This document shows positions 1 through 64,000 of a stretch of DNA of 64,000 nt, in pieces (the first letter of the stretch is position 1; every line of letters begins with the position of its first letter). The position numbers were made by a program, and so were the translations under genes. Below the pieces are notes generated by a model, which saw nothing but the letters and a program-made list of their open reading frames with translations, searched no databases and was not told the DNA's origin. Source of the stretch: Sordariomycetes sp. S80-01Y (lineage: Eukaryota > Ascomycota > Sordariomycetes); the NCBI GenBank assembly GCA_037042185.1, contig JAXQJY010000028.1, positions 930,001 through 994,000 of the forward strand. Reading direction: 5' to 3'.

Positions 1-1326
1 GGACTCGTCAATGCTCGTTGGCGAGTCGAAGACATTGCCCGCAGTCCTAAGCTGAGGAGTCGATCTCTGGAATCTGGAGTTGAGCGTGGGACGACGTTCC
101 CTCTGAACCGCCGAGCCTGACAAGGGCAGCCTGTCCGTCGAGTTATTCCCCTGAGCGACATGCGGGAACGTTTGTGATCGTGGAGCTTGCATTCGCGGCG
201 GTGCTGGGTTGAATTGTGCTTGATTTGGTGAGGGCAGGCCAGCTGGTGAGGTGTTCGAACGCAGACGGGGCGACTGGGCCTGTTGAAGGCTGGTCCTCTT
301 TGGTGTCGGTGGGAAGAGATGGAAAGTTGGGGAGCTCTTGGCTTGCGGCGAGGACATTCTTCGTGGCGGTTCAAGCACCTCGAGCGGCGGCTCTTGTTGC
401 TCGTCGTTGATGGTCTTCAGTTTGCTCAGCGTAGCCTGTCGCCGAGCAAGGAGTGACGAGGACTGATCACGCGACATTCTCTTTTTGTCCAACACCTGGC
501 CGAACATGACGCTATAACGCTCCATCGTGATATCCGGGATCTCGACATCGAGCAGCGGGCCCCGAGACTTTGGTAGATGGAATCCGGAGGCCGGTGCTGA
601 TCTCTCGCCGTATCTTGCCGGTGCCGTCTGGTTGGGTCTGTATGGCGGTTGGGGAGGGGCGCGCTTGGGATTCGGCGGCAGATGCGAATCCATAGCCATG
701 ATGGGCTCTGTGTTCGATCGCACGACCAAAGGCTTGTGTTTCGTCGAGTTCACCGCAACAGAATCGCTTCGAAGCACATTGGGTTTCGTCGCCGAACCAG
801 CAGGACTCATAACGGGTGTCAATGTGGGCTGGGGCGAGTTCGTCTCCGACTGAGCCTTCTTCTTCGCCTTTGACTTGCTCCTGAACAGTCCCCATTTCCT
901 CGATTTGGTCTTCGGCGTCGACTCCCCCTGTGAGTCCTGCGCATCTGATTGCGGCGACACCAGACTGGCGAGCTGAGGCTGCCATCCCGTCCTCGGGGTG
1001 GCGTGCGAAGGGCTGCCCAGCGCCATCCCGATAGCAATAACACCCGTGCCTTGCTGACCACCGTTCAAAGCTCGTACGTCGTATTGCGAAGGCCTGTCGA
1101 ATCCTGGTTGTGGTGGTGACGGTAACCTGCCGCGGATAGGAACGTGGAAGGACTGAAAGCGCTGCTTTTCAGCCGTCATGGTGCCAATGAGGAGATCATC
1201 GCGTGACTTGCGCTTGTCGTTTAGGTCGGCATGCCTCGCTGATGAAAACTGTCTCGAACCCGGACCCGAACTGCTGCTTGGTCGCTGGTCCTCGCCTAGA
1301 GTCGCCGTCCGCAGTCGTGGAGCCAT
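1..1326 (-). CDS. Partial conserved-type protein, low complexity, Ser/Pro/Gln rich, unknown function
   Basis: An uninterrupted minus-strand reading frame of 442 codons begins with ATG at 1326 (MAPRLRTATLGEDQ) and runs off the left edge with no stop, so the C-terminus is missing. The visible part is rich in Ser, Pro, Gln and Arg. It has a basic stretch near residue 125 (RSKSKAKKKAQ) and repeated SP/TP sites, which suggests a disordered, phosphorylated regulatory or scaffold protein. I see no catalytic motif, signal peptide or membrane segment. A second in-frame Met (MTAEKQRFQSF, start 1159) is a possible alternative start, but the frame stays open and similar in composition back to 1326. I do not recognise the family. 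That it is coding rests on the long stop-free frame and protein-like composition. Confidence 0.7.
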   Translation of the reverse strand, partial: MAPRLRTATLGEDQRPSSSSGPGSRQFSSARHADLNDKRKSRDDLLIGTMTAEKQRFQSFHVPIRGRLPSPPQPGFDRPSQYDVRALNGGQQGTGVIAIGMALGSPSHATPRTGWQPQLASLVSPQSDAQDSQGESTPKTKSRKWGLFRSKSKAKKKAQSETNSPQPTLTPVMSPAGSATKPNVLRSDSVAVNSTKHKPLVVRSNTEPIMAMDSHLPPNPKRAPPQPPYRPNQTAPARYGERSAPASGFHLPKSRGPLLDVEIPDITMERYSVMFGQVLDKKRMSRDQSSSLLARRQATLSKLKTINDEQQEPPLEVLEPPRRMSSPQAKSSPTFHLFPPTPKRTSLQQAQSPRLRSNTSPAGLPSPNQAQFNPAPPRMQAPRSQTFPHVAQGNNSTDRLPLSGSAVQRERRPTLNSRFQRSTPQLRTAGNVFDSPTSIDES

Positions 1327-2964
1327 GACATGGGGTTGGGGACGGTTCCAAACAATAGTCAAAGGAAGCGCATGAATGAATGATGGACACGAGTAGACCT
1401 GCTACAGCGAGTGTTGGAGGGCTACCTAGAGAATGAGCAGTGGGAGACGGGATGCTGCTTGTAAGTGCGTGCCCGAGTGGGAGCACACAGTGGCCAAAGG
1501 AGCGGAACAGGTCAAAGAGCCTGACGACGCAAACAATCGCCCGCACAAGTCAGGGCCTCCATCTCTTTTACCGACTCCGTGATTTCCAACTGTCCCACCA
1601 TCTTCCATCTCCCTCCCGCCAAGTTTGGATGCGATGGTTTGCATTGCTCGTGTGGACGAAGCCGGCGAAATGGCCGCGAGCGACAGGGGGTAACTTGCAT
1701 TGGAAACGCCGTTGGCCAGGGGCCATGTTTCAAGTTAGAATGAAGGACTAGGGCGAGCACCTGTTACAGATTATCCACTAGCTGCGATAGGTCCTTCAGA
1801 CGCCCAACATGCGCTGTCGAGTCTGGCGTCGACCCGCTGCGTTGTTTGTCTGACTGACCGACCCCTGGGGATCATTGAATGACAGATGCTGGTGATACCC
1901 GTCTGCCAAGCTGCTGGGGCACCCCAGACTTGATGCTTGTTCACCACGCAGTCGAGACTCTGAGCATCGCGACGCCGCTAGAGATTCAGACGATGCATCT
2001 CGCGGATCCGGAACTTAGCGACACTCGTCGCTTGTTTGAAGTTGATAACGGCTTGTAGCGTGGGTCGTGGTTGGGACGGGAGGTTGCTGATCAAGGTCGT
2101 CTTCCGACCAAGGCCATCGGTCCACCCCCGTCCACGATTGGAGGCAGGATGCTATGGCTAATAGGCAAATACGTCTTGAACTTGCTCGTGAGCCTGTAGC
2201 TGCTGCGCCGTGCATCGCGAGATTGCAGTGGGTTAAGACGAAAGGAGTGCGTTGTTCAAGGGCATAACTCCTCCTGGGGAGCCTCAGACCTTGCTCGTGA
2301 TGGGCCTTGCAATATCGGGATGTGCCTCGGGAGCGCGCGGGTCGGCGACGGGCCTGTGGAGATGACCGAACGATGCTCGCGAGGGTCTTTGCTCATCAAA
2401 CTGAAGCTTGGATGACTGTTGTCAACTCTCAACGGCAGTTTTCTGCCCACGAGTCGCAACTACCGAGTACATGCTACCTAAAGCATGTACGCGTCTGGGC
2501 CAAATAGAGTACCCGAGGATGGTGGCTCTTATCCTGGCAGCGCAGTGAGTGTCGGCAGTAGAAAAACCTTGTGATCGACAAGAGAAAAGGGCCTCCAGCC
2601 TAGATCGAGAAGTAATCAGCCGTATCAACGAGCACCTGGGCTCCTCAAAGCCGAGAGGTTGTCGGTCAAGCCATCTCAGCTCGTCACCCATACCGCGATG
2701 TGGAGAGGCCGAAAGGCGGAAGTACTGGCCCGCCCAAATTTGCAGCGGGGGGACCTCAGCGACTGACGGCATCTGTCTTGGCGCGTGGACAGGCGGTGAT
2801 ACAATTTGCTTGGGTGAGGGGCACAACAACAGCTTCCCAATAACAACAACCCGCTTCCAACCACAACGGCACAGCTCCCTCGCTACTTTGCGCGCAGCAC
2901 CTGTCGGACATAACCTTCGGTCGTCTCCTCTCGTATTTTCTGTCTTTCGAATCACACAACCAAG
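1327..2964. other. Intergenic region, divergent promoters
   Basis: This lies between the minus-strand partial gene and profilin. It probably holds both promoters. The last 150 bases before the profilin ATG are rich in CA and CT, as fungal leaders often are. I see no convincing gene, RNA gene or repeat. Confidence 0.5.
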
Positions 2965-3602
2965 ATGTCCTGGCAAGGTATGAAGAAAAGCCCCTCTCGA
3001 CCCCACCTCGATGGCCCGAGAAGCTAACCTCTGCTCAACAGCTTACATCGACACAAGGTACGGCCACAAGTGATGTACAGGAATGATCTCGGATAGGGCT
3101 GACCATCACCAGCCTGGTTGCCACCGGCCACCTCGACAAGGCCGCCATCATCAGCGCCGCTGGCGACAGCGTCTGGGCAGCCTCCCCCGGCTTCGACGTA
3201 CGACCCCCCTCGAACCTCGAGCCCTGGAGCGAGATAGCTAACACTGGTTAAGATCTCGCCCGCTGAGATGAAGGTCATCTCTTCCATCGTCGGCGGTGAT
3301 GAAGCCGCCAAGGACAAGGCTTTCGCAGATGGACTTTACGTCAAGGGCGACCGCTTCGTCATGGCTCGTGCCGAGGACCGCAGCATTTACGCACGATCTG
3401 TACGAACCCTAGATTTTACCTTGAAGCGCAGAAGCTGGGAAGGAAGCAGTCGAGCTAACCGGGACAGGGCCGCACCGGTCTCGCCGTCGCCAAGACCAAG
3501 CAGGCCATCATCGTGGGCCACCACCCCGACGGTGCCATCGCCGGAAACGCTACCTCGACCGTCGAGTCGCTTGCCGACTACCTCATCGGCCAGGGCTACT
3601 AA
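2965..3602 (+). CDS. pfy1: Profilin, actin monomer-binding protein
   Basis: Five exons (2965-2977, 3042-3057, 3113-3197, 3253-3399, 3468-3602) with GT-AG introns give 131 residues, the usual profilin length. The N-terminus MSWQAYIDTSL and the C-terminal helix ending LADYLIGQGY are classic profilin signatures. KTKQAIIVGHH and the GRTGLAVAK region form the actin and phosphoinositide face. Profilin binds G-actin, exchanges its nucleotide and feeds formin-driven filament growth at hyphal tips, through polyproline binding by the N- and C-terminal helices. The first two exons are only 13 and 16 bases long, so they are easy to miss. GOT1 converges from the right. I am very sure of the family, and the exon joins all preserve frame. 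Confidence 0.96.
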
Positions 3603-4051
3603 GCAAGTGACTGGTAAAGTGGCGGAAATAAGGTTACAGGAGGACAGGAGAGCACATAGCGCCGCCCACCACCGACGTGGCAGGGGCTGGCTTGGGAGGA
3701 AGGTCTTGATCTTCGGATAACGAGCGGTTGTCTGTCGGCGAATTCTGCATATAAGCACAAAACAAGATGTCCCTTTACTATGCGTCGGAATATTGAGGGT
3801 CTCCCGTGAAGTTCTGAAAGTCTATTCAAGTCCTGCTTGCTCGTGAAAAAGTATTAGAAGTACTATGTCGCCCGTTTCCTACCCGCTCGAAGCCATCTTT
3901 CAGAACGCCAAGGTCACCATTTACCCTCTTTTACCATGGGAAGTCCGCTACACCAGCCATATACCAAAGCACCACATCACCGTCTGCTCGACGGGGTCGA
4001 CCTCGATGCCCAAGACACTGGTCCGCCCACCTCATGGATCCGAGGTCTTCC
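3603..4051. other. Intergenic, convergent 3' regions
   Basis: This region holds the 3' ends of profilin (+) and GOT1 (-). I see no other gene. Confidence 0.5.
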
Positions 4052-4756
4052 TCAGACAGGCAACTCAGCATTCCGCCTCCCCAACCCAGATCTATCAACT
4101 GCCATGCCAATATACGGGCCGACGACGGGCAAACCCCTTGCGAATCCTGCAATCGTGCCCAGGAAGTCCCCGAACAGCACGGCGATACCGTAAGCCTCGA
4201 CGATAAAGCCGATAAATGTCCACTTGAGCAGGATCAAGACCAAGCCGGCGAAGAAGGCGGCCGTGCCTTTTGCTTTTTGTTTGCGCGCGAAGAAGAGGAG
4301 AGTTTTGGAAGGGCCGATTATGATGGTCAGGCCGATGAGGAAGAGGAGCTGCCGCCTGTGTTAGACTTCGATTCGTTCGAGGGACGGTTCGGACATCAAG
4401 GGAAACGTACATTGCCCATGGCAAGCCTAAGTTAATGGTCAGCTGAGTCTTTGGTAGGCAAAGGGAAAAGTCTCCTACATGGCGCGATCGAAGAAGAGCA
4501 TCACTCCTCCGACGAGGAAGAAGCCCCCTTTTCCTTGTTAGAATTTATTCGCATTGCAGTGACCTGCGCCGGCGCAGCGAGATATCTGTCTACGTACCGC
4601 CGGAACAGAAGACAACCCCGATCTCTACAACATGCGTTAGCAAGCGCTCTCTCATGTCATCTGTTGGAAAGCACATGGAGCTCGAGACGGATTGACGCGC
4701 AGCTCGCGTGCCAGGGGACCAAACCTACTCTGGGTATCCGTGAGCCACATCGACAT
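4052..4756 (-). CDS. GOT1: Vesicle transport protein GOT1 (Golgi transport, four-helix membrane protein)
   Basis: Five exons on the minus strand (4729-4756, 4598-4624, 4479-4527, 4411-4426, 4052-4348) give 138 residues, the length of yeast Got1. The protein starts MSMWLTDTQKIG. It contains the family pattern of an N-terminal amphipathic piece, then LFFDRAMLAMGN, LLFLIGLTIIIG, a basic FFARKQKAKGT loop, and two further helices (LVLILLKWTFIGFIVE and the FGDFLGTIAGFARGLPVVG region). Got1/SFT2-family proteins sit in ER-derived vesicles and the Golgi and help vesicle fusion at the cis-Golgi. The acceptor of intron 2 is ambiguous within a G run at 4524-4528. I chose the join that keeps the frame and gives GGGFFLVGG. 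Identity is very sure and the small exons slightly less so. Confidence 0.93.
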
Positions 4757-5613
4757 GGTCGCGGTGGTATCTGATCGCGCTGGGCTGTGAAATAAATGCT
4801 CGTCTATGAAAAGGTTCGCGTAGTAGCGCGAGGGTTGACAGGATCAGGATTATTTCAGAATCATCAAGAGGACAGCTTCCAGCAAAAGTTGACGATCAAG
4901 GGGGGTTACGTCGCGATTGACAGGCACATGCAAAGTGGGCTGCAGCTCGACTCCCCTGCTTTTCCGGCAGTGCGATTGGTCTGTTTCGATGACCGTTTCT
5001 TCCCTCATAAATTTCCGCCTCAGCACCGAAACACCAACCTTTTCTCGAACACTTCGGCTACAGCACGCATTGAGCTCCCGTCCCTCTCACGGGCAGACGG
5101 GTTGACTCTCAACAATGAATCGAGCACCGACATTTTCTACAAGCCGTAGATCATGCGGCTGCGCTTCAATTCACGACACATCTCTATCAAACGGGACACG
5201 TCGAGAGCTTGGGTACATTGGTATCTTGATATGATGCCTGTCTAGGCCGGTATCCTCTGCTATTGTACAACATGAGCATGCAAGGCATGCCATAATCTGG
5301 ACCTATCAACGCCGCGACGGTCAGAGCTTGCTCTGGCAACTGAGAATCGTCTCCTATACGGTCTCGGTAATCTGTCGAAACACAGGCGAAGAACAGACTC
5401 CTCGATCACGATTAAGCCGGAGCGTCGACTGCCATCCCTCTGCTTAACGGCTGAGGGTGCATAGTTGGGGCTTGACTTTGTTGGTCGGACATTCTCCATT
5501 CGTCCCTTGCAGTTCGCCTTTGTCGGAAGCCTGTTGTGGTGCTTTGCGTGAGTCCATTCCAACACAGCGTTGTCTGCCTCGTAGATGTTCTGTCCGATAT
5601 GCTCTTGACGAGC
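4757..5613. other. Intergenic region
   Basis: This stretch carries the GOT1 promoter (right of 4756) and the 3' end of the IES6 transcript. I found no supported gene. Confidence 0.45.
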
Positions 5614-6216
5614 TCATTTGAGCACCGTGTGCGCACCCCTAGCCTCCAAGAATTGCTCCGCCGTCGTCTGCGGCAACGACCTGATCAGCCCGAACACCTC
5701 TTTATTGTGGTACCTCAACCTTGTCTTCGGATCCAAGTATGGCGCTGGCAGGCCCGTGACGTCGCAGTAGTGCTTTGAGTGCGCCAGACTCGGCGCACTC
5801 TCAATGTTCGTGTACGTAACTGTTGGCGCCATCGCAACCTGCCCACTTCCTGTCGTATTTTGCGTCCTCAGGCTCTTCTCCAGCACCAGCTTCGACAAGC
5901 TCTGCGACGCTTGCGCTAGGTTGGGCTGCTCTCGCGCGCTTCCGTTGCTGCTCGTCGCGGGCGTGGACGTGCCGCTCGTGGACAGGCCATTGTCGTTAGC
6001 AGCGGGCGTTGCGCTGCCGGAGGCGTCTTGTGGTGTGGCGAGAGCCGAGGCTTCGCGACGGGAGGCATCGCCGACGATGGCTTTGAGGTTCTTGTTCCGG
6101 CGCTGGTTGGGCCGCCAGTTGGAGCTGCGGAAGTTCTTGTGGATGGAGTGGATGTCGAGTTGTTCGATCAGCTGTTGATGGGCGATCTGCGCCTCTGTCG
6201 GGCCGGTGGATGCCAT
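5614..6216 (-). CDS. IES6: INO80 chromatin-remodelling complex subunit Ies6 (YL1-C domain)
   Basis: An intronless 200-residue frame starts MASTGPTEAQIAHQQ. The N-terminal third holds the conserved FRSSNWRPNQRRNK box. A Ser/Thr/Ala-rich linker follows (about 50-115). The C-terminal YL1-C domain (about 145-195) carries HYCDVTGLPAPYLDPKTRLR and ends with EVFGLIRSLP, the usual Ies6/YL1 pattern. Ies6 pairs with Arp5 in INO80, where the module grips the nucleosome and couples ATP hydrolysis to sliding and H2A.Z exchange. ARP5 lies about 10 kb to the right in this window. Its start is only 248 bases from that of DAD4 on the other strand, so the two probably share a promoter. Confidence 0.94.
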   Translation of the reverse strand: MASTGPTEAQIAHQQLIEQLDIHSIHKNFRSSNWRPNQRRNKNLKAIVGDASRREASALATPQDASGSATPAANDNGLSTSGTSTPATSSNGSAREQPNLAQASQSLSKLVLEKSLRTQNTTGSGQVAMAPTVTYTNIESAPSLAHSKHYCDVTGLPAPYLDPKTRLRYHNKEVFGLIRSLPQTTAEQFLEARGAHTVLK

Positions 6217-6464
6217 TTTCAGTTGATAAAGGATCGGGAGCGCGCTGGGTGAAGCTCTTGGTCGTTTTCGGGACGAGTGACGTTGTGGTTGAGTTGGTTG
6301 AAAAAGGGAGCTTGTAGGTCCGGGACGGCGTTGTGCTCACGGCTGCGACGCCTCAGTGACGATCAGTGTGTGGGGTCACCAGATAAACAACCAACGCCAA
6401 AGTTAGACCTCTACACAACATCTACGCGCATCACATTGAAGTCTTAGACGATCGCGCTCTCAAA
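6217..6464. promoter_or_regulatory. Compact bidirectional promoter, IES6 / DAD4
   Basis: Only 248 bases separate the start codons of the divergent IES6 and DAD4 genes, so both promoters and both leaders must fit here. This is inferred from gene layout. I do not claim a specific binding site. Confidence 0.6.
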
Positions 6465-6899
6465 ATGGTGAGAAATCTTTTTAAAGAAGTGTGAGATTTC
6501 AAGATGCTAATGATCTTCAGGAAAGCCCCCACGAGCACCAGCAGAACCAGCTGCTGTCACGTATCATTACCAACGTCGTACGTTCACCATGGCTGACGTG
6601 CATTTTGATATCGCAACTAACACCGCAAAGGAGAAACTCAATGAAGCTGTTCTGGCCATGAACAAGAATTTGCAGGTATGGTGATTCATACCTACTTGAA
6701 TTGACGTAACCTGACAACTTCGTGATAGGATATCAACGTGCAGAACATGAATGTTGAGCTTGTTGCCCAGATGTTCAAGAACTACCAGTCGAATGTCCTG
6801 TTCCATCTAGAAGGTAGGATCGATATATGTGATTCCTGAATTAGAGAGCAATACTAATAGCGACCAATAGCAACGGACAACCTCAAACCACCAGCATGA
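6465..6899 (+). CDS. DAD4: DASH/Dam1 complex subunit Dad4 (kinetochore-microtubule coupling)
   Basis: Five small exons (6465-6467, 6521-6577, 6631-6675, 6729-6813, 6871-6899) give 72 residues, the known Dad4 length. The protein starts [17 protein letters not shown] and continues through [18 protein letters not shown] to [20 protein letters not shown]. This is a short coiled-coil protein with no other domain. Dad4 belongs to the ten-subunit ring that tethers kinetochores to spindle microtubules in fungi. The first exon consists of the ATG alone, with the intron directly after it. This is supported because the next exon (ESPHEHQ) continues in frame and contains no better start. All splice sites are GT-AG. 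Confidence 0.93.
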
Positions 6900-7224
6900 G
6901 GGAGAACTCGACGTGTCGAAGGTTATAGCCAGAGACGGCATCGGGCCGCATGATGATAACGACTAGACTGAATTGACTGGTTTTTTCGTCAAACTGGCAC
7001 ACTCATCTTTTGAATCCCCCTTCTTCAAACTGGGGCGATGGTTCCAGACTCAGTGACGCCAACGCAGCCAACCCAAAGGCCGAACACCCCTTAGCTACGA
7101 ATAAGGAACAATCATCAAGTCACACTGGATAGAAAGATTGATTTCAAGCCTACGCAGATGGTGCAAAGGAGATCAGAGGTTCAATTAGGTCCTGCGAGGG
7201 ACGACTTTAACGAACAATAACGTC
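6900..7224. other. Intergenic, DAD4 3' region
   Basis: This is the 3' side of DAD4. I see nothing else in it. Confidence 0.4.
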
Positions 7225-7960
7225 TCAACGCAAGTTGGCGTACAGCGTGTACTTTGTGAAATGCACCTCCTCCAAAGCGCTCGGCTTCGCCCAAAGATCA
7301 GTAACGCCTTTAAATTGGCCAACAAGCCTAGGATTCTGCCTCGCCTGGTGAGATCCGGGATCAGCTGGCTCAATTTCGATACACCGCATGCCGGGAATGT
7401 GGAGCTTTTTCCTGAGGTCAGCGATGGGTAAGAACAGGTTACGAGACCCTTCGATCTTTGTACCAGGCGTGACGGTGACGAACCCACCGCGATGCTCTAT
7501 ATCTGGCTGCTCAAAGCGCCTCCAGAAGCCAGCTGCGGTCTCGGCTGTCCGAATAAGGTTGAAAGGCAACCCTTTATCTGCCGTGATAAGGATGGCGTCC
7601 AGACTTCCCTCCGTCTCAGCGTGCGCCCATGACAGGTGATGGAGCTCCTGCTTCCAATGAACGTCAAAGAAGACTCCAAGGGGTAGGTAGAAGCTATCAG
7701 TGAAATTCTAAGACCACTTGGGGGATTCTGTTTGCTGTGGGTCAACGGTCAGAGGAGGAATCACCATCAGCGACCACTGATGCTTGCGAAGATGATGAGC
7801 GAAGAAGACTTCCCTGACTATGTCGGCCATGAACGCAGTCTCGAGCCTCATGTTGTTGAGTCATTCATGCACTGCTGCCACAACAGGCCACTTAGGATTC
7901 GGGATGGTGCTGAGTTTTATGTATTGTTTCACTGCGTCATCTAATGTGGTGTCAGGAGCC
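7225..7960 (-). pseudogene. Decayed protein-coding gene of unknown family
   Basis: On the minus strand a protein-like sequence can be followed from about 7960 down to a stop at 7225, but it is broken a few times and has no credible start. The longest clean piece (7225-7569, 114 codons) contains PDIEHRGGFVTVTPGTK and ends TKYTLYANLR. Stop-free stretches on its 5' side keep protein-like composition (for example PKWPVVAAVHE, HHLRKHQWSLMVIPPLTV and FYLPLGVFFDVHW). Another stop-free stretch farther out (8182-8460, minus) may belong to the same remnant or to another. I do not recognise the family. The part 7225-7680 could instead be an exon of a living gene with unseen introns, but no clean donor/acceptor chain was found. 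Confidence 0.5.
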
Positions 7961-10714
7961 AAAGTTGTCGTAGGCTATCACGCCATGTTGTTTGAAGACC
8001 TACTATAGCCGTCTTATCTAGTGAGGTTGGAGCGGTGTTGGATTGCCCTCTCACGGTGTGAACAATGGACTCTCCGTTTCCATGCTGATCCTGACGGCTC
8101 GACTGCCTTTTCGCCATGTCCAGTACGGCCCGATGTTTTTGCCCGGTGTTTCTCGAGCCATACACGGCGTGCAGTGGAAGTTCATACGATTAGACGGGCT
8201 GCAACTTTGTTGTGCAAGCGTTTCTCAAACCTCCGCAAAGAGACTCCCAAGCTCAGCTGTGTAAGCCTTACGAGATAGCTACGAACTGAGGAATCAGAAG
8301 TGGCTTCCAAGAGCCTAGGGCAACTCTCCAGAGGGATGATGGCCTCGAGGGATGAATAAAACTGAGAATCACCCGGTGAAGCCTCGCATATGACCGTAAT
8401 GATGGCGGCAGCAACTTTCACGACAAGGACAGCTGCTTTGTCTTGTAGGGACGGATAGACCTAAGGAATGTTCACCAATGAAGTGCCAGCTAAATACGGA
8501 AAGACGATGAGGCGTTGGTGGATCCTTGGGGATTCATCTCAAAGAGGACCCCAAAAGACAAATCAAGAGCGAGTTCACTGACAGTGCATACATATTGATA
8601 TTGTAACAGACTCGGCGGGAGAACTCGGCAGGAGAACTCGACTATCCACGGTCATTTCATGTCACGGTAAGTAACGGTGCAGATCGTGCCCCAAGAGCTC
8701 TTCAAATATCTGGGCAATTTATACAGGAGTAGATCCTAGACTAATTGTGCTGTCACGCTGGCCTTGCGGTCAACATGGTCATGTGTGTCGCCAAACTAAA
8801 CAGGTCCTTACACATCTCTTTTTTACGTCCGCAGCAATGAGAACGCCGCTAACCACACCTTGTCTAATCGTTTTCATGAAAACCGGAGGGCAGCGTCGAG
8901 ACTCAGCGAAACTGTCACTATAACAGACTGCCTTGGGTGCTCTCAAGCCGCCCTATGTAACGCGTCATGAAGCCAATGAGAATCTCGCAAGCACTGCCAA
9001 AGAATTCACTACCTATCAGGAAAAATTAGGCCTGAAAGAGATTCCTCGGGGTCATGAAGGCGAAGTCGTAGCGGGCACACGGGAACTTTGCTGTCAAAAG
9101 CCACGACCAACATGGCGACGTAGGCGTTTAGCGCCAAAAGCATTGCAACGAGACCTGAATTCGAATTACGTCAAAGTACAATGCATTTCTGTGGTGCAGT
9201 TGGAGCCACACACTAAATCGCTACGTTGCCAGTGCTCTGAGTAACCAGAGCATACTCTCTTTCCAAGATAATCCCGATGCGACCGTCGCCTCGCTAGGCA
9301 GGCTTCGTGAACTGCGACATCGAGATTTCTCCTTGAGATGATCTGGAAACTGGTCCAAGTGCAATTCCTCGGATCCTAACCCAGCGCAACGGAAGATTAT
9401 CATTGAATCTCATCATATCATCAAGCCAAGAAAGGGGAGTGTAAGTAACGGGACTAGCAGTAGTTGTTGCACTCCCGCATACAGTGCTCGCTTTAGAGGG
9501 CATCTGTACCAATGTGAACATGAAAATTGCGCTACCAGCTTACCATTAGTTTGCAGACTCAGTTAAAGTTTTCTTCCCTTTATTCCCCGGCATTACAGTC
9601 ACGGTCTGGGCGCTTATAATTGTGTATGACCTGGTGTCGCTGTGCAGCACGAGAAAAAGCCGGCAATAGCTGCAGAGCGCATACAGACTACTCCGTACAG
9701 ACTACTCCGTACGGAGTACCTTCGTAGCAAAATGGCGCCACTGCAGACATCAAGACATTACATGCAGCGCAGAAAACAAGCTCTGGCTGTTACAGACGGC
9801 ATTCTCCGACTAATCCTGGGCGGCTTTGAACGCAGTCTGAATTGCCGACGAACCCCAGACGCACTAGGGGCCGCGGGTAACCCGACAGTGTCGCAGCCCG
9901 ATGGATCTGGGATGCTTCTCCGCGTGAGGGAGAGAGCATTGACACATCAGACCAAGTAACCTTATTTCCGCGGCCTGATTGAGCATCCCAGTTTCGATGT
10001 GAAGATCATGCGTGGTAGGCTCGCGTGGGCTCGTCCTCGCCGTCTGTGGCTGCGATGGTTGCCATACCATGTTGCCTCATCACTGCCGACAGCGATCAAT
10101 GCTTAATTTCACTGCCATTATAGGACTGTCTTGTAACAGCCATTACCATTCAATACATTTCATTACGTGATGGCATCGTAGCCATGCGCATCTACTCCCC
10201 TGACTGACCAGTACCATTCTGTCGGGGGCCAGCTCGGCACTCGTTTACACGGCTGAAAGATCGACCAGACCGACAACTCTGGCATTGTCCGCCTCTTCAT
10301 GAATTCTACATGTATGTGGTTTGCACGATCTCATAATCTGCGAGTCGCAAGGTCTCGCATCCCAAGGGGTCAATGAAATGCCCAATTTTGCTCTCTGTAC
10401 TGAAGCTCTTGCCATGAGGATCGGTAGTCGCCAACTGGCTTTAGAGCCCGATGTCTCAGCTCCCAACATCTTCTTGTAACAAGCCATATATAGTATGCCC
10501 CTTGTTGGGACGAAGGACCCGCTATCTTCCTACCAAGTCTCGACTTCGCAGCCCCGGAGAGTTCTCGACCTCCCTCATCGTGACTTTGCTCATTCTTTAC
10601 CCAAGGTCCTACAGCTCTTTTTCTTTTCACGCCCTGGCGGCTTAATTTTCCTGCCCTGGTGGTTCTTCCTCTGATCTCTAGCGTTTTTGAGCTTCATACC
10701 CAATTATTATAATC
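7961..10714. other. Gene-poor region upstream of the dioxygenase fusion
   Basis: No complete gene was recognised. The region holds a possible remnant on the minus strand (8182-8460) and small direct and inverted repeats near 8611-8640 and 9683-9718. Its right end must hold the promoter of the gene starting at 10715. A TATATA-like stretch near 10487 could be part of that promoter. Confidence 0.45.
9683..9718. repeat. 14-base tandem duplication running into a 16-base perfect palindrome
   Basis: The unit acagactactccgt occurs twice head to tail (9683-9696 and 9697-9710). The second copy flows into tactccgtacggagta (9703-9718), which equals its own reverse complement. No terminal inverted repeats of a larger element or target-site duplication were found around it. 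It may be a short hairpin insertion or a remnant of a small repeat. Confidence 0.7.
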
Positions 10715-13700
10715 ATGTCTGAAGCTTCCTGCCCTATATCCGGCTCAGTGAGTGGGCGATGTCCTGTGGGAACGGCATCGGCCGCCTCACGGCGATCCGG
10801 ACCGCGAGGTTGTTCTTTCTCAGGAGTCTCGCAGCAAGGAGACTTGCGTGCCGCATTCAACGTGAGAGCCACTGCCCCGAGTCAGGTCACGAGGCAAACT
10901 GACAATAGTAGATTCCCACATGTGCCAAAATCGATGATTGGCTTCGCGAGCGGTACGGCAGCCAGTTGTTTGTCTGTAGCTACCAGTATGCTGACCTTCC
11001 CTTTCCAGCGATGGCAAGGCCATCAACGACATTCTGTACGCGGATATCCCACTACCAGAATACACATCCTCTGTGGCCAACGTCGACACCTTGGTGGCAA
11101 ACGACAAGGACCTTCTCGCAGTTGCTCTCGGGGCACCGGCTCGCCAGGTGATGCTGCGTGCAGAGGCCATTGGGGCCCGCACAGGATGGAAGGACGGTTA
11201 CCTGAGCAGAGGATACGGCTTTTGCCCGCCTGACGCAAACGAGGCTGCTGGCGCTCTGGCCAACTCGCCGGGGCGAGTCTGGTCTGACCTATGCGAACGC
11301 ATGCCGGGCTGTGTTGGCAGAGGACGCGTTCGAGAGTCTGTCGCGGCACTACCCCTGGTTCAAGGCACACCAGACGTAATCCCGGACAAGGCTCTCTGGG
11401 CTGCTCTAGTGGCATTGGGCATGCTGTGCTCCATCTACCGGTATGAGGAGAAGAATGACGGGTACGATGGAGTCAGCACTCGCCCAAGCCACACGCGGCC
11501 AAATGTTGAGATGAGTGACGACCTGGGACCCGAGCTCATCAATATTCCCAGGACTATCGGCCTCCCCTACTGGCAGATCTCAAGACGAATGGGACGCGCA
11601 CTTCCTCATCTCACCTTCTTTGACCAAGCATCCTACAACATCAAGGTCCGCGATCCAACATCCACGTACCCGTATGTGGGAAGATTCGACAATACCGACT
11701 TGAGGTGGCCGATGTTCGGGGAGCGAACTGAGATTGCCTTCCTCAAGGGATGCGCAGATACTGCAGGTAGGTGGTGCCGTTCTTTCAACCCTCCGTAAAC
11801 ATTTTCTTGGACCTAACCCCACGCCTGTAGCGTCGTTCCAGGATGGCCCCGATGCCATCGCCGCCTGTCAGGAGCACGTTATGAACCGTGATGTAGAGGG
11901 CTTGCTCCGAGACATGATCCGGCTCAAGGAGATTCTAGAAATGATGCCTAACGCCTTTCACTCGATCTCCACGAACCCCAGTTCCGGAGACAACTACGTG
12001 TCTGCCATTGAGTTCGTCCGCTGGGGCAAGTTCTCTGCTCCCTTGTCGAAGCGGGTTCCTGCGGCGTCAGGTCTCCAGTTCCCTCCCTATCTTCTCATGG
12101 ACGCATTTCTCGGCCGAAAGAGATACGACTCTTTCCTCGGCGCTGAGGGTCTCCATCTCAGAGCTTGGCTGCCTTCCAATCTTCGAGCATTCATTGCGGC
12201 CGTTGAGCATAACTACCGGATTCCTGAATTCGTGAGGGAGTCCAACGATCCGAGGCTGATGGGCGTCCTGGACGGCATCGTTGAGGCCTACACGGGCGAG
12301 CGCGGCTTCATGGGCACCCATCGCTACAAGGTGTTCGGGATCCTTGAGGTGGCTTCCAAGACAGGTCGGACAGAGACCAACGGCAACTCTGGAGGCGGTG
12401 ATGCCACCGGGCGCCCATGGGAAGAGGTTCACCGTCAGTTCTCGGACGCGATGAAGGAACGCCTTGAGCCCTTCAGGGGCAGCATTCACATCGAGCCACA
12501 CCAGATGCGAGGAAGCTTTGAGGAGTGCAGATACAAATCCAGAATCTTGCAGAGATCCTTCATTGACACTGACCCCGACCGATCAATCGCGCTGGTCAGT
12601 CTCGACTTGCAGGACACAGGCATTACCTTCCAGCCGGGGGATCGCCTGGCGGTTATGCCCCTGAATGGCTGGGAGGAGTGCGCAAAAGTTTTTGCTGCCC
12701 TGGGGCTGGACGAAGTCTTCGACAAGCATCCTCGTCTCGACAAGGTCTGGACACGCTTTGCGGAACATTTGGGATCAATCTATAGCCGTGGCTCGTCTTT
12801 TCCCCAGAAGAGCGCCCAAATATCCGTCCTCGATGTGCTCCGGAGAGGCCATCTGGCACCTCTGACAAAATCGCTCGTACTCAAGGTCCATTCCATGCTC
12901 AGAGCCTCCTCAAATACCGTCTTTCGAGTCCTGGCGACCACAGAGTGGCCGGTACGCGGTTCACTCGGCGATCTCCTTCAAGCTGCTGTCGTCGACACTC
13001 CGGTCCAGATCTGGGACCAAGCATTTGACTTATCAGGAGACCTTTCATGGCTTTGTGATCTTATCCCGGTGGAAGTGCCTCGCACGTATTCCATTTCCAA
13101 CTGCTCGGACGAGCTGCTCCCAAGCAGTGTCGACCTAACGGTATCAAGGGCCGAATACAAGCTCTGCGATACTTTCGCTGGAACATCAGACATTACCCGT
13201 TTCGGCGTCAGCAGTGGCTTCCTCAACCCTGCAGTTGGGTCAGCGGACGACGTCTTCTCCCCCGAGCAGGATGTTCTCATCGGAGTGTCACGCCCAATCG
13301 CGTTCCAGCTTCCTATTGATGCTGCTGCCCCATGTGCCTTCTTTGCCGGAGGAAGCGGCATCGCGCCTTTCCGAAGCTTCTGGCAGTCCCGCGCCCTGCA
13401 TCCTGTCGGTAGAAATATCCTTTACCTGGGAGTTCAGAGCCGCGAGAAGTTCTCCTACGAGGAGGAGCTTCGTCACTACGTCCGAGCGGGCATGATGGAG
13501 GTTCATCTGGCCCTGTCCCGCGATAGAAAAGGCCTTGCGTACGACAGCAGTGTCCGTGACCTGGTCGAAAGAGATACTGATCCCAGGTACATCAACTCTC
13601 TCATCGTTGAGCAGGGCGCGACTGTCTGCGATCTGGTCATGTCCAAGAAGCAGGGTGGGCTGGGCGGGTACCTGTATATCTGCGGCTCCGTCGCTGTGTT

Positions 13701-15618
13701 CGACTCCGTCATGAGCGGCATTCGGAAGGCCATCTATAACCATGGCACGGCTACCATGGATTCAACGGACCTCATTATCAATACTGCGTTTGCAGAGCGT
13801 CGGATCATGTTGGACGTCTTTATGACCCCCAAACCGCTGCCATGCAATCAGGCCACTATCCCGCTCTCACAACTTGCAAAGAACACCGGTCACCGACCCG
13901 GAACCAGAACATGGATTGCTGTCCATGGAAGTGCTTACGACGTCACCGATTTCGCCCCGATGCACCCCGGAGGAACGCTCATTCTCAAGTCCAACGCTGG
14001 CGTTGACTGCACCAAGTCCTTCGACAACCTCGCTCACTCAAACAACCCAGAAGTTGCCAGTCTTCTTACCAAATACTTCGTGGGCCATCTGACGCCCAAG
14101 TCAGAATTCCATGGCTCGGAAGATCTCAGTACTCTCTATGACCTGTGGTCAGACTACCTCAGAACGACCGTTGAGACTCTGGTGGCTCAGCAATTCGAGA
14201 TGGAGGATCTCGTTCACTCGCAGAAGCTTTGGTTCCAAGAGGGACTCTTCAATATGTTGGGAGTACGGATATTCTACCAGTACCAGTCTCGACTCCTGCA
14301 AGGCGGCTTCTCAGCACTTTTCGGGCCCAAATTCCAAGAGCTCGTCTTGAAGCTGTCGTTCATGGCCGCCAACTCGGCTTCCGTGGACGGGATTCACAGC
14401 AAGTTCCCAGACATCCTCGGCGCCGTCTCTCGTGCCACTTCCTCTCCTCATGCCATGGCGACGATGAAGGAGGTTTCCGTGATCGGCGAGTTCATTTGCA
14501 ACAGTGAGCCCGCCCGCCTTCAACAACATGGTATCATGGACTACGCAAGCAAGTCTGTGAGCCTCGACATGGAGCTCCTCGAGGACATGCGTGCCGAAGC
14601 GTGTCAAGGAATGGATGCTTTCGACGCCATCATGGAGTTGGAAGCCAGCTCCCAGGCCCAACGTGTAGTCTCAATGTGCTCTTTCCTGATGCAACTCCTC
14701 GAGCGCATGGCCAGACGCCTCGATATCTTCTACTCCAAGCTTGCGAGCCACTCCATCTATCAGCCTGCACTGGAACAGAACCCGGCGCGTACAAGATGGC
14801 ATCAAGTGCGGCAGCGCATCAGGGACGGGTCGTTCTTCGTGCTCACCAGAGCCGCTGTGCTCCAGGTTTCACCAAACCCCACGGTGAAGAAAGACGGTGT
14901 AGACTTCGACAGCGTGCTTTCGCGTGTGCAAGACACGCTCTCTACACCGTCTCAGACAGTCGGCAATTCCGTACCCATGCATCTCAATGAGCGTCGCACA
15001 GCGAGGGCCAATGTCCCCTACGATGCCCCTCCTGCTTTTGAGCGCTTCGAGAACGAGAGCGCAGCACGCCGCATGTCCACTTTCATATCTCAGAACATGC
15101 GGGCCATGCGCAGGCTCAGCCAACTTCCAGATCTAGCTCAAGGCTTGACTATCGAAGACATCATGAAAGCCGGCAAGGGCCAGGGCCTGCCGCACCGCGG
15201 CTTACCAACACCCCCGTCAAGCAGGGGCTCCAGTAGGTCACCCGAGCGGGAGTTGGCGCACCGCCGTGGGAGAGCAACGTCTCTCGCAGAACATATGAGA
15301 TCATCGACTAGTCTGAACCGGCGGAGGTCTTCCCGGTCGAATGCTTCACCGAGGCTGGACCATGCCCACCCGGCTCCGAGCCCCAGCTCTAACCCGAACC
15401 AAGGAGTGGCTACTATGAAGCTGAACAGGAGGAACATGAGCGACAGCTCCATCCGGTCCCCTACACCAGTCCCTATTTTGGAGCCCAGGCATCGAATGGC
15501 AGCCCGAGCAACTAGTTTTAACATCAGAATGGGGGAAACAATGGCAGAGCCTGCCTCCAATGGGTACTTGAGGTCGCTCCGGCTGGCTGAGCTCATCGAT
15601 AGCAAGACTTCCGGATAA
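10715..15618 (+). CDS. IDO-like heme dioxygenase fused to P450-reductase-like FAD/NAD(P)H module, cytochrome b5 and helical tail
   Basis: Four exons (10715-10861, 10912-10952, 11009-11766, 11831-15618) join in frame to 1577 residues. Residues about 60-540 resemble the indoleamine 2,3-dioxygenase fold family (IPRTIGLPYWQISRRMG, NTDLRWPMFGERTE). The likely proximal heme His is at about 479 in GTHRYKV. Residues about 550-960 look like the FAD and NAD(P)H domains of P450 or sulfite reductase, without an FMN domain: PGDRLAVMPLNGW, the FAD motif RTYS at about 733, FFAGGSGIAPFR at about 819 and YICGS at about 931. Residues about 993-1073 are cytochrome b5, with HPGG at about 1027 and a second heme His at about 1051. 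A 500-residue tail follows: helical at first, then Ser/Arg rich. I infer electron flow NAD(P)H to FAD to b5 to the oxygenase heme. The substrate is unknown. It stands alone, with no biosynthetic neighbours. Confidence 0.85.
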
Positions 15619-16649
15619 GCTCTGCCTGGACATCAAAGAGCCTGTTTTCATAACCTTGCTTTTCGCCTTTTCTTACGGTGGAAGTCGCCGGCGTAGTCAA
15701 GACTGGTTTCAAATGTAGTCACAATGAGATTCTATCTATCGAAAAACCATGGTTTACGGCTCAGTACGTATCGATGCGCGAGTCCTCAAACTGATCCTGT
15801 GAAACTGTAATGTGTCAGACGCCTTTCTATTTTAGCCAGGAGGACTAGGCCTAAGTGAATGTACAATGGAAGGGCGAAAGAGGTAGTACCTCGAGGCTCC
15901 GTGACTCCACGAGAAAGTGCGCTGGCTGACCAAGCTCACCCGTGGCTCTCTAGGTATGTTCTCCCCTTATATATATTCGGAATTGGACACCCAGACTACC
16001 TAGCTTTTCTACGGGGTTCTTGAGGCAAAAGGTGGTCATCTCGTTTACGTGCGTCCCCCTGAGTGCTAAGGTGCGCAGCGCCTCGTTCAGCAGACACTAT
16101 TACCAAAGACAACAAATAAGTCGCTACTGCTCACCATGAAGCTCCCATTTCTACAGCTTTCTATCACGCACATGAGAAGGCGTGACGACTTAATGGCGTG
16201 TGGCCGTGCTGACGCTGCGAGTGTCTCGGCGTTGTCAGGTCACCGTGAAGACCCTCAGTACACCACCTCGAATAGTAGTATGCAGTAAAAGGGGAGACTA
16301 TTCGACATGTTTCCCAATTATATAGCTGCAGCGCTTGCTTTATTACAGTGATACGAACAGGCCTAAGATGGATCCTGCGAATCCGACAACATTCCCTCTA
16401 CTTGTGACGCCACTAAGTCGCCTGAGGGCTGGTGGAGCTAACACGGTCGACCAACTTCAGCCTCGCCCTCAGCAGCCTCGCGCAAACCTCCCGACCATTC
16501 CCTCCATTCCAAAACTCTGCGCCACCACCGACCTTCGACCCGATTGATACCCGCAACATCTCGCGCGACCAATCCCGTTTCCATGTCAATAATGTCAACT
16601 TCGTGATCCCGACAGCCCCTCGCCTCGACAGCCCCAAGCTACGCCCATC
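15619..16649. other. Intergenic region
   Basis: This holds the 3' end of the fusion gene and the promoter and leader of ARP5. A TATATATA-like run lies near 15968. Several ATGs lie upstream of the ARP5 start (for example near 16369), so short upstream frames are possible. No gene was seen. Confidence 0.45.
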
Positions 16650-19070
16650 ATGGCGCCCTCCGCGGTCGATGGACCCTCCACGTCCGGCGACATCACCATG
16701 ACCGACGCGAAGACCTACCCTCCTGCAAACATCTTCCCCGTCAAGGAAACCCGCTTCGAGTCCTACATCGAGCCCCAGCCCGAGGGGCGCAAGAAGGCTC
16801 TCTCGCAACCCGGCACGGCAGCCATCGTAATCGACAATGGTACACTGGCCCTGCTAATCCCGCCATCCTACCACCATGCTAACTAGCTCCAGGCTCGTCG
16901 ACCGTCCGCGCCGGCTGGTCGTTTGACTCTAACCCTCGGTTCAGCGTGCCACCCATCATGGCCAAGTACCGCGACCGCAAACTCGGCAAGACATTCTCCT
17001 TCGCCGGCTCAGACTGCTACGCGGACACGACGGCGAAGGGCCATATACGGAATGCGTTCGAGGCGGGCACGGGCATCGTCAGTAATTGGGATGTCATGGA
17101 ACATGTGCTGGACTACATCTTTCTCAAGCTGGGGATGAACGATGCGGATGGGAGCATCGATGCGCCCATCGTCATGACGGAGGCGGTTGCTAACCTGCCC
17201 TACTCAAGGAAATGTACGTTGCAGTGCCTGAAAATACTGGCTTGGTACTGACCGTGGCAACAGCTATGACTGAGATTCTCTTCGAGTGCTACGGCGCGCC
17301 GTCGATCGCATACGGTATTGACTCCCTGTTCTCCTACCGCCACAACAAAGGTTCCACTGGACTCGTCGTGTCTTCATCCTACACATCAACACACGTAATT
17401 CCCGTACACAACTCGAAAGCCATGCTCGGCCAGGCCACGCGTCTCAACTGGGGTGGCTACCACATGTCGGAATACCTCCTCAAACTCATACGGCTAAAGT
17501 ATCCTACCTTTGCCGGCAAACTCAATGTCTCGCAGGCAGAGAACATGATCAAAGACCACTGCTACGTCTCGAGGGACTTTGATAGTGAGCTCAAAGGCTA
17601 CTTGGACTGGACAGGCTTGGAAGACCGGGATGTGGTGATTCAATATCCCTACACCGAGGAGGTTATCGTTCAGAAGAGCCAGGAAGAGCTCGACAAGATT
17701 GCCGAGCGCAAGAAAGAATCTGGACGACGACTCCAGGAGCAAGCCGCCAAGATGCGCCTAGAGAAACTCATGAAGAAGGAGCAAGATCTCGAGTACTACA
17801 AGACCTTACAAGCCAATCTCGCCGAGGAAACAAAGAAGGAGATCCGTCGCGTCCTGGACAGTCATGACATCAAAGACGAGGCCGAACTCGACAAAATCAT
17901 CAAGGAACTGGACAAGAGCGTGAGGAAAGCCCGGACGAAAGATGTTGGCGGTGATCCAGAGGAGAATGAAGAACCCCCCGACTTCAGTCTCTTGGACGTC
18001 CCCGATGATCAGCTTGACGAAGCTACGCTTAAGCAAAAACGACAGCAACGCCTGCTCAAATCAAACCACGACGCCCGCGCAAGGGCCAAGGCAGAAAAAG
18101 AAGCCGAGAAGGCCCGTGTCGCAGAGGAGGAACGCCTTGACACAGAACGACGCGAGAACGACCTGGAAGGCTGGCTCGAGGAGAAGCGCGAAGCTCGGCT
18201 GGAGACCTTGGCCCGCATCCGCGAGCGCGACCGCCTCAAGCAGGATCTTGGCAACCGCAAATCCCTCGCTTCGCAAATCCGCATGAAGTCCATCGCAGAC
18301 CTGGCCTCGGATGGCCCCAAGCGCAAGCGGCGGAGAGGTGGCGACGACGACAACTTCGGTGCCAACGATGACGACTGGGGCGTCTACCGACAGATTGCTG
18401 TGGGCGAGAACTCGGAGGATGAGCATGAAGAGGAGGATCTGCACAGCACGCTGAAGGAGTTGGAGCAGGACCTGCTGAAGTACGACGAGAGCTTTGACTA
18501 CGAGCAGACTTTGGAGGCGCAGAACGATTGGAGCAAGTCGTTACTCCATGCCTTCGCCAGGGGGCCGCGGCCGTTTGACGCGGGGAGTCAGGCTGAGCTA
18601 GCGCAGGTTCATCTCAACGTCGAGAGGATCCGGGTGCCTGAGGTCGTGTTCAAACCAAGCATCGCGGGTGTGGATCAGGCCGGGTTGGTCGAGATCGCGA
18701 GCGACATCCTCAACCAGCGGCTGGCCTCGCTGCCGCACCGGGACGACTTCCTCAAGGATATTTTCTTGACCGGTGGGGCGACCCTGTTCCGCAACTTCGA
18801 CGACAGGATGCGCGACGAGCTGGTGGCGCTGCTGCCCGCGGAGTCGAAGCTGAACATCCGCAGGGCGAAAGACCCGATGCTGGATGCCTGGAAGGGTGCA
18901 GCCGATTGGGCTGGGGGCGACGCTTGGAACGCGGCCAAGATCACGAGGGAGGAGTATCAGGAAAAAGGAGCAGATTACATCAAGGTGAGTCCCATCCCCC
19001 AGTCCTGCCCATGACGTGACACGATGCTAACGATACGCAGGAGCACGACATGGGCAATTCTTATGCGTGA
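16650..19070 (+). CDS. ARP5: Actin-related protein Arp5, INO80 complex
   Basis: Four exons (16650-16839, 16893-17213, 17264-18984, 19041-19070) give 753 residues starting MAPSAVDGPSTSG. The actin fold begins with AIVIDNGSSTVRAGW, the nucleotide-binding phosphate 1 loop. It continues with PIVMTEAVANLPYSRKSM, ECYGAPSIAYGID and GLVVSSSYTSTHVIPV. A long charged insertion (about 290-530), very rich in Glu, Lys and Arg and coiled-coil-like, interrupts the fold as in all Arp5 proteins. The fold closes with DIFLTGGATLFRNFDDR, DAWKGAADWAGGDAW and the short last exon EHDMGNSYA. Arp5 works with Ies6 to hold the nucleosome in INO80. The 30-base last exon supplies the family's usual C-terminal end, which supports the model. 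Confidence 0.95.
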
Positions 19071-19645
19071 AAGCTTGGCTAGGCAGGAGTTCCGGGAGAA
19101 GTTGAAACTGGGTGAAAAAAAGAAGATTATCGTATTGAATACCCCTACCATACCTCCGTCCCAGCCGTAGCATGGACATCTCTGCTGTGCTCCCTGGCTG
19201 AAAGGGGCCAACTCCCCGTATACACCTGTGGAAAGGATGATCCAGCACCGTAACGCCGACTGCCAGCCTCCCCCCTCGTTGTCGCCGTGAGGAGGGGAGG
19301 TCCAGTACAGTTCAAATAATGGACACCTTGTAAAAAAGCCTTGAACACCCCTGTGCGCCTCAAAATCACGCTTCATCTTCTCTTCATCTCGTGAACACAT
19401 GGTAACCCCCAGCCACGGGTTCTCCACTGCGACATCACTTATCCCCGAAGCCCCTTGTAGGAGATCGATGGTGACAATGCCGCATTGTTAGGGCGGACTC
19501 GCTAATCAGCCCGTCTCGGCGAAGTCAACTGCGCCCGAAGGCCCTTCGAGATCTCAAGCACACCGCGACAGCTTAGCTTGCGGTTTCCCAATCAAGGAGT
19601 TTGACACCCGGCCGAAGACATTTCAGACAACGCGGGATCAAGGTC
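19071..19645. other. Intergenic, convergent 3' regions
   Basis: This lies between the 3' ends of ARP5 (+) and the bZIP gene (-). I see nothing else. Confidence 0.45.
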
Positions 19646-20953
19646 CTAAGCTTGAGTTCCCGGCTGCTGCGACTGACCATCGGCCGGCCGAGGCTCTTCC
19701 TTCATCTCTACATCAGTGGGGGGCTTGTCGCCGTGCTGGTGCTCCCCCTCGGCAGCCAGATCAGCTACGGCTCTGGCGACGGCCTCAAGCGGCGACGCAC
19801 CCCATTTCGCTTGCGGTTGTTGCTGCTCGGGCTGTTGCTCGGGCATGCCGTGCTCTTGGTGCTGCTGAGTGTTGGGAGCATTGATGTTTACGTTGGGCGG
19901 CGGGGGAGGGAAGTCGCCCGTGGCATCAAGTAGCCTAGCTTGCAGGGTTATGACGTAGTCCCGCAGAGCGTAGTTCTCGGATTGCAGCCCCTTGTAGGCC
20001 TTCTCCATGTTAAGAAAGTTCTTGTTCTGCTCCTCGAGTTGCCGGATGTAAGTCTCCTTGCGGTGTCTGAAGGCTCGCTAGGAAAAGGTCAGTGTGGATC
20101 GATAAGGAGCAAGGCCGGTGAGCGCACCTGGGCTGCCCTGTTCTGGGCGGCGCGCTTCGTTTGCGACAGCTCGCGCGTCTGCTGCTTTCGTCCATTCCCC
20201 CCAGGAGGCGACGTTGCCGAAGCGGCCCCTTGATCCTGCGGTGGGCCAGCAGCCATGTTCGAAGCGGGTGCCAGGTCGGGTTGGTTCGGTTGAAGCACAG
20301 CGTTGGAGTGCGGAGGCCCTTGGGAAGGCCCCGAGGGGGCCATTGGCATCATGTTGGCGGGCGGTTGTTGACCATGCGCCGCCCTCAGCTCGGGATGTAT
20401 GAACTCGCTGTTATCGGAGCGGTGGCCTAGAGCGCGCTGGACGTCGTGAGCTGCAGCGCCTGCGTCGTTGCCATTCGAGTGGCCGGGCGATGGTGATGGA
20501 TAGTCGCCGTCAGCCGAGTTCGCGCCCGAGTTGCCTTCAGATCGTAGCAGCTCAACTTGCGCGCGCAAGTGCTGGTCCTGCTCTGCAAGCGATGCATGTT
20601 AGCCTTGACGATTACCAGAATAAGTCATTTTGCGGCACCAGCAAGCAGTGATGGGGCATGGTCGGTGCCAGCAAGGAGGTTGAGAGTGATTGAGACCGAC
20701 TTTGTAGTGAAGCAGGCGTGTTGCCCAAGGTGTCGAGGCGCATGGGAGCTACAGGAGGAAGTGGAGTGGAGTAGGGCGGCGTGTAAGCGGGCGCGGGCGA
20801 AGCTGTCGCGATTGAGCGAGTGGAAGCCGAGGTGACGATGGCACAGGATCAAATGAAGCGACGATGTGGTCGGTCGCCGGGATGACGAGGGACAGGGACG
20901 GACAGCAGGAGAAAGGACCTCGACTCACCTTGAGGTTGGCCTTCGGAAGACAT
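19646..20953 (-). CDS. kapC: KapC-type bZIP transcription factor
   Basis: Three minus-strand exons (20929-20953, 20128-20582, 19646-20077) give 303 residues starting MSSEGQPQEQDQHLRAQV. The N-terminal half is disordered and rich in Pro, Gln, Asn and Ser. The basic region TKRAAQNRAAQRAFRHRK (about 145-165), followed by the heptad-rich zipper ETYIRQLEEQNKNF and ENYALRDYVITLQARLLD, matches the Yap/KapC class, whose basic region binds TTACTAA-like or CRE-like sites. The tail is rich in Gln, Pro and Glu. The second intron splits the basic region exactly after NRAAQ, and splicing is needed for DNA binding, because read-through meets a stop soon after. The role in stress or secondary metabolism is known only for relatives. 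Identity as a bZIP is sure, and KapC orthology is likely. Confidence 0.9.
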
Positions 20954-22417
20954 GACTGCTCCGGGGTCGTAACAGCAGATATGTACGAGCGGGAGGGAGC
21001 GGTCGATCTGACTCAGCACAGGTTCGGCGATGCTTAGATGATGAGAAGGTTGGAGGAGGCAAAGGGCGGCGGCGCGGGGATTATGTAAGGTGGACGGTCT
21101 GCTGCACCTCAAGTTCCGGGTTCCACTCCAAGTTGGGCAGTTTGGGGGGTGGTTCGGCGCCGAAAGCGCTGGGGGGATGGTGTGGGTGGCTGAAAATGGT
21201 TCGCATGGGGACCGGTCCAGGGCAATCTGAGCAATCTGAGGGTGGCGTTATCCACGCGACATTCCCGTCCCTTTCTCGCGTTTGCGGATGCTCCCAAGAC
21301 CACGAGACTCTCAACCAGCGCTGCGGTGCATGTCGCCCTCCTGGGCCAACATTCACGAAGCTGCGCCCTCAGAGGACGACTCTACGCCGCCACACGTCAC
21401 AGCCCTCCATTGCGCAGAGCTCGAGGGACGCGCATGTCATTCCGCCGAGGTCTATTCGTGGCGGCGCATCGGAGCCGCGGAAGCTCTGGGAGGACGAATG
21501 CTTTGTAATCACTCCCATTCAAGGGCACCTAGCCGGATTCGGACAACCTTGACTGAACCTAACAACATCTGTGAGCCGCAACCACTCATGTCCTCCGAGC
21601 GAGCCGAAAAGTGGACTGTTCTCATCAAGCAATCCGTAGTCGCCAGCTTCCATCCCAAGAACCACATCCTATCAGTCAGATACTCCCGTAGTCCGAGCTG
21701 GAAAGCCCGCATCAACACACCGCGCTGCTTCGGTGACGGCTGACGGCCATGCAAATCTTACACCAGAGTCTCAGAATTCGATCTCGAGGATCATGGCGAA
21801 GCGACATCATACTCATGTTAGGTGACGGCGGCATGAGCTACATGCAGACGACCGCTCTCCGTATCCGCACCTGGGCTGCTCCGTCTGTCCAACCTTCGAA
21901 TCCTCAAGCTGCGTTAGCCTGGAAGCCGGACTTGACCTAAAGTCCGAGTCCGCCTGCCCGCCTGCGCATCGTCCACTCCCATTTCACTTACTCAACGCAG
22001 AAGACAAGGATGGCAGCCGTTCCAGAAGACGCGGGCTTCGCTTGGGGCATAAGCGTAAGCCCGCCGCGTCACTCTCCCCGGTGAAGGCACCATCAACTCC
22101 ATTCGGTCAACAAGCTGCGATGAAGCACCAGGTCTTCGACTGTCAGCGGCGTTTCTCGTAGGTCTGCCTTTGGAAGCAACCTCATAATTACTCCTGGATC
22201 TGAAGCTGTACTGTGTGTTGGCCTTGCCCAACTGCAGACGAAGCTGTCATCCCCGCTTCTGTAGGCACTTTGGAAGGCTGTTCGGCCTGTGAGCAGAGTA
22301 AATCTCCGTGATTTGAGTGAGGGCCATTCCCGCTTCACCGGTCCGGAGAAGGACGTGGTGGAAGCGGATGCTGGCGCCGCCAGTTGATGCCAGCCTTCTT
22401 AGTAGTGCGCAGCTAGC
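20954..22417. other. Intergenic region
   Basis: This holds the promoter of the bZIP gene (left part) and the 3' side of the amidohydrolase gene (right part). Stop-free frames exist on both strands around 21100-21750, but none shows a known domain or coherent splice sites. I do not annotate them. Confidence 0.4.
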
Positions 22418-23797
22418 CTACCCCTTAAACCTGCTCCCCCCTTTCCAAACCCCTTCGATGTTCTTCGTAACCGCCAATACCCCAACATCTTCCAGCGGGT
22501 TCTCCCTAACAGCGATGAAATCCGCGTCAAACCCCTCTCTTAGCTGCCCACTCTTCGGCGCCATCCTCCCCAGGGTCTCCGGCCCATTCGCAGTAGCAGC
22601 TTCGATAGCCTGCAAAGGCGTCATCCCCGCCTCGACGGCCCAGATCAGCTCATGGGCATTGTTGCCGTGCGAGAGCGCTGACATGCGGTCACTGCTCAGA
22701 ATATCCGTTCCAAGAGCGATCTTGACGCCGTGCTGAACCGCGAGCTTGTATGCTTTCTGGCCATGGGCGGCGACGGTGCGGACCTTGGCTTGGATCTTGG
22801 GCGGGAGCGTGTCAATGTAGTCTGACAGAATCGTGCGGACGATGTGCTGCGTTGCGACGTAGTACGTGCCCTTCTCCTTCATGAGAGCGATGCATTCTTC
22901 GTCCAAGTACATGCCATGTTCGATGCTCTGTACCCCCGCATGAAGTGCCGCCATGATGCCAGCCTTGCCGATAGCGTGAGCTGCAACAGCTCTTCGACTG
23001 CGGCCAGCTTCTTCAACGATAGCCTTCAGCTCGGCGTCGGAGAACTGACGATCTTCAGGATCATCATTCAGACTGAGCACGCCTCCGCTCGAGCAAACCT
23101 TGATAACACTCGCTCCGCGTCTGATTAGGCTCCTAGTAGCCTTAACACACTCATCAACCCCATCACACACAGTCAGCGGCACCCCGCCCCTGTTCATCGC
23201 CTCCTTAACCGTCGCAATAGGCATGTCGTGGTCATCGCCATGCCCTCCCGTGATGCTCATGGCCGAATGACTAGAGTATATGTTCGGACCCACGAGATAT
23301 CCGTTCTCGACAGCCGCCTTGACATCACCCGCGAAACCCTCCAGTTCTCTGATAGAGGTGTAGCCCGCCATGAGTGTTGCTTCAAGGTCTTTGACAGTCA
23401 CGGCTCCAATGAGTGCGTTCATACCGGGGAGGTAGAGATTCATTGCACCGGCCATTGATGTTACAACATCGGTGCCGGTGTAGTGGCAGTGAACGTCCCA
23501 GAGACCTGGCATCAGAACCTTGACGTGTGTTGGAGTGAGAGAGGTGTACTTTCGGGGGAGGCAAGCCGTTGGGCCGACCCAGGTTATGGTTGCGGAACGA
23601 TACACGAGAGAGGCGTTGGGGACGGGCTCGCCGCGGCCGGGAATGAGGAGTTCTGCTTGGACTATGTGCATTTCGGAGACATCATCTGTGTCTTCTCTTT
23701 CAAGCTGGACCTCCCTGTGAGTTAATGGTTGAGTGGGAGACTGTTCCCTATGCTCCCCATGATGGGGTCGCAGGACATGCTCAACATCAAGACGCAT
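22418..23797 (-). CDS. Metal-dependent amidohydrolase, ochratoxinase-like
   Basis: A single exon of 459 residues if started at the ATG at 23797 (MRLDVEHVLRPHHG). The frame stays open upstream to 23935, and an internal Met at 23668 (MHIVQAELLIPGRGEP) is another option. The TIM-barrel amidohydrolase ligands are all present: GLWDVHCHYTG (His 103 and 105), the carboxylated Lys in ASVIKVCSSGG (Lys 233), His 274 in AVAAHAIGKAG, His 294 in SIEHGMYLD, and Asp 365 in ALGTDILSS. The pattern and the C-terminal QLREGFDADFIAVRENPLED resemble Aspergillus ochratoxinase and related Xaa-Pro or imidazolone-type hydrolases, which cleave amide bonds. I see no signal peptide in the chosen start, so an intracellular enzyme is likely. 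The true substrate cannot be read from sequence. Confidence 0.88.
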   Translation of the reverse strand: MRLDVEHVLRPHHGEHREQSPTQPLTHREVQLEREDTDDVSEMHIVQAELLIPGRGEPVPNASLVYRSATITWVGPTACLPRKYTSLTPTHVKVLMPGLWDVHCHYTGTDVVTSMAGAMNLYLPGMNALIGAVTVKDLEATLMAGYTSIRELEGFAGDVKAAVENGYLVGPNIYSSHSAMSITGGHGDDHDMPIATVKEAMNRGGVPLTVCDGVDECVKATRSLIRRGASVIKVCSSGGVLSLNDDPEDRQFSDAELKAIVEEAGRSRRAVAAHAIGKAGIMAALHAGVQSIEHGMYLDEECIALMKEKGTYYVATQHIVRTILSDYIDTLPPKIQAKVRTVAAHGQKAYKLAVQHGVKIALGTDILSSDRMSALSHGNNAHELIWAVEAGMTPLQAIEAATANGPETLGRMAPKSGQLREGFDADFIAVRENPLEDVGVLAVTKNIEGVWKGGSRFKG

Positions 23798-24189
23798 TGT
23801 AGACTGTCGAGATATCTCGAGAAGAATCTGTATAAAATGTGTGGGGTGAAATTGGATGTTGGAAACGGAAAATTGCGAGACGTGCTTCTGGCTGAGGGAC
23901 GGGCATATGAATAAGACGGAATTGGCGAGGGGCAACGTTGACTTCGGGTCAACATGCCGGACGGTTCGTCATCTGTTGACGAAGCGAACTGCTCAGAAAA
24001 GGCCAGATCAGGCTAGTCAAATAATGTGTCAATAGCATAGTAGCTGACACTTCGCCCAGGAGAATGTACTCAATTAGCCCAATACAAGTATCTTGTCGCT
24101 ATCGCACAACGTTGCGAAGGTATGTCCAGCATTGCCGTAATTCGATCTCAGACGTCAACCTCCAGAAATCCTGATCTGTCCAACAACAC
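23798..24189. promoter_or_regulatory. Divergent promoter, amidohydrolase / pterin dehydratase
   Basis: About 390 bases lie between two divergent start codons, so both promoters should lie here. No specific site is claimed. Confidence 0.5.
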
Positions 24190-24813
24190 ATGGTCGCCCC
24201 AGACCTCACACTCACAGCTCCCCGCACCACAATGCGTGCCTGCCTGCGTCGTCCGGGAATACTTTCATCGTGCAGACCTGCCAATCTCATTCGAGCCATG
24301 TCGACACAACCGCGTTTTTCTCCAGGTACCGACGAGGCGGGCGCAACCAAGAGCCTCGAAGCACTCCGGCCGCGATGGACGCTCACGAACGAAGGAGAGG
24401 CCATCGAGAGGAGCTTCAAGTTCAAGACCTTTGCTAAGACATGGGTACGTCTCGGCCTTACGGACGATGCCCCGTCAAGTCGCTAAAAATGCTCGTTCCC
24501 AGGACTTCATGACTGCTGTCGCGCTCCAGTGCAAGATCAAGAACCACCACCCTGAGTGGTCCAACGTGAGTCCGTTGAAGACTTTTACAAGAGCTCATGG
24601 CTGACTGACCAGGTGTACAATACGACCTTCATCCGGTGGACAACCCATAGCCCCAAGGGTCTGTCGGACAAGGACCTCGACCTCGCGGCCATCTGCGACT
24701 CCATTGCCAAGGACTTCGGAGAGCAGGCGCCTGAGCCTGTCAGCTGCGAGATCAGGGACGTTGCGGACAAGGCGACTACATCTGCCGGGGATTGCTGCAC
24801 GCCCAAGCAGTAG
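24190..24813 (+). CDS. Pterin-4a-carbinolamine dehydratase
   Basis: Three exons (24190-24444, 24503-24565, 24613-24813) give 172 residues. The conserved core has WTLTNEGEAIERSFKFKTF, the signature CKIKNHHPEWSNVYN with the catalytic His pair, and WTTHSPKGLSDKDLDLA. The family enzyme removes water from 4a-hydroxy-tetrahydrobiopterin so that the cofactor can be recycled. The core needs only about 105 residues, and the extra N-terminus is basic and Arg/Ser rich. In-frame Met codons at 24232 (MRACLRRPG) and 24298 (MSTQPRFS) suggest a mitochondrial presequence from an early start and a cytosolic form from 24298. The start choice is therefore open. The gene converges with ERG25. Confidence 0.9.
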
Positions 24814-25133
24814 AGACTCCAGGGGTTTAAGGAAGCGACTAGTCTCAGGTTGGCCAAAAAGGCTTCATGTACGACAAGCGATTCTTTACTAACGAATGAC
24901 GCTGAGCATTATTATGTGTGTCTAAGCCCGTAGGGCGTGGATGTATGTACAAAGAACCCCCAAATAAAACTGTATAGCACTCGAAGCGCATGTTCCTAAA
25001 CGCCTCTCCCATGCTTTATCGCCGCCGTGTGGAGCGTGTCCGCCAAAACGCGGATATTAATGTATGCATCGATGAAACTCTTCGCAGATTCGTGTCGTTC
25101 ATCTAAAACGCTGTCTGTCGGATAGATCTGGGC
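24814..25133. other. Intergenic, convergent 3' regions
   Basis: This lies between the 3' ends of the pterin dehydratase (+) and ERG25 (-) genes. I see nothing else. Confidence 0.45.
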
Positions 25134-26116
25134 TTAGTTGGCCTTCTTTGCCATGGTGGCCTTGCGCTGGGCAATCTTCTTCTCCATGCGCCTCCTGCGG
25201 GCGTCAGGGCCGGCCTCGGTGTCGAGCATGTAGTCCCACCAGCGGAAGCTGGAGGCGTAGTTGCCAATGAACTGCTCGTGGTGCTCGTCGTGGTGGTCGG
25301 CGCCAGCCCAGACGGGGAGGAAGTGACGCAAGCTCCAGGGGAAGTCGTAGCCGCTGTGGGCATCGATGGCCTGGAAGAGGCGAAGAATGATCCAGACGTA
25401 CATGGTGAGCATGTGCAGGTCCTTGGTGACGGAGAGGAGGAGGATTGGCGAGCCGACGACGCCGAGGCCGAGAAGCATGGTTTCGATCGGGGAGGCGTAT
25501 TCAGCGGCGAGACCGAAGGGGGCGGAGTAGGTGTGGTGCATCTTGTGAATGCGCTTGTAGAGGGGACCGTAGTGCAGGCAGCGGTGGAACCAGTAGTGCC
25601 AGGTATCCTCCATGACGAACATGATGCTGATCTGGATGGCCATCTTCATAAGCGAGGGGAAAGGCACGCCGTATTCGATGCCGACGTAGGTGGCGATGGG
25701 GTGGAAGAACCAGATCTGGGGCAGCTCGGCGGTAAAGTGGCTGATGAGGACAATGGCGGCGCAATCCCACTGCTCCTTGAGAGTGGGCATCTTCTCGCGT
25801 TGAATCTTGTACTGGTGGAAGTAGGGGATCTTGTCCATGATCATGAAGGGAATGCAGCGGCCGAAGTACACGGCCTCGTGCATGACGAAGCTCATGATAC
25901 CGGTCGCGAGGGTGTCGTTCTGCCACCACAGGTACCAGGCGGCCCAGAGCTTCTCGGCGTAGTTGAGGTGTACATTGTACTTGGCGACCTCGGCGAAGAC
26001 ATCAGAGTAAGCCTGAGTCTGGTTCAGGGCGGTCGCGGTGGCGTTGCTGCAGGAGAACGTTAGCAAGGTGATCTTGGGATTCCGATAAGGGGGTTTGGCA
26101 CTGACACGACCTCCAT
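25134..26116 (-). CDS. ERG25: C-4 methylsterol monooxygenase (ergosterol pathway)
   Basis: Two exons (26106-26116 and 25134-26046) give 307 residues starting MEVVNATATALNQTQ. The 11-base first exon uses a GTCAGT donor, and the intron has a GCTAAC branch site and CTGCAG acceptor. This is the only join I found that keeps the frame and starts from the CCACC-ATG. Membrane-bound di-iron hydroxylase His boxes are all present: HYWFHRCLH, KRIHKMHHTY and GADHHDEHHEQF. Hydrophobic helices lie around TGIMSFVMHEAVYFG and ETMLLGLGVVGSPILL. The enzyme oxidises the C-4 methyl groups of sterol precursors in the ER, using cytochrome b5 and NADH. The C-terminus is basic (RRRRMEKK...KATMAKKAN), as in ER proteins. 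Confidence 0.95.
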
Positions 26117-27249
26117 GGTGGCGGCAACGCAGGGAGCGAGGTGTTAGGGACTTCGGCGTATGCGAAATCTTCTTGTCACCAGTGTCGTCCCCGGTAAAGT
26201 TCGGGTACAGGTTCAAGTTCGAAGGACGATGGGTTGCGTGAAGAGTATGAGATTTGTTGAGGGGACGCGGACGGGAAGCCAAGGGTTTATCAATTTCAAG
26301 ATCAGGAGATCTCAGGAGGGCGGGAAAAAAAGTAGGGTGGATTCCGTGGGGACCGGGCAGCAGCCAATGGTCTGATGTTGAGGAGTGGCATGCCGAAGTC
26401 TAGCGTGCATGGAAATTGTGCAGAGAAATGAGGCCATGCCAAACTCCTCCTTTCCGTGGTCCGGATTGCGGTTCTGCCGGGCGCGGTGCCTGGCATTGTG
26501 CCGATCAGATCATCAGGCCATCTCATATTCGCGCCTTTCTATTGGTGCTTTTGGCCATATGTGGGGTTGTGCAACCTTTATGCTTGCGCATAAGAACACG
26601 AATACGACCTGCCTCAGCCACGCTCCAACGGTTGCTCCGTCCACCGAGTTGACTGCATCACGCCACCGATCTACGCGTAAATGGTTCTCCAATGTGGCTG
26701 AACAGTCATGATCTGTCGAGTGGAAAACAAGTCACGTGGTTGTACCAAAGATCAGTGCTGAGGTAGCTTTAAGCAAGGGACGAAGTAGGTGAGCTGCATC
26801 AAGGTCAGCTTCAGCGCTCAGAATAGCTGCCATCTTGTGAAAAGAAGACCGACACGCCGTCATTCTTTGTCTAGCCGAAGGGAGATAAAACATCAAGCAG
26901 GATGCAGCCCAACCGCCAAAGTACCGAGTCTCGGTTATTCTGTCAGCCATTCTGAGCCACCGAGCTCCACCGGCTCGGGAAGGAACGTCATTGTTTGCTA
27001 TTGTTGACTTTTCCCAACCTTACATCGAGCTCATCCTGCGCCCCTTCCATCCCCGCAAGTTTGATATTTGAGAAGTGAGCTCAGCAGGCGCAGACTGTGT
27101 CGATGCCGGAACATTAGGATCCGATCCCAGCCGAGTCGAATCACATCTTCGGCCCCTGCCTGGTCACAGCTGGTCGTCTGGTCATGCTGTCCGTCCGCAT
27201 GGTCTGATATTGGAGCCTGCATATCCCGTTCTTGGGCGACTTAATCACC
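26117..27249. other. Intergenic, divergent promoters
   Basis: This holds the promoters of ERG25 (-) and NCA2 (+). A run rich in G and A lies near 26310-26340. No gene was recognised. Confidence 0.45.
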
Positions 27250-29280
27250 ATGTCACTTGTCACGGATCAGGTGCGGCAGCTCGACGCCTATCTCGACAGG
27301 CTGCCAGTTCTGTCCGAGGTTTCGTCGGAAACATCCGATTCCGATGAGCATCCCCAGGACGATCATCAACAACATAGCCACCATCTTCGCAATTTCACTG
27401 TTACCAACGACTCAGATGCCGCTCGGGTCGACAAGCTTCTCGGTATCGTTCGGTCTTTGAGCACGACCAATTCGTCCAGTCCCCTGCTTACTACCGACCT
27501 CATCAAACACCACCTGCTCAGGTCTGGCATCACTTCGGGTGAGCTTCGAGCCAGCCGTACAAACCGTACGCAGTATGAAGATGAGATTGAGTGGCTCGTT
27601 GTCAGCAAGGCTGCCATTCAGCTTCATGGGGCTGTGTTGACCACTTTGTTGGATCAAATTATCCCGCTCAACGATGATATCTGGTATTGGAAAGGTGTTC
27701 TCAATTCTTATACCTACAGTAGTCTTTACGCCGTTCAGACTTCACCGTGGCGCTTCGCTGCCTGGTCTGTGGATATTTACAATGATAGCATCAACCGCTT
27801 GCGCACCTCCACGGTCAGCGGCAACGCGGAGCACTTGGTCAGTACCGCGCAGTCCGGTCTCGCGCAGCAATGGAGGCAATTCTATGGTATCGTCCGCGAA
27901 ACGATACGGGAGCGGTCCTTCTCCAACGTACAAAGAAAGTTCCTGTCGCCGGTGGCCTTCTGTCGAGCTGATGCGCGGCGCAAGCAGGGTCAGCTCAGGA
28001 GGATCCGGGAGATCACGGCAACAGGCCTGGGTGTGCTCATGTCGGAAGGCTTGCAGTTTACGCAAGAAGATGAGAAAACCAATGTTTTCGATGCCAACGA
28101 CCTCAAAGGTACGGTGGAACGAAGCGTGGCACTCATGGACATGGTTCTGCGAGAGGTTTGCCATCCTGGGGCCTCTATCAGCGACTTCGAAGAAAAGGTC
28201 TTCGCCGGTGTGGAGGCGGATCCGGAGCTTTCTGTTCATACTGGGGACGTCGATGCTTTGGATCGCCCCCTCGTCCTCGGACGCCGTCTACTCGCGCTCA
28301 TCGACAACGTTCTTCCAGAGCACCAAAAGACCATGGCTGCCCTCGTGAAGGAAAGCGGCCGCCCACACCCCGTCGTCCGCTACTGGCTCCCCGGTGCTAT
28401 CGGATTGGTGTCTTCGACAACGGTACTTCGGATACTTCTTAACAGGAAAGCCGATATCATCAACTGGATACAAGACTTCGGGGTCACAGTTCGGGACTTT
28501 TGGTTCAACTGGGTCGTGGAGCCAACGCAAAAAGTCATTCAGACCATCCGCCACGACAAAACCAGCGAGATTGCCATAATGAGCCGGGACAGCTTGAAGG
28601 CCGACCGCGAGAGTCTAGAACGCATGGTGGTTGATTTCTCTATCGACAAGCCTCACTTTGCTGGAGTCCAGGGATCCGCACTATCGGAAGCGCAGATCAC
28701 TGAGATCCGTACAAAGGTAGCAGAGGGGGATGTCACACCCGTCTTGAAGGCCTTCGAGCAGGATCTCAGAAGCCCCTTTACAGGTGCGGTGCGCGGCGAC
28801 CTGATCCGGTCGCTACTCATCCAGGTCCAGAAGACAAAGGTGGATTTGGAAGTTGCCATGACGGGTATTGACTCTCTCCTCAAGAGCCAAGAACTGGTCT
28901 TTGGCTTTGTCGGTCTCACACCTGGCGTGTTGGTGTCTATTGGCACTTTCAGATACATGCACAGCGTATTTGGCGGCCGATCTGGCCAGAAGAAGACGAA
29001 AACAGCGGTTCAAGCAACCCGCGCGCTTCGCAACATCGACCGGGTCCTGTCTGATGCGCGCCCATCGGAGGATAACACCCTCCTATCGTATAAGCATCAT
29101 GGGTTCCTCCTTTGCGAGGCCCACGTACTGAGGAACCTCGCTGTCAAGCTGATGCCGCGGGATATCGCCGACGAGTTCCTGGAGGATCTGTCTGACTTGG
29201 AGAAGATGAAAGCCATTTCAGTGCAAGACAAAGCATCGGCCAGACTCACCGGACCTCACTACATGCGCTGGCTACAATGA
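27250..29280 (+). CDS. NCA2: Nuclear control of ATPase protein 2 (NCA2), mitochondrial membrane
   Basis: A single exon of 676 residues starts MSLVTDQVRQLDAYLDRL after a CACC context. The NCA2 family pattern is clear: DDIWYWKGVLNSY and QTSPWRFAAW near 145-180, RPHPVVRYWLPGAIGL before the first membrane segment (about 385-400), and FWFNWVVEPTQKVIQTIRHDK. A second hydrophobic segment is ELVFGFVGLTPGVLVSIG (about 555). The C-terminal part has NTLLSYKHHGFLLCEAHVLR. In yeast Nca2 affects expression of mitochondrial ATP synthase subunits 6 and 8 and sits in the mitochondrial outer membrane system. No intron is needed. Confidence 0.93.
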   Translation: MSLVTDQVRQLDAYLDRLPVLSEVSSETSDSDEHPQDDHQQHSHHLRNFTVTNDSDAARVDKLLGIVRSLSTTNSSSPLLTTDLIKHHLLRSGITSGELRASRTNRTQYEDEIEWLVVSKAAIQLHGAVLTTLLDQIIPLNDDIWYWKGVLNSYTYSSLYAVQTSPWRFAAWSVDIYNDSINRLRTSTVSGNAEHLVSTAQSGLAQQWRQFYGIVRETIRERSFSNVQRKFLSPVAFCRADARRKQGQLRRIREITATGLGVLMSEGLQFTQEDEKTNVFDANDLKGTVERSVALMDMVLREVCHPGASISDFEEKVFAGVEADPELSVHTGDVDALDRPLVLGRRLLALIDNVLPEHQKTMAALVKESGRPHPVVRYWLPGAIGLVSSTTVLRILLNRKADIINWIQDFGVTVRDFWFNWVVEPTQKVIQTIRHDKTSEIAIMSRDSLKADRESLERMVVDFSIDKPHFAGVQGSALSEAQITEIRTKVAEGDVTPVLKAFEQDLRSPFTGAVRGDLIRSLLIQVQKTKVDLEVAMTGIDSLLKSQELVFGFVGLTPGVLVSIGTFRYMHSVFGGRSGQKKTKTAVQATRALRNIDRVLSDARPSEDNTLLSYKHHGFLLCEAHVLRNLAVKLMPRDIADEFLEDLSDLEKMKAISVQDKASARLTGPHYMRWLQ

Positions 29281-30417
29281 CGCACGGGATGCCCGTCGTG
29301 TGGACGGCGAAGGGTAAACATAGAGTATGCGGCTCACTGATACTGTAAAGTCTATGAAGAAAATAAAAATTTCAATATTAGATTTAACCCCTTCAATCTC
29401 AGGGACATTCCAATGTTGGTTACGGCATTATGTTCAGTACGACCCATCTAGTCTTCCGTGACAACAGTTGATGCCTTCAAATCTTGGTAGCATTGAACAA
29501 CTTCGTGGGAAAAGCAGGGTTCTTCTCGGTGGCTCATCCGCGTACTATAACACTACCCGCCAAGAGCCGCTCGGATTGAAGTCGTCACTGTTTTCGAGCT
29601 GGCAATGGAACCGAGCCTCGAGCAGATAAGTCTCTAGCGCTATTGGCAGCTATTCTAGAGCAACTCGTATCCCTACACTGCCAACAACATGGTTCCATCA
29701 TCTTCCTCTTATAGTTGACCTGCTTCGTGACACTTATAACTAGGTCCCAGGCCCATCGATTTGACTTCGTTTCCTGGTCCCTTGCGGCGAAGGTGTCGGT
29801 GCAGCAGAGCTTTCCAGCGACCCGCTAGGATGTAATGAGGATTCCACAGGTTGCAGACTCAAATATAAATGAAGTCTTCGGACTTTGGCAAGGTATTTGG
29901 CAATTACAATCACCATAACGAGCGGTGTCATGTACTACCCGGTTAGATGAGAAGTTGTAAGTGAGGTTGGCATGGGAGAGCCGTGCGGAGTGCGTATGGG
30001 TCGCGTCCACACTGTATGGCGCCGCCCACGCCGGCACCGTCGCTCTTGCCGGAAGCACGCAATTTCGAAGGCGGCTGTCGGAATGATTGAGGCAAGAGCC
30101 AGTGAATGGACCACGACATTCGACGTTGACTCCTCTTCTTCCGACTTCATCTCTTCACGCATCTTTGCACTCGCTGTTTTTGTATCCCAATACACGCTTT
30201 ATTTCACACTGATTCCCGCTCGGTCTCGCTACATAGTCGTCTACTCGGCTGTCTCATCACTCTGCGGCCGTCGGCTTAGACGATGGGCACCCAGAAACGC
30301 TATTCATCGCCGCCTCAAAAGAATGCTGGGCCACGCCCTCAGCTCGACAACAAATCCAAATACCAAACGCCGACTCCGTCATCCCAGTCATGAAACTGCA
30401 TCGCAGCTCTATCAAAG
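29281..30417. other. Intergenic, convergent 3' regions
   Basis: This lies downstream of both NCA2 (+) and the cysteine dioxygenase gene (-). An A-rich stretch at 29358-29375 could be the NCA2 polyadenylation region. A frame with little protein character near 29970-30450 was not accepted. Over 1 kb between two 3' ends is more than usual here. Confidence 0.4.
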
Positions 30418-31181
30418 CTACTGTTTGAGGAGTTTGCCGTACGCCGAGAAGTAATGGCAGCTCTTCACATGGCTACTACGTCCAGTCTTCTCGTCGAAGA
30501 TGTTGCACCCTCCCTTGGCAACATTTGGAGGAGTGTATACTAGGACACAGTTAGTATCAAGGCAAGTGTCTTACTCTTGAAGAGCCTTACGGTGCAGGGA
30601 CACAGCGAAGTCGCTGCCCTCGTTCATCACGCGGTGCAGGCCAAGTTCGTCGGCCATATACGCCACCTGGTTTTCCTTATAAGTTTTCTTCGTTATCACC
30701 TTCATGGGCCCCTCATCTTGATCGGGCTCAGGAAACTCGAAGCGAGTCTCTGTCAGGTTACCCCGGAGGATCTTCATCAGACAGTGGGCGTTGCCATGAT
30801 CGTGGATGGGCGAGCCCTTGCCAGGGGACCAGACGAGTACAAGCTGTACGATCAGTCACGACGTCGCAGATGGGAGGTACCTCGAGTGGGGTTACTCACC
30901 AGATTACTCTTGCCATTCCCTTCGTCAACAAGGTTTCTGGTGTAGCCTCGGCTGTTGTCGCCAAATGCATATCGAGACCACTTGTTGTCGGAGCTATCAT
31001 AGTTCTGCATCAAACGGGTGAGGAACTCTACGTCGACATCGTCCGAGGTCAGACCCGACGACGGGCCCAGCGCTTCCTTCAACGCCAACACGAGTGTCTC
31101 GAACCGATCGACCTGGTTGCAAAAAATACCAGCGCCCCCGTGGCTAAAAGCCGATGAACCCGATACGACGTCGACGGCCAT
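30418..31181 (-). CDS. Cysteine dioxygenase
   Basis: Three minus-strand exons (30900-31181, 30591-30843, 30418-30539) give 218 residues starting [12 protein letters not shown]. The cupin iron ligands are His 108 and His 110 in [11 protein letters not shown] and His 164 in ELGLHRVMN. Cys 115 and Tyr 180 (SLHLYTPP) are placed to form the Cys-Tyr crosslink known from mammalian and fungal enzymes. The last exon ends [14 protein letters not shown]. The enzyme adds both oxygens of O2 to the thiol of L-cysteine to make cysteine sulfinate. This controls cysteine levels and feeds sulfite and taurine routes, and it helps fungi tolerate excess cysteine. All three introns and exons keep frame. Confidence 0.95.
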
Positions 31182-32669
31182 GATGGATGGAAACTATGGT
31201 TCTTTGATATGGTCTTCGGTACGATGGTCGCCCTGTGATGGAATACTGAGGTGGAAGAAGACTTAACGACTGCGAGGTGGCTCTGATTGACACCTGAGGC
31301 GGGGGATGGCTTCGCTGTTTGGAACTTATGTGGCCCCCGTCTCAGTCACATGACGTGGACTCTCGGGAAGGTGCAATGGCAGATAAGACGGCATCCTCCC
31401 GGTTGTGGATGGATCCTTGTTTGTTCTGCGTCACACACTAGCCTCTGTCGGAGTGGGTTTGTCAATGGCTTTCCGTTGAGGATTGGGATTGGACGCGCGG
31501 AAGCTAAAGAATGGGTTGCAGCTCATGTGGTCTGATTCGATATGGCTGTGCCGGGCTTCTCCTCGCACGTCTTGCGTTGCATCTCAGCCGTGGATCATCA
31601 GGAATGCATGCGGACAAAGCGGTGTGAGGGTGAGGACGTGCTGCACTTGGATCGAAGAGGACGGTCATTTGCAAAGAATTTGGTTCGGATTGTCGTGCTG
31701 GACACAATGACCATCGGCACATTACGGCCAAGATAGCGGCGCCGCTGATTTTCGAGGTGGGGCGCGAATGGTTCAAGTTCTGACAATGGTGGAGCCCGAA
31801 CAATGAGGCCAGAACCAACGCCGTCGCAACGTCCAGATTCGTTCCCAAAAGGCGACCGGAAAATGCTCTGGAACACTTGGGTCCTGTTTTACTCGGATGG
31901 ATGACAAAGGAACATGAAGCTTTCATAGTCAAGCACTGTCCAACGTGGCAAGCAGGAACCCAAAAAGGTCAACAAGGTGGTAGTCAGTGGCCGATCTTCG
32001 GAGACGCCAGCCGACCCCTTGATTTTGACTCTGGTGGCCATCTCCCGACCGCACTGGCCGAGATTTTGCGCTGAAGTAATTGACTTTGTCTGCCTGCGCT
32101 TCTCAGGCAGTTGTTGCTACCGTATGTCGGAGCGGAGGCTGTGAGTAACCAATTTGGCCACTTACTCTTCAGGTATCGTCATTCAGTAGACACTCGGTAG
32201 ATAATCAATCCACATGTTCATTGTAATAATAGTGAGGACGAATTCCACCTTTAAATGGCCATCATGACATACGAATCTACTGTTGGGTGCTTTTTCTTAT
32301 GTCGTACGAGCCCTTGAGTATGCACAATCACTTGAGAGGCAATACTCATCGTTCACACACTCCCAAATCCTGTTTTAAACATCGTAACTTGGGGTTCCGA
32401 TGCCAACTGCCCTCGAGTTCGCACGAGCGTAAGTATTTACCTACATCACTTCAAACAACGCATTAATGCTCCTGATACAGACAATGACTGTTTGTCCTTG
32501 ACGCTGGTGTAGGGTAGGTCCCGCCCCATAATTCCAACCCCGCCAAAACCTGCGCTGCGAGTACAACATATGGAGGGGCACAATATTTTGTCAAATTGCA
32601 TCTCTAGCAACCAACCTCACCATTTCGAGCGCCCAGGACCTACTGGGAACAAGCTTCGAATTCATCAAT
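31182..32669. other. Intergenic, divergent promoters
   Basis: This holds the promoters of the cysteine dioxygenase gene (-) and TYW1 (+). No supported gene, RNA or repeat was seen in the 1.5 kb. Confidence 0.4.
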
Positions 32670-35066
32670 ATGTCTTCAATCGCAAGACAGCCTGGGTCGC
32701 CTCTGGTGTCTAGGCTTGAAGGTATTTCAACCAAAGCACTGCTTCAGCAGTATTGACAGCACTAACTGTCGAGAAAAGACTTATTGGAAGTGTGGCACGA
32801 GCACCGAGGACCCCTTGTCATCGCGCTCCTCGTTGTCCTTTTCGCCATTCGCATCTACCTACACCTGAACGAATCTAAGGGCGAACTCCAAGCGATCCCG
32901 AATGCATATGACAAGTCGAAATTGATACCGCAAACCGACGTCAAGGCCAAGGTCGACGAGCAAAAGAGCCAGAAACCCACTGGCCCCAGGAGGATCAAGG
33001 GCGGGCTACTCAAGAAGCCTTCGAACGAGCGCGTTGAAGCGACAACATTGGATACCCCGATCAAGACTCTCATCTTCTTCTCCTCCGTCACGACCAAGAC
33101 GCACAAGATCGCCGAAGAGTATGCGCAGACACTGTCCAGCTCACTCGACACTTTATCGAGGGAGACTGGCCGCACATTCTTCAAGCCGGAGACACGCGAC
33201 CTGACCGATATTGAGCTCGACGACTACTTCGTAACCCCGCCGAAGGACGAGGACGGCGCAGATTTCTTTTATCTGTTCCTAATTCCCAGCTACAACATCG
33301 ACAGCATCAATGATACTTTCATTCAGGTGCTTGAAGAAACACATCATGACTTCCGAATTGACACAGCTTCATTATCTGGGCTGCTTGGATATTCAGTCTT
33401 TGGCTTTGGCGACAAGGAAGGGTGGCCGACAGAGCGTGAAGGTTTCTGCTTCCAGGCAAAGGAAATCGATAAATGGATGGCAAAATTGACTGGGAAAAAG
33501 CGAGCTTGGCCTGTTGGCATGGGAGACATGGGCAGCGATCACAAGGAGCGACTCAGCGAGTGGGCGACAGGTGTCGTGGAGATCATGGGTCATGTTGCTC
33601 GTACTGGCAACCTAGGAGAGGGTGCTCCTGGAAGCGGCGACGCAGTTGAAAGTGACGTCGAAGAGGCGGAAGATGAGGATGACGGCGAGGTGCTTTTCGC
33701 AGAAGAGGAGCAAGGACGAGCCCTGGACGATGTGGAAGACCTTGGGAAGATGGTGAAAACGTCAGCAAACGGCGCAAAGCCGAAGGCCAAGGCGTCACTA
33801 GCTGTCGATTTCACAACACAGGGCAAGGCGCCCAGCCAGAAGAGACAGGCCGCACCTCCAGTGATCAAGGAGATGGTAGCCAAGAACTCACCAACCTACG
33901 CCGCCCTCACAAAGCAAGGATACACCATAGTGGGATCGCACTCGGGCGTCAAGATCTGTCGCTGGACAAAGTCAGCTCTGCGCGGGCGCGGAAGTTGCTA
34001 CAAGTACTCGCTTTACGGTATCCACTCCCATCAGTGTATGGAGACAACGCCGTCGCTTTCCTGCTCTAACAAGTGCGTCTTCTGCTGGAGACACGGCACA
34101 AACCCCGTTGGCACGACATGGCGCTGGGTTGTCGACCCGCCGGATATGATATTTGACGGTGTTAAGAAGGGCCATTATTCCAAGATCAAGATGTTGCGTG
34201 GCATGCCTGGCGTTCGGGCTGAGCGTTTCGCCGAAGCTATGCGCATCAGACATTGCGCTTTGTCGTTGGTTGGCGAGCCCATATTCTACCCTTACATCAA
34301 CGAATTCCTCGAGATGCTGCACAATGAGCACATCTCGTCCTTCTTGGTGTGTAATGCACAGCATCCTGAGCAATTGGATGCTTTGAAAGCAGTCACGCAA
34401 CTGTACGTCTCGATCGACGCGTCGAACAAGGACTCGCTGCGCAAGATCGACAGGCCCCTGCATCGCGACTTCTGGGAGCGATTCATGAGATGTCTGGACA
34501 TCTTGAGAGAAAAGCGGTTCAAGCACCGCACGGTCTACCGCTTGACCCTTGTCAAGGGATTCAACGTGGAGGACGAAGCCAATGGGTACGCGGATCTTGT
34601 CGAACGTGGACTGCCCTGCTTTATCGAGGTCAAGGGCGTCACATATTGTGGCACATCAACCTCGTCAAACGCAGGCATCGCGATGAGCTCAGTGCCGTGG
34701 TACTGGGAAGTTTGTGACTTTGCGCGAGCTTTGGAGAAGAGACTCAGAGAGAAAGGTCTGAAGTACTCCATTGCCGTCGAGCACGCCCACAGCTGCTGCA
34801 TTCTGTTAGCGAGTGAGCGTTTCCTGAAGGATGGGAAGTGGCATACGCACATCGACTACGACAGGTTCTTTGAGCTGCTGGAGGAGAAGGGCCCAGATGG
34901 AGACTGGACGCCCGAAGACTACATGGGTGCGCCGACCCCCGAGTGGGCGCTTTGGGGCAACGGCGGTTTCGATCCTAGGGATACACGGGTTGATAGGAAG
35001 GGAAGGCCGATCTATCGCGAAGTTATCCGGGAAAGGCCACCAGAGGCTGTCGAAGCTGAGTGGTAG
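32670..35066 (+). CDS. TYW1: tRNA wybutosine-synthesising protein 1, radical SAM with flavodoxin domain
   Basis: Two exons (32670-32721 and 32779-35066) give 779 residues starting MSSIARQPGSPLVSRLE. A membrane anchor follows (PLVIALLVVLFAIRIYLHL, about 33-51), so the enzyme is tethered, probably to the ER. A flavodoxin-like FMN domain runs from about 110 to 270 (LIFFSSVTTKTHKIAEEYA). An acidic linker covers about 280-330. The radical SAM domain begins near 370, with the cluster motif CSNKCVFC (Cys 446, 450, 453). The C-terminal wyosine-base domain contains FIEVKGVTYCG. TYW1 builds the tricyclic 4-demethylwyosine core on G37 of tRNA-Phe from N1-methylguanosine and pyruvate. The first exon supplies the only ATG, because the frame of exon 2 is closed upstream. 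Confidence 0.95.
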
Positions 35067-35345
35067 TTTAGGTTACACTAAGCACATAGGGAAGCATCAA
35101 CTGCATTGGCCCACACAGCATTCTTCAGAAGTCACGTAAATGTGCAAGTCAGGCGGATGGGATAGTTGTTGTATTACGCTGCCAGCAGGATGAAGCTTTC
35201 CCAAGCGCCACAGCGGTATCGTTCTTCGTGACAATGTTTACACAAGTGTTATACACCGGAGATCCTGGTCCTCCGCACGTGCTCTGTATGCTTTTATATC
35301 GAGTGTGAGATCGAGTTGGATGAGCCATGGGTTTTTTTGCAGCAT
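35067..35345. other. Short intergenic, convergent 3' regions
   Basis: This is the 3' side of TYW1 (+) and TOM20 (-). I see nothing else. Confidence 0.45.
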
Positions 35346-35986
35346 CTAATCGAGACCGACGTTGGGGATCTCGCCCAGGTTGATGCCACCACCTCCCGAG
35401 CGGATGTCCAGGGCGCTATCGTAGGCAATCATCTCGGCGAGGATGTCTAATATAGGCTTGGATACGGTGCTGTCGTAGATCTTGATGAGATCGCCTGGGG
35501 CAGGGTAGACCTTCAGTCCCTTGTAGAAGGCCAAGGCAGATTCCAACTTCCTCGATGCTGTCGCTTCGTTAGCGTCATACAGTACTTTGGACAAGGGGTA
35601 CCCACGATCTTGGCTGAGGACCTCGCCGGCCATGACCTGCTCATTGAAGTACGCCTCACGCTCCTCAACGCCGGTGGGGAAGCCCTCCTCCTTGGCGTCG
35701 TCGACGAGCGACTTGACAGCTTGTCGTTGACGTTGGGTCGAGGCCTCGGCTTCCTCCTTCTCGGCGCGTACCTGCTTGCGCTCGTTCCGCCTCAGGTTGC
35801 GGCGGAAGTCGGGGTGGCTTCTCCGCTGGTAGTCGAAGTAGACAGCGTAGGCTGCGCAGGAACCTTGGTCAGCACTGAACTTGGGCATCCTGAGGACGCG
35901 GTGTCCTTGGGCGGCGCATGCATACCGAGAATGCCCGTCGCTGCGGTTGCGACAGAGGCCGTGACAATGGTGGATGTCGAAACCAT
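35346..35986 (-). CDS. TOM20: Mitochondrial import receptor subunit TOM20
   Basis: Three minus-strand exons (35926-35986, 35606-35851, 35346-35557) give 172 residues. The N-terminal anchor [20 protein letters not shown] is followed by [18 protein letters not shown], the usual outer-membrane TOM20 start. A basic linker ([18 protein letters not shown]) comes next, then the TPR-like presequence-binding domain with [22 protein letters not shown] and [13 protein letters not shown] Gly-rich tail ends the protein. The second intron (GTGGGT donor, GCTAAC branch) removes the frame's extra residues and restores [10 protein letters not shown], as expected in the family. It binds presequences at the mitochondrial surface and passes them to Tom22 and Tom40. 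It is divergent from EXO84. Confidence 0.95.
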
Positions 35987-36483
35987 CTTGAAGACTGCTG
36001 TGTCACGAGTTCAAGGAAAAAAGCAGAGTAACCGAGCAATGGAATGCCAGATGCAGGCGTGATGCGATGGAGCTTGCGGCGAGGTGATGATGGTCGATGT
36101 CGGAAGGGCTGAAGTCAAGCTGCAGCTCGTTGCCTCACCCAGAAACCAATTTTTTTGGACGACAACGGTCTGGCTGTCGCGGCTCCGACGTGTGACCCCT
36201 GCTGCTCCATTGAAATTGAACCGCCGGCAGCTCGGAATATCGATACGGCGGTGGATCTTTCCAGTGGCCGCGGCGCTGCCAGTTACCTGACCTACCCTAG
36301 AGGTACGGAGGCAAGGCACGGATGGATACCTTGGCACTGTGACGGAGAATCCTCGGCACGGCAGGCTGCGACGGGCTCCAACGTTGGGCTGGAACTCCTG
36401 GGGCCAATTGGCGCCAACTGACGCAACTCTACCTCGAGCTTGACGCGAGCTGGGCCAACAACATATGACACGTACTCGGCACC
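35987..36483. promoter_or_regulatory. Divergent promoter, TOM20 / EXO84
   Basis: The 497 bases separate divergent start codons and should hold both promoters. No gene or specific motif is claimed. Confidence 0.45.
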
Positions 36484-38591
36484 ATGTCTGAGGACACCCG
36501 CAGCAAGATCTCGTTGAGGAGTGTGAAGAGGAAGAGTCGTCCTGCCAAAAGCGCCCCGAGGCAGATCTCTGCTCCCATCCCTCAGAACCAGAATGGAGTT
36601 CATAATGCGCCTATCCCACCCATTCCCGAAGCTCAGGCCCGGCCTCGTCCAAGACCATCGCCTGCGGCTGGCGGGAAGGTGAGTCTTAGGACCGTGCGTG
36701 AAGAAGTATTCTGATCTCGGTAGACCTCCGACCTCGTAAAGCGACGTTACTCGACTCGATTCAACCAGGACTTCGATGCGTCTGCACCGCCACCGGTCCC
36801 AATCGTACCTTCACTAGACCGATTTCAATCCCAAGACCGACCACCGCCCTCAAGAAGTGGTGGTGCGGCACCGACCATCGACTACGTTGTCCTACGAGAT
36901 CCGGAGCTGAATCCCGATCAGTATGTCAGCAACATCTTGGGCGACGCGACGGACGGCCAGATCCGCCGATTCGAGGACGAGCTGAGAAAGTTCAAATCCC
37001 GGGCCGAAGCCGATCTGCAGCAGAACCTGCTACAGAACCGCACCCAATTCATTAAAATTAGCAAGGAGGCCGAAAAGCTGAAGAGTGAAATGCGCGCTCT
37101 GCGCAACCTCATGGCCGACCTCAAGACCAACACGACCGCCCTCAGGAATGCATCCAATAAGAACGACCAGTCGGCAAACATGGGCGAGCTCTCGACGGGG
37201 CTGAGCAAAAGGGACAAACGCAGCTCCGTGGCGGATAGAAGCGCCTTATGGAACTCGCAGATGCAAGCCTTGTATAAGAACGTGGAGGGGTCGCAGAAGT
37301 TCCTGCCCAACGCCACCGGTCGTCATGTTGTCCAGAATGCCGGACCTTGGATTGAGTTGGACAATGCTACGTACAAGTCAAGAAGGGCGATGCAGATTTT
37401 CCTGCTAAATGATCATCTGCTCATCGCGTCGCGGAAGAAGCGCAAGGCTGATGGCCCGCACCACGACAGCAGGGGACCAGCGTCAAAGCTCGTGGCCGAT
37501 CGGTGCTGGTCGCTGCTCGACATTGAAGTTGTGGATATGGCCAGCACTGGCGAATCGTCCGGCGGAAGGAATAAGCTTGCTGACGCCATCATGGTTCGCG
37601 GTGGCGGGCAGGAGTCCTTCATCTATAGAACAGAGAAGCTCGAGGACCCAGAGAAGAAGTCGCTGCTCCTGAATGTCAGAAAAGCCGTCGAAGAGCTGCG
37701 AAAAGGGTTACGTTCCGAGATGGAGGCGAACAACAAGGCTCGTGAGACGATCAACTACTTCGCCTCCAGAGATCCTGGGCTTTTGCAGAAAACCGAGCTT
37801 CTGGAAACGTTGTCTGATGTCAAGGACATGCTCATCGAGGTAGACGGAAAGCAGCAGAACCTCCGCTGGGTAGAGAGTCAGATGGATGAGCTTGACATCG
37901 ACATCGCCCACCAACAGTTCGAGCCGGCAGTAGCTCGCGTTGAGAAGCTCAAGAGCTTGGCGCGAGGCTTGAAGAACAACGTGGTTGCACAGGACTTCAT
38001 CAACTTCAAGGTCGAGGAGAGATGCAGCAAGCTGGCTGGCGTGATCCTTCGCGAGCTAGCAACGTCGCACAACAATCAGGCCAAAACGAAGCGCAACTCC
38101 AGCTGGTTGACTCGGCTGGGATTCGAAGATCGAGCGAGAGAGGCATACCTTGCTGCTCGAAGCGATACTATCCATAAGCGAACCAGGTACGGCTTCCTCC
38201 TCTTATGGGACACGCATGTGCTAACCTTTGCAGGCAATGCATCTTCCAAGGAGACCTTCACTTGTATATCTGGCAGATCTCTTACGTTTACTTCATGATC
38301 ATCCACAACACGGTCAAGTGTTTCCAGGGCTGCTTCCCGCCACCTATGATGAGCACGTGCGTCAAGTGGGCGAAACAGGAAGTCGAGGCCTTCAATCAGA
38401 TCTTGGCCAGACAGCTCAGCAGCACCGAGCAGGGTGGTGAGGCATGGACGATGTGTATGGAGAGGGCCAAGGCGCACGCATCGATGCTCGCTGACGTTGG
38501 CCTCGACTTTACGAATCTCGTAGGGAGGAACATCGAGGGGACACCGACCAGCCCGACGAATGTTGGTCTTGGAGTTGGCGCGGGGTCATGA
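36484..38591 (+). CDS. EXO84: Exocyst complex component EXO84
   Basis: Three exons (36484-36678, 36724-38186, 38234-38591) give 671 residues starting MSEDTRSKISLRSVKRKSR. The N-terminus is disordered and rich in Pro, Arg and Ser. A coiled-coil segment follows (about 155-225, LRKFKSRAEADLQQN and ISKEAEKLKSEMRALRNL). A PH-like domain (about 270-400) begins GPWIELDNATYKSRR and includes IFLLNDHLLIASRKK. The C-terminal helical rods carry DMLIEVDGKQQNLRWVES and the region after the last intron, IFQGDLHLYIWQISYVYF. Exo84 helps the octameric exocyst tether secretory vesicles to the plasma membrane at growing tips, downstream of Rho GTPases. The splice joins are all GT-AG. Confidence 0.94.
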
Positions 38592-39371
38592 AGAGCGGGC
38601 TTTCTACTTGCTTATAGTATTTGAGATATGGGCACATGGTCGAAAGCTACGTAGCGATATAGGGCTGGCTGCCGGCAGCCGTCGTGGTGCGAGACCCTCT
38701 AGCGACTTGCTCGGACATCATCATAAAATGTCAAATTTATGGGTTGAGACAACGTAAGATACCTGAAGTCTGTAGCAAGAGTAATACGTCGATTGGGGAA
38801 GAACACGCACTGATGCTATGAGACACTCTATTAGGCCGTGATAACACATTTTGCCATGCACAGACGCCTGTAATAACCCTGATCTCATCACAGGTGGATG
38901 AAAAGGAGGCGTCGCCAGCGCGGCCGGGCTGCTGGAAGTGGGGGTCAGAGCTAGGAGCTGGAATCCGCAGCTGGCCAATGGGGTTCGTGGACTTGAGCTG
39001 AGCAGTTGCTCCTCCTCCATCACCGCCGCCCGCCAGAAACAGCAGCCAAACACCCGACCCTCTGAGGTTCATTTCCAAGCTACGCCATCAATTCCACCCT
39101 CGCACATCGATACGCCTCCCCCACGAGGCCCAACCACCCACGCGTCCTACCACCCCGACACGATATTTATCTGCTCTGACGACTTTTTAACGACCATCAC
39201 GCCCTTTGTTGATCTACGATTCCCACCTCGTCATCCGCTGTCTCGTCGCTCGTGCCGTTGCCCCACCGCACCGCTCACTCGCGACCTGGTCGGATCTTCA
39301 ACCCCTGGGGCATATTCGTTCCCGATACCCTTTCAAAGACGTCTTCTTAATTGACGTGACGAGCGCTGGAC
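38592..39371. other. Intergenic, PP2A promoter and leader
   Basis: The region holds the 3' end of EXO84 and the promoter of the phosphatase gene. The last 350 bases are rich in C and T, as in long fungal leaders. No gene was seen. Confidence 0.45.
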
Positions 39372-40721
<1,350 letters not shown>

Positions 40722-41140
40722 TCCTGTATTGTTGCTCATGTCGGAACACGGCTGCATACCCTGGCACACCTCCAGCGGAGCGACGGCGGCGCAACTTCTG
40801 GGCGATTTGGCCTGGGCGATTATCACCGAGCCACGTACGAATTACAGCACAGAACCACGGCGAGATGTCTGGTGGAGTAGGTCGCAGGGCAGTTTAGATA
40901 TGAAACATAGAGTTGGCAATGCAAGACGGAAAAAGAGTCGGTACGTTAAGTTGACTGTTTCCGGAAATTCATGATCCGTGACGGTGAGATTCCGAGTAGA
41001 GGGAATTGTTTATATCGTTCTAGCGCTGCTACGCTCTGAGAAGCGAGTTTGTTTTACCCTAACACCTTGAACGCCATGCGATGCAGCCAATTTTCCATCA
41101 TCATCAACAAAAGCTTTCCACTACGCGTCAACATCAACTT
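40722..41140. other. Intergenic, convergent 3' regions
   Basis: This lies between the PP2A gene (+) and the seven-helix protein gene (-). Nothing else was recognised. Confidence 0.45.
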
Positions 41141-42190
41141 TCACGCCCCCTGCTTCTGCTCAACGTCCTGTTTTAGCATATCATCCCACGCTTCGGCCTT
41201 CCTTCTCTCCTCTTCAGCAGTCGGCGTCCTCTCCGCAAGGACAGCCTCCTCATCCCCTAAGCTGACCCGTCGTCCAGGCCCGCCTCGCGAGTAATCGCCC
41301 GGGCCCTTGCACTTGTCTGGGATGTGGAACCTCTTGTCAAACCGGCTCAGAGTGTAGGTGAAGACCACAATGATCTCGACGGCGTAGTTGAACCCGTAGT
41401 AGGATGCTTTGTGGTTCATCCAGCCCGGGTCGTCGATTGGTCGTGCCATGAAGGCAATCGCGCCGCGGAAGCCTGCTCCCAGCGCAAGCAGAACAGTGGT
41501 GAAGCTGAGGAGGATGAACTTGGTGCTCATAGAGCCGGTACCGAAGCGGTCGACGGGGGACGACGTCGGCCACAGAAAACAGAGGATGGAACCGGGGAGG
41601 GGAATGAAGGCGAGAATGGCCATGTAGACGGCCGACACTCGCCTGATGTCCCTCAACATGAGCTGCTCATTCTGGTCTAGGGTGAAGTAACCGTAAGGTA
41701 CGGTGGTGATGACCATGATGAAGCAGGCAAAGATGCCGAAGTAGAGGAAGCGCAGCGTCCACGTCAGGCCAGCGCTCCAGCCGAGTCGGGGATGGTACGC
41801 CCGAACTAGCCTCTGGAGGAATATGAGATTCACAACGAACAGGATCAGCACACCGGCGTTGAAGAGAATACTCGCCGCGATGCTGATCCTGATGTTGTCC
41901 GGGCGGGTGGCCCAGGCAATGCGCAGGATAGACGCAACGATGCGCGCGAAGCAGAAGTAGAAGACAACGGCCGAGAGGAGGAAGTTGTGGCCCTTCTTCC
42001 CGTTGCGCTTCCACAGCGTCATGTTCAGGACCGCCCCCGTCAGGAAGATGGCGATGAGGACGGCGCAGATGGGCACGTCGACGGTGGTTGAGGGGATGCC
42101 GCCTAGCTGGGCGAACTTGGGCGCGTAGGGCGGGTTGGGCTTTGTAGGTGGTGGTGTGGCCCCTGCCGAGGGCGCTTGTGAGGAGGACAT
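41141..42190 (-). CDS. Seven-transmembrane fungal protein, DUF3112-like
   Basis: A single exon of 349 residues starts MSSSQAPSAGATPPPTK at 42190. The frame stays open to 42313 but the extra residues look like leader sequence. After a Pro-rich N-terminus and GGIPSTTVDVP come about seven hydrophobic segments, for example PICAVLIAIFLTGAVLNM, LLSAVVFYFCFARIVASIL, FNAGVLILFVVNLIFLQR, FLYFGIFACFIMVITTV and FILLSFTTVLLALGAGFRG. Conserved polar spots (FCFARI, RAYHPRLGW) match what I know of the DUF3112 family. The cytosolic tail is charged (PTAEEERRKAEAWDDM). Its function is unknown. The topology resembles fungal rhodopsin-like or PTH11-like receptors, but no receptor motif such as CFEM is present. 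Confidence 0.82.
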   Translation of the reverse strand: MSSSQAPSAGATPPPTKPNPPYAPKFAQLGGIPSTTVDVPICAVLIAIFLTGAVLNMTLWKRNGKKGHNFLLSAVVFYFCFARIVASILRIAWATRPDNIRISIAASILFNAGVLILFVVNLIFLQRLVRAYHPRLGWSAGLTWTLRFLYFGIFACFIMVITTVPYGYFTLDQNEQLMLRDIRRVSAVYMAILAFIPLPGSILCFLWPTSSPVDRFGTGSMSTKFILLSFTTVLLALGAGFRGAIAFMARPIDDPGWMNHKASYYGFNYAVEIIVVFTYTLSRFDKRFHIPDKCKGPGDYSRGGPGRRVSLGDEEAVLAERTPTAEEERRKAEAWDDMLKQDVEQKQGA

Positions 42191-45100
42191 GTTCCAGCGT
42201 ATCGGGCTGTTGTGATCAGGGGGGTGGGATGTAGATGTTGTGGTGCGGGAGTCCCATCGAGCGACCGTGACTTGCGTAAAGATCAAGGTTATAAACAAGG
42301 CTATGCGAAACAAAAAGGTCTTAATGCCACAAGAAGCGCAGCCACGGGGCGTCCTGCAAATTATATCAAATGCGCTGCCCTCACCATCGCCCGTCTAACC
42401 ACCGGGCCCCCGACACACGGCGCTCACATCCAAGGGTCACCGACGCCCCCCAACGTCAACCCGCGCCGCCAGGGATGCATAGGCCAAGTGGAAGAGCAAA
42501 AAAAGACCCTTGCAGGCGGCTCTTCCACCGCTGGGCACCCGCAGAGGCTTCAGAGGGTTGCAGCGCGGGTGCACATCACGGGAAATTCTGCGTCAGAATA
42601 TTCCGGATCTGCGACGTTGAGGTCGGCGGTCGGCACTTGCAGGCGGCGGGAGGGCGGGGCGGCGGCTGATGGGGGAGCCGATGGTGTTAAGAGTTTGTAT
42701 GACATGAGGGCGGGATGGGCTAACACGGGAGCCAATTGAACGGGGGGCAGGGGTCCCGACGACCGATGGGTTTTGTCGGCGAATTTAGAACCTGGCATAT
42801 CGCCCCCTTGATCGCCCTCATTCGTAATTCTCGCTGACTGGAGTCTGCTGACCCTGGAGGTTGTTCGCGTCGTCTGAGAAGCACCCTGATTTTCCCGAGG
42901 AGTGTTGCTCGCGGAGATGTCGTAGCGCTGACACTAGAGCGACCGCATACAACCCTATCCGCGATAGTGAAGACAGCCGCGAATGCATGCGCTCTCATAT
43001 CCACTAATGCTCGACTTCTCGAGTTGCTTCTGAAGCCAGCCAGTGATTTCGATGTTGGTCACAAAGAGAGCAGAGAGGAGAACGTCGCATCTTCAGCCTC
43101 ATTCTTTAGAGCGTGAGCCGTCATGGTATCCGTAGGCGTATAGAAAGCGGAATAGGCTCCGCAATGACTGAATCTCTGGCGGGAAAACGCGGTATCTGTA
43201 AACAGGAGCCAAGATGTCGTGTCCGGTCTAAAGAGCATAAGCCCGTGCCCCGTTGGTAGAGTCATCACACCGATCGGCTGTTACGTGCTGCGAAGACTGC
43301 CTCACACGCCACATCTTTTCTGTCGCTTTGCTAGAGATTCTTCACAACATCGCTCTTCTTCAAACTTCGATTTCATGTGTCTCTCTGTTGTTGCGGTCCT
43401 TATGACCTTCGTCAGAGGAGCTGCACTGTAGTATTCCTACCCTGGCTAGGTAGCGAACGCGAGAGAGATTCCGGCTGCGCTCCAAAGACGTACGCCTAAG
43501 TACAATTAGATACTCACGCGATTATGAGGACCCAGACAGTCGCCTATGGCGCATCGGTGACGTTTGAGAGCGAGAGCTGGATGAAGTGCAAGGCCCCGAA
43601 CTTGAACACGGGCTGCAACGTCCAAAATGCACAGTGAATCATAACGAATAGAGTCCAGCTAGGTAGAGTAGAACAATGGAATGAGGGCAGCGATGTGGGT
43701 AGGGCGTCCAATCACCTACTTCTAACCAGAACTTGTTATCATCAGCTACTCTTCCAGAGAGGGATTGAGTGCCTCACGTCCACGAATAGCTGGACGGAAT
43801 TTCCTTGAATTCACAAGCCATGATTTACATGTGGAAAGCAGGCGCCTGACATGTGCCAAGCGGTGCACAGTCAATAGGGCAGTGGCCTAGTTTCATCCCT
43901 AAGCTGTCGGGCGTCCGGCTTGCGTCTCTCAAAGGTCGCGACGTCCATGTCTGCAGAGGGAACAGAAGCGTAGAATGCTCCGTCGAGTTTCCAGGTTGAC
44001 TTCCTCTGGGATTATGTCATTGTGCGCTCGAATGCTGCTTTTAAGACGCTCAAGCGAACAAGAAGAAAGTTGCGAGGTTGAGCCTGAGGGTCTTGAAGTG
44101 GTCTAGCACCACGTGGAAGTACGGACCATGCGCGACCCGAGCCGCGTGGCACCAGATACCGCATTCCAGCACGGATGCCGAAGGAGAAGAAAAGCCGCCG
44201 GGCTTGCTGAATGACGGAAGCAGACGCCAGCCGATGCAAAGTAGCAACTCTGTCTGCTAGTGGGCCCTCCATCACATCGCAGCGAGTTCTCCTGAAGGCA
44301 AAAAGCTTTGTTGAGGTTTGTTGTGATGGTTGAGGTCGATGATATCTGAGGAAGCTGAGACAATGGCCTGAAAGCCGGGCCGCTAGCGATGAGAAAAGAC
44401 CGGGGCCCCTTGAAAGATCTCGAGGCGCTGACTGGCTTCTGCACTCGAGCTTCCGCAAGCCCCCTGTTCCCCAAGATTGCGATTTTGGCAGCAAAGTACC
44501 ACCGCACCAAATCAAAGAGAGAGGATACATTGCATCCACTGCGGCAGCGGCCGGGGTTAATCTTGGCGCCCGGCGATGCGCTCGGGCGGCCCTCTGGGCG
44601 TCTCTTTGCTTGTTTGGAGTTTGGGTGTGGACGAGATGAGGTCGGGCGCCCTCGATCAAGCAGCATCAGAGGAGCTCATGCGAGATGTTTGGGAGGTGTT
44701 TTGGCCATGAAACTGGGCGATAATGTTCCAAATGCTGCCTCTCGGTGCCAGATCTGACGGTGAGCTGTTCCTGCATGTAAACCTCGTCCCCCCCGGTCTG
44801 CCTCTCCGTCAGGACTGACTAGCACTGGCACTGGCACTGGCAACAGTGGGGTCGCTTCAACTCCCAGCGACACAAGCGCCCCCCTAATAATATCACGGTG
44901 GCAGCACCACCCAATTTCCCTCGTCCCGTCTCCTCCTCGCGTTCCCGGGCCTCAATCGTGGACAGAGTCACTTGTCGACTTGTGCTCTCAACCCAGCCGT
45001 GTCCTGCTGCTGCCACTGGAAGCCGTCGACTGCAGCAGTTCCCCTTCAAGTTCTGCTCGGCCTCTCCTACCGCGCCAGGCGACAATCCGTCAGACCGCGA

Positions 45101-45599
45101 GCAAGACCTATCCGAACGCGCGGGTCTCACCTCATCTCGACCTCGCCCTCACATTCACCTTCCTTTTGCACAGCCAGCCTTCGCTTCTCGACTATCGCTC
45201 ACTCCTCGTCCCCTCTACCAATTGCAACAAGTAATCCGTCTTCGCACAACTGCGCGTCGACCCTGTCCTTCGTTTTCCCCATAAACACAAACTTCAGCCA
45301 CCGAGTACTCGATCCCTTCGGTAACGCTGATACCGCGCGTCCAACACCGACAACTTCTACCGTCGCCTGTCACTCGTTCCACCGCCGACGCCCCAATTTT
45401 GGTTACGATTCACGCCTCTCGGTCTCGACGATAGACTTAATCCGAGTGCTGTCGCCCACTGCCTGCCAGCTGGACGCTCAAACCTCGAACCGTCCACCGC
45501 CTTGCCTCGAACCCGTCGAATGAATCGGATAATGACGTCTTGATCAATCCTCAGACATCCACCACCTCTCTGTTTCATCGACCGAGACATCGCATCGCA
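42191..45599. other. Long gene-free stretch with extended CT-rich leader
   Basis: This 3.4 kb lies between two divergent genes. No frame with a recognisable domain, no tRNA and no repeat family was found. A short tandem array of ctggca-like units lies near 44821-44841. From about 44880 to 45540 the plus strand is strongly C/T rich, which suggests a long 5' leader for the SH3 protein gene. The part 42740-44700 remains unexplained. Confidence 0.45.
45520..45543 (+). promoter_or_regulatory. Short upstream open reading frame in the SH3-protein leader
   Basis: ATG at 45520 opens a seven-residue frame (MNRIMTS) that stops at 45543, 56 bases before the main ATG at 45600. If the transcript starts upstream, ribosomes meet this frame first. 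The position is seen directly, and a regulatory role is inferred. Confidence 0.5.
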
Positions 45600-47502
45600 A
45601 TGTTCCAAAGAAGATCATCGCGGGGTCAGCGCCCGGCGATGAGAAACACGGTCTTCGCTCTTCTGTCCGCGTCTATGGTCCTGGTCAACGCCCAATCCGA
45701 CCAGTGCATTTCATTACAGGGCTCTGAAGCTTGCAAGGCATTTGAGTCGGCTTCCATCTCGAAGGACGACGATCTTACTGGCGCATAGTGCGTTGATTCC
45801 CCCCTGGTTGCACCCCCGAGCTTCGGCGCTAACGTTTGCAGCCCTTTCCTTGAATTTGTGTCAGATGTGGGCTCTTTCGATAGAGAGCTCATGAACTATG
45901 TCAAGACGACATATGTTAGGGACAAGTAAGTTGAGAGCTCCTCCAGCTACTAGTCTGCTGCTGACATGGAGTAGGTACCAACGCCTGTTTGGCTGCGGCA
46001 ACATAGACTTGACCGACTCTAGCGACTGGTATGCCCGATGGACCACGACAGTAATCTGCAATGCCATCGTCCAGCAGTCTACGGATCCTTGTGGCCTCTC
46101 AAGCGACCAAGCAGTGCCGCTCTGCGCCAACAACTGCGCCGAATTCGCACAGAGTGCCGCCTTCCTCACATCAAACCAGGACATGTGCGAGGACCCTCGC
46201 GATGACCTCGCTGACCTCCTCAGGTCTGACTTCGTCACCTGTAACCTCCCCGAGCAGTCCCTAAACGGAGGTACCTGCATCGACGCTTTCGAAAATGAGG
46301 ATGATAATTGTGGTTTCGGCAACAGCACTCTCGGCCTTTGTTGGCATTGTAGTGAAGGTGGAGTCAACTCGACTGAGACGTGCTGCTACAACTCCAATGC
46401 CGAACAGCGTTGCCAGGGCGTCGAGCTCCCTACCATCACCTCGACCCTGTCTCTCGAGACTCCCTCAGAAACGGGATCTCCTTCCGAAACCAGCTCCTCG
46501 GGCGATGGAAACAACGACAACGGCAGCAACAGCGACGATGACGACGATGGTGGTCTGAGTGGCGGCGCTATTGCAGGTATCGTCGTTGGCGTACTTGCTG
46601 GTGTCGCGCTCATCGCAGCGGCTTTGTTCTTCTGCCTTCGCCGCAGGAAGCGGGGCGACGGCAGCCAGTCTGGCAGCATCTTCAACCAGCCGTCACCCTC
46701 CAGGAAGGGACCCAGCAGTATGATTCAAACCCAACGGGAGGAGCCGCCTCAAGGCTACGAGGTGCTACCAGGTGGCCGCATCGCGCGCATGTCTGCTCTG
46801 GAGGGACACTCGGGCGACTCATCCTCTCAGCGCGGCAAGTCCGCTGGAACTACTGGCGCTGCTGGTGCCGCCGGCTACATGGCTGGTCGTCACAACGCCA
46901 GCAACACCCAGTCGTCCTCCGATGACTTTGGTGAGAGCCCTCACTCTGAGCCCAGAGCAGGTGTGCTGCGTCCTCCACCTAGTGCGATGCGTAGGAATGG
47001 CTCCCTGTCCAGTAACTCGGTATTTGGGACGTCCGTCCCCCAGTCACCTACCAGCAATGAGGGCTTCTCCTCGCCTCAAGGTGTGGGCAGTCAGCAGTCC
47101 GAACAGCTGCCATTCTTCAAAGACTATTACTCGCAAGACGACATCCACCCCGGTGACAGAGTTGCTGTCCTTTGGGCCTACCAACCTCGTGCCACGGACG
47201 AGTTCGCTCTTGAGCGTGGCGACATGCTCAAGGTTGTCGGCATCTGGGATGATGGCTGGGCTACGGGTGTCATGATTGACGAGAGGGCGGATGAGTGGGA
47301 GGTTCGCAAACAAGCTCAGAGGGACAGCGGCGTCTCCAACGCATCTGGGCGCCGCGACAGCTCACCGGTCGGCTCCGGCGAGATCAAAGCCTTCCCTCTG
47401 GTCTGTGTATGCGTGCCCGACCACTGGAGGAAAACAATTGACGGAGACGGCTCGACTGAAGCGGCTTCCATCGCCGCGCATAATATTCCTGGCCAGACTT
47501 GA
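45600..47502 (+). CDS. Single-pass membrane protein with Cys-rich ectodomain and cytosolic SH3 domain
   Basis: Three exons (45600-45787, 45842-45925, 45975-47502) give 599 residues. The N-terminus has a signal peptide best read from the in-frame Met at 45639 (MRNTVFALLSASMVLVNA). The ectodomain (to about 260) has many Cys residues (for example CGNIDL, CNAIVQQSTDPC, CANNC, CWHCSEGG, ETCCYN) and N-glycosylation sites. A Ser/Thr/Asp-rich stalk follows, then a membrane helix (about 286-311, GIVVGVLAGVALIAAALFF) and a basic RRRKRG stop-transfer. The tail is disordered, with many SP sites, and carries an SH3 domain from about 486 (VAVLWAYQPRATDEFALERG, GIWDDGWATG). The plan recalls yeast Fus1 and Sho1-like surface proteins, so a role in cell-wall sensing or fusion is possible but only inferred. 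Confidence 0.85.
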
Positions 47503-48560
47503 TACCCACCCCAATCCTTTAATTGAACCTTTTCGAATTTGGCTCATGGGCCTTCGCACCAGTTGGACACGGCGTTTAGGTTGCCTCACGATTTTGAAGG
47601 AGTACCACCTGAGGACTCGTCTGCTGCGGCGAGGAGGCGGAAGAAGGAGAAGATGGCGAACCATTCCTGCTTGACTAGCAGCCGCGAGCGAACATTTCAT
47701 AAACATTGCAAGGCGACGATCCTTGCCTTCTGCACGACACGTCTAATGCCCTTTCCTTGAACGACCCCATTTTCCTTTCACATTCGACCAGAGAAGAGTC
47801 GCATCCGCACAGCGAGCAGCGCAGCGCTAGGTGTTCCGGCGTCATGGGACAGACCGGCAGGGCTATCTCGTTACGTCCGAGGCGAAGGGTGACTGCGACT
47901 CGAATCAACGGCCCCTCCCTTCTTCTCCCACATGCCGGATCCGCGGCTGCACCCTCTCTCTTTACTTTTCGATTCACATTATGTGTTGATATACCCGGCA
48001 GGGGGAACTGCCAACGGAGTCTGATGGTGCCGTAGGTGGAGAGTAGGATGGCAGTGAGGGCTGGAGTTCGCCTCATCTCATGCTTGAATAGATGTGGCAG
48101 AGGTTGCGAGGGTGTAGGGGAGAAGCATTTCAACATTTTACAGTTGCCTGTATGTGGCCTTAATTTCATACATACGCGCCTGTTTAGAAAACGGGTCTAC
48201 CCCTGATTTACTTAGGTTTACATAGTACAGAGATGCTGTTTCAAGACTCTGATGTGCCCCCTCAGCCTCATTGTTGTGACGCAAAGATAGAAGAGCAGCC
48301 CTCCATTGCAGATTTGATTCCGGCTCCGGTGACAATTAAATGTGGCAGCTGAAGAAGGTTGGGAGGCCGGACTACTTCACCTTAGGCTGGGCCAAACGTG
48401 GGGAGCGCGGGGTTGGAGGGGTGCTTCGACTCAAACCCGACCTCCACTTCGCTACTATACTTTTCATTTCCGCTTTGAACAGCTCTGTCAATCGGCCATT
48501 GCTACCGCTAAACGTCGCCTTGTTCCTCTCATAATCGATCAGAATTCACTTCTGACCAAT
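47503..48560. other. Intergenic region
   Basis: This holds the 3' end of the SH3 protein gene and the promoter of the DcpS gene. No gene was recognised. Confidence 0.45.
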
Positions 48561-49667
48561 ATGCCGGACGCCGAACAAGTCAAAGCCAACGCTGAGGCCT
48601 TGATCCCCCAATTTAAGCTCGATCGGGTCCTAAACTCAGGTACGTCGCGCCCTCGTCAGGAAGCCCTACCGGACCATTCAGTGCCCCTCGAAATGGGGAC
48701 CAACCAGCAGAGAGAGCATACTCTGACAGAAACCACAGATCAAGCCGGCCGTCGAACAGCCCTCGTCGGCACCATCTCCTCCCAGCCGGCCCTCCTCATC
48801 CTCGAGCGCGCCCCCTTCCCCTCGGACGCGACCTACCTCTCCCGGATCCCGGCGTCGCTCGCGCGGCTGCGGAACCTGGGCGCCAACGATGTCTACAACT
48901 GGTACATGGCGCGCGCCGGCCTCGACGCGGGGGAGCAGCAGCAGCAGCAGGGGGCGGACTTCCACGCCGACCTGAAGATCAACCTGATCTATCCGTGCAC
49001 CGACGCCCACGTCAAGAAGTACAGCAAGCAGCCGGTCAGGTTCGTGACGGAGACGCCGGAGATATACAAGGAGAGGATACGACCGCTCATGCAGAGGAAG
49101 CGGGAAGAGGGGCGGCTGAACTGGGTTTTCAACATCCTGGATGGGAGGACGGAGCAGGAGGACGTCATCTTCAGAACACAGCCCTGGGGCAAAGCCGGGT
49201 CCAAGGAGGAAGAAGAAGGGTTCCTATTATTACCCGATCTAAACTGGGATCGCAAAACCCTGGATGCCCTGCATCTACTCGCTCTCGTCGAGCGTAGAGA
49301 TCTATGGTCTCTACGCGACCTCAAGAAGAAACACATACCGTGGCTGAGGATGATGAAGGAGCATCTTCTCGACGCTGCGATCAAGACCTACCCCTCCCTC
49401 GAGCGCGACCAGCTCAAGCTGTACGTCCACTACCAGCCGACATATTACCACCTCCACATACACATCGTTCACGTGGCGCTCGAGGCCGGTGCGACGCAGG
49501 CGACCGGCAAGGCCGTGGGGCTGGAGTCGATTATCGAGACGTTGGAGGTCATGAAGGGGTCGGAGGAAGAAGGTATGGAGAAGGTGAGCTTAAGCTATAC
49601 GCTCGGGGAGGCAAGCGAGTTGTGGGAGACGGTGTATCGGCCGCTGAAGGAGGCAGCCGCGAAGTGA
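48561..49667 (+). CDS. Scavenger mRNA decapping enzyme DcpS (HIT family)
   Basis: Two exons (48561-48639 and 48739-49667) give 335 residues starting MPDAEQVKANAEALIP. The N-terminal swap domain holds LVGTISSQPALLILERAPF. A five-Gln run (CAG repeat) lies near residue 115. The linker contains PWGKAGSKEEEEGFLLLPDL. The catalytic domain has LLALVERRDLWSLRDL and the HIT triad in HYQPTYYHLHIHIVHV. The enzyme hydrolyses the cap of short mRNA ends left by 3'-5' decay, releasing m7GMP. Its stop codon lies just 12 bases from the stop of the convergent GILT-like gene. An FHIT-type HIT hydrolase is also encoded near 62 kb. Confidence 0.95.
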   Translation: MPDAEQVKANAEALIPQFKLDRVLNSGTSRPRQEALPDHSVPLEMGTNQQREHTLTETTDQAGRRTALVGTISSQPALLILERAPFPSDATYLSRIPASLARLRNLGANDVYNWYMARAGLDAGEQQQQQGADFHADLKINLIYPCTDAHVKKYSKQPVRFVTETPEIYKERIRPLMQRKREEGRLNWVFNILDGRTEQEDVIFRTQPWGKAGSKEEEEGFLLLPDLNWDRKTLDALHLLALVERRDLWSLRDLKKKHIPWLRMMKEHLLDAAIKTYPSLERDQLKLYVHYQPTYYHLHIHIVHVALEAGATQATGKAVGLESIIETLEVMKGSEEEGMEKVSLSYTLGEASELWETVYRPLKEAAAK

Positions 49668-49679
49668 GGCGGGCGCTCG

Positions 49680-50605
49680 TTAGGAGGATTGACGGTGGTT
49701 GTAGAGCTTCTCGACGGCGAGGATGAGGTCGTTCACACCGGCGCCGTGGGGACAGTCGGTCCATTCGCCGCCGTCGCGGATGCAGTAGATTTCGTTGTCG
49801 AGACGGATGGTGCAGCTCTTCGTGACACCAGCCTATCGCCGTTAGCATAGCTCAAGCCATTTGCACCACCAAGGATAGTTGAACGTACATCAGCGGTCCG
49901 TTCCACACTCTCCCGCAGCATTTCCAGACCGTGCGCGCCGTCGTCCCTGGTCGCGCACTCGTTCAGCTTCTCAAAATCGATGGCGTGCTCCAGCGCGCAG
50001 TCCTCGACGAGGGTCCGCTCGGGGATGTTCTTGTAGTCCTTGGTCAGGCACATGACGAAGCCCAGCGAGATCTTGGGGTCCGGGTAGAGCTCGCGCGCGC
50101 AGAGCTCGACGATGTTGCCCATGCACTCCGAGGGGCCGTGCTTGCACTCGACGCCGTCGTGAGGCGCGAGCTTGCCGATGTAAGAGAGCTTGAAGTCGAC
50201 CTTGGAGGAGACGCGCTGCATGACGGGGAGGAGGAGCTCGCGGAGGGCATCCTGGGGCTCTGGTCAGCACCTGGTGGCGAAGGGGATGGGTAGAGGGGCA
50301 CGCACCCTAGTGTCTGGACACTTGCTTATGATGTGCGCTTCCAAGGGAACCAAATCAGCCGTCGCTCCCTGCGCGATGTGCGGCTCGGCCCACTCAGTCG
50401 TCGAGCTCGAGGGGACGAAGCTTCGCGGGGCGACCCATTGATAGCACGTCCAGAAGGTAATGAAAGCCGTGATAAGACAGGCGGCTATGACGCGGGCGCA
50501 GCCGCGACGGCTGGCTCGACTATGGTTCATGACGCCTCTGGTGGAAAGCCTGTCGTTGGTCGTGGGTAGGACTTCGGATGGCCGTTTTTCGTCGTGGAGG
50601 GCCAT
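49680..50605 (-). CDS. GILT-family (gamma-interferon-inducible lysosomal thiol reductase-like) protein
   Basis: Three minus-strand exons (50306-50605, 49889-50251, 49680-49832) give 271 residues starting MALHDEKRPSEV. A signal anchor lies at about 37-57 (VIAACLITAFITFWTCYQWV). The thioredoxin-like domain starts VPLEAHIISKCPDTRDALRE, followed by KVDFKLSYIGKLA, the family motif CKHGPSECMGNIVELCA and KSCTIRLDNEIYC. Family members reduce protein disulfides in acidic compartments. The redox site here shows one Cys (KCPDTRDA) and no second Cys nearby, where the family usually has two. Activity as a thiol reductase is therefore doubtful, although a thiol-binding or chaperone role remains possible. 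An alternative start is the Met at codon 26 (MNHSRASRR). Confidence 0.86.
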
Positions 50606-51628
50606 AATGATGGAGGGACAGGTGCTAAGTCGCAGGATGCACGACGAGGGAGTTTCGGAAAGGTTTCGTGACGCCGGCGGTTGGAGATGCAGGCCAAGGC
50701 TTTTTTCGAGGTGCAGATTGGAGGGCGAGAGTCGGATCCGCGGTGCTGGGGTTATGCTTTAAGCTTCCGATCCGGGGCGCGTGGGAGCTGCCGTCACGAG
50801 CTCGCCCCCAGACATTTGGGGGGTCACACTGCGATCGCTCTGTAGTATCGGAGCTCGTGACTGGTCGTGGATGTTGCGATTGGTACAAGTGCGCGCTCAG
50901 CAATTAAGATATTCAATCGTCTGCAGGCGTCTTCCATTCCGTCAAGTGACGTGGTCCCTTGAGCGTCTTGGCTGCTGCTCCTGTTGCTGCAGGGTCCACG
51001 ATGCGCTCCCGCTGGAGAGTAAGGCGCTATAGCAAACTGCCTGTAAGTATTACTGCAAGCTGCGTGAAGTGCTGTAGAGCCGGCACTGCAGCAGCTGTGC
51101 TTGAGCACCTCAGGCCACGCGGTACAAACTTCCCCACGCACTTTCAGGCTATTTTCTTGGCCCATCCGTACGTTACTTCGTCTGATAGATCTACAACCTG
51201 CTTGCCCGAGTCCAGCAGGAAACGGCGCCCATGGATGCCGCTGGCAGTGGTGCAGCGGTTGAGTGGCAAGCAGAGGTGGGGCTCAGTCTTCATGTTGCAG
51301 TTGCATCACCGTAATCGTCAAAGCCACTTCAAGCCACCTGCGCCGTTTCACACGTGCGCGTTGGTATCCGTATTTCAACCTCGACTTCTGCATCTCGTCT
51401 CTTCACTGCCTGCCAGTGCCTCACCTGTCCACGCTCGTTCCGCTTCACTCCTTTCCTCAAGGCCCCCCTTCGTTCGTCACTCACGACCAGTGATCATGAC
51501 ATCCGCAGACACGCACCCCTCATAGACCCCAACCATAGACAGCGGCTGCCACTTGACCCCGCGCTGTTTACTCCCCTGAACCCCTCCTCCCCGCGAGGCC
51601 AACCTACAGCAGCACAGGCGCATGCACC
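50606..51628. other. Intergenic, divergent promoters
   Basis: This lies between the GILT-like gene (-) and the hexokinase-like gene (+). The right-hand 250 bases are C/T rich and contain upstream ATGs. No gene was seen. Confidence 0.45.
51496..51525 (+). promoter_or_regulatory. Upstream open reading frame before the hexokinase-like gene
   Basis: ATG at 51496 opens a nine-residue frame (MTSADTHPS) closed by TAG at 51523-51525, 103 bases before the main start. A further out-of-frame ATG at 51622 lies seven bases before the main ATG (51629) and overlaps it. These would reduce main-frame translation unless skipped. Regulation is inferred. Confidence 0.5.
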
Positions 51629-53308
51629 ATGGCATCCGCGACAGCTTACCCCAAGAGGCGCGACGACTTCCTGGAGCCTCTGCACATCGACCTTGACAAG
51701 ACCCATGAGCTTTCCAAGTCGTTTCTCGCAAACTTCGGACAGCTGGCTGCCCAGTCGGACACCCAATTTCTCGCGACTCCAATTTCTGAGTCTATTCTGC
51801 GGCCGGTTGGTAAAGGGGGCTCGGGCAGGTAAGCCAACGCAACTATGCGATGATTCTCGATCATTTGCTAACACCATCCAGATACCTTGCCATAGATATG
51901 TGAGATCCTCAATCGCGTTTGTCCCGGCCTTGCCGGCAAGCACCGTCTGAGATGGGAAGCTAACACGCGCAGAGGCGGCACAAACCTCCGAGTCGGGTTT
52001 GTGGAACTCCTTGGAAAGGACTCCAAATCACGCACAAACGGAGATGTGCCTCCAAACCGGACAGAGCGCCTCCTGGAACAGTCGTGGCCCATTGACGAGC
52101 ATCTCAAGAACGACAACGCCGATGGCCTCTTCCGCTGGATAGGAGCATGCATCGCCAAGGTCGTGCAAGAAGGCTGCAAGGCCTTCGACCTCCCCTCGGA
52201 CGAACTGCTCCAGCTGGGCGTCACCTTTAGCTTCCCGATGGAGCAGATGTCGCTGTCCGAGGCGAAGCTCATGGGGATGGGCAAGGGCTTCGCTGTATCT
52301 GCCAACACAGATCTAGGCTCTAGGCTGCTGGATGGCTACAGCAGTGCCAAATCGGACGATCTACCCGCAATTCGCATCACTGCCATTGCAAACGATTCGG
52401 TGTCGACGTTGGTGTCTTTCATCTTTAAATTCGATGAAACCGTGCAGCGGCGGGCGAGCATGGGCCTTATTCTGGGCACGGGATGCAATGCTACGATACC
52501 ACTAAAGATGAGCCAGCTTCATCCGAGCAAGCGACCAGCTACTGTTAGCGTGTTGCCTGGCGAGAACGCGGAAGATGTCAAGATTGCAATCAATACGGAA
52601 TGGAGCATCAACGGCTCGGCACCGCCGCTGAGAAAGCTCGGGCTGATCACCCGTTGGGACGAGGCCGTGGACTCGCAGAATGAGATTCCCGGCTTCCAGC
52701 CGCTGGAGTACATGACCGCCGGAAGATACCTTGGCGAGCTCGGCCGGTTGATGCTGGTGGATTACATGACGAACGTGGTTGGCATTGAAGAGACGACCAT
52801 TCCCACAGCCTTGCTTCAGAGGCACGGCATGACGACGTCTTTTCTGAGCCACTTCAAACCCTACAGCGACGAATCGAGTCTGCAAGCGCTCCGTTCGAAG
52901 CTGGCCGCAGAGTTCCCTGAGTCGACAGGAAGCGATTCGTTCGAATGGACGGACGAGCTCGTCGAAGTCCTCTACTTCATTGGCAAGGCGATTGAGGTTC
53001 GCGCAGCGCACATCATGGCGGCAGCTATCCTAGCGTTGCTCACTTTGGGAGGCGAGCTACCACACGACTCGTCCGAGCCCTCACCAGCGGCGGGAGAACT
53101 GGGGGTTGGGTATACTGGTGGCTGCATCGTCCATTTCCAAGACTACCTGGCAGACTGCCAGGCATATATCGACCAACTCATGGAGAAGCGCTTCGGCCAA
53201 GGGAACAGCCCGGTACGAGTCGTTCTGAGCCCTTGTCACGACGGGGGCATAACTGGCGCTGGAATCTTGGTCGCAGCGGCTTCCAGCAGCGAGAGAGCCG
53301 ACACATAG
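51629..53308 (+). CDS. Hexokinase-family protein, probably atypical (HxkC/XprF-like)
   Basis: Three exons (51629-51828, 51882-51899, 51973-53308) give 517 residues starting MASATAYPKRRDD. The ATP-binding YLAIDIGGTNLRVGF is present, spanning the 18-base second exon, and so are TFSFP at 157-161, the catalytic Asp in IANDSVSTL (about 214) and INTEW (279-283). Several sugar-site motifs depart from catalytic hexokinases: the WTKGF stretch reads GMGKGF, and the loop normally NACYME reads NATIPL (about 244-249). The second small exon is required to keep the frame. A. nidulans HxkC/XprF is a non-catalytic hexokinase relative that regulates proteases under carbon starvation. I infer the same class here but cannot exclude weak kinase activity. 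Confidence 0.85.
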
Positions 53309-53975
53309 GAACGCCACACAGTCTGTGACCGGCTGGGAAGAAATGCCGGCCGAGAACTGCGTGACGGCAGACGAGACAGCCTGTCGATATGTATCGGAGG
53401 AAACCACCAAAGGCGTGGGCTGGGTGATGGGAGCATGGGCCAGACGTTTAGCGAAGATTCACGATGACTTAGAAATATAGCCCGCGAAATATCGAAACAC
53501 ACGTGACAATATACCTTTCCCAGGTTAGTCTCATCCATTCGTACGATAGCGAGCCGACGTCGCATCACCCGGCCGAGAAGAGCAAGTGACGTTGGACTGC
53601 GTGATCGTCGCCAGGGGCAGAGCCGGGTAGCAGGCCAAAGGATTTCACGCGTCGCAAAGTGACCGCTCTCGCCCGATACCGGTCTCCGCCATGGCTCGGA
53701 CGCTGTCCATTCTTGGCCGTAATAGGGGGCCCGCGCCCGCATGGAAGGCTTCGCTCGCCCATGGCTTCAAGGTCTGGGTTGCCCGACGTCAGACGGGGTG
53801 CCGTTCTGAGTCAGCCAAGAGAGTCGTTGCATCCTTTTGTCTTGTTGGATTTGCATCGTCTTGCTTTCCTGGTCCTCTAGTTCTACTACTTTTCATTTCT
53901 GCTTAATCAATTGACTTTGCAGACCTGGCGCGTTGTCGAGTGCGAAATACGCTCGAGACTTTCGCCGACGACGTA
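53309..53975. other. Intergenic, promoter of MFS transporter
   Basis: This lies between tandem genes. The right part probably holds the promoter of the transporter at 53976. No gene was seen. Confidence 0.45.
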
Positions 53976-55973
53976 ATGGCCCCCACGGACGGCACCGCTT
54001 CCCCGGCCGGCTCTTCGACCTCTTCGGAGCCGACGCCCATTCTCGGCCGAGTCACCCACGACAACACCAAGGCTGATCAGCTGGAGGAGCTTGCGAAGTC
54101 TTTTCCTACCGGACCTCAGGCGCTGGCACCTGACAACCAGGAGGATAACGTGGTTGGCCCCTTGAATGCTCACTCGAGGATCAATGGCAAGATGAAGCAC
54201 ACCAACGGCCTTGTCAACAGACATCTCGACGGCGACGAGGAGGATGGACCGACAGAGACCTCGCCGTTAATCACCAACCGCGACGATGACACGGCGCCAG
54301 CCGCGCAGACCGAGCAGAAGTTCCTCCTGGAGACGAACCCAGGCCGCTTCTGGCTCATCTTCATGGTCATCCTCATCAACCTCTTCATCTCGGCCTTTGA
54401 CGGCACCATCATGGCCTCCTCGCACCCCGTCATCACCTCGCACTTCCACGCCGCCAACTCGGCCTCCTGGCTATCGACGAGCTTCCTTCTGACCTCCACC
54501 ACCTTCCAGCCCCTGCTGGGCCGCCTGTCCGACGCCCTCGGCAGGAAGCCGCTGTTCGTGATGTGCACGTTGGTCTTCTTCCTGAGCGTGCTCTGGTGTG
54601 CGCTCGCCGGGAGCATCGAGAGCTTCATCGCCGCGAGGGCTGTATGTGGTCTCGGGGCCGGGGGTGCCGGCACCCTCGGAAGCATCATCGTCAGCGACCT
54701 CGTTCCCATTGCGTGAGTGCCAGCCCCCTTTTTGTTTTTAGCCCCGGCAGTTGTCATGTTCTGACTTTCAACAGGCGCCGCGGCTCGTACCAGGCGTACA
54801 TCAACGTCATCGTAGGCGTCGGCGGGGCTCTGGGTGCTGCTCTGGGAGGTGCGCTCGCCGAGGCTCTGGGATGGCGCTGGGAGTTTGGCGTGCAGGTCCC
54901 CTTCCTGGCGCTGGTGTGCGTGATCGCCATGCTCGCCATCCCCAACGGCCTCGGCGTCCAGGAGGACCGCAAGAGGAATGCCTGGCAAGCACTCAAGGAG
55001 TTCGACTCGACCGGCTCCCTCCTCCTGAGCCTCTGCATCACGTTCCTCATCCTGGGTATCAACCTCGGTGGGAACGTTCTGCCTTGTACGCCACCCCCTT
55101 TTTTTTCTCACATCTACTTCCCCCAGCAGGACTGACGAGCTTCTAGGGTCTCATCCTTTCGTGATCGCGTCGCTGGTCATCTTCGCCGTGTCCTTCCCAA
55201 CCTTCATTTACGTCGAATCGCGCGCGCTCAAGCCCATCATGCCTCTTGCTATGCTAACGCAGGCGCCGCGCGCCAACCTGATCTTCTCCAACTTCATCGC
55301 CGCGCTCCTGACCAACGCCATCTCCTTCAACCTCCCGCTGTACTTCCAGGCCGTGCTGCTGTCCTCGGCGACGGACTCTGGCCTGCGGCTCGTGGTGCCG
55401 ACCATCGTCGCGAGCGGCTTCGGTGCCTTTACAGGCTTTGCCATCACATGGACCAGGAGGCTGAAATGGCCCAGCATGCTGGGGACGAGCTTCTTCCTGC
55501 TGGGCTGCATCAGCCTGACCCTGTTGAAGAGGGAGCTGCCGGAGGTGGTCTACGAGCTCGTCCTGGTCCCCGCCTCCATCGGCCAGGGGTTCCAGTTCTC
55601 CGGCTCCTTCATGGCCCTCCTGGCCTCCTCGGACCAGAAGGAGCAGGCCGTCGTCACGTCGACGCTCATTCTCTGGCGCAGCCTCGGCCTTGTTGTCGGC
55701 GTCGCTCACTCGAGCCTCGTCGTTCAGAATGCGCTGCGCTACTACCTCAATATCTACGTCGACGCGCCGAACAAGGACGAGATCATCGAGCGGGTCAGGC
55801 GCAGCGTGGATCTGCTGCCGAAGCTGGAGGAGCCGCTGAGGGAGCAGGTCGTAATGAGCTACGAGGCTGCTCTGAGGTTGGCCTTTATTACGTGCGTTGT
55901 CATCGCGGCCGTCAGCGTCGTCTTGATCATCCCGATCAGGCTGCCGAGGTTGCCTCCAGCCAAGAAGAATTAG
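53976..55973 (+). CDS. MFS transporter, DHA2-type (vacuolar basic amino acid transporter-like)
   Basis: Three exons (53976-54712, 54775-55085, 55147-55973) give 624 residues starting MAPTDGTASPAGSS. A long cytosolic N-terminus (about 1-125) carries an acidic dileucine-like signal (ETSPLI), which is typical of vacuolar targeting. About fourteen hydrophobic segments follow. The first carries FDGTIMASSHPVI, motif A is GRLSDALGRKP, and motif C-like residues lie in VGVGGALGAALGGALAE with GWRWEFGVQVPF. The pattern matches the Fnx1/Vba group of vacuolar amino acid importers more than drug pumps. The substrate cannot be proved from sequence. It converges with CEF1, with 165 bases between the stops. 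Confidence 0.88.
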
Positions 55974-56138
55974 GGGCTGGAAAGATGAAGGGGAATTGCC
56001 GTTCGAGGCTGGTGCGAAGTAAGACTGCATGATGTCGACGATAGATCTCATATGTAGCGTTGGTTGTAAACAAGCACTTGACATTTTGACAGCCATGCAT
56101 CCCTTGAAACGCCGTACTATGATACAACATGTAAATCC

Positions 56139-58532
56139 TTAGCCGTGAAACCCATTAACCTCCCCTCTCCGCAGAGCATCGAGCTCGTCCCGGGCCTTCC
56201 TGTAGTCTTCCTGAGCTTCGCGCTCCCTTCGGCTGACGTGCGAGACCTCCTCACGCAGGGCCTCCAACCTGCGGTTGATGGCGACGTCCTCGGAGATGGC
56301 CAGCGTTCTGAACCCGGCCAGGGCCTGGTTCGCCTTGTCCAGCGCCTCGGCCGCGTCGCCGACCTTGTCGCGGAGCATCTTCTGGCGTTTCTGGTAGCCC
56401 CCGAGGTGCAGGCCTAGCTTCTTTTCCAGCTTGGCGCCCTGCTCGGCGGAGGCCATGATTGAATCTTGAACGACCTGCGTGTGTCAGCGGCTTGGCTATG
56501 AAAGGGTTTCGGATGAGGATGAAAAACTTACGTCAAACGCGGTGCGCATCGCCGCCTTCTGCTCCTCTTCGTCGTCGCTGTAGCAGCCCAGGCCCAGCAG
56601 CATCGAGTTCTCGGCCCGACTCTCGAAGATCTCTTGAAGCTCTTCTAAGCTGGGAATGGGCTTGGTCTCAGAGAGGATCATCAGGCGTGCGTTGGCAAGG
56701 GCGGCATCGTCGATGTGAGGGAGGGGAGCAGGCTTGCCCCTGACCTGGGAGCCCGGCAGGGGGTACTTGGAAGCATCAGTCGCCATGAGCGTGGCTGCTT
56801 CCTTGGCGATCATGACGGCTGCTGGATTCGAGATCTTCTCCGCTTGCTTGATCATCGCCCCGAGGTTGATCTGCACAGGACGTGGTAGATCGCGCTGCAT
56901 GACCTGTGTCCGTCTCCGGAGCTCGAGAGCTTCTTCCGCCTCACGACGTTCGCGCAGTCGGCGGTCGCGCTCGGCGGCGTCTTCTTCTGTGAGTTCCTCT
57001 TCCAAGACGGGTTCTTGTTGGTCGTCTGGAATCTCAAAGTCCCAGTCCGTGTCTTTCGGTTTGGGAAGCGAGGCTAGCCCGGAGCGGAGTTGGGACTTCA
57101 CGGCCTTGTCTCGCATGCGAACGTCTCGTGGGGTGGCCCCGGCTCCGAAAGAGCCGTCGTCATTGTTTAGCGCATACGCATCTCGAGGTGTGCGCATTGG
57201 TGTTTGTCCGGGTCGTCCTGGAGTAGCGCCGACGCCATTTGCCATGGGGGTAGCCATGGGGTTTGGCGTTGCTGTGTCCTGCCTTCGGGGGGTTATGCCG
57301 TCGAAGCCTGTTGAGCTTGCCCCTTCATGTAGAGGTGTGTTCTCTCCGCCGAGCAAGGCAGACTGCGTCTCCTTCAAAGCACGAATGTTGGCGATCTCGT
57401 TGGCCACACGATCATCTTGCTGGGCTACCCTAGGCGTTCGAATAGGGGTGCCATCGCCGAGTGTCGAGTACGAATTGACAAGTCCCCTCGTCGCGTCATT
57501 GTCGCTCTCGCGAGCCATCGTGTTCGCTGACTCGCCCAGCTTGCCCATCTTGATGATCTCCTCCAACTCTCCCTCGCCGACCTGCGGCGCAGGTAAATTC
57601 AGTCCACGACGCTTGCTGACCTGTTCAGCTTCCCGCATTTTCTGCATCTGACCAGCCTTGATGGCCGCCTTCTGCGAATCAGACAGGCCGTCCTTCTCAT
57701 TCTTTTGTTTTTTCCGGTCGCCATCGTTCTCGTTGTCAGCTTTCCGCTTATTGGCAAGGTGCTGTGTCTTGGGGTCGAAGGCTTCGCGGGCGCGTTCGTT
57801 GAGGAGCTGCTCCTCGGCGGTGTCGTAGAAGCCTAGCGTTGGCTTTTTCTCGAAGGGAATATCGGCGTTATAGTCCATCTCGCCCTTCTTGCGATGAGTG
57901 ACCTTGATGTTGATCCCGGCCGTCTTCAGCTCTCGTCTCTTCTGGAGGTTGGCGAGTCGACGCGATTCCTCAAGCTGGCGCTCGCGAGCCTTCCGCTTCG
58001 CCTTCTTTCCCTGTGTATTCGCGAGACGAGCGCGCGCCTCGCTCAGCATCTCCTTTTCCTCCTCGTCGAGATCGACAGCATCGGGTCTCGCGGGCTTGGT
58101 CTCGGGATCGGGGTCGTGTTCGCCAGGCCGAAGTCTCCTCACATCATCCGCACTGGGCGCCTGCGTCTCCCCTCCATCGGGCCCCGTGAGCCCCAGACTC
58201 GAAGCTTCCCTCGCCTCGGCCTCATCCAGCAACTTCTGATATCGCTCCAGGCACTGATTCGCGGTACGGTCGATGCCCTGGGCTATGGTTCTCCACTGAT
58301 CGGGCCAGATCTTGGCCAGATGCAGCAGCTTTTCATCCTCCTCCTTGCTCCATTCCGTCTTCTTGATGCTGGGGTCGAGCCATTCGCTCCATCTGGCCTT
58401 GCACTGCTTGGCTGTCTTGCGCGCGAGAAGGGAGGAGACGCGCGCCCACTGATTAAGGCCGTACTTGGAGACGGAGGCCTTGAGAATCTCGTCCTCGATG
58501 TTGGTCCAGACTCCTCCCTTGACGACGGGCAT
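56139..58532 (-). CDS. CEF1: Pre-mRNA-splicing factor CEF1/CDC5
   Basis: Two minus-strand exons (56532-58532 and 56139-56474) give 778 residues starting [17 protein letters not shown]. Two Myb repeats open the protein ([18 protein letters not shown] and [18 protein letters not shown]), with the [18 protein letters not shown] hinge. The basic middle has [18 protein letters not shown] long disordered part contains TP-rich repeats ([13 protein letters not shown]). The spliced C-terminal exon supplies [18 protein letters not shown] and [18 protein letters not shown], the coiled coil that binds Prp19. Cef1 is a core subunit of the NineTeen complex that stabilises U5/U6 in the active spliceosome. 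Without the intron removed the frame ends early, so the small second exon belongs to this gene and is not a separate gene. Confidence 0.95.
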
Positions 58533-59650
58533 CGTGGCGATTTCGTCGTGGTCGTTGGTTGCGGCGACGTGGGAACAGCCTACAGCCAGAGCGTCGCGAA
58601 AATTAACGAGGCGTGACGGAGGACGCAGGTGAGGATGCTGAGTCAGACGTGGGCTGGGGTATGATTGGCTGTGGTGGGAGCTTCACCGAGTCACACCCGC
58701 TTCTACACCTTAAGTGCCTTAGACACATTAGACCTGGTTTCACGAGATCAAATCGACCAATAAGCACCCTAAATCAAGATCACATTTCCAACGTAAACAA
58801 CCAGTCGCGAGATCCGGCAGGGAAGCCACAGTTTCAGCGCAGCGGACGAACAGACACGATCGGTTCTGAGGCGACGGCGACTTGCGGCGTGGGGCAGTTC
58901 AAGGTGCACCTGAGAGCGCTTTGATCCAAAGCCCTGAATTCTACCAGCACTGCATTTGTTGACACTGATTGGCGTCTCGCGCCAACACACGCCAGATTGC
59001 GGACTTTGCGGACTTCTGTCGGTTCGCGCCAAAGCAAATCCGTCTTGTCTGACCCGCGGGATTCGATACTCGATCTGATGCGCTGTTGCGTGCGTCATCG
59101 ATGCGACAACCTGGATGGGCGCTTTCGACACTCCGGGACGCTCAACCGGTCAGCACAGCATCTTCTTTTAGAAGGACAAGGCCTGCATGACGCCCTGATC
59201 CCCTGTCGCGGGTACCGTAGCATGAATCTAAAGCTTTGATTGCTCCGAAAGACTAGAAAGTGGCGTTAGCCTTAGGAGTGAATCCAAGGAATGCAAGTAG
59301 TTTAGCTTATCTACAATGCCGCTGATAAAGCCCCCATCTCCATCCCTCCCAGGTCCTCGGCCGATGATCCGCTCCCTACCCCATTACCAAGCCGACTCCC
59401 ACAAGTCTCCGAGCGGCGTATCTCCAAGGCCCGTATACTTCAAAGCCTACCTGACTGTCTTTTCATCTCATTTTCCTTGCCCTACCCATCGTTTGTGCTT
59501 GCGACCAGTCAGAAGGGCGAGAAATGCGAGCACCGATATCTCCGCCGACACCCCTCCGTTAACCCTCGACCGCTCCCCTTCCGACGTGCATCAAGCTTCC
59601 GGGCCGCCGAATAAAGCTCCCTCGAGCTCCGAGCACGCCTAGTGCCCATC
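58533..59650. other. Intergenic, divergent promoters
   Basis: This holds the promoters of CEF1 (-) and the MFS gene (+). No gene or repeat was recognised. Confidence 0.45.
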
Positions 59651-61519
59651 ATGGCAGGCTGGAAGGCTGACAGCGACGCGTCAAGGCGCAGTCGGGACGC
59701 ACACACGGCGGGCGACGATGTAGAAGCCTCCGAAAGCACACGGCTTCTGCGCGAGAACCAAAGCGATGCTGCCACAGATTCGAAGCAGGATGAGTGGGAT
59801 GGTTACAAGGACTTTGAAGGACTTCCCTGGTGGCGGCGGCCATCTGTTTTCTGGCTGTTAGGGCCTTTTGTGATGTTTACGCTCGCTTTTGGTGGTGTAA
59901 TGGTTCCCAAGTTGAACCTGTGAGTCCTTCCTTGACTCGACGCAGCATATCGACGTACTGACCTATCGCAGGATATTATCCCTCGTATGCAAGCAACACT
60001 TTGCCGACCGCGCGATTCACGATCCCAATCAACCCGTCACACCCGTCTTCATTGGCGGCGACAACCCACAATGCAACATCCCCGAGGTCCAGTCAAAGGT
60101 CTCCCTGTTCATCCTGGTGATGAACCTGACTACCGGTGGTTTGAGTGCCATCGTGGCGCCGCGGATCGGACGTCTCTCCGACAGATATGGAAGGACACGT
60201 CTTATGGCGTTTGCATCAACCGGGGGACTGATCGGCGAGATCATCACAGTCCTCGTAGCGAAGTATGCCACCAGCATAGACTACCGCTGGCTCATCCTGG
60301 GTAGCATCACGGATGGCGCAACAGGATCCTTTACTGCGGGAAGCATCATGACGCAGTCCTACACAAGCGATAGCACCCCGCCATCCAAACGAGCAGTCTA
60401 CATCGGTTATCTCCACGCCTGTTTATTTACGGGCCTCGCCCTGGGACCATTGCTAGCTGGGTACTTCGTCAAGTGGACGGGCAGTCTACTATCCGTCTTC
60501 TACGTCATTGTCGCCTGTCATGCGGCTTTCATCTTCATCATTGGCTTCATCATCCCGGAGTCGCTAGCCAACAGGAAGCGGATTGCAGCTCAGGTGCAGC
60601 ATGAGCGCGAAAAGGAGGCCAAGGTGCTGAGTATGGGCGCTTGGCTCCATTCAATTCAGAAGGTCAACCCCTTTGAGCCCCTTGCGATCTTGTGGCCAGT
60701 TGGGCCGGGTACCTCGAAACGCCTCCGCGTGAACCTGGTGGCCCTTGCCTTTGCAGACATGATCCTCCTCGGCTCGTCCATCGCTGTGGGCGCGGTAATT
60801 ATCCTCTACAGCGAGTATACTTTCGGCTGGGGCACCCTAGAAAGCTCGCAATTCATCTCAGCACTTTCGTTTGTTCGAGTCATCACTTTAATGGGTATCT
60901 TCCCAGCAATCAACTACTTCGCCCGTGTCCGTCCGGCCCGCAAACGACAGGCCCAGGGCATCACCGTCAAAGAGCGAAACTCGGGCGCCGATAACATCGA
61001 CATTTGGGTCATGCGCGTCGCCCTCATCTCGGAAGTCCTCGGAGTTATTGGCTACATTGTCGCAAGGAACGAAAATGTTTTCTTTGCGAGCGGCATGGTC
61101 ACCGCCCTCGGTGGCTTAGGAAGTGCTACGATCCAGGCGGTCGTTACGAAGCACGTCCCTCAACAACGTGTTGGTGAGGTTCTCGGCGCTATCGGAATGC
61201 TCCACGCTCTGTCGCGAGTCGTCGGGCCTGTGATATACAACGGTATCTATGCCGCCACAGTCGGGTCCTTTGATCAGGCATTCTTCGTTGTTCTGTGTGG
61301 TGTCTTTGGCCTCGCTCTGTTGTCGACGTTTGTTTTGTCACCAAATGGTAAGTTCTCCTCCTGCTCATATTTCCGTCTTGTCGGCTAACGTAACCCGCAG
61401 TACACTGGATGACCGAGGATGCGGAAGAGACGAGACCACTGAACCCAGGTGAGGCAATCCTTGGCGCCAACGATAGCGATCACCTTCCGGTTGATGAAGA
61501 CCAAGTCGTGATATATTGA
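59651..61519 (+). CDS. MFS transporter, tetracycline-resistance/HCP1-like group
   Basis: Three exons (59651-59919, 59972-61347, 61401-61519) give 587 residues starting MAGWKADSDASRR. The acidic N-terminus holds a dileucine-like STRLLREN. About twelve membrane segments follow, with the first at PSVFWLLGPFVMFTLAFGG. Motif A is APRIGRLSDRYGRTRLM, with SIMTQSYTSDSTPPSKR beyond TM4 and LGPLLAGYFVKWTG at TM5. A central charged loop (about 275-320) splits the two halves. The second half includes ATIQAVVTKHVPQQRVGEVLG. Relatives include proton-coupled folate and heme-type carriers and bacterial TetA. The substrate is unknown. The third exon adds a short acidic tail that ends DEDQVVIY. Confidence 0.88.
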
Positions 61520-61926
61520 GGACTCAGCATGGTCTCTCACCTTAAATTTTTGCTCTATTTAGAAACTGTATTTATACACGGAATCTGGTTAGTTTTACCG
61601 GTGGCTTATCAAAGGCCTCACATAGGGGGCTGACAGGCGATACGGCTCACAGCCAAACTCAATGAGACTTTCATCACGTGCATGGTTGCAAATGTCGAAA
61701 CACTTTCTTCAATGAGGATCTGTCTTGCGCGCATGTTTGGGATGTGATCGTCATTCACCTCTTGCCCAACGCTCTACAAGTGCAAGACGGCGCATGAGAA
61801 ATGCGCGCGCAACGGCGATAACTCTTCCCCTTCGCATGGCAGCGTCGCTATGATGCTTGAACTCTAACTGAGCCCGGTCGACGAGTGATCTGTTCGTGCG
61901 ACCACTCATACTCAAATAAGTACAAT
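61520..61926. other. Intergenic, convergent 3' regions
   Basis: This lies between the MFS gene (+) and the HIT hydrolase gene (-). I see nothing else. Confidence 0.45.
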
Positions 61927-62612
61927 CTACTCAATCCCCATCTCTTTCAACTTGGCCCGGTACCTTTCCGCCTCCTCGTTCATCTCCTCCTTCGTTCTCG
62001 CGCTCCTATCTTCGTCTTCGATCCTCGGCAAGCCCCCACCCGCCTCTGGCCTCCGCTTCACGTCCCACAGCGCACCGCCCACGTTCCCCTCCTCCCCGGC
62101 CATCTTGACGTAGATGTCGTCCGGTCTTTCCAGGTCCCCCTTCACGCGCGGGATGACATGAACGTGCACATGTGGCACCGTCTGTCCCGCCTCCGGGCCG
62201 TCCTGCACCGCAACCGAGAAAGACCCGGCGGTGATGTCGGCAGAGGGGAAGTAGATGCTGGCTAGGAGCCGTTGCGTGAGCTGCACCGCCTGGAAGAGGT
62301 CGGCTGTCTCGGAAGGTGAGAGATCGGTGAGGCGGCGATGGGGTGTGAGCGGGGAGATGAGAATGTGCCCCGGGATCAGGGGCTTCAGATTGACGAGGGC
62401 GTACGAGTATTGGGTTTTGAGGAAGACATGGTGTCGTCAGTATGATCTAGTCGCAGAAGTGTAATAATTGTTGGGCTTACTTGATTCGTGACGGGGAAGG
62501 GACCGAATTTGATCTCGGTACCAAAGACGTTAGTCGTTGGTTGCGACATATTGACTTTCACTGCACGAGTAGACGAGAATAGCCTTGCAGCGCCGGCCCT
62601 CAACAGCGGCAT
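61927..62612 (-). CDS. HNT2: FHIT-type diadenosine triphosphate hydrolase (HIT family), with an unusual intron end
   Basis: Two minus-strand exons (62481-62612 and 61927-62427) give 210 residues. The start MPLLRAGAARLFSSTRAVKV looks like a mitochondrial presequence, and an in-frame Met (MSQPTTNVFGTEIKFG) offers a cytosolic form. The fold shows PVTNQVFLKTQYSYALVNLK, IPGHILISPLTPHRRLTDL, AVQDGPEAGQTVPHVHVHVIPR (the HIT triad, seen in two pieces: VQDGPEAGQ and PHVHVHVIP) and a charged tail ending RYRAKLKEMGIE. Family enzymes cleave Ap3A and related dinucleotides. The intron (62428-62480) starts GTAAGC and has a CTGAC branch, but the frame-restoring end is AT, not AG. It is either a non-canonical intron, a mutation or a sequence error. 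Confidence 0.82.
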
Positions 62613-64000
62613 GCTCGGATCTTATGCAGGTCGCTCGAAAGTGAATCAACAACAGGAGCTTCGTCCCTTCCAGATCGAATCTGCCTAGTGATTGGTCGCG
62701 GTGAGACCTGCCGTCAGGGGATGTGGGATGATGATGTGTTGACTTTACTGGTGACGTGAGCCGTGGTTGCCCGAGGAATCGACGTTACGGAGAAGTGCAG
62801 GGTAAGCCGAAAGTGGGGCATGTACTGGACGTTTTCGTTGGAGGGTAACGATGAAGCGTGCCTATGGCGAACTAAGAAGCATGATGTTCAGGCTGATAAC
62901 TGCCAGAGAAGCTGCAATCTGAATCAATAATGGGACTTGATCAGGAGCTGAGTTAGTCATCTGCTGACATTAGAGTTGGCAAAGACTGCAGCTGTCCTAG
63001 CACACGATGAAATGACAGGAACGAGCGCTTCCCACACTGGAAACCGCATGGTATCACGGCTCTTCTCGGTAGATATTGCCCCGTGGATACGAAGATACGC
63101 TGTCAAGCTTACAAAGGCGTTCAGAAGAGCCATACATAAAACCCACGTGATCAAATCAGCACAAGGTGAAAAAGCGATGACCAGCAAGCTGCACCTCGGA
63201 CGAATCTGGTGCATGTGTGAGCCTGATATCATAGATATTTCAGACACCCTCCTGTCAAAGGTTGATTGACAACACAAGGCGATTTGTTTGACGTTCCAAT
63301 GTCCGTGCGAACCTACTCGACCTGTCCTCACACGACTCGGGGTGTGTGCGAACCAAAGGCGACCCCCGCGGAGGATCCACCGACAGGGAAGCGGCGGGAG
63401 CTAGCGCAGAGGCTCTTAGCGCCAGAACCCTTCAATACATGCATATGCCGTATGCACGCTTGGCGCTCCATCCATCTCGATGGTGCCTCGCTCAAACCAG
63501 GATGTGAGGCGTCCTGGCAAATTGCCATTGAGTAAGGCTTTTTGAAAGCGAGACAAGATGACATGTGCTGTCCCCATCAGTGGAGCGAAGAGGCGCATTG
63601 AATGAAGGGGGTCATCCGACATAGCACATGTTGCGGCTTCCCCTGCGAAGCCCGTCGAGTTACGAAGTATTGCAGCGGCTGCAGGGCCGTTGGACTGGTC
63701 TCGATCAGACCGCGCCGAGGCCAAGTCCAATATGGGAAGGAAGCTTGACGAAGTTGGCGTAGAAATTCCGGGGTATGCTATCGCGTGACGGAGTTCCTGC
63801 TAAACCTGCCCGCATCCCCGCTTCATCCTCTCATCTCGTTTTTTTGATGTCCCGAGTGAAGACTGTGGAAGGAAGGGCGGCTCGCCCGTTGCAATCAGCG
63901 GTATGTTTTGTGGTGGGAGTCTGCACACCTGAAAAGAGGGGATTCGTTATGGTGGGAGTCGATCAATCAGTTGACTCAATGTTGGCTGGCGTCGTTATGC
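62613..64000. other. Right-end region without recognised gene
   Basis: This holds the HNT2 promoter on its left. The rest has scattered short frames on both strands without domains or coherent splice signals. No repeat, RNA gene or partial known gene was identified up to the window edge. Confidence 0.4.

Follow-up and report, generated by a model that had tools for sequence, protein, structure and literature searches.

A single fungal reading frame joins an IDO-fold heme domain, a diflavin-reductase-type FAD/NADPH module and cytochrome b5

Gene structure and domain order

The window analyzed here is a 64,000-nucleotide stretch of the genome of Sordariomycetes sp. S80-01Y, and at positions 10715-15618 of its + strand it contains a four-exon gene whose spliced frame, with splicing as predicted, encodes 1577 residues and ends in a single terminal stop. 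The coordinates, length and motifs given for this spliced frame in an initial annotation were correct. Exon 1 (10715..10861; all features given here are on the + strand) encodes residues 1-49, including two Cys-Pro dipeptides and PRGCSF. It is followed by intron 1 (10862..10911; 50 nt, GT..AG), which agrees with the N-terminus of a Sarocladium implicatum protein (P0001, 1584 aa) that is 79% identical over 100% of the 1577-aa query, predicted N-terminus included. Exon 2 (10912..10952), intron 2 (10953..11008; 56 nt, GT..AG) and exon 3 (11009..11766) precede intron 3 (11767..11830; 64 nt, GT..AG). Because intron 3 lies inside the heme domain, and exon 4 (11831..15618; open for 3,788 bp) alone encodes His479, the reductase and cytochrome b5, the fusion does not depend on the splice 11766/11831.

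Computation places three folds in this one reading frame, with conserved candidate ligands and catalytic residues. The initial annotation had proposed a heme domain, a reductase and b5 in one chain with no FMN domain, and both Pfam scans of exons 3 and 4 and the unbroken exon 4 bear this out. Of the 7,991 candidates scored in a homolog search, 355 passed E <= 0.001, and the per-homolog counts below refer to the 120 that were listed. The heme domain core (residues 105-533; 11133..12483) is followed by a diflavin-reductase-type FAD/NADPH module (residues 541-979; 12505..13821). Scanning exons 3 and 4 against Pfam identified FAD_binding_1 and NAD_binding_1, and a connecting domain is present as in diflavin reductases; the same scans gave no match to a flavodoxin (FMN) domain. 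The motifs RTYS (residue 733; 13081-13092), GGSGIAPFR (residue 822; 13348-13374) and, in b5, HPGG (residue 1027) are intact, as had been claimed, and nearly invariant across the listed homologs. The module also has a Ser-Cys-Asp triad and a Ser-Arg pair at the 2'-phosphate site, whose roles in diflavin reductases are known; within it lie C933 (13681-13683), D977 (13813-13815) and F979 (13819-13821). NCBIfam gave sulfite-reductase matches, all far below their cut-offs. The vertebrate analogy in the initial annotation would call for a reductase of the b5-reductase type; the one here is of the CPR/SiR/NOS type.

The cytochrome b5 domain (residues 996-1069; 13870..14091; Pfam Cyt-b5 E 4.4e-15) carries the axial histidines His1027 (13963-13965), present in 119 listed homologs with one gap, and His1051 (14035-14037), present in all 120. 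It is followed by a C-terminal helical domain (residues about 1078-1330; 14116..14874), which forms long helices in the model and has 30 invariant columns in residues 1081-1330 of the listed homologs. In nine members of the family, the best Pfam match to this domain did not go below E 0.04, and its profile gave no PDB sequence match better than E 0.8, which does not by itself make it a new fold. An NCBIfam phasin match (E 0.0075) reached 16.7 bits where the cut-off is 99.7, and the few others were weaker. The chain ends in a variable Ser/Pro/Arg-rich tail with the stop (14875..15618), where the mean majority fraction is 0.51 versus 0.83 in the heme domain.

At the other end of the chain is a conserved segment of the form CPxSGS..CPxG..GPRGCxF. 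Cysteine occupies position 6 in 82/120 and position 16 in 84/120 listed homologs, nearly all the others being gapped. Within the first 90 residues of the 119 full-length listed homologs, two CP dipeptides occur in 79, one in 22 and none in 18; by eye, many of these 18 look like shortened gene models. The segment is also carried by the divergent fragments P0170, P0188 and P0200.

Eight of the longer ORFs in the window match known families: actin-like, fatty-acid hydroxylase, amidohydrolase, NCA2, TYW1-like (wyosine/radical-SAM with flavodoxin), Exo84, Cef1-type Myb and DcpS. A secondary-metabolism cluster seems unlikely, as these eight ORFs show no sign of one, and the substrate of the fusion protein may therefore be a common metabolite. 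The TYW1-like protein (32766-35063) has a flavodoxin domain of its own. The fatty-acid hydroxylase superfamily ORF (25134-26396), about 9.5 kb downstream of the fusion gene, is one that we take to be sterol methyl oxidase-like; enzymes of that kind can use cytochrome b5.

Relatives of the fusion gene in fungi and in its own genome

By our reading of the table, 117 of the 120 listed homologs have all four Pfam domains; the exceptions lack b5 (P0020), the IDO match (P0041) or NAD_binding_1 (P0064). Judging from their names, they include Sordariomycetes, Leotiomycetes and Dothideomycetes; one homolog, P0028, is from Podospora. A partial protein (P0256) from the basidiomycete Serendipita is 45% identical and covers the IDO, FAD and NAD parts, its record stopping before b5. 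Database entries for the homologs carry names such as 'sulfite reductase flavoprotein alpha-component', 'NADPH--hemoprotein reductase', 'putative indoleamine 2,3-dioxygenase' or 'hypothetical protein'. In a further homolog search, the best 120 of 169 matches all shared 45% identity or more with the first sequence of the query and seem to be members of the fusion family or pieces of them. The short IDO-only matches, whose identity to the query is likewise 45% or higher, look, from their sequences, like partial genes, and a stand-alone relative among them is possible. Bacterial and archaeal genomes, scanned with a sequence pattern, contained 39 matches to it, none of which was confirmed as a relative. 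No published study of the fusion was found in the open-licence literature, a body that mostly leaves out subscription journals. Each of the named domains is already known; it is their combination that appears to be new.

In its own genome (30.87 Mb, 16 contigs) the fusion occurs once at full length, alongside 12 further matches, all of them short and weak. The same genome has five separate IDO loci (L001-L006 and L008, on C9, C2, C10, C11 and C16), of which the one on C16 stands out as highly divergent, with a score of 82.8 bits and a long branch. A midpoint-rooted tree of 16 fusion-family rows and these five loci separates the two groups with 100/100 support, with branch lengths of 3.1 changes per column on the fusion-family side and 0.5 on that of the IDO loci; two long IDO rows make the inner order unsure. 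Three proteins (P0131, P0134 and P0136) form a divergent branch of the fusion family, in which SGLALP replaces the SGLQFP of the main family, and P0183 and the Serendipita protein lie nearby in the tree.

Heme domain and substrate pocket

The part of the heme domain encoded by exon 3 matches the Pfam IDO family (PF01231) with 28.8 bits, above the curated cut-off of 26, and the domain is about 20% identical to IDO. PrnB-type proteins were rejected as its family, since IDO was the sole Pfam match of exon 3. As the initial annotation had expected, an IDO fold for the N-terminal region was found in a predicted structure, that of a 73%-identical homolog (P0121). The mean pLDDT of this homolog's model is 74.9, falling below 50 at residues 451-458 and over most of 496-548, which makes the model poor in the JK loop and in the stretch leading to the reductase. 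Among the listed homologs, 138 columns are invariant in residues 61-540. The proximal histidine anticipated near residue 479 has a candidate in His479 (12319..12321), kept in 120/120 listed homologs. By motif order it would be the equivalent of IDO1 His346, and in the P0121 model it lies in the helix preceding the domain's last loop and last helix.

The motifs associated with tryptophan are a different matter. The JK-loop region KTGRTETNGNSG (12358..12393) is conserved, with K.GR.ETNG.SG in 117/120 listed homologs, and it is without the GTGG of IDO/TDO: in residues 479-530 that motif occurs neither in the window protein nor in any of the 120 listed homologs. A second motif, F[F/Y]xxxR, which we take to carry Phe226 and Arg231 in IDO1, is found in residues 350-400 of 0/120. 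GTGG is described as the JK-loop motif of the IDO/TDO tryptophan dioxygenases (PMC5700043). The IDO loci of the same genome served as a control: F[F/Y]xxxR is present in four of the five, accompanied by GTGG in three of these and by GTAG in one, and the piece examined of the fifth, on C16, has neither F[F/Y]xxxR nor GTGG.

At other pocket positions, the equivalents of IDO1 Phe163 and Tyr126, F307 and F266, are each Phe in 119 listed homologs with one gap, and Ser167 corresponds to C311, which is Cys in 98 and Val in 21, again with one gap. Arg231 is aligned to the variable E376, adjoining a gap. Nearby, R379 accounts for 115 of 118 residues in the listed homologs and could, judging from the alignment, substitute for Arg231. 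In the segment aligned near the Arg231 region, residue 377 (12013-12015) is Phe in the window protein and Trp in 120/120 listed homologs. Profile-profile alignment with IDO loci of the same genome gave probabilities of 90 and 94%, with an unreliable register at the active site, and did not pair the GTGG of an IDO locus with the KTGR of KTGRxETNGxSG. With both tryptophan motifs missing from the matching regions and a long branch separating the family from the IDO loci, the label 'dioxygenase' in the initial annotation is not supported as stated.

Proposed electron path and competing explanations

Our favored reading, which we consider probable though well short of certain, is that the fusion is a self-sufficient, NADPH-driven, His-ligated heme oxygenase. 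NADPH would deliver hydride to FAD in the CPR/sulfite-reductase-type module, which has no FMN domain; b5, in place of FMN, would relay single electrons from FAD to the IDO-fold heme; and the heme would activate O2 and oxidize a small, probably aromatic substrate. Heme binding, FAD binding, the electron path, the O2 chemistry and the substrate class are all things that we infer. Tryptophan dioxygenation is redox neutral, and IDO needs only occasional re-reduction. The retention of the reductase in nearly all listed homologs suggests that electrons are instead spent in each turnover. Given the attached reductase and the lack of the tryptophan-recognition motifs, we hold with moderate confidence, by analogy, that monooxygenation of a substrate other than L-Trp, with stoichiometric electrons, is more likely than classical dioxygenation.

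CPR, with or without b5, is reported to support IDO1 catalysis in vitro (PMC13142367), which makes the route from NADPH through FAD and b5 to heme plausible. MarE is described as a monooxygenase that resembles TDO, was assayed with ascorbate and has SLGGR where human TDO has GTGGS (PMC11904535), and human IDO itself is reported to have monooxygenase activity (PMC12921851); both reports add to our preference for a self-sufficient monooxygenase. The fusion protein would have in common with MarE and the other heme-dependent aromatic oxygenases (HDAO) its place in the TDO/IDO superfamily, His ligation of the heme, a changed substrate loop and the electron-consuming chemistry proposed here. Whereas ascorbate was used in the MarE assay as described (PMC11904535), the fusion has an NADPH reductase and b5 built in.

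The fusion also differs from its closest architectural counterparts. It shares the FAD/NADPH half, the Ser-Cys-Asp triad and the 2'-phosphate-site Ser-Arg with CPR, the sulfite reductase flavoprotein and NOS reductase, but lacks their FMN/flavodoxin domain and has b5 placed after the FAD/NADPH half. Like the CYP102/CYP505 P450-CPR fusions and nitric-oxide synthase, it would combine a heme oxygenase and an NADPH reductase in one chain. The hemes of P450 and NOS are Cys-ligated, whereas here the heme domain has the IDO fold and is probably His-ligated, and b5 stands in for FMN. P450 membership was rejected, as exons 3 and 4 had no Pfam match to a cytochrome P450 domain.

The strongest competitor, to which we give a minor but real share of the probability, is the view of the initial annotation: a true tryptophan/indoleamine dioxygenase whose attached reductase and b5 merely re-reduce an occasionally oxidized heme. 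The IDO fold, His479, the conserved Phe at F307 and the report of b5 and CPR as reductants of IDO1 (PMC13142367) all speak for it. The pocket argues otherwise, because GTGG and F[F/Y]xxxR are missing from the matching regions of all 120 listed homologs (as they are from the examined piece of the IDO locus on C16) and the Ser167 equivalent is Cys or Val in all 119 that have a residue there. The genome, moreover, already has five separate IDO loci, which also show that IDO-type domains need no fusion, and a long branch lies between these loci and the fusion family. In sum, the fusion family resembles PF01231 in its Pfam match, fold and candidate proximal histidine, but differs in these motifs and in its union with a reductase and b5.

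We think it unlikely that the protein is a redox, heme or gas sensor, in which the IDO-like domain would bind O2, CO or NO without turnover and the C-terminal domain would relay the signal. The conserved orphan helical domain at the C-terminus would suit such a role, as would the N-terminal Cys-Pro motifs, which resemble heme-regulatory motifs, in which the Cys of Cys-Pro is described as the residue that binds heme (PMC8808069). From their sequence, these motifs are a possible heme-regulatory element or thiol switch. The conserved NADPH/FAD catalytic residues and the invariant columns of the heme domain nevertheless fit an enzyme better.

Slightly less probable still is a nitrogen-oxide enzyme, whether nitric-oxide synthase-like, an NO dioxygenase or a nitrite reductase. 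The combination of a heme domain with a NOS/CPR-type reductase invites this comparison, as do the match of the reductase to the nNOS FAD/NADP domain and the name of one homolog (P0014), 'related to nitric-oxide synthase, salivary gland'. Arginine-dependent NO formation has been reported in fungi, where a review describes sequences close to mammalian NOS as rare (PMC10889981). However, the likeness to NOS that was observed lies in the reductase: exons 3 and 4 had no Pfam match to a NOS oxygenase domain and the heme domain has the IDO fold, so NOS membership was rejected. Knockouts of four NOS-like candidates in N. crassa, which may or may not include the fusion gene, are reported to have normal NO (PMC4948021); a further paper (PMC11068690) yielded no protein identity. 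Finally, two genes or an annotation artefact in place of one protein can be dismissed almost entirely, for although the single-gene structure is a prediction, His479, the reductase and b5 share one open exon and nearly all listed homologs have all four Pfam domains.

The fusion protein is widespread in fungi and apparently unstudied, and its substrate may well be something other than tryptophan. More tentatively, with the odds somewhat against so broad a claim, it could represent a class widespread at the level of Dikarya: an IDO-fold counterpart of the P450-CPR fusions, made up of His-ligated monooxygenases with b5 for FMN, a non-tryptophan substrate, an N-terminal Cys-Pro heme/redox switch and an extra C-terminal domain. 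Were an IDO-fold heme indeed permanently supplied by NADPH, the reductant and the electron count of this enzyme class would become directly testable in one polypeptide. If the reading is true, a conserved fungal oxygenase would be added to genes whose present names, 'sulfite reductase flavoprotein alpha-component' among them, are misleading, and P450 BM3 would gain a counterpart in a new scaffold, a self-sufficient oxygenase with a His-ligated heme.
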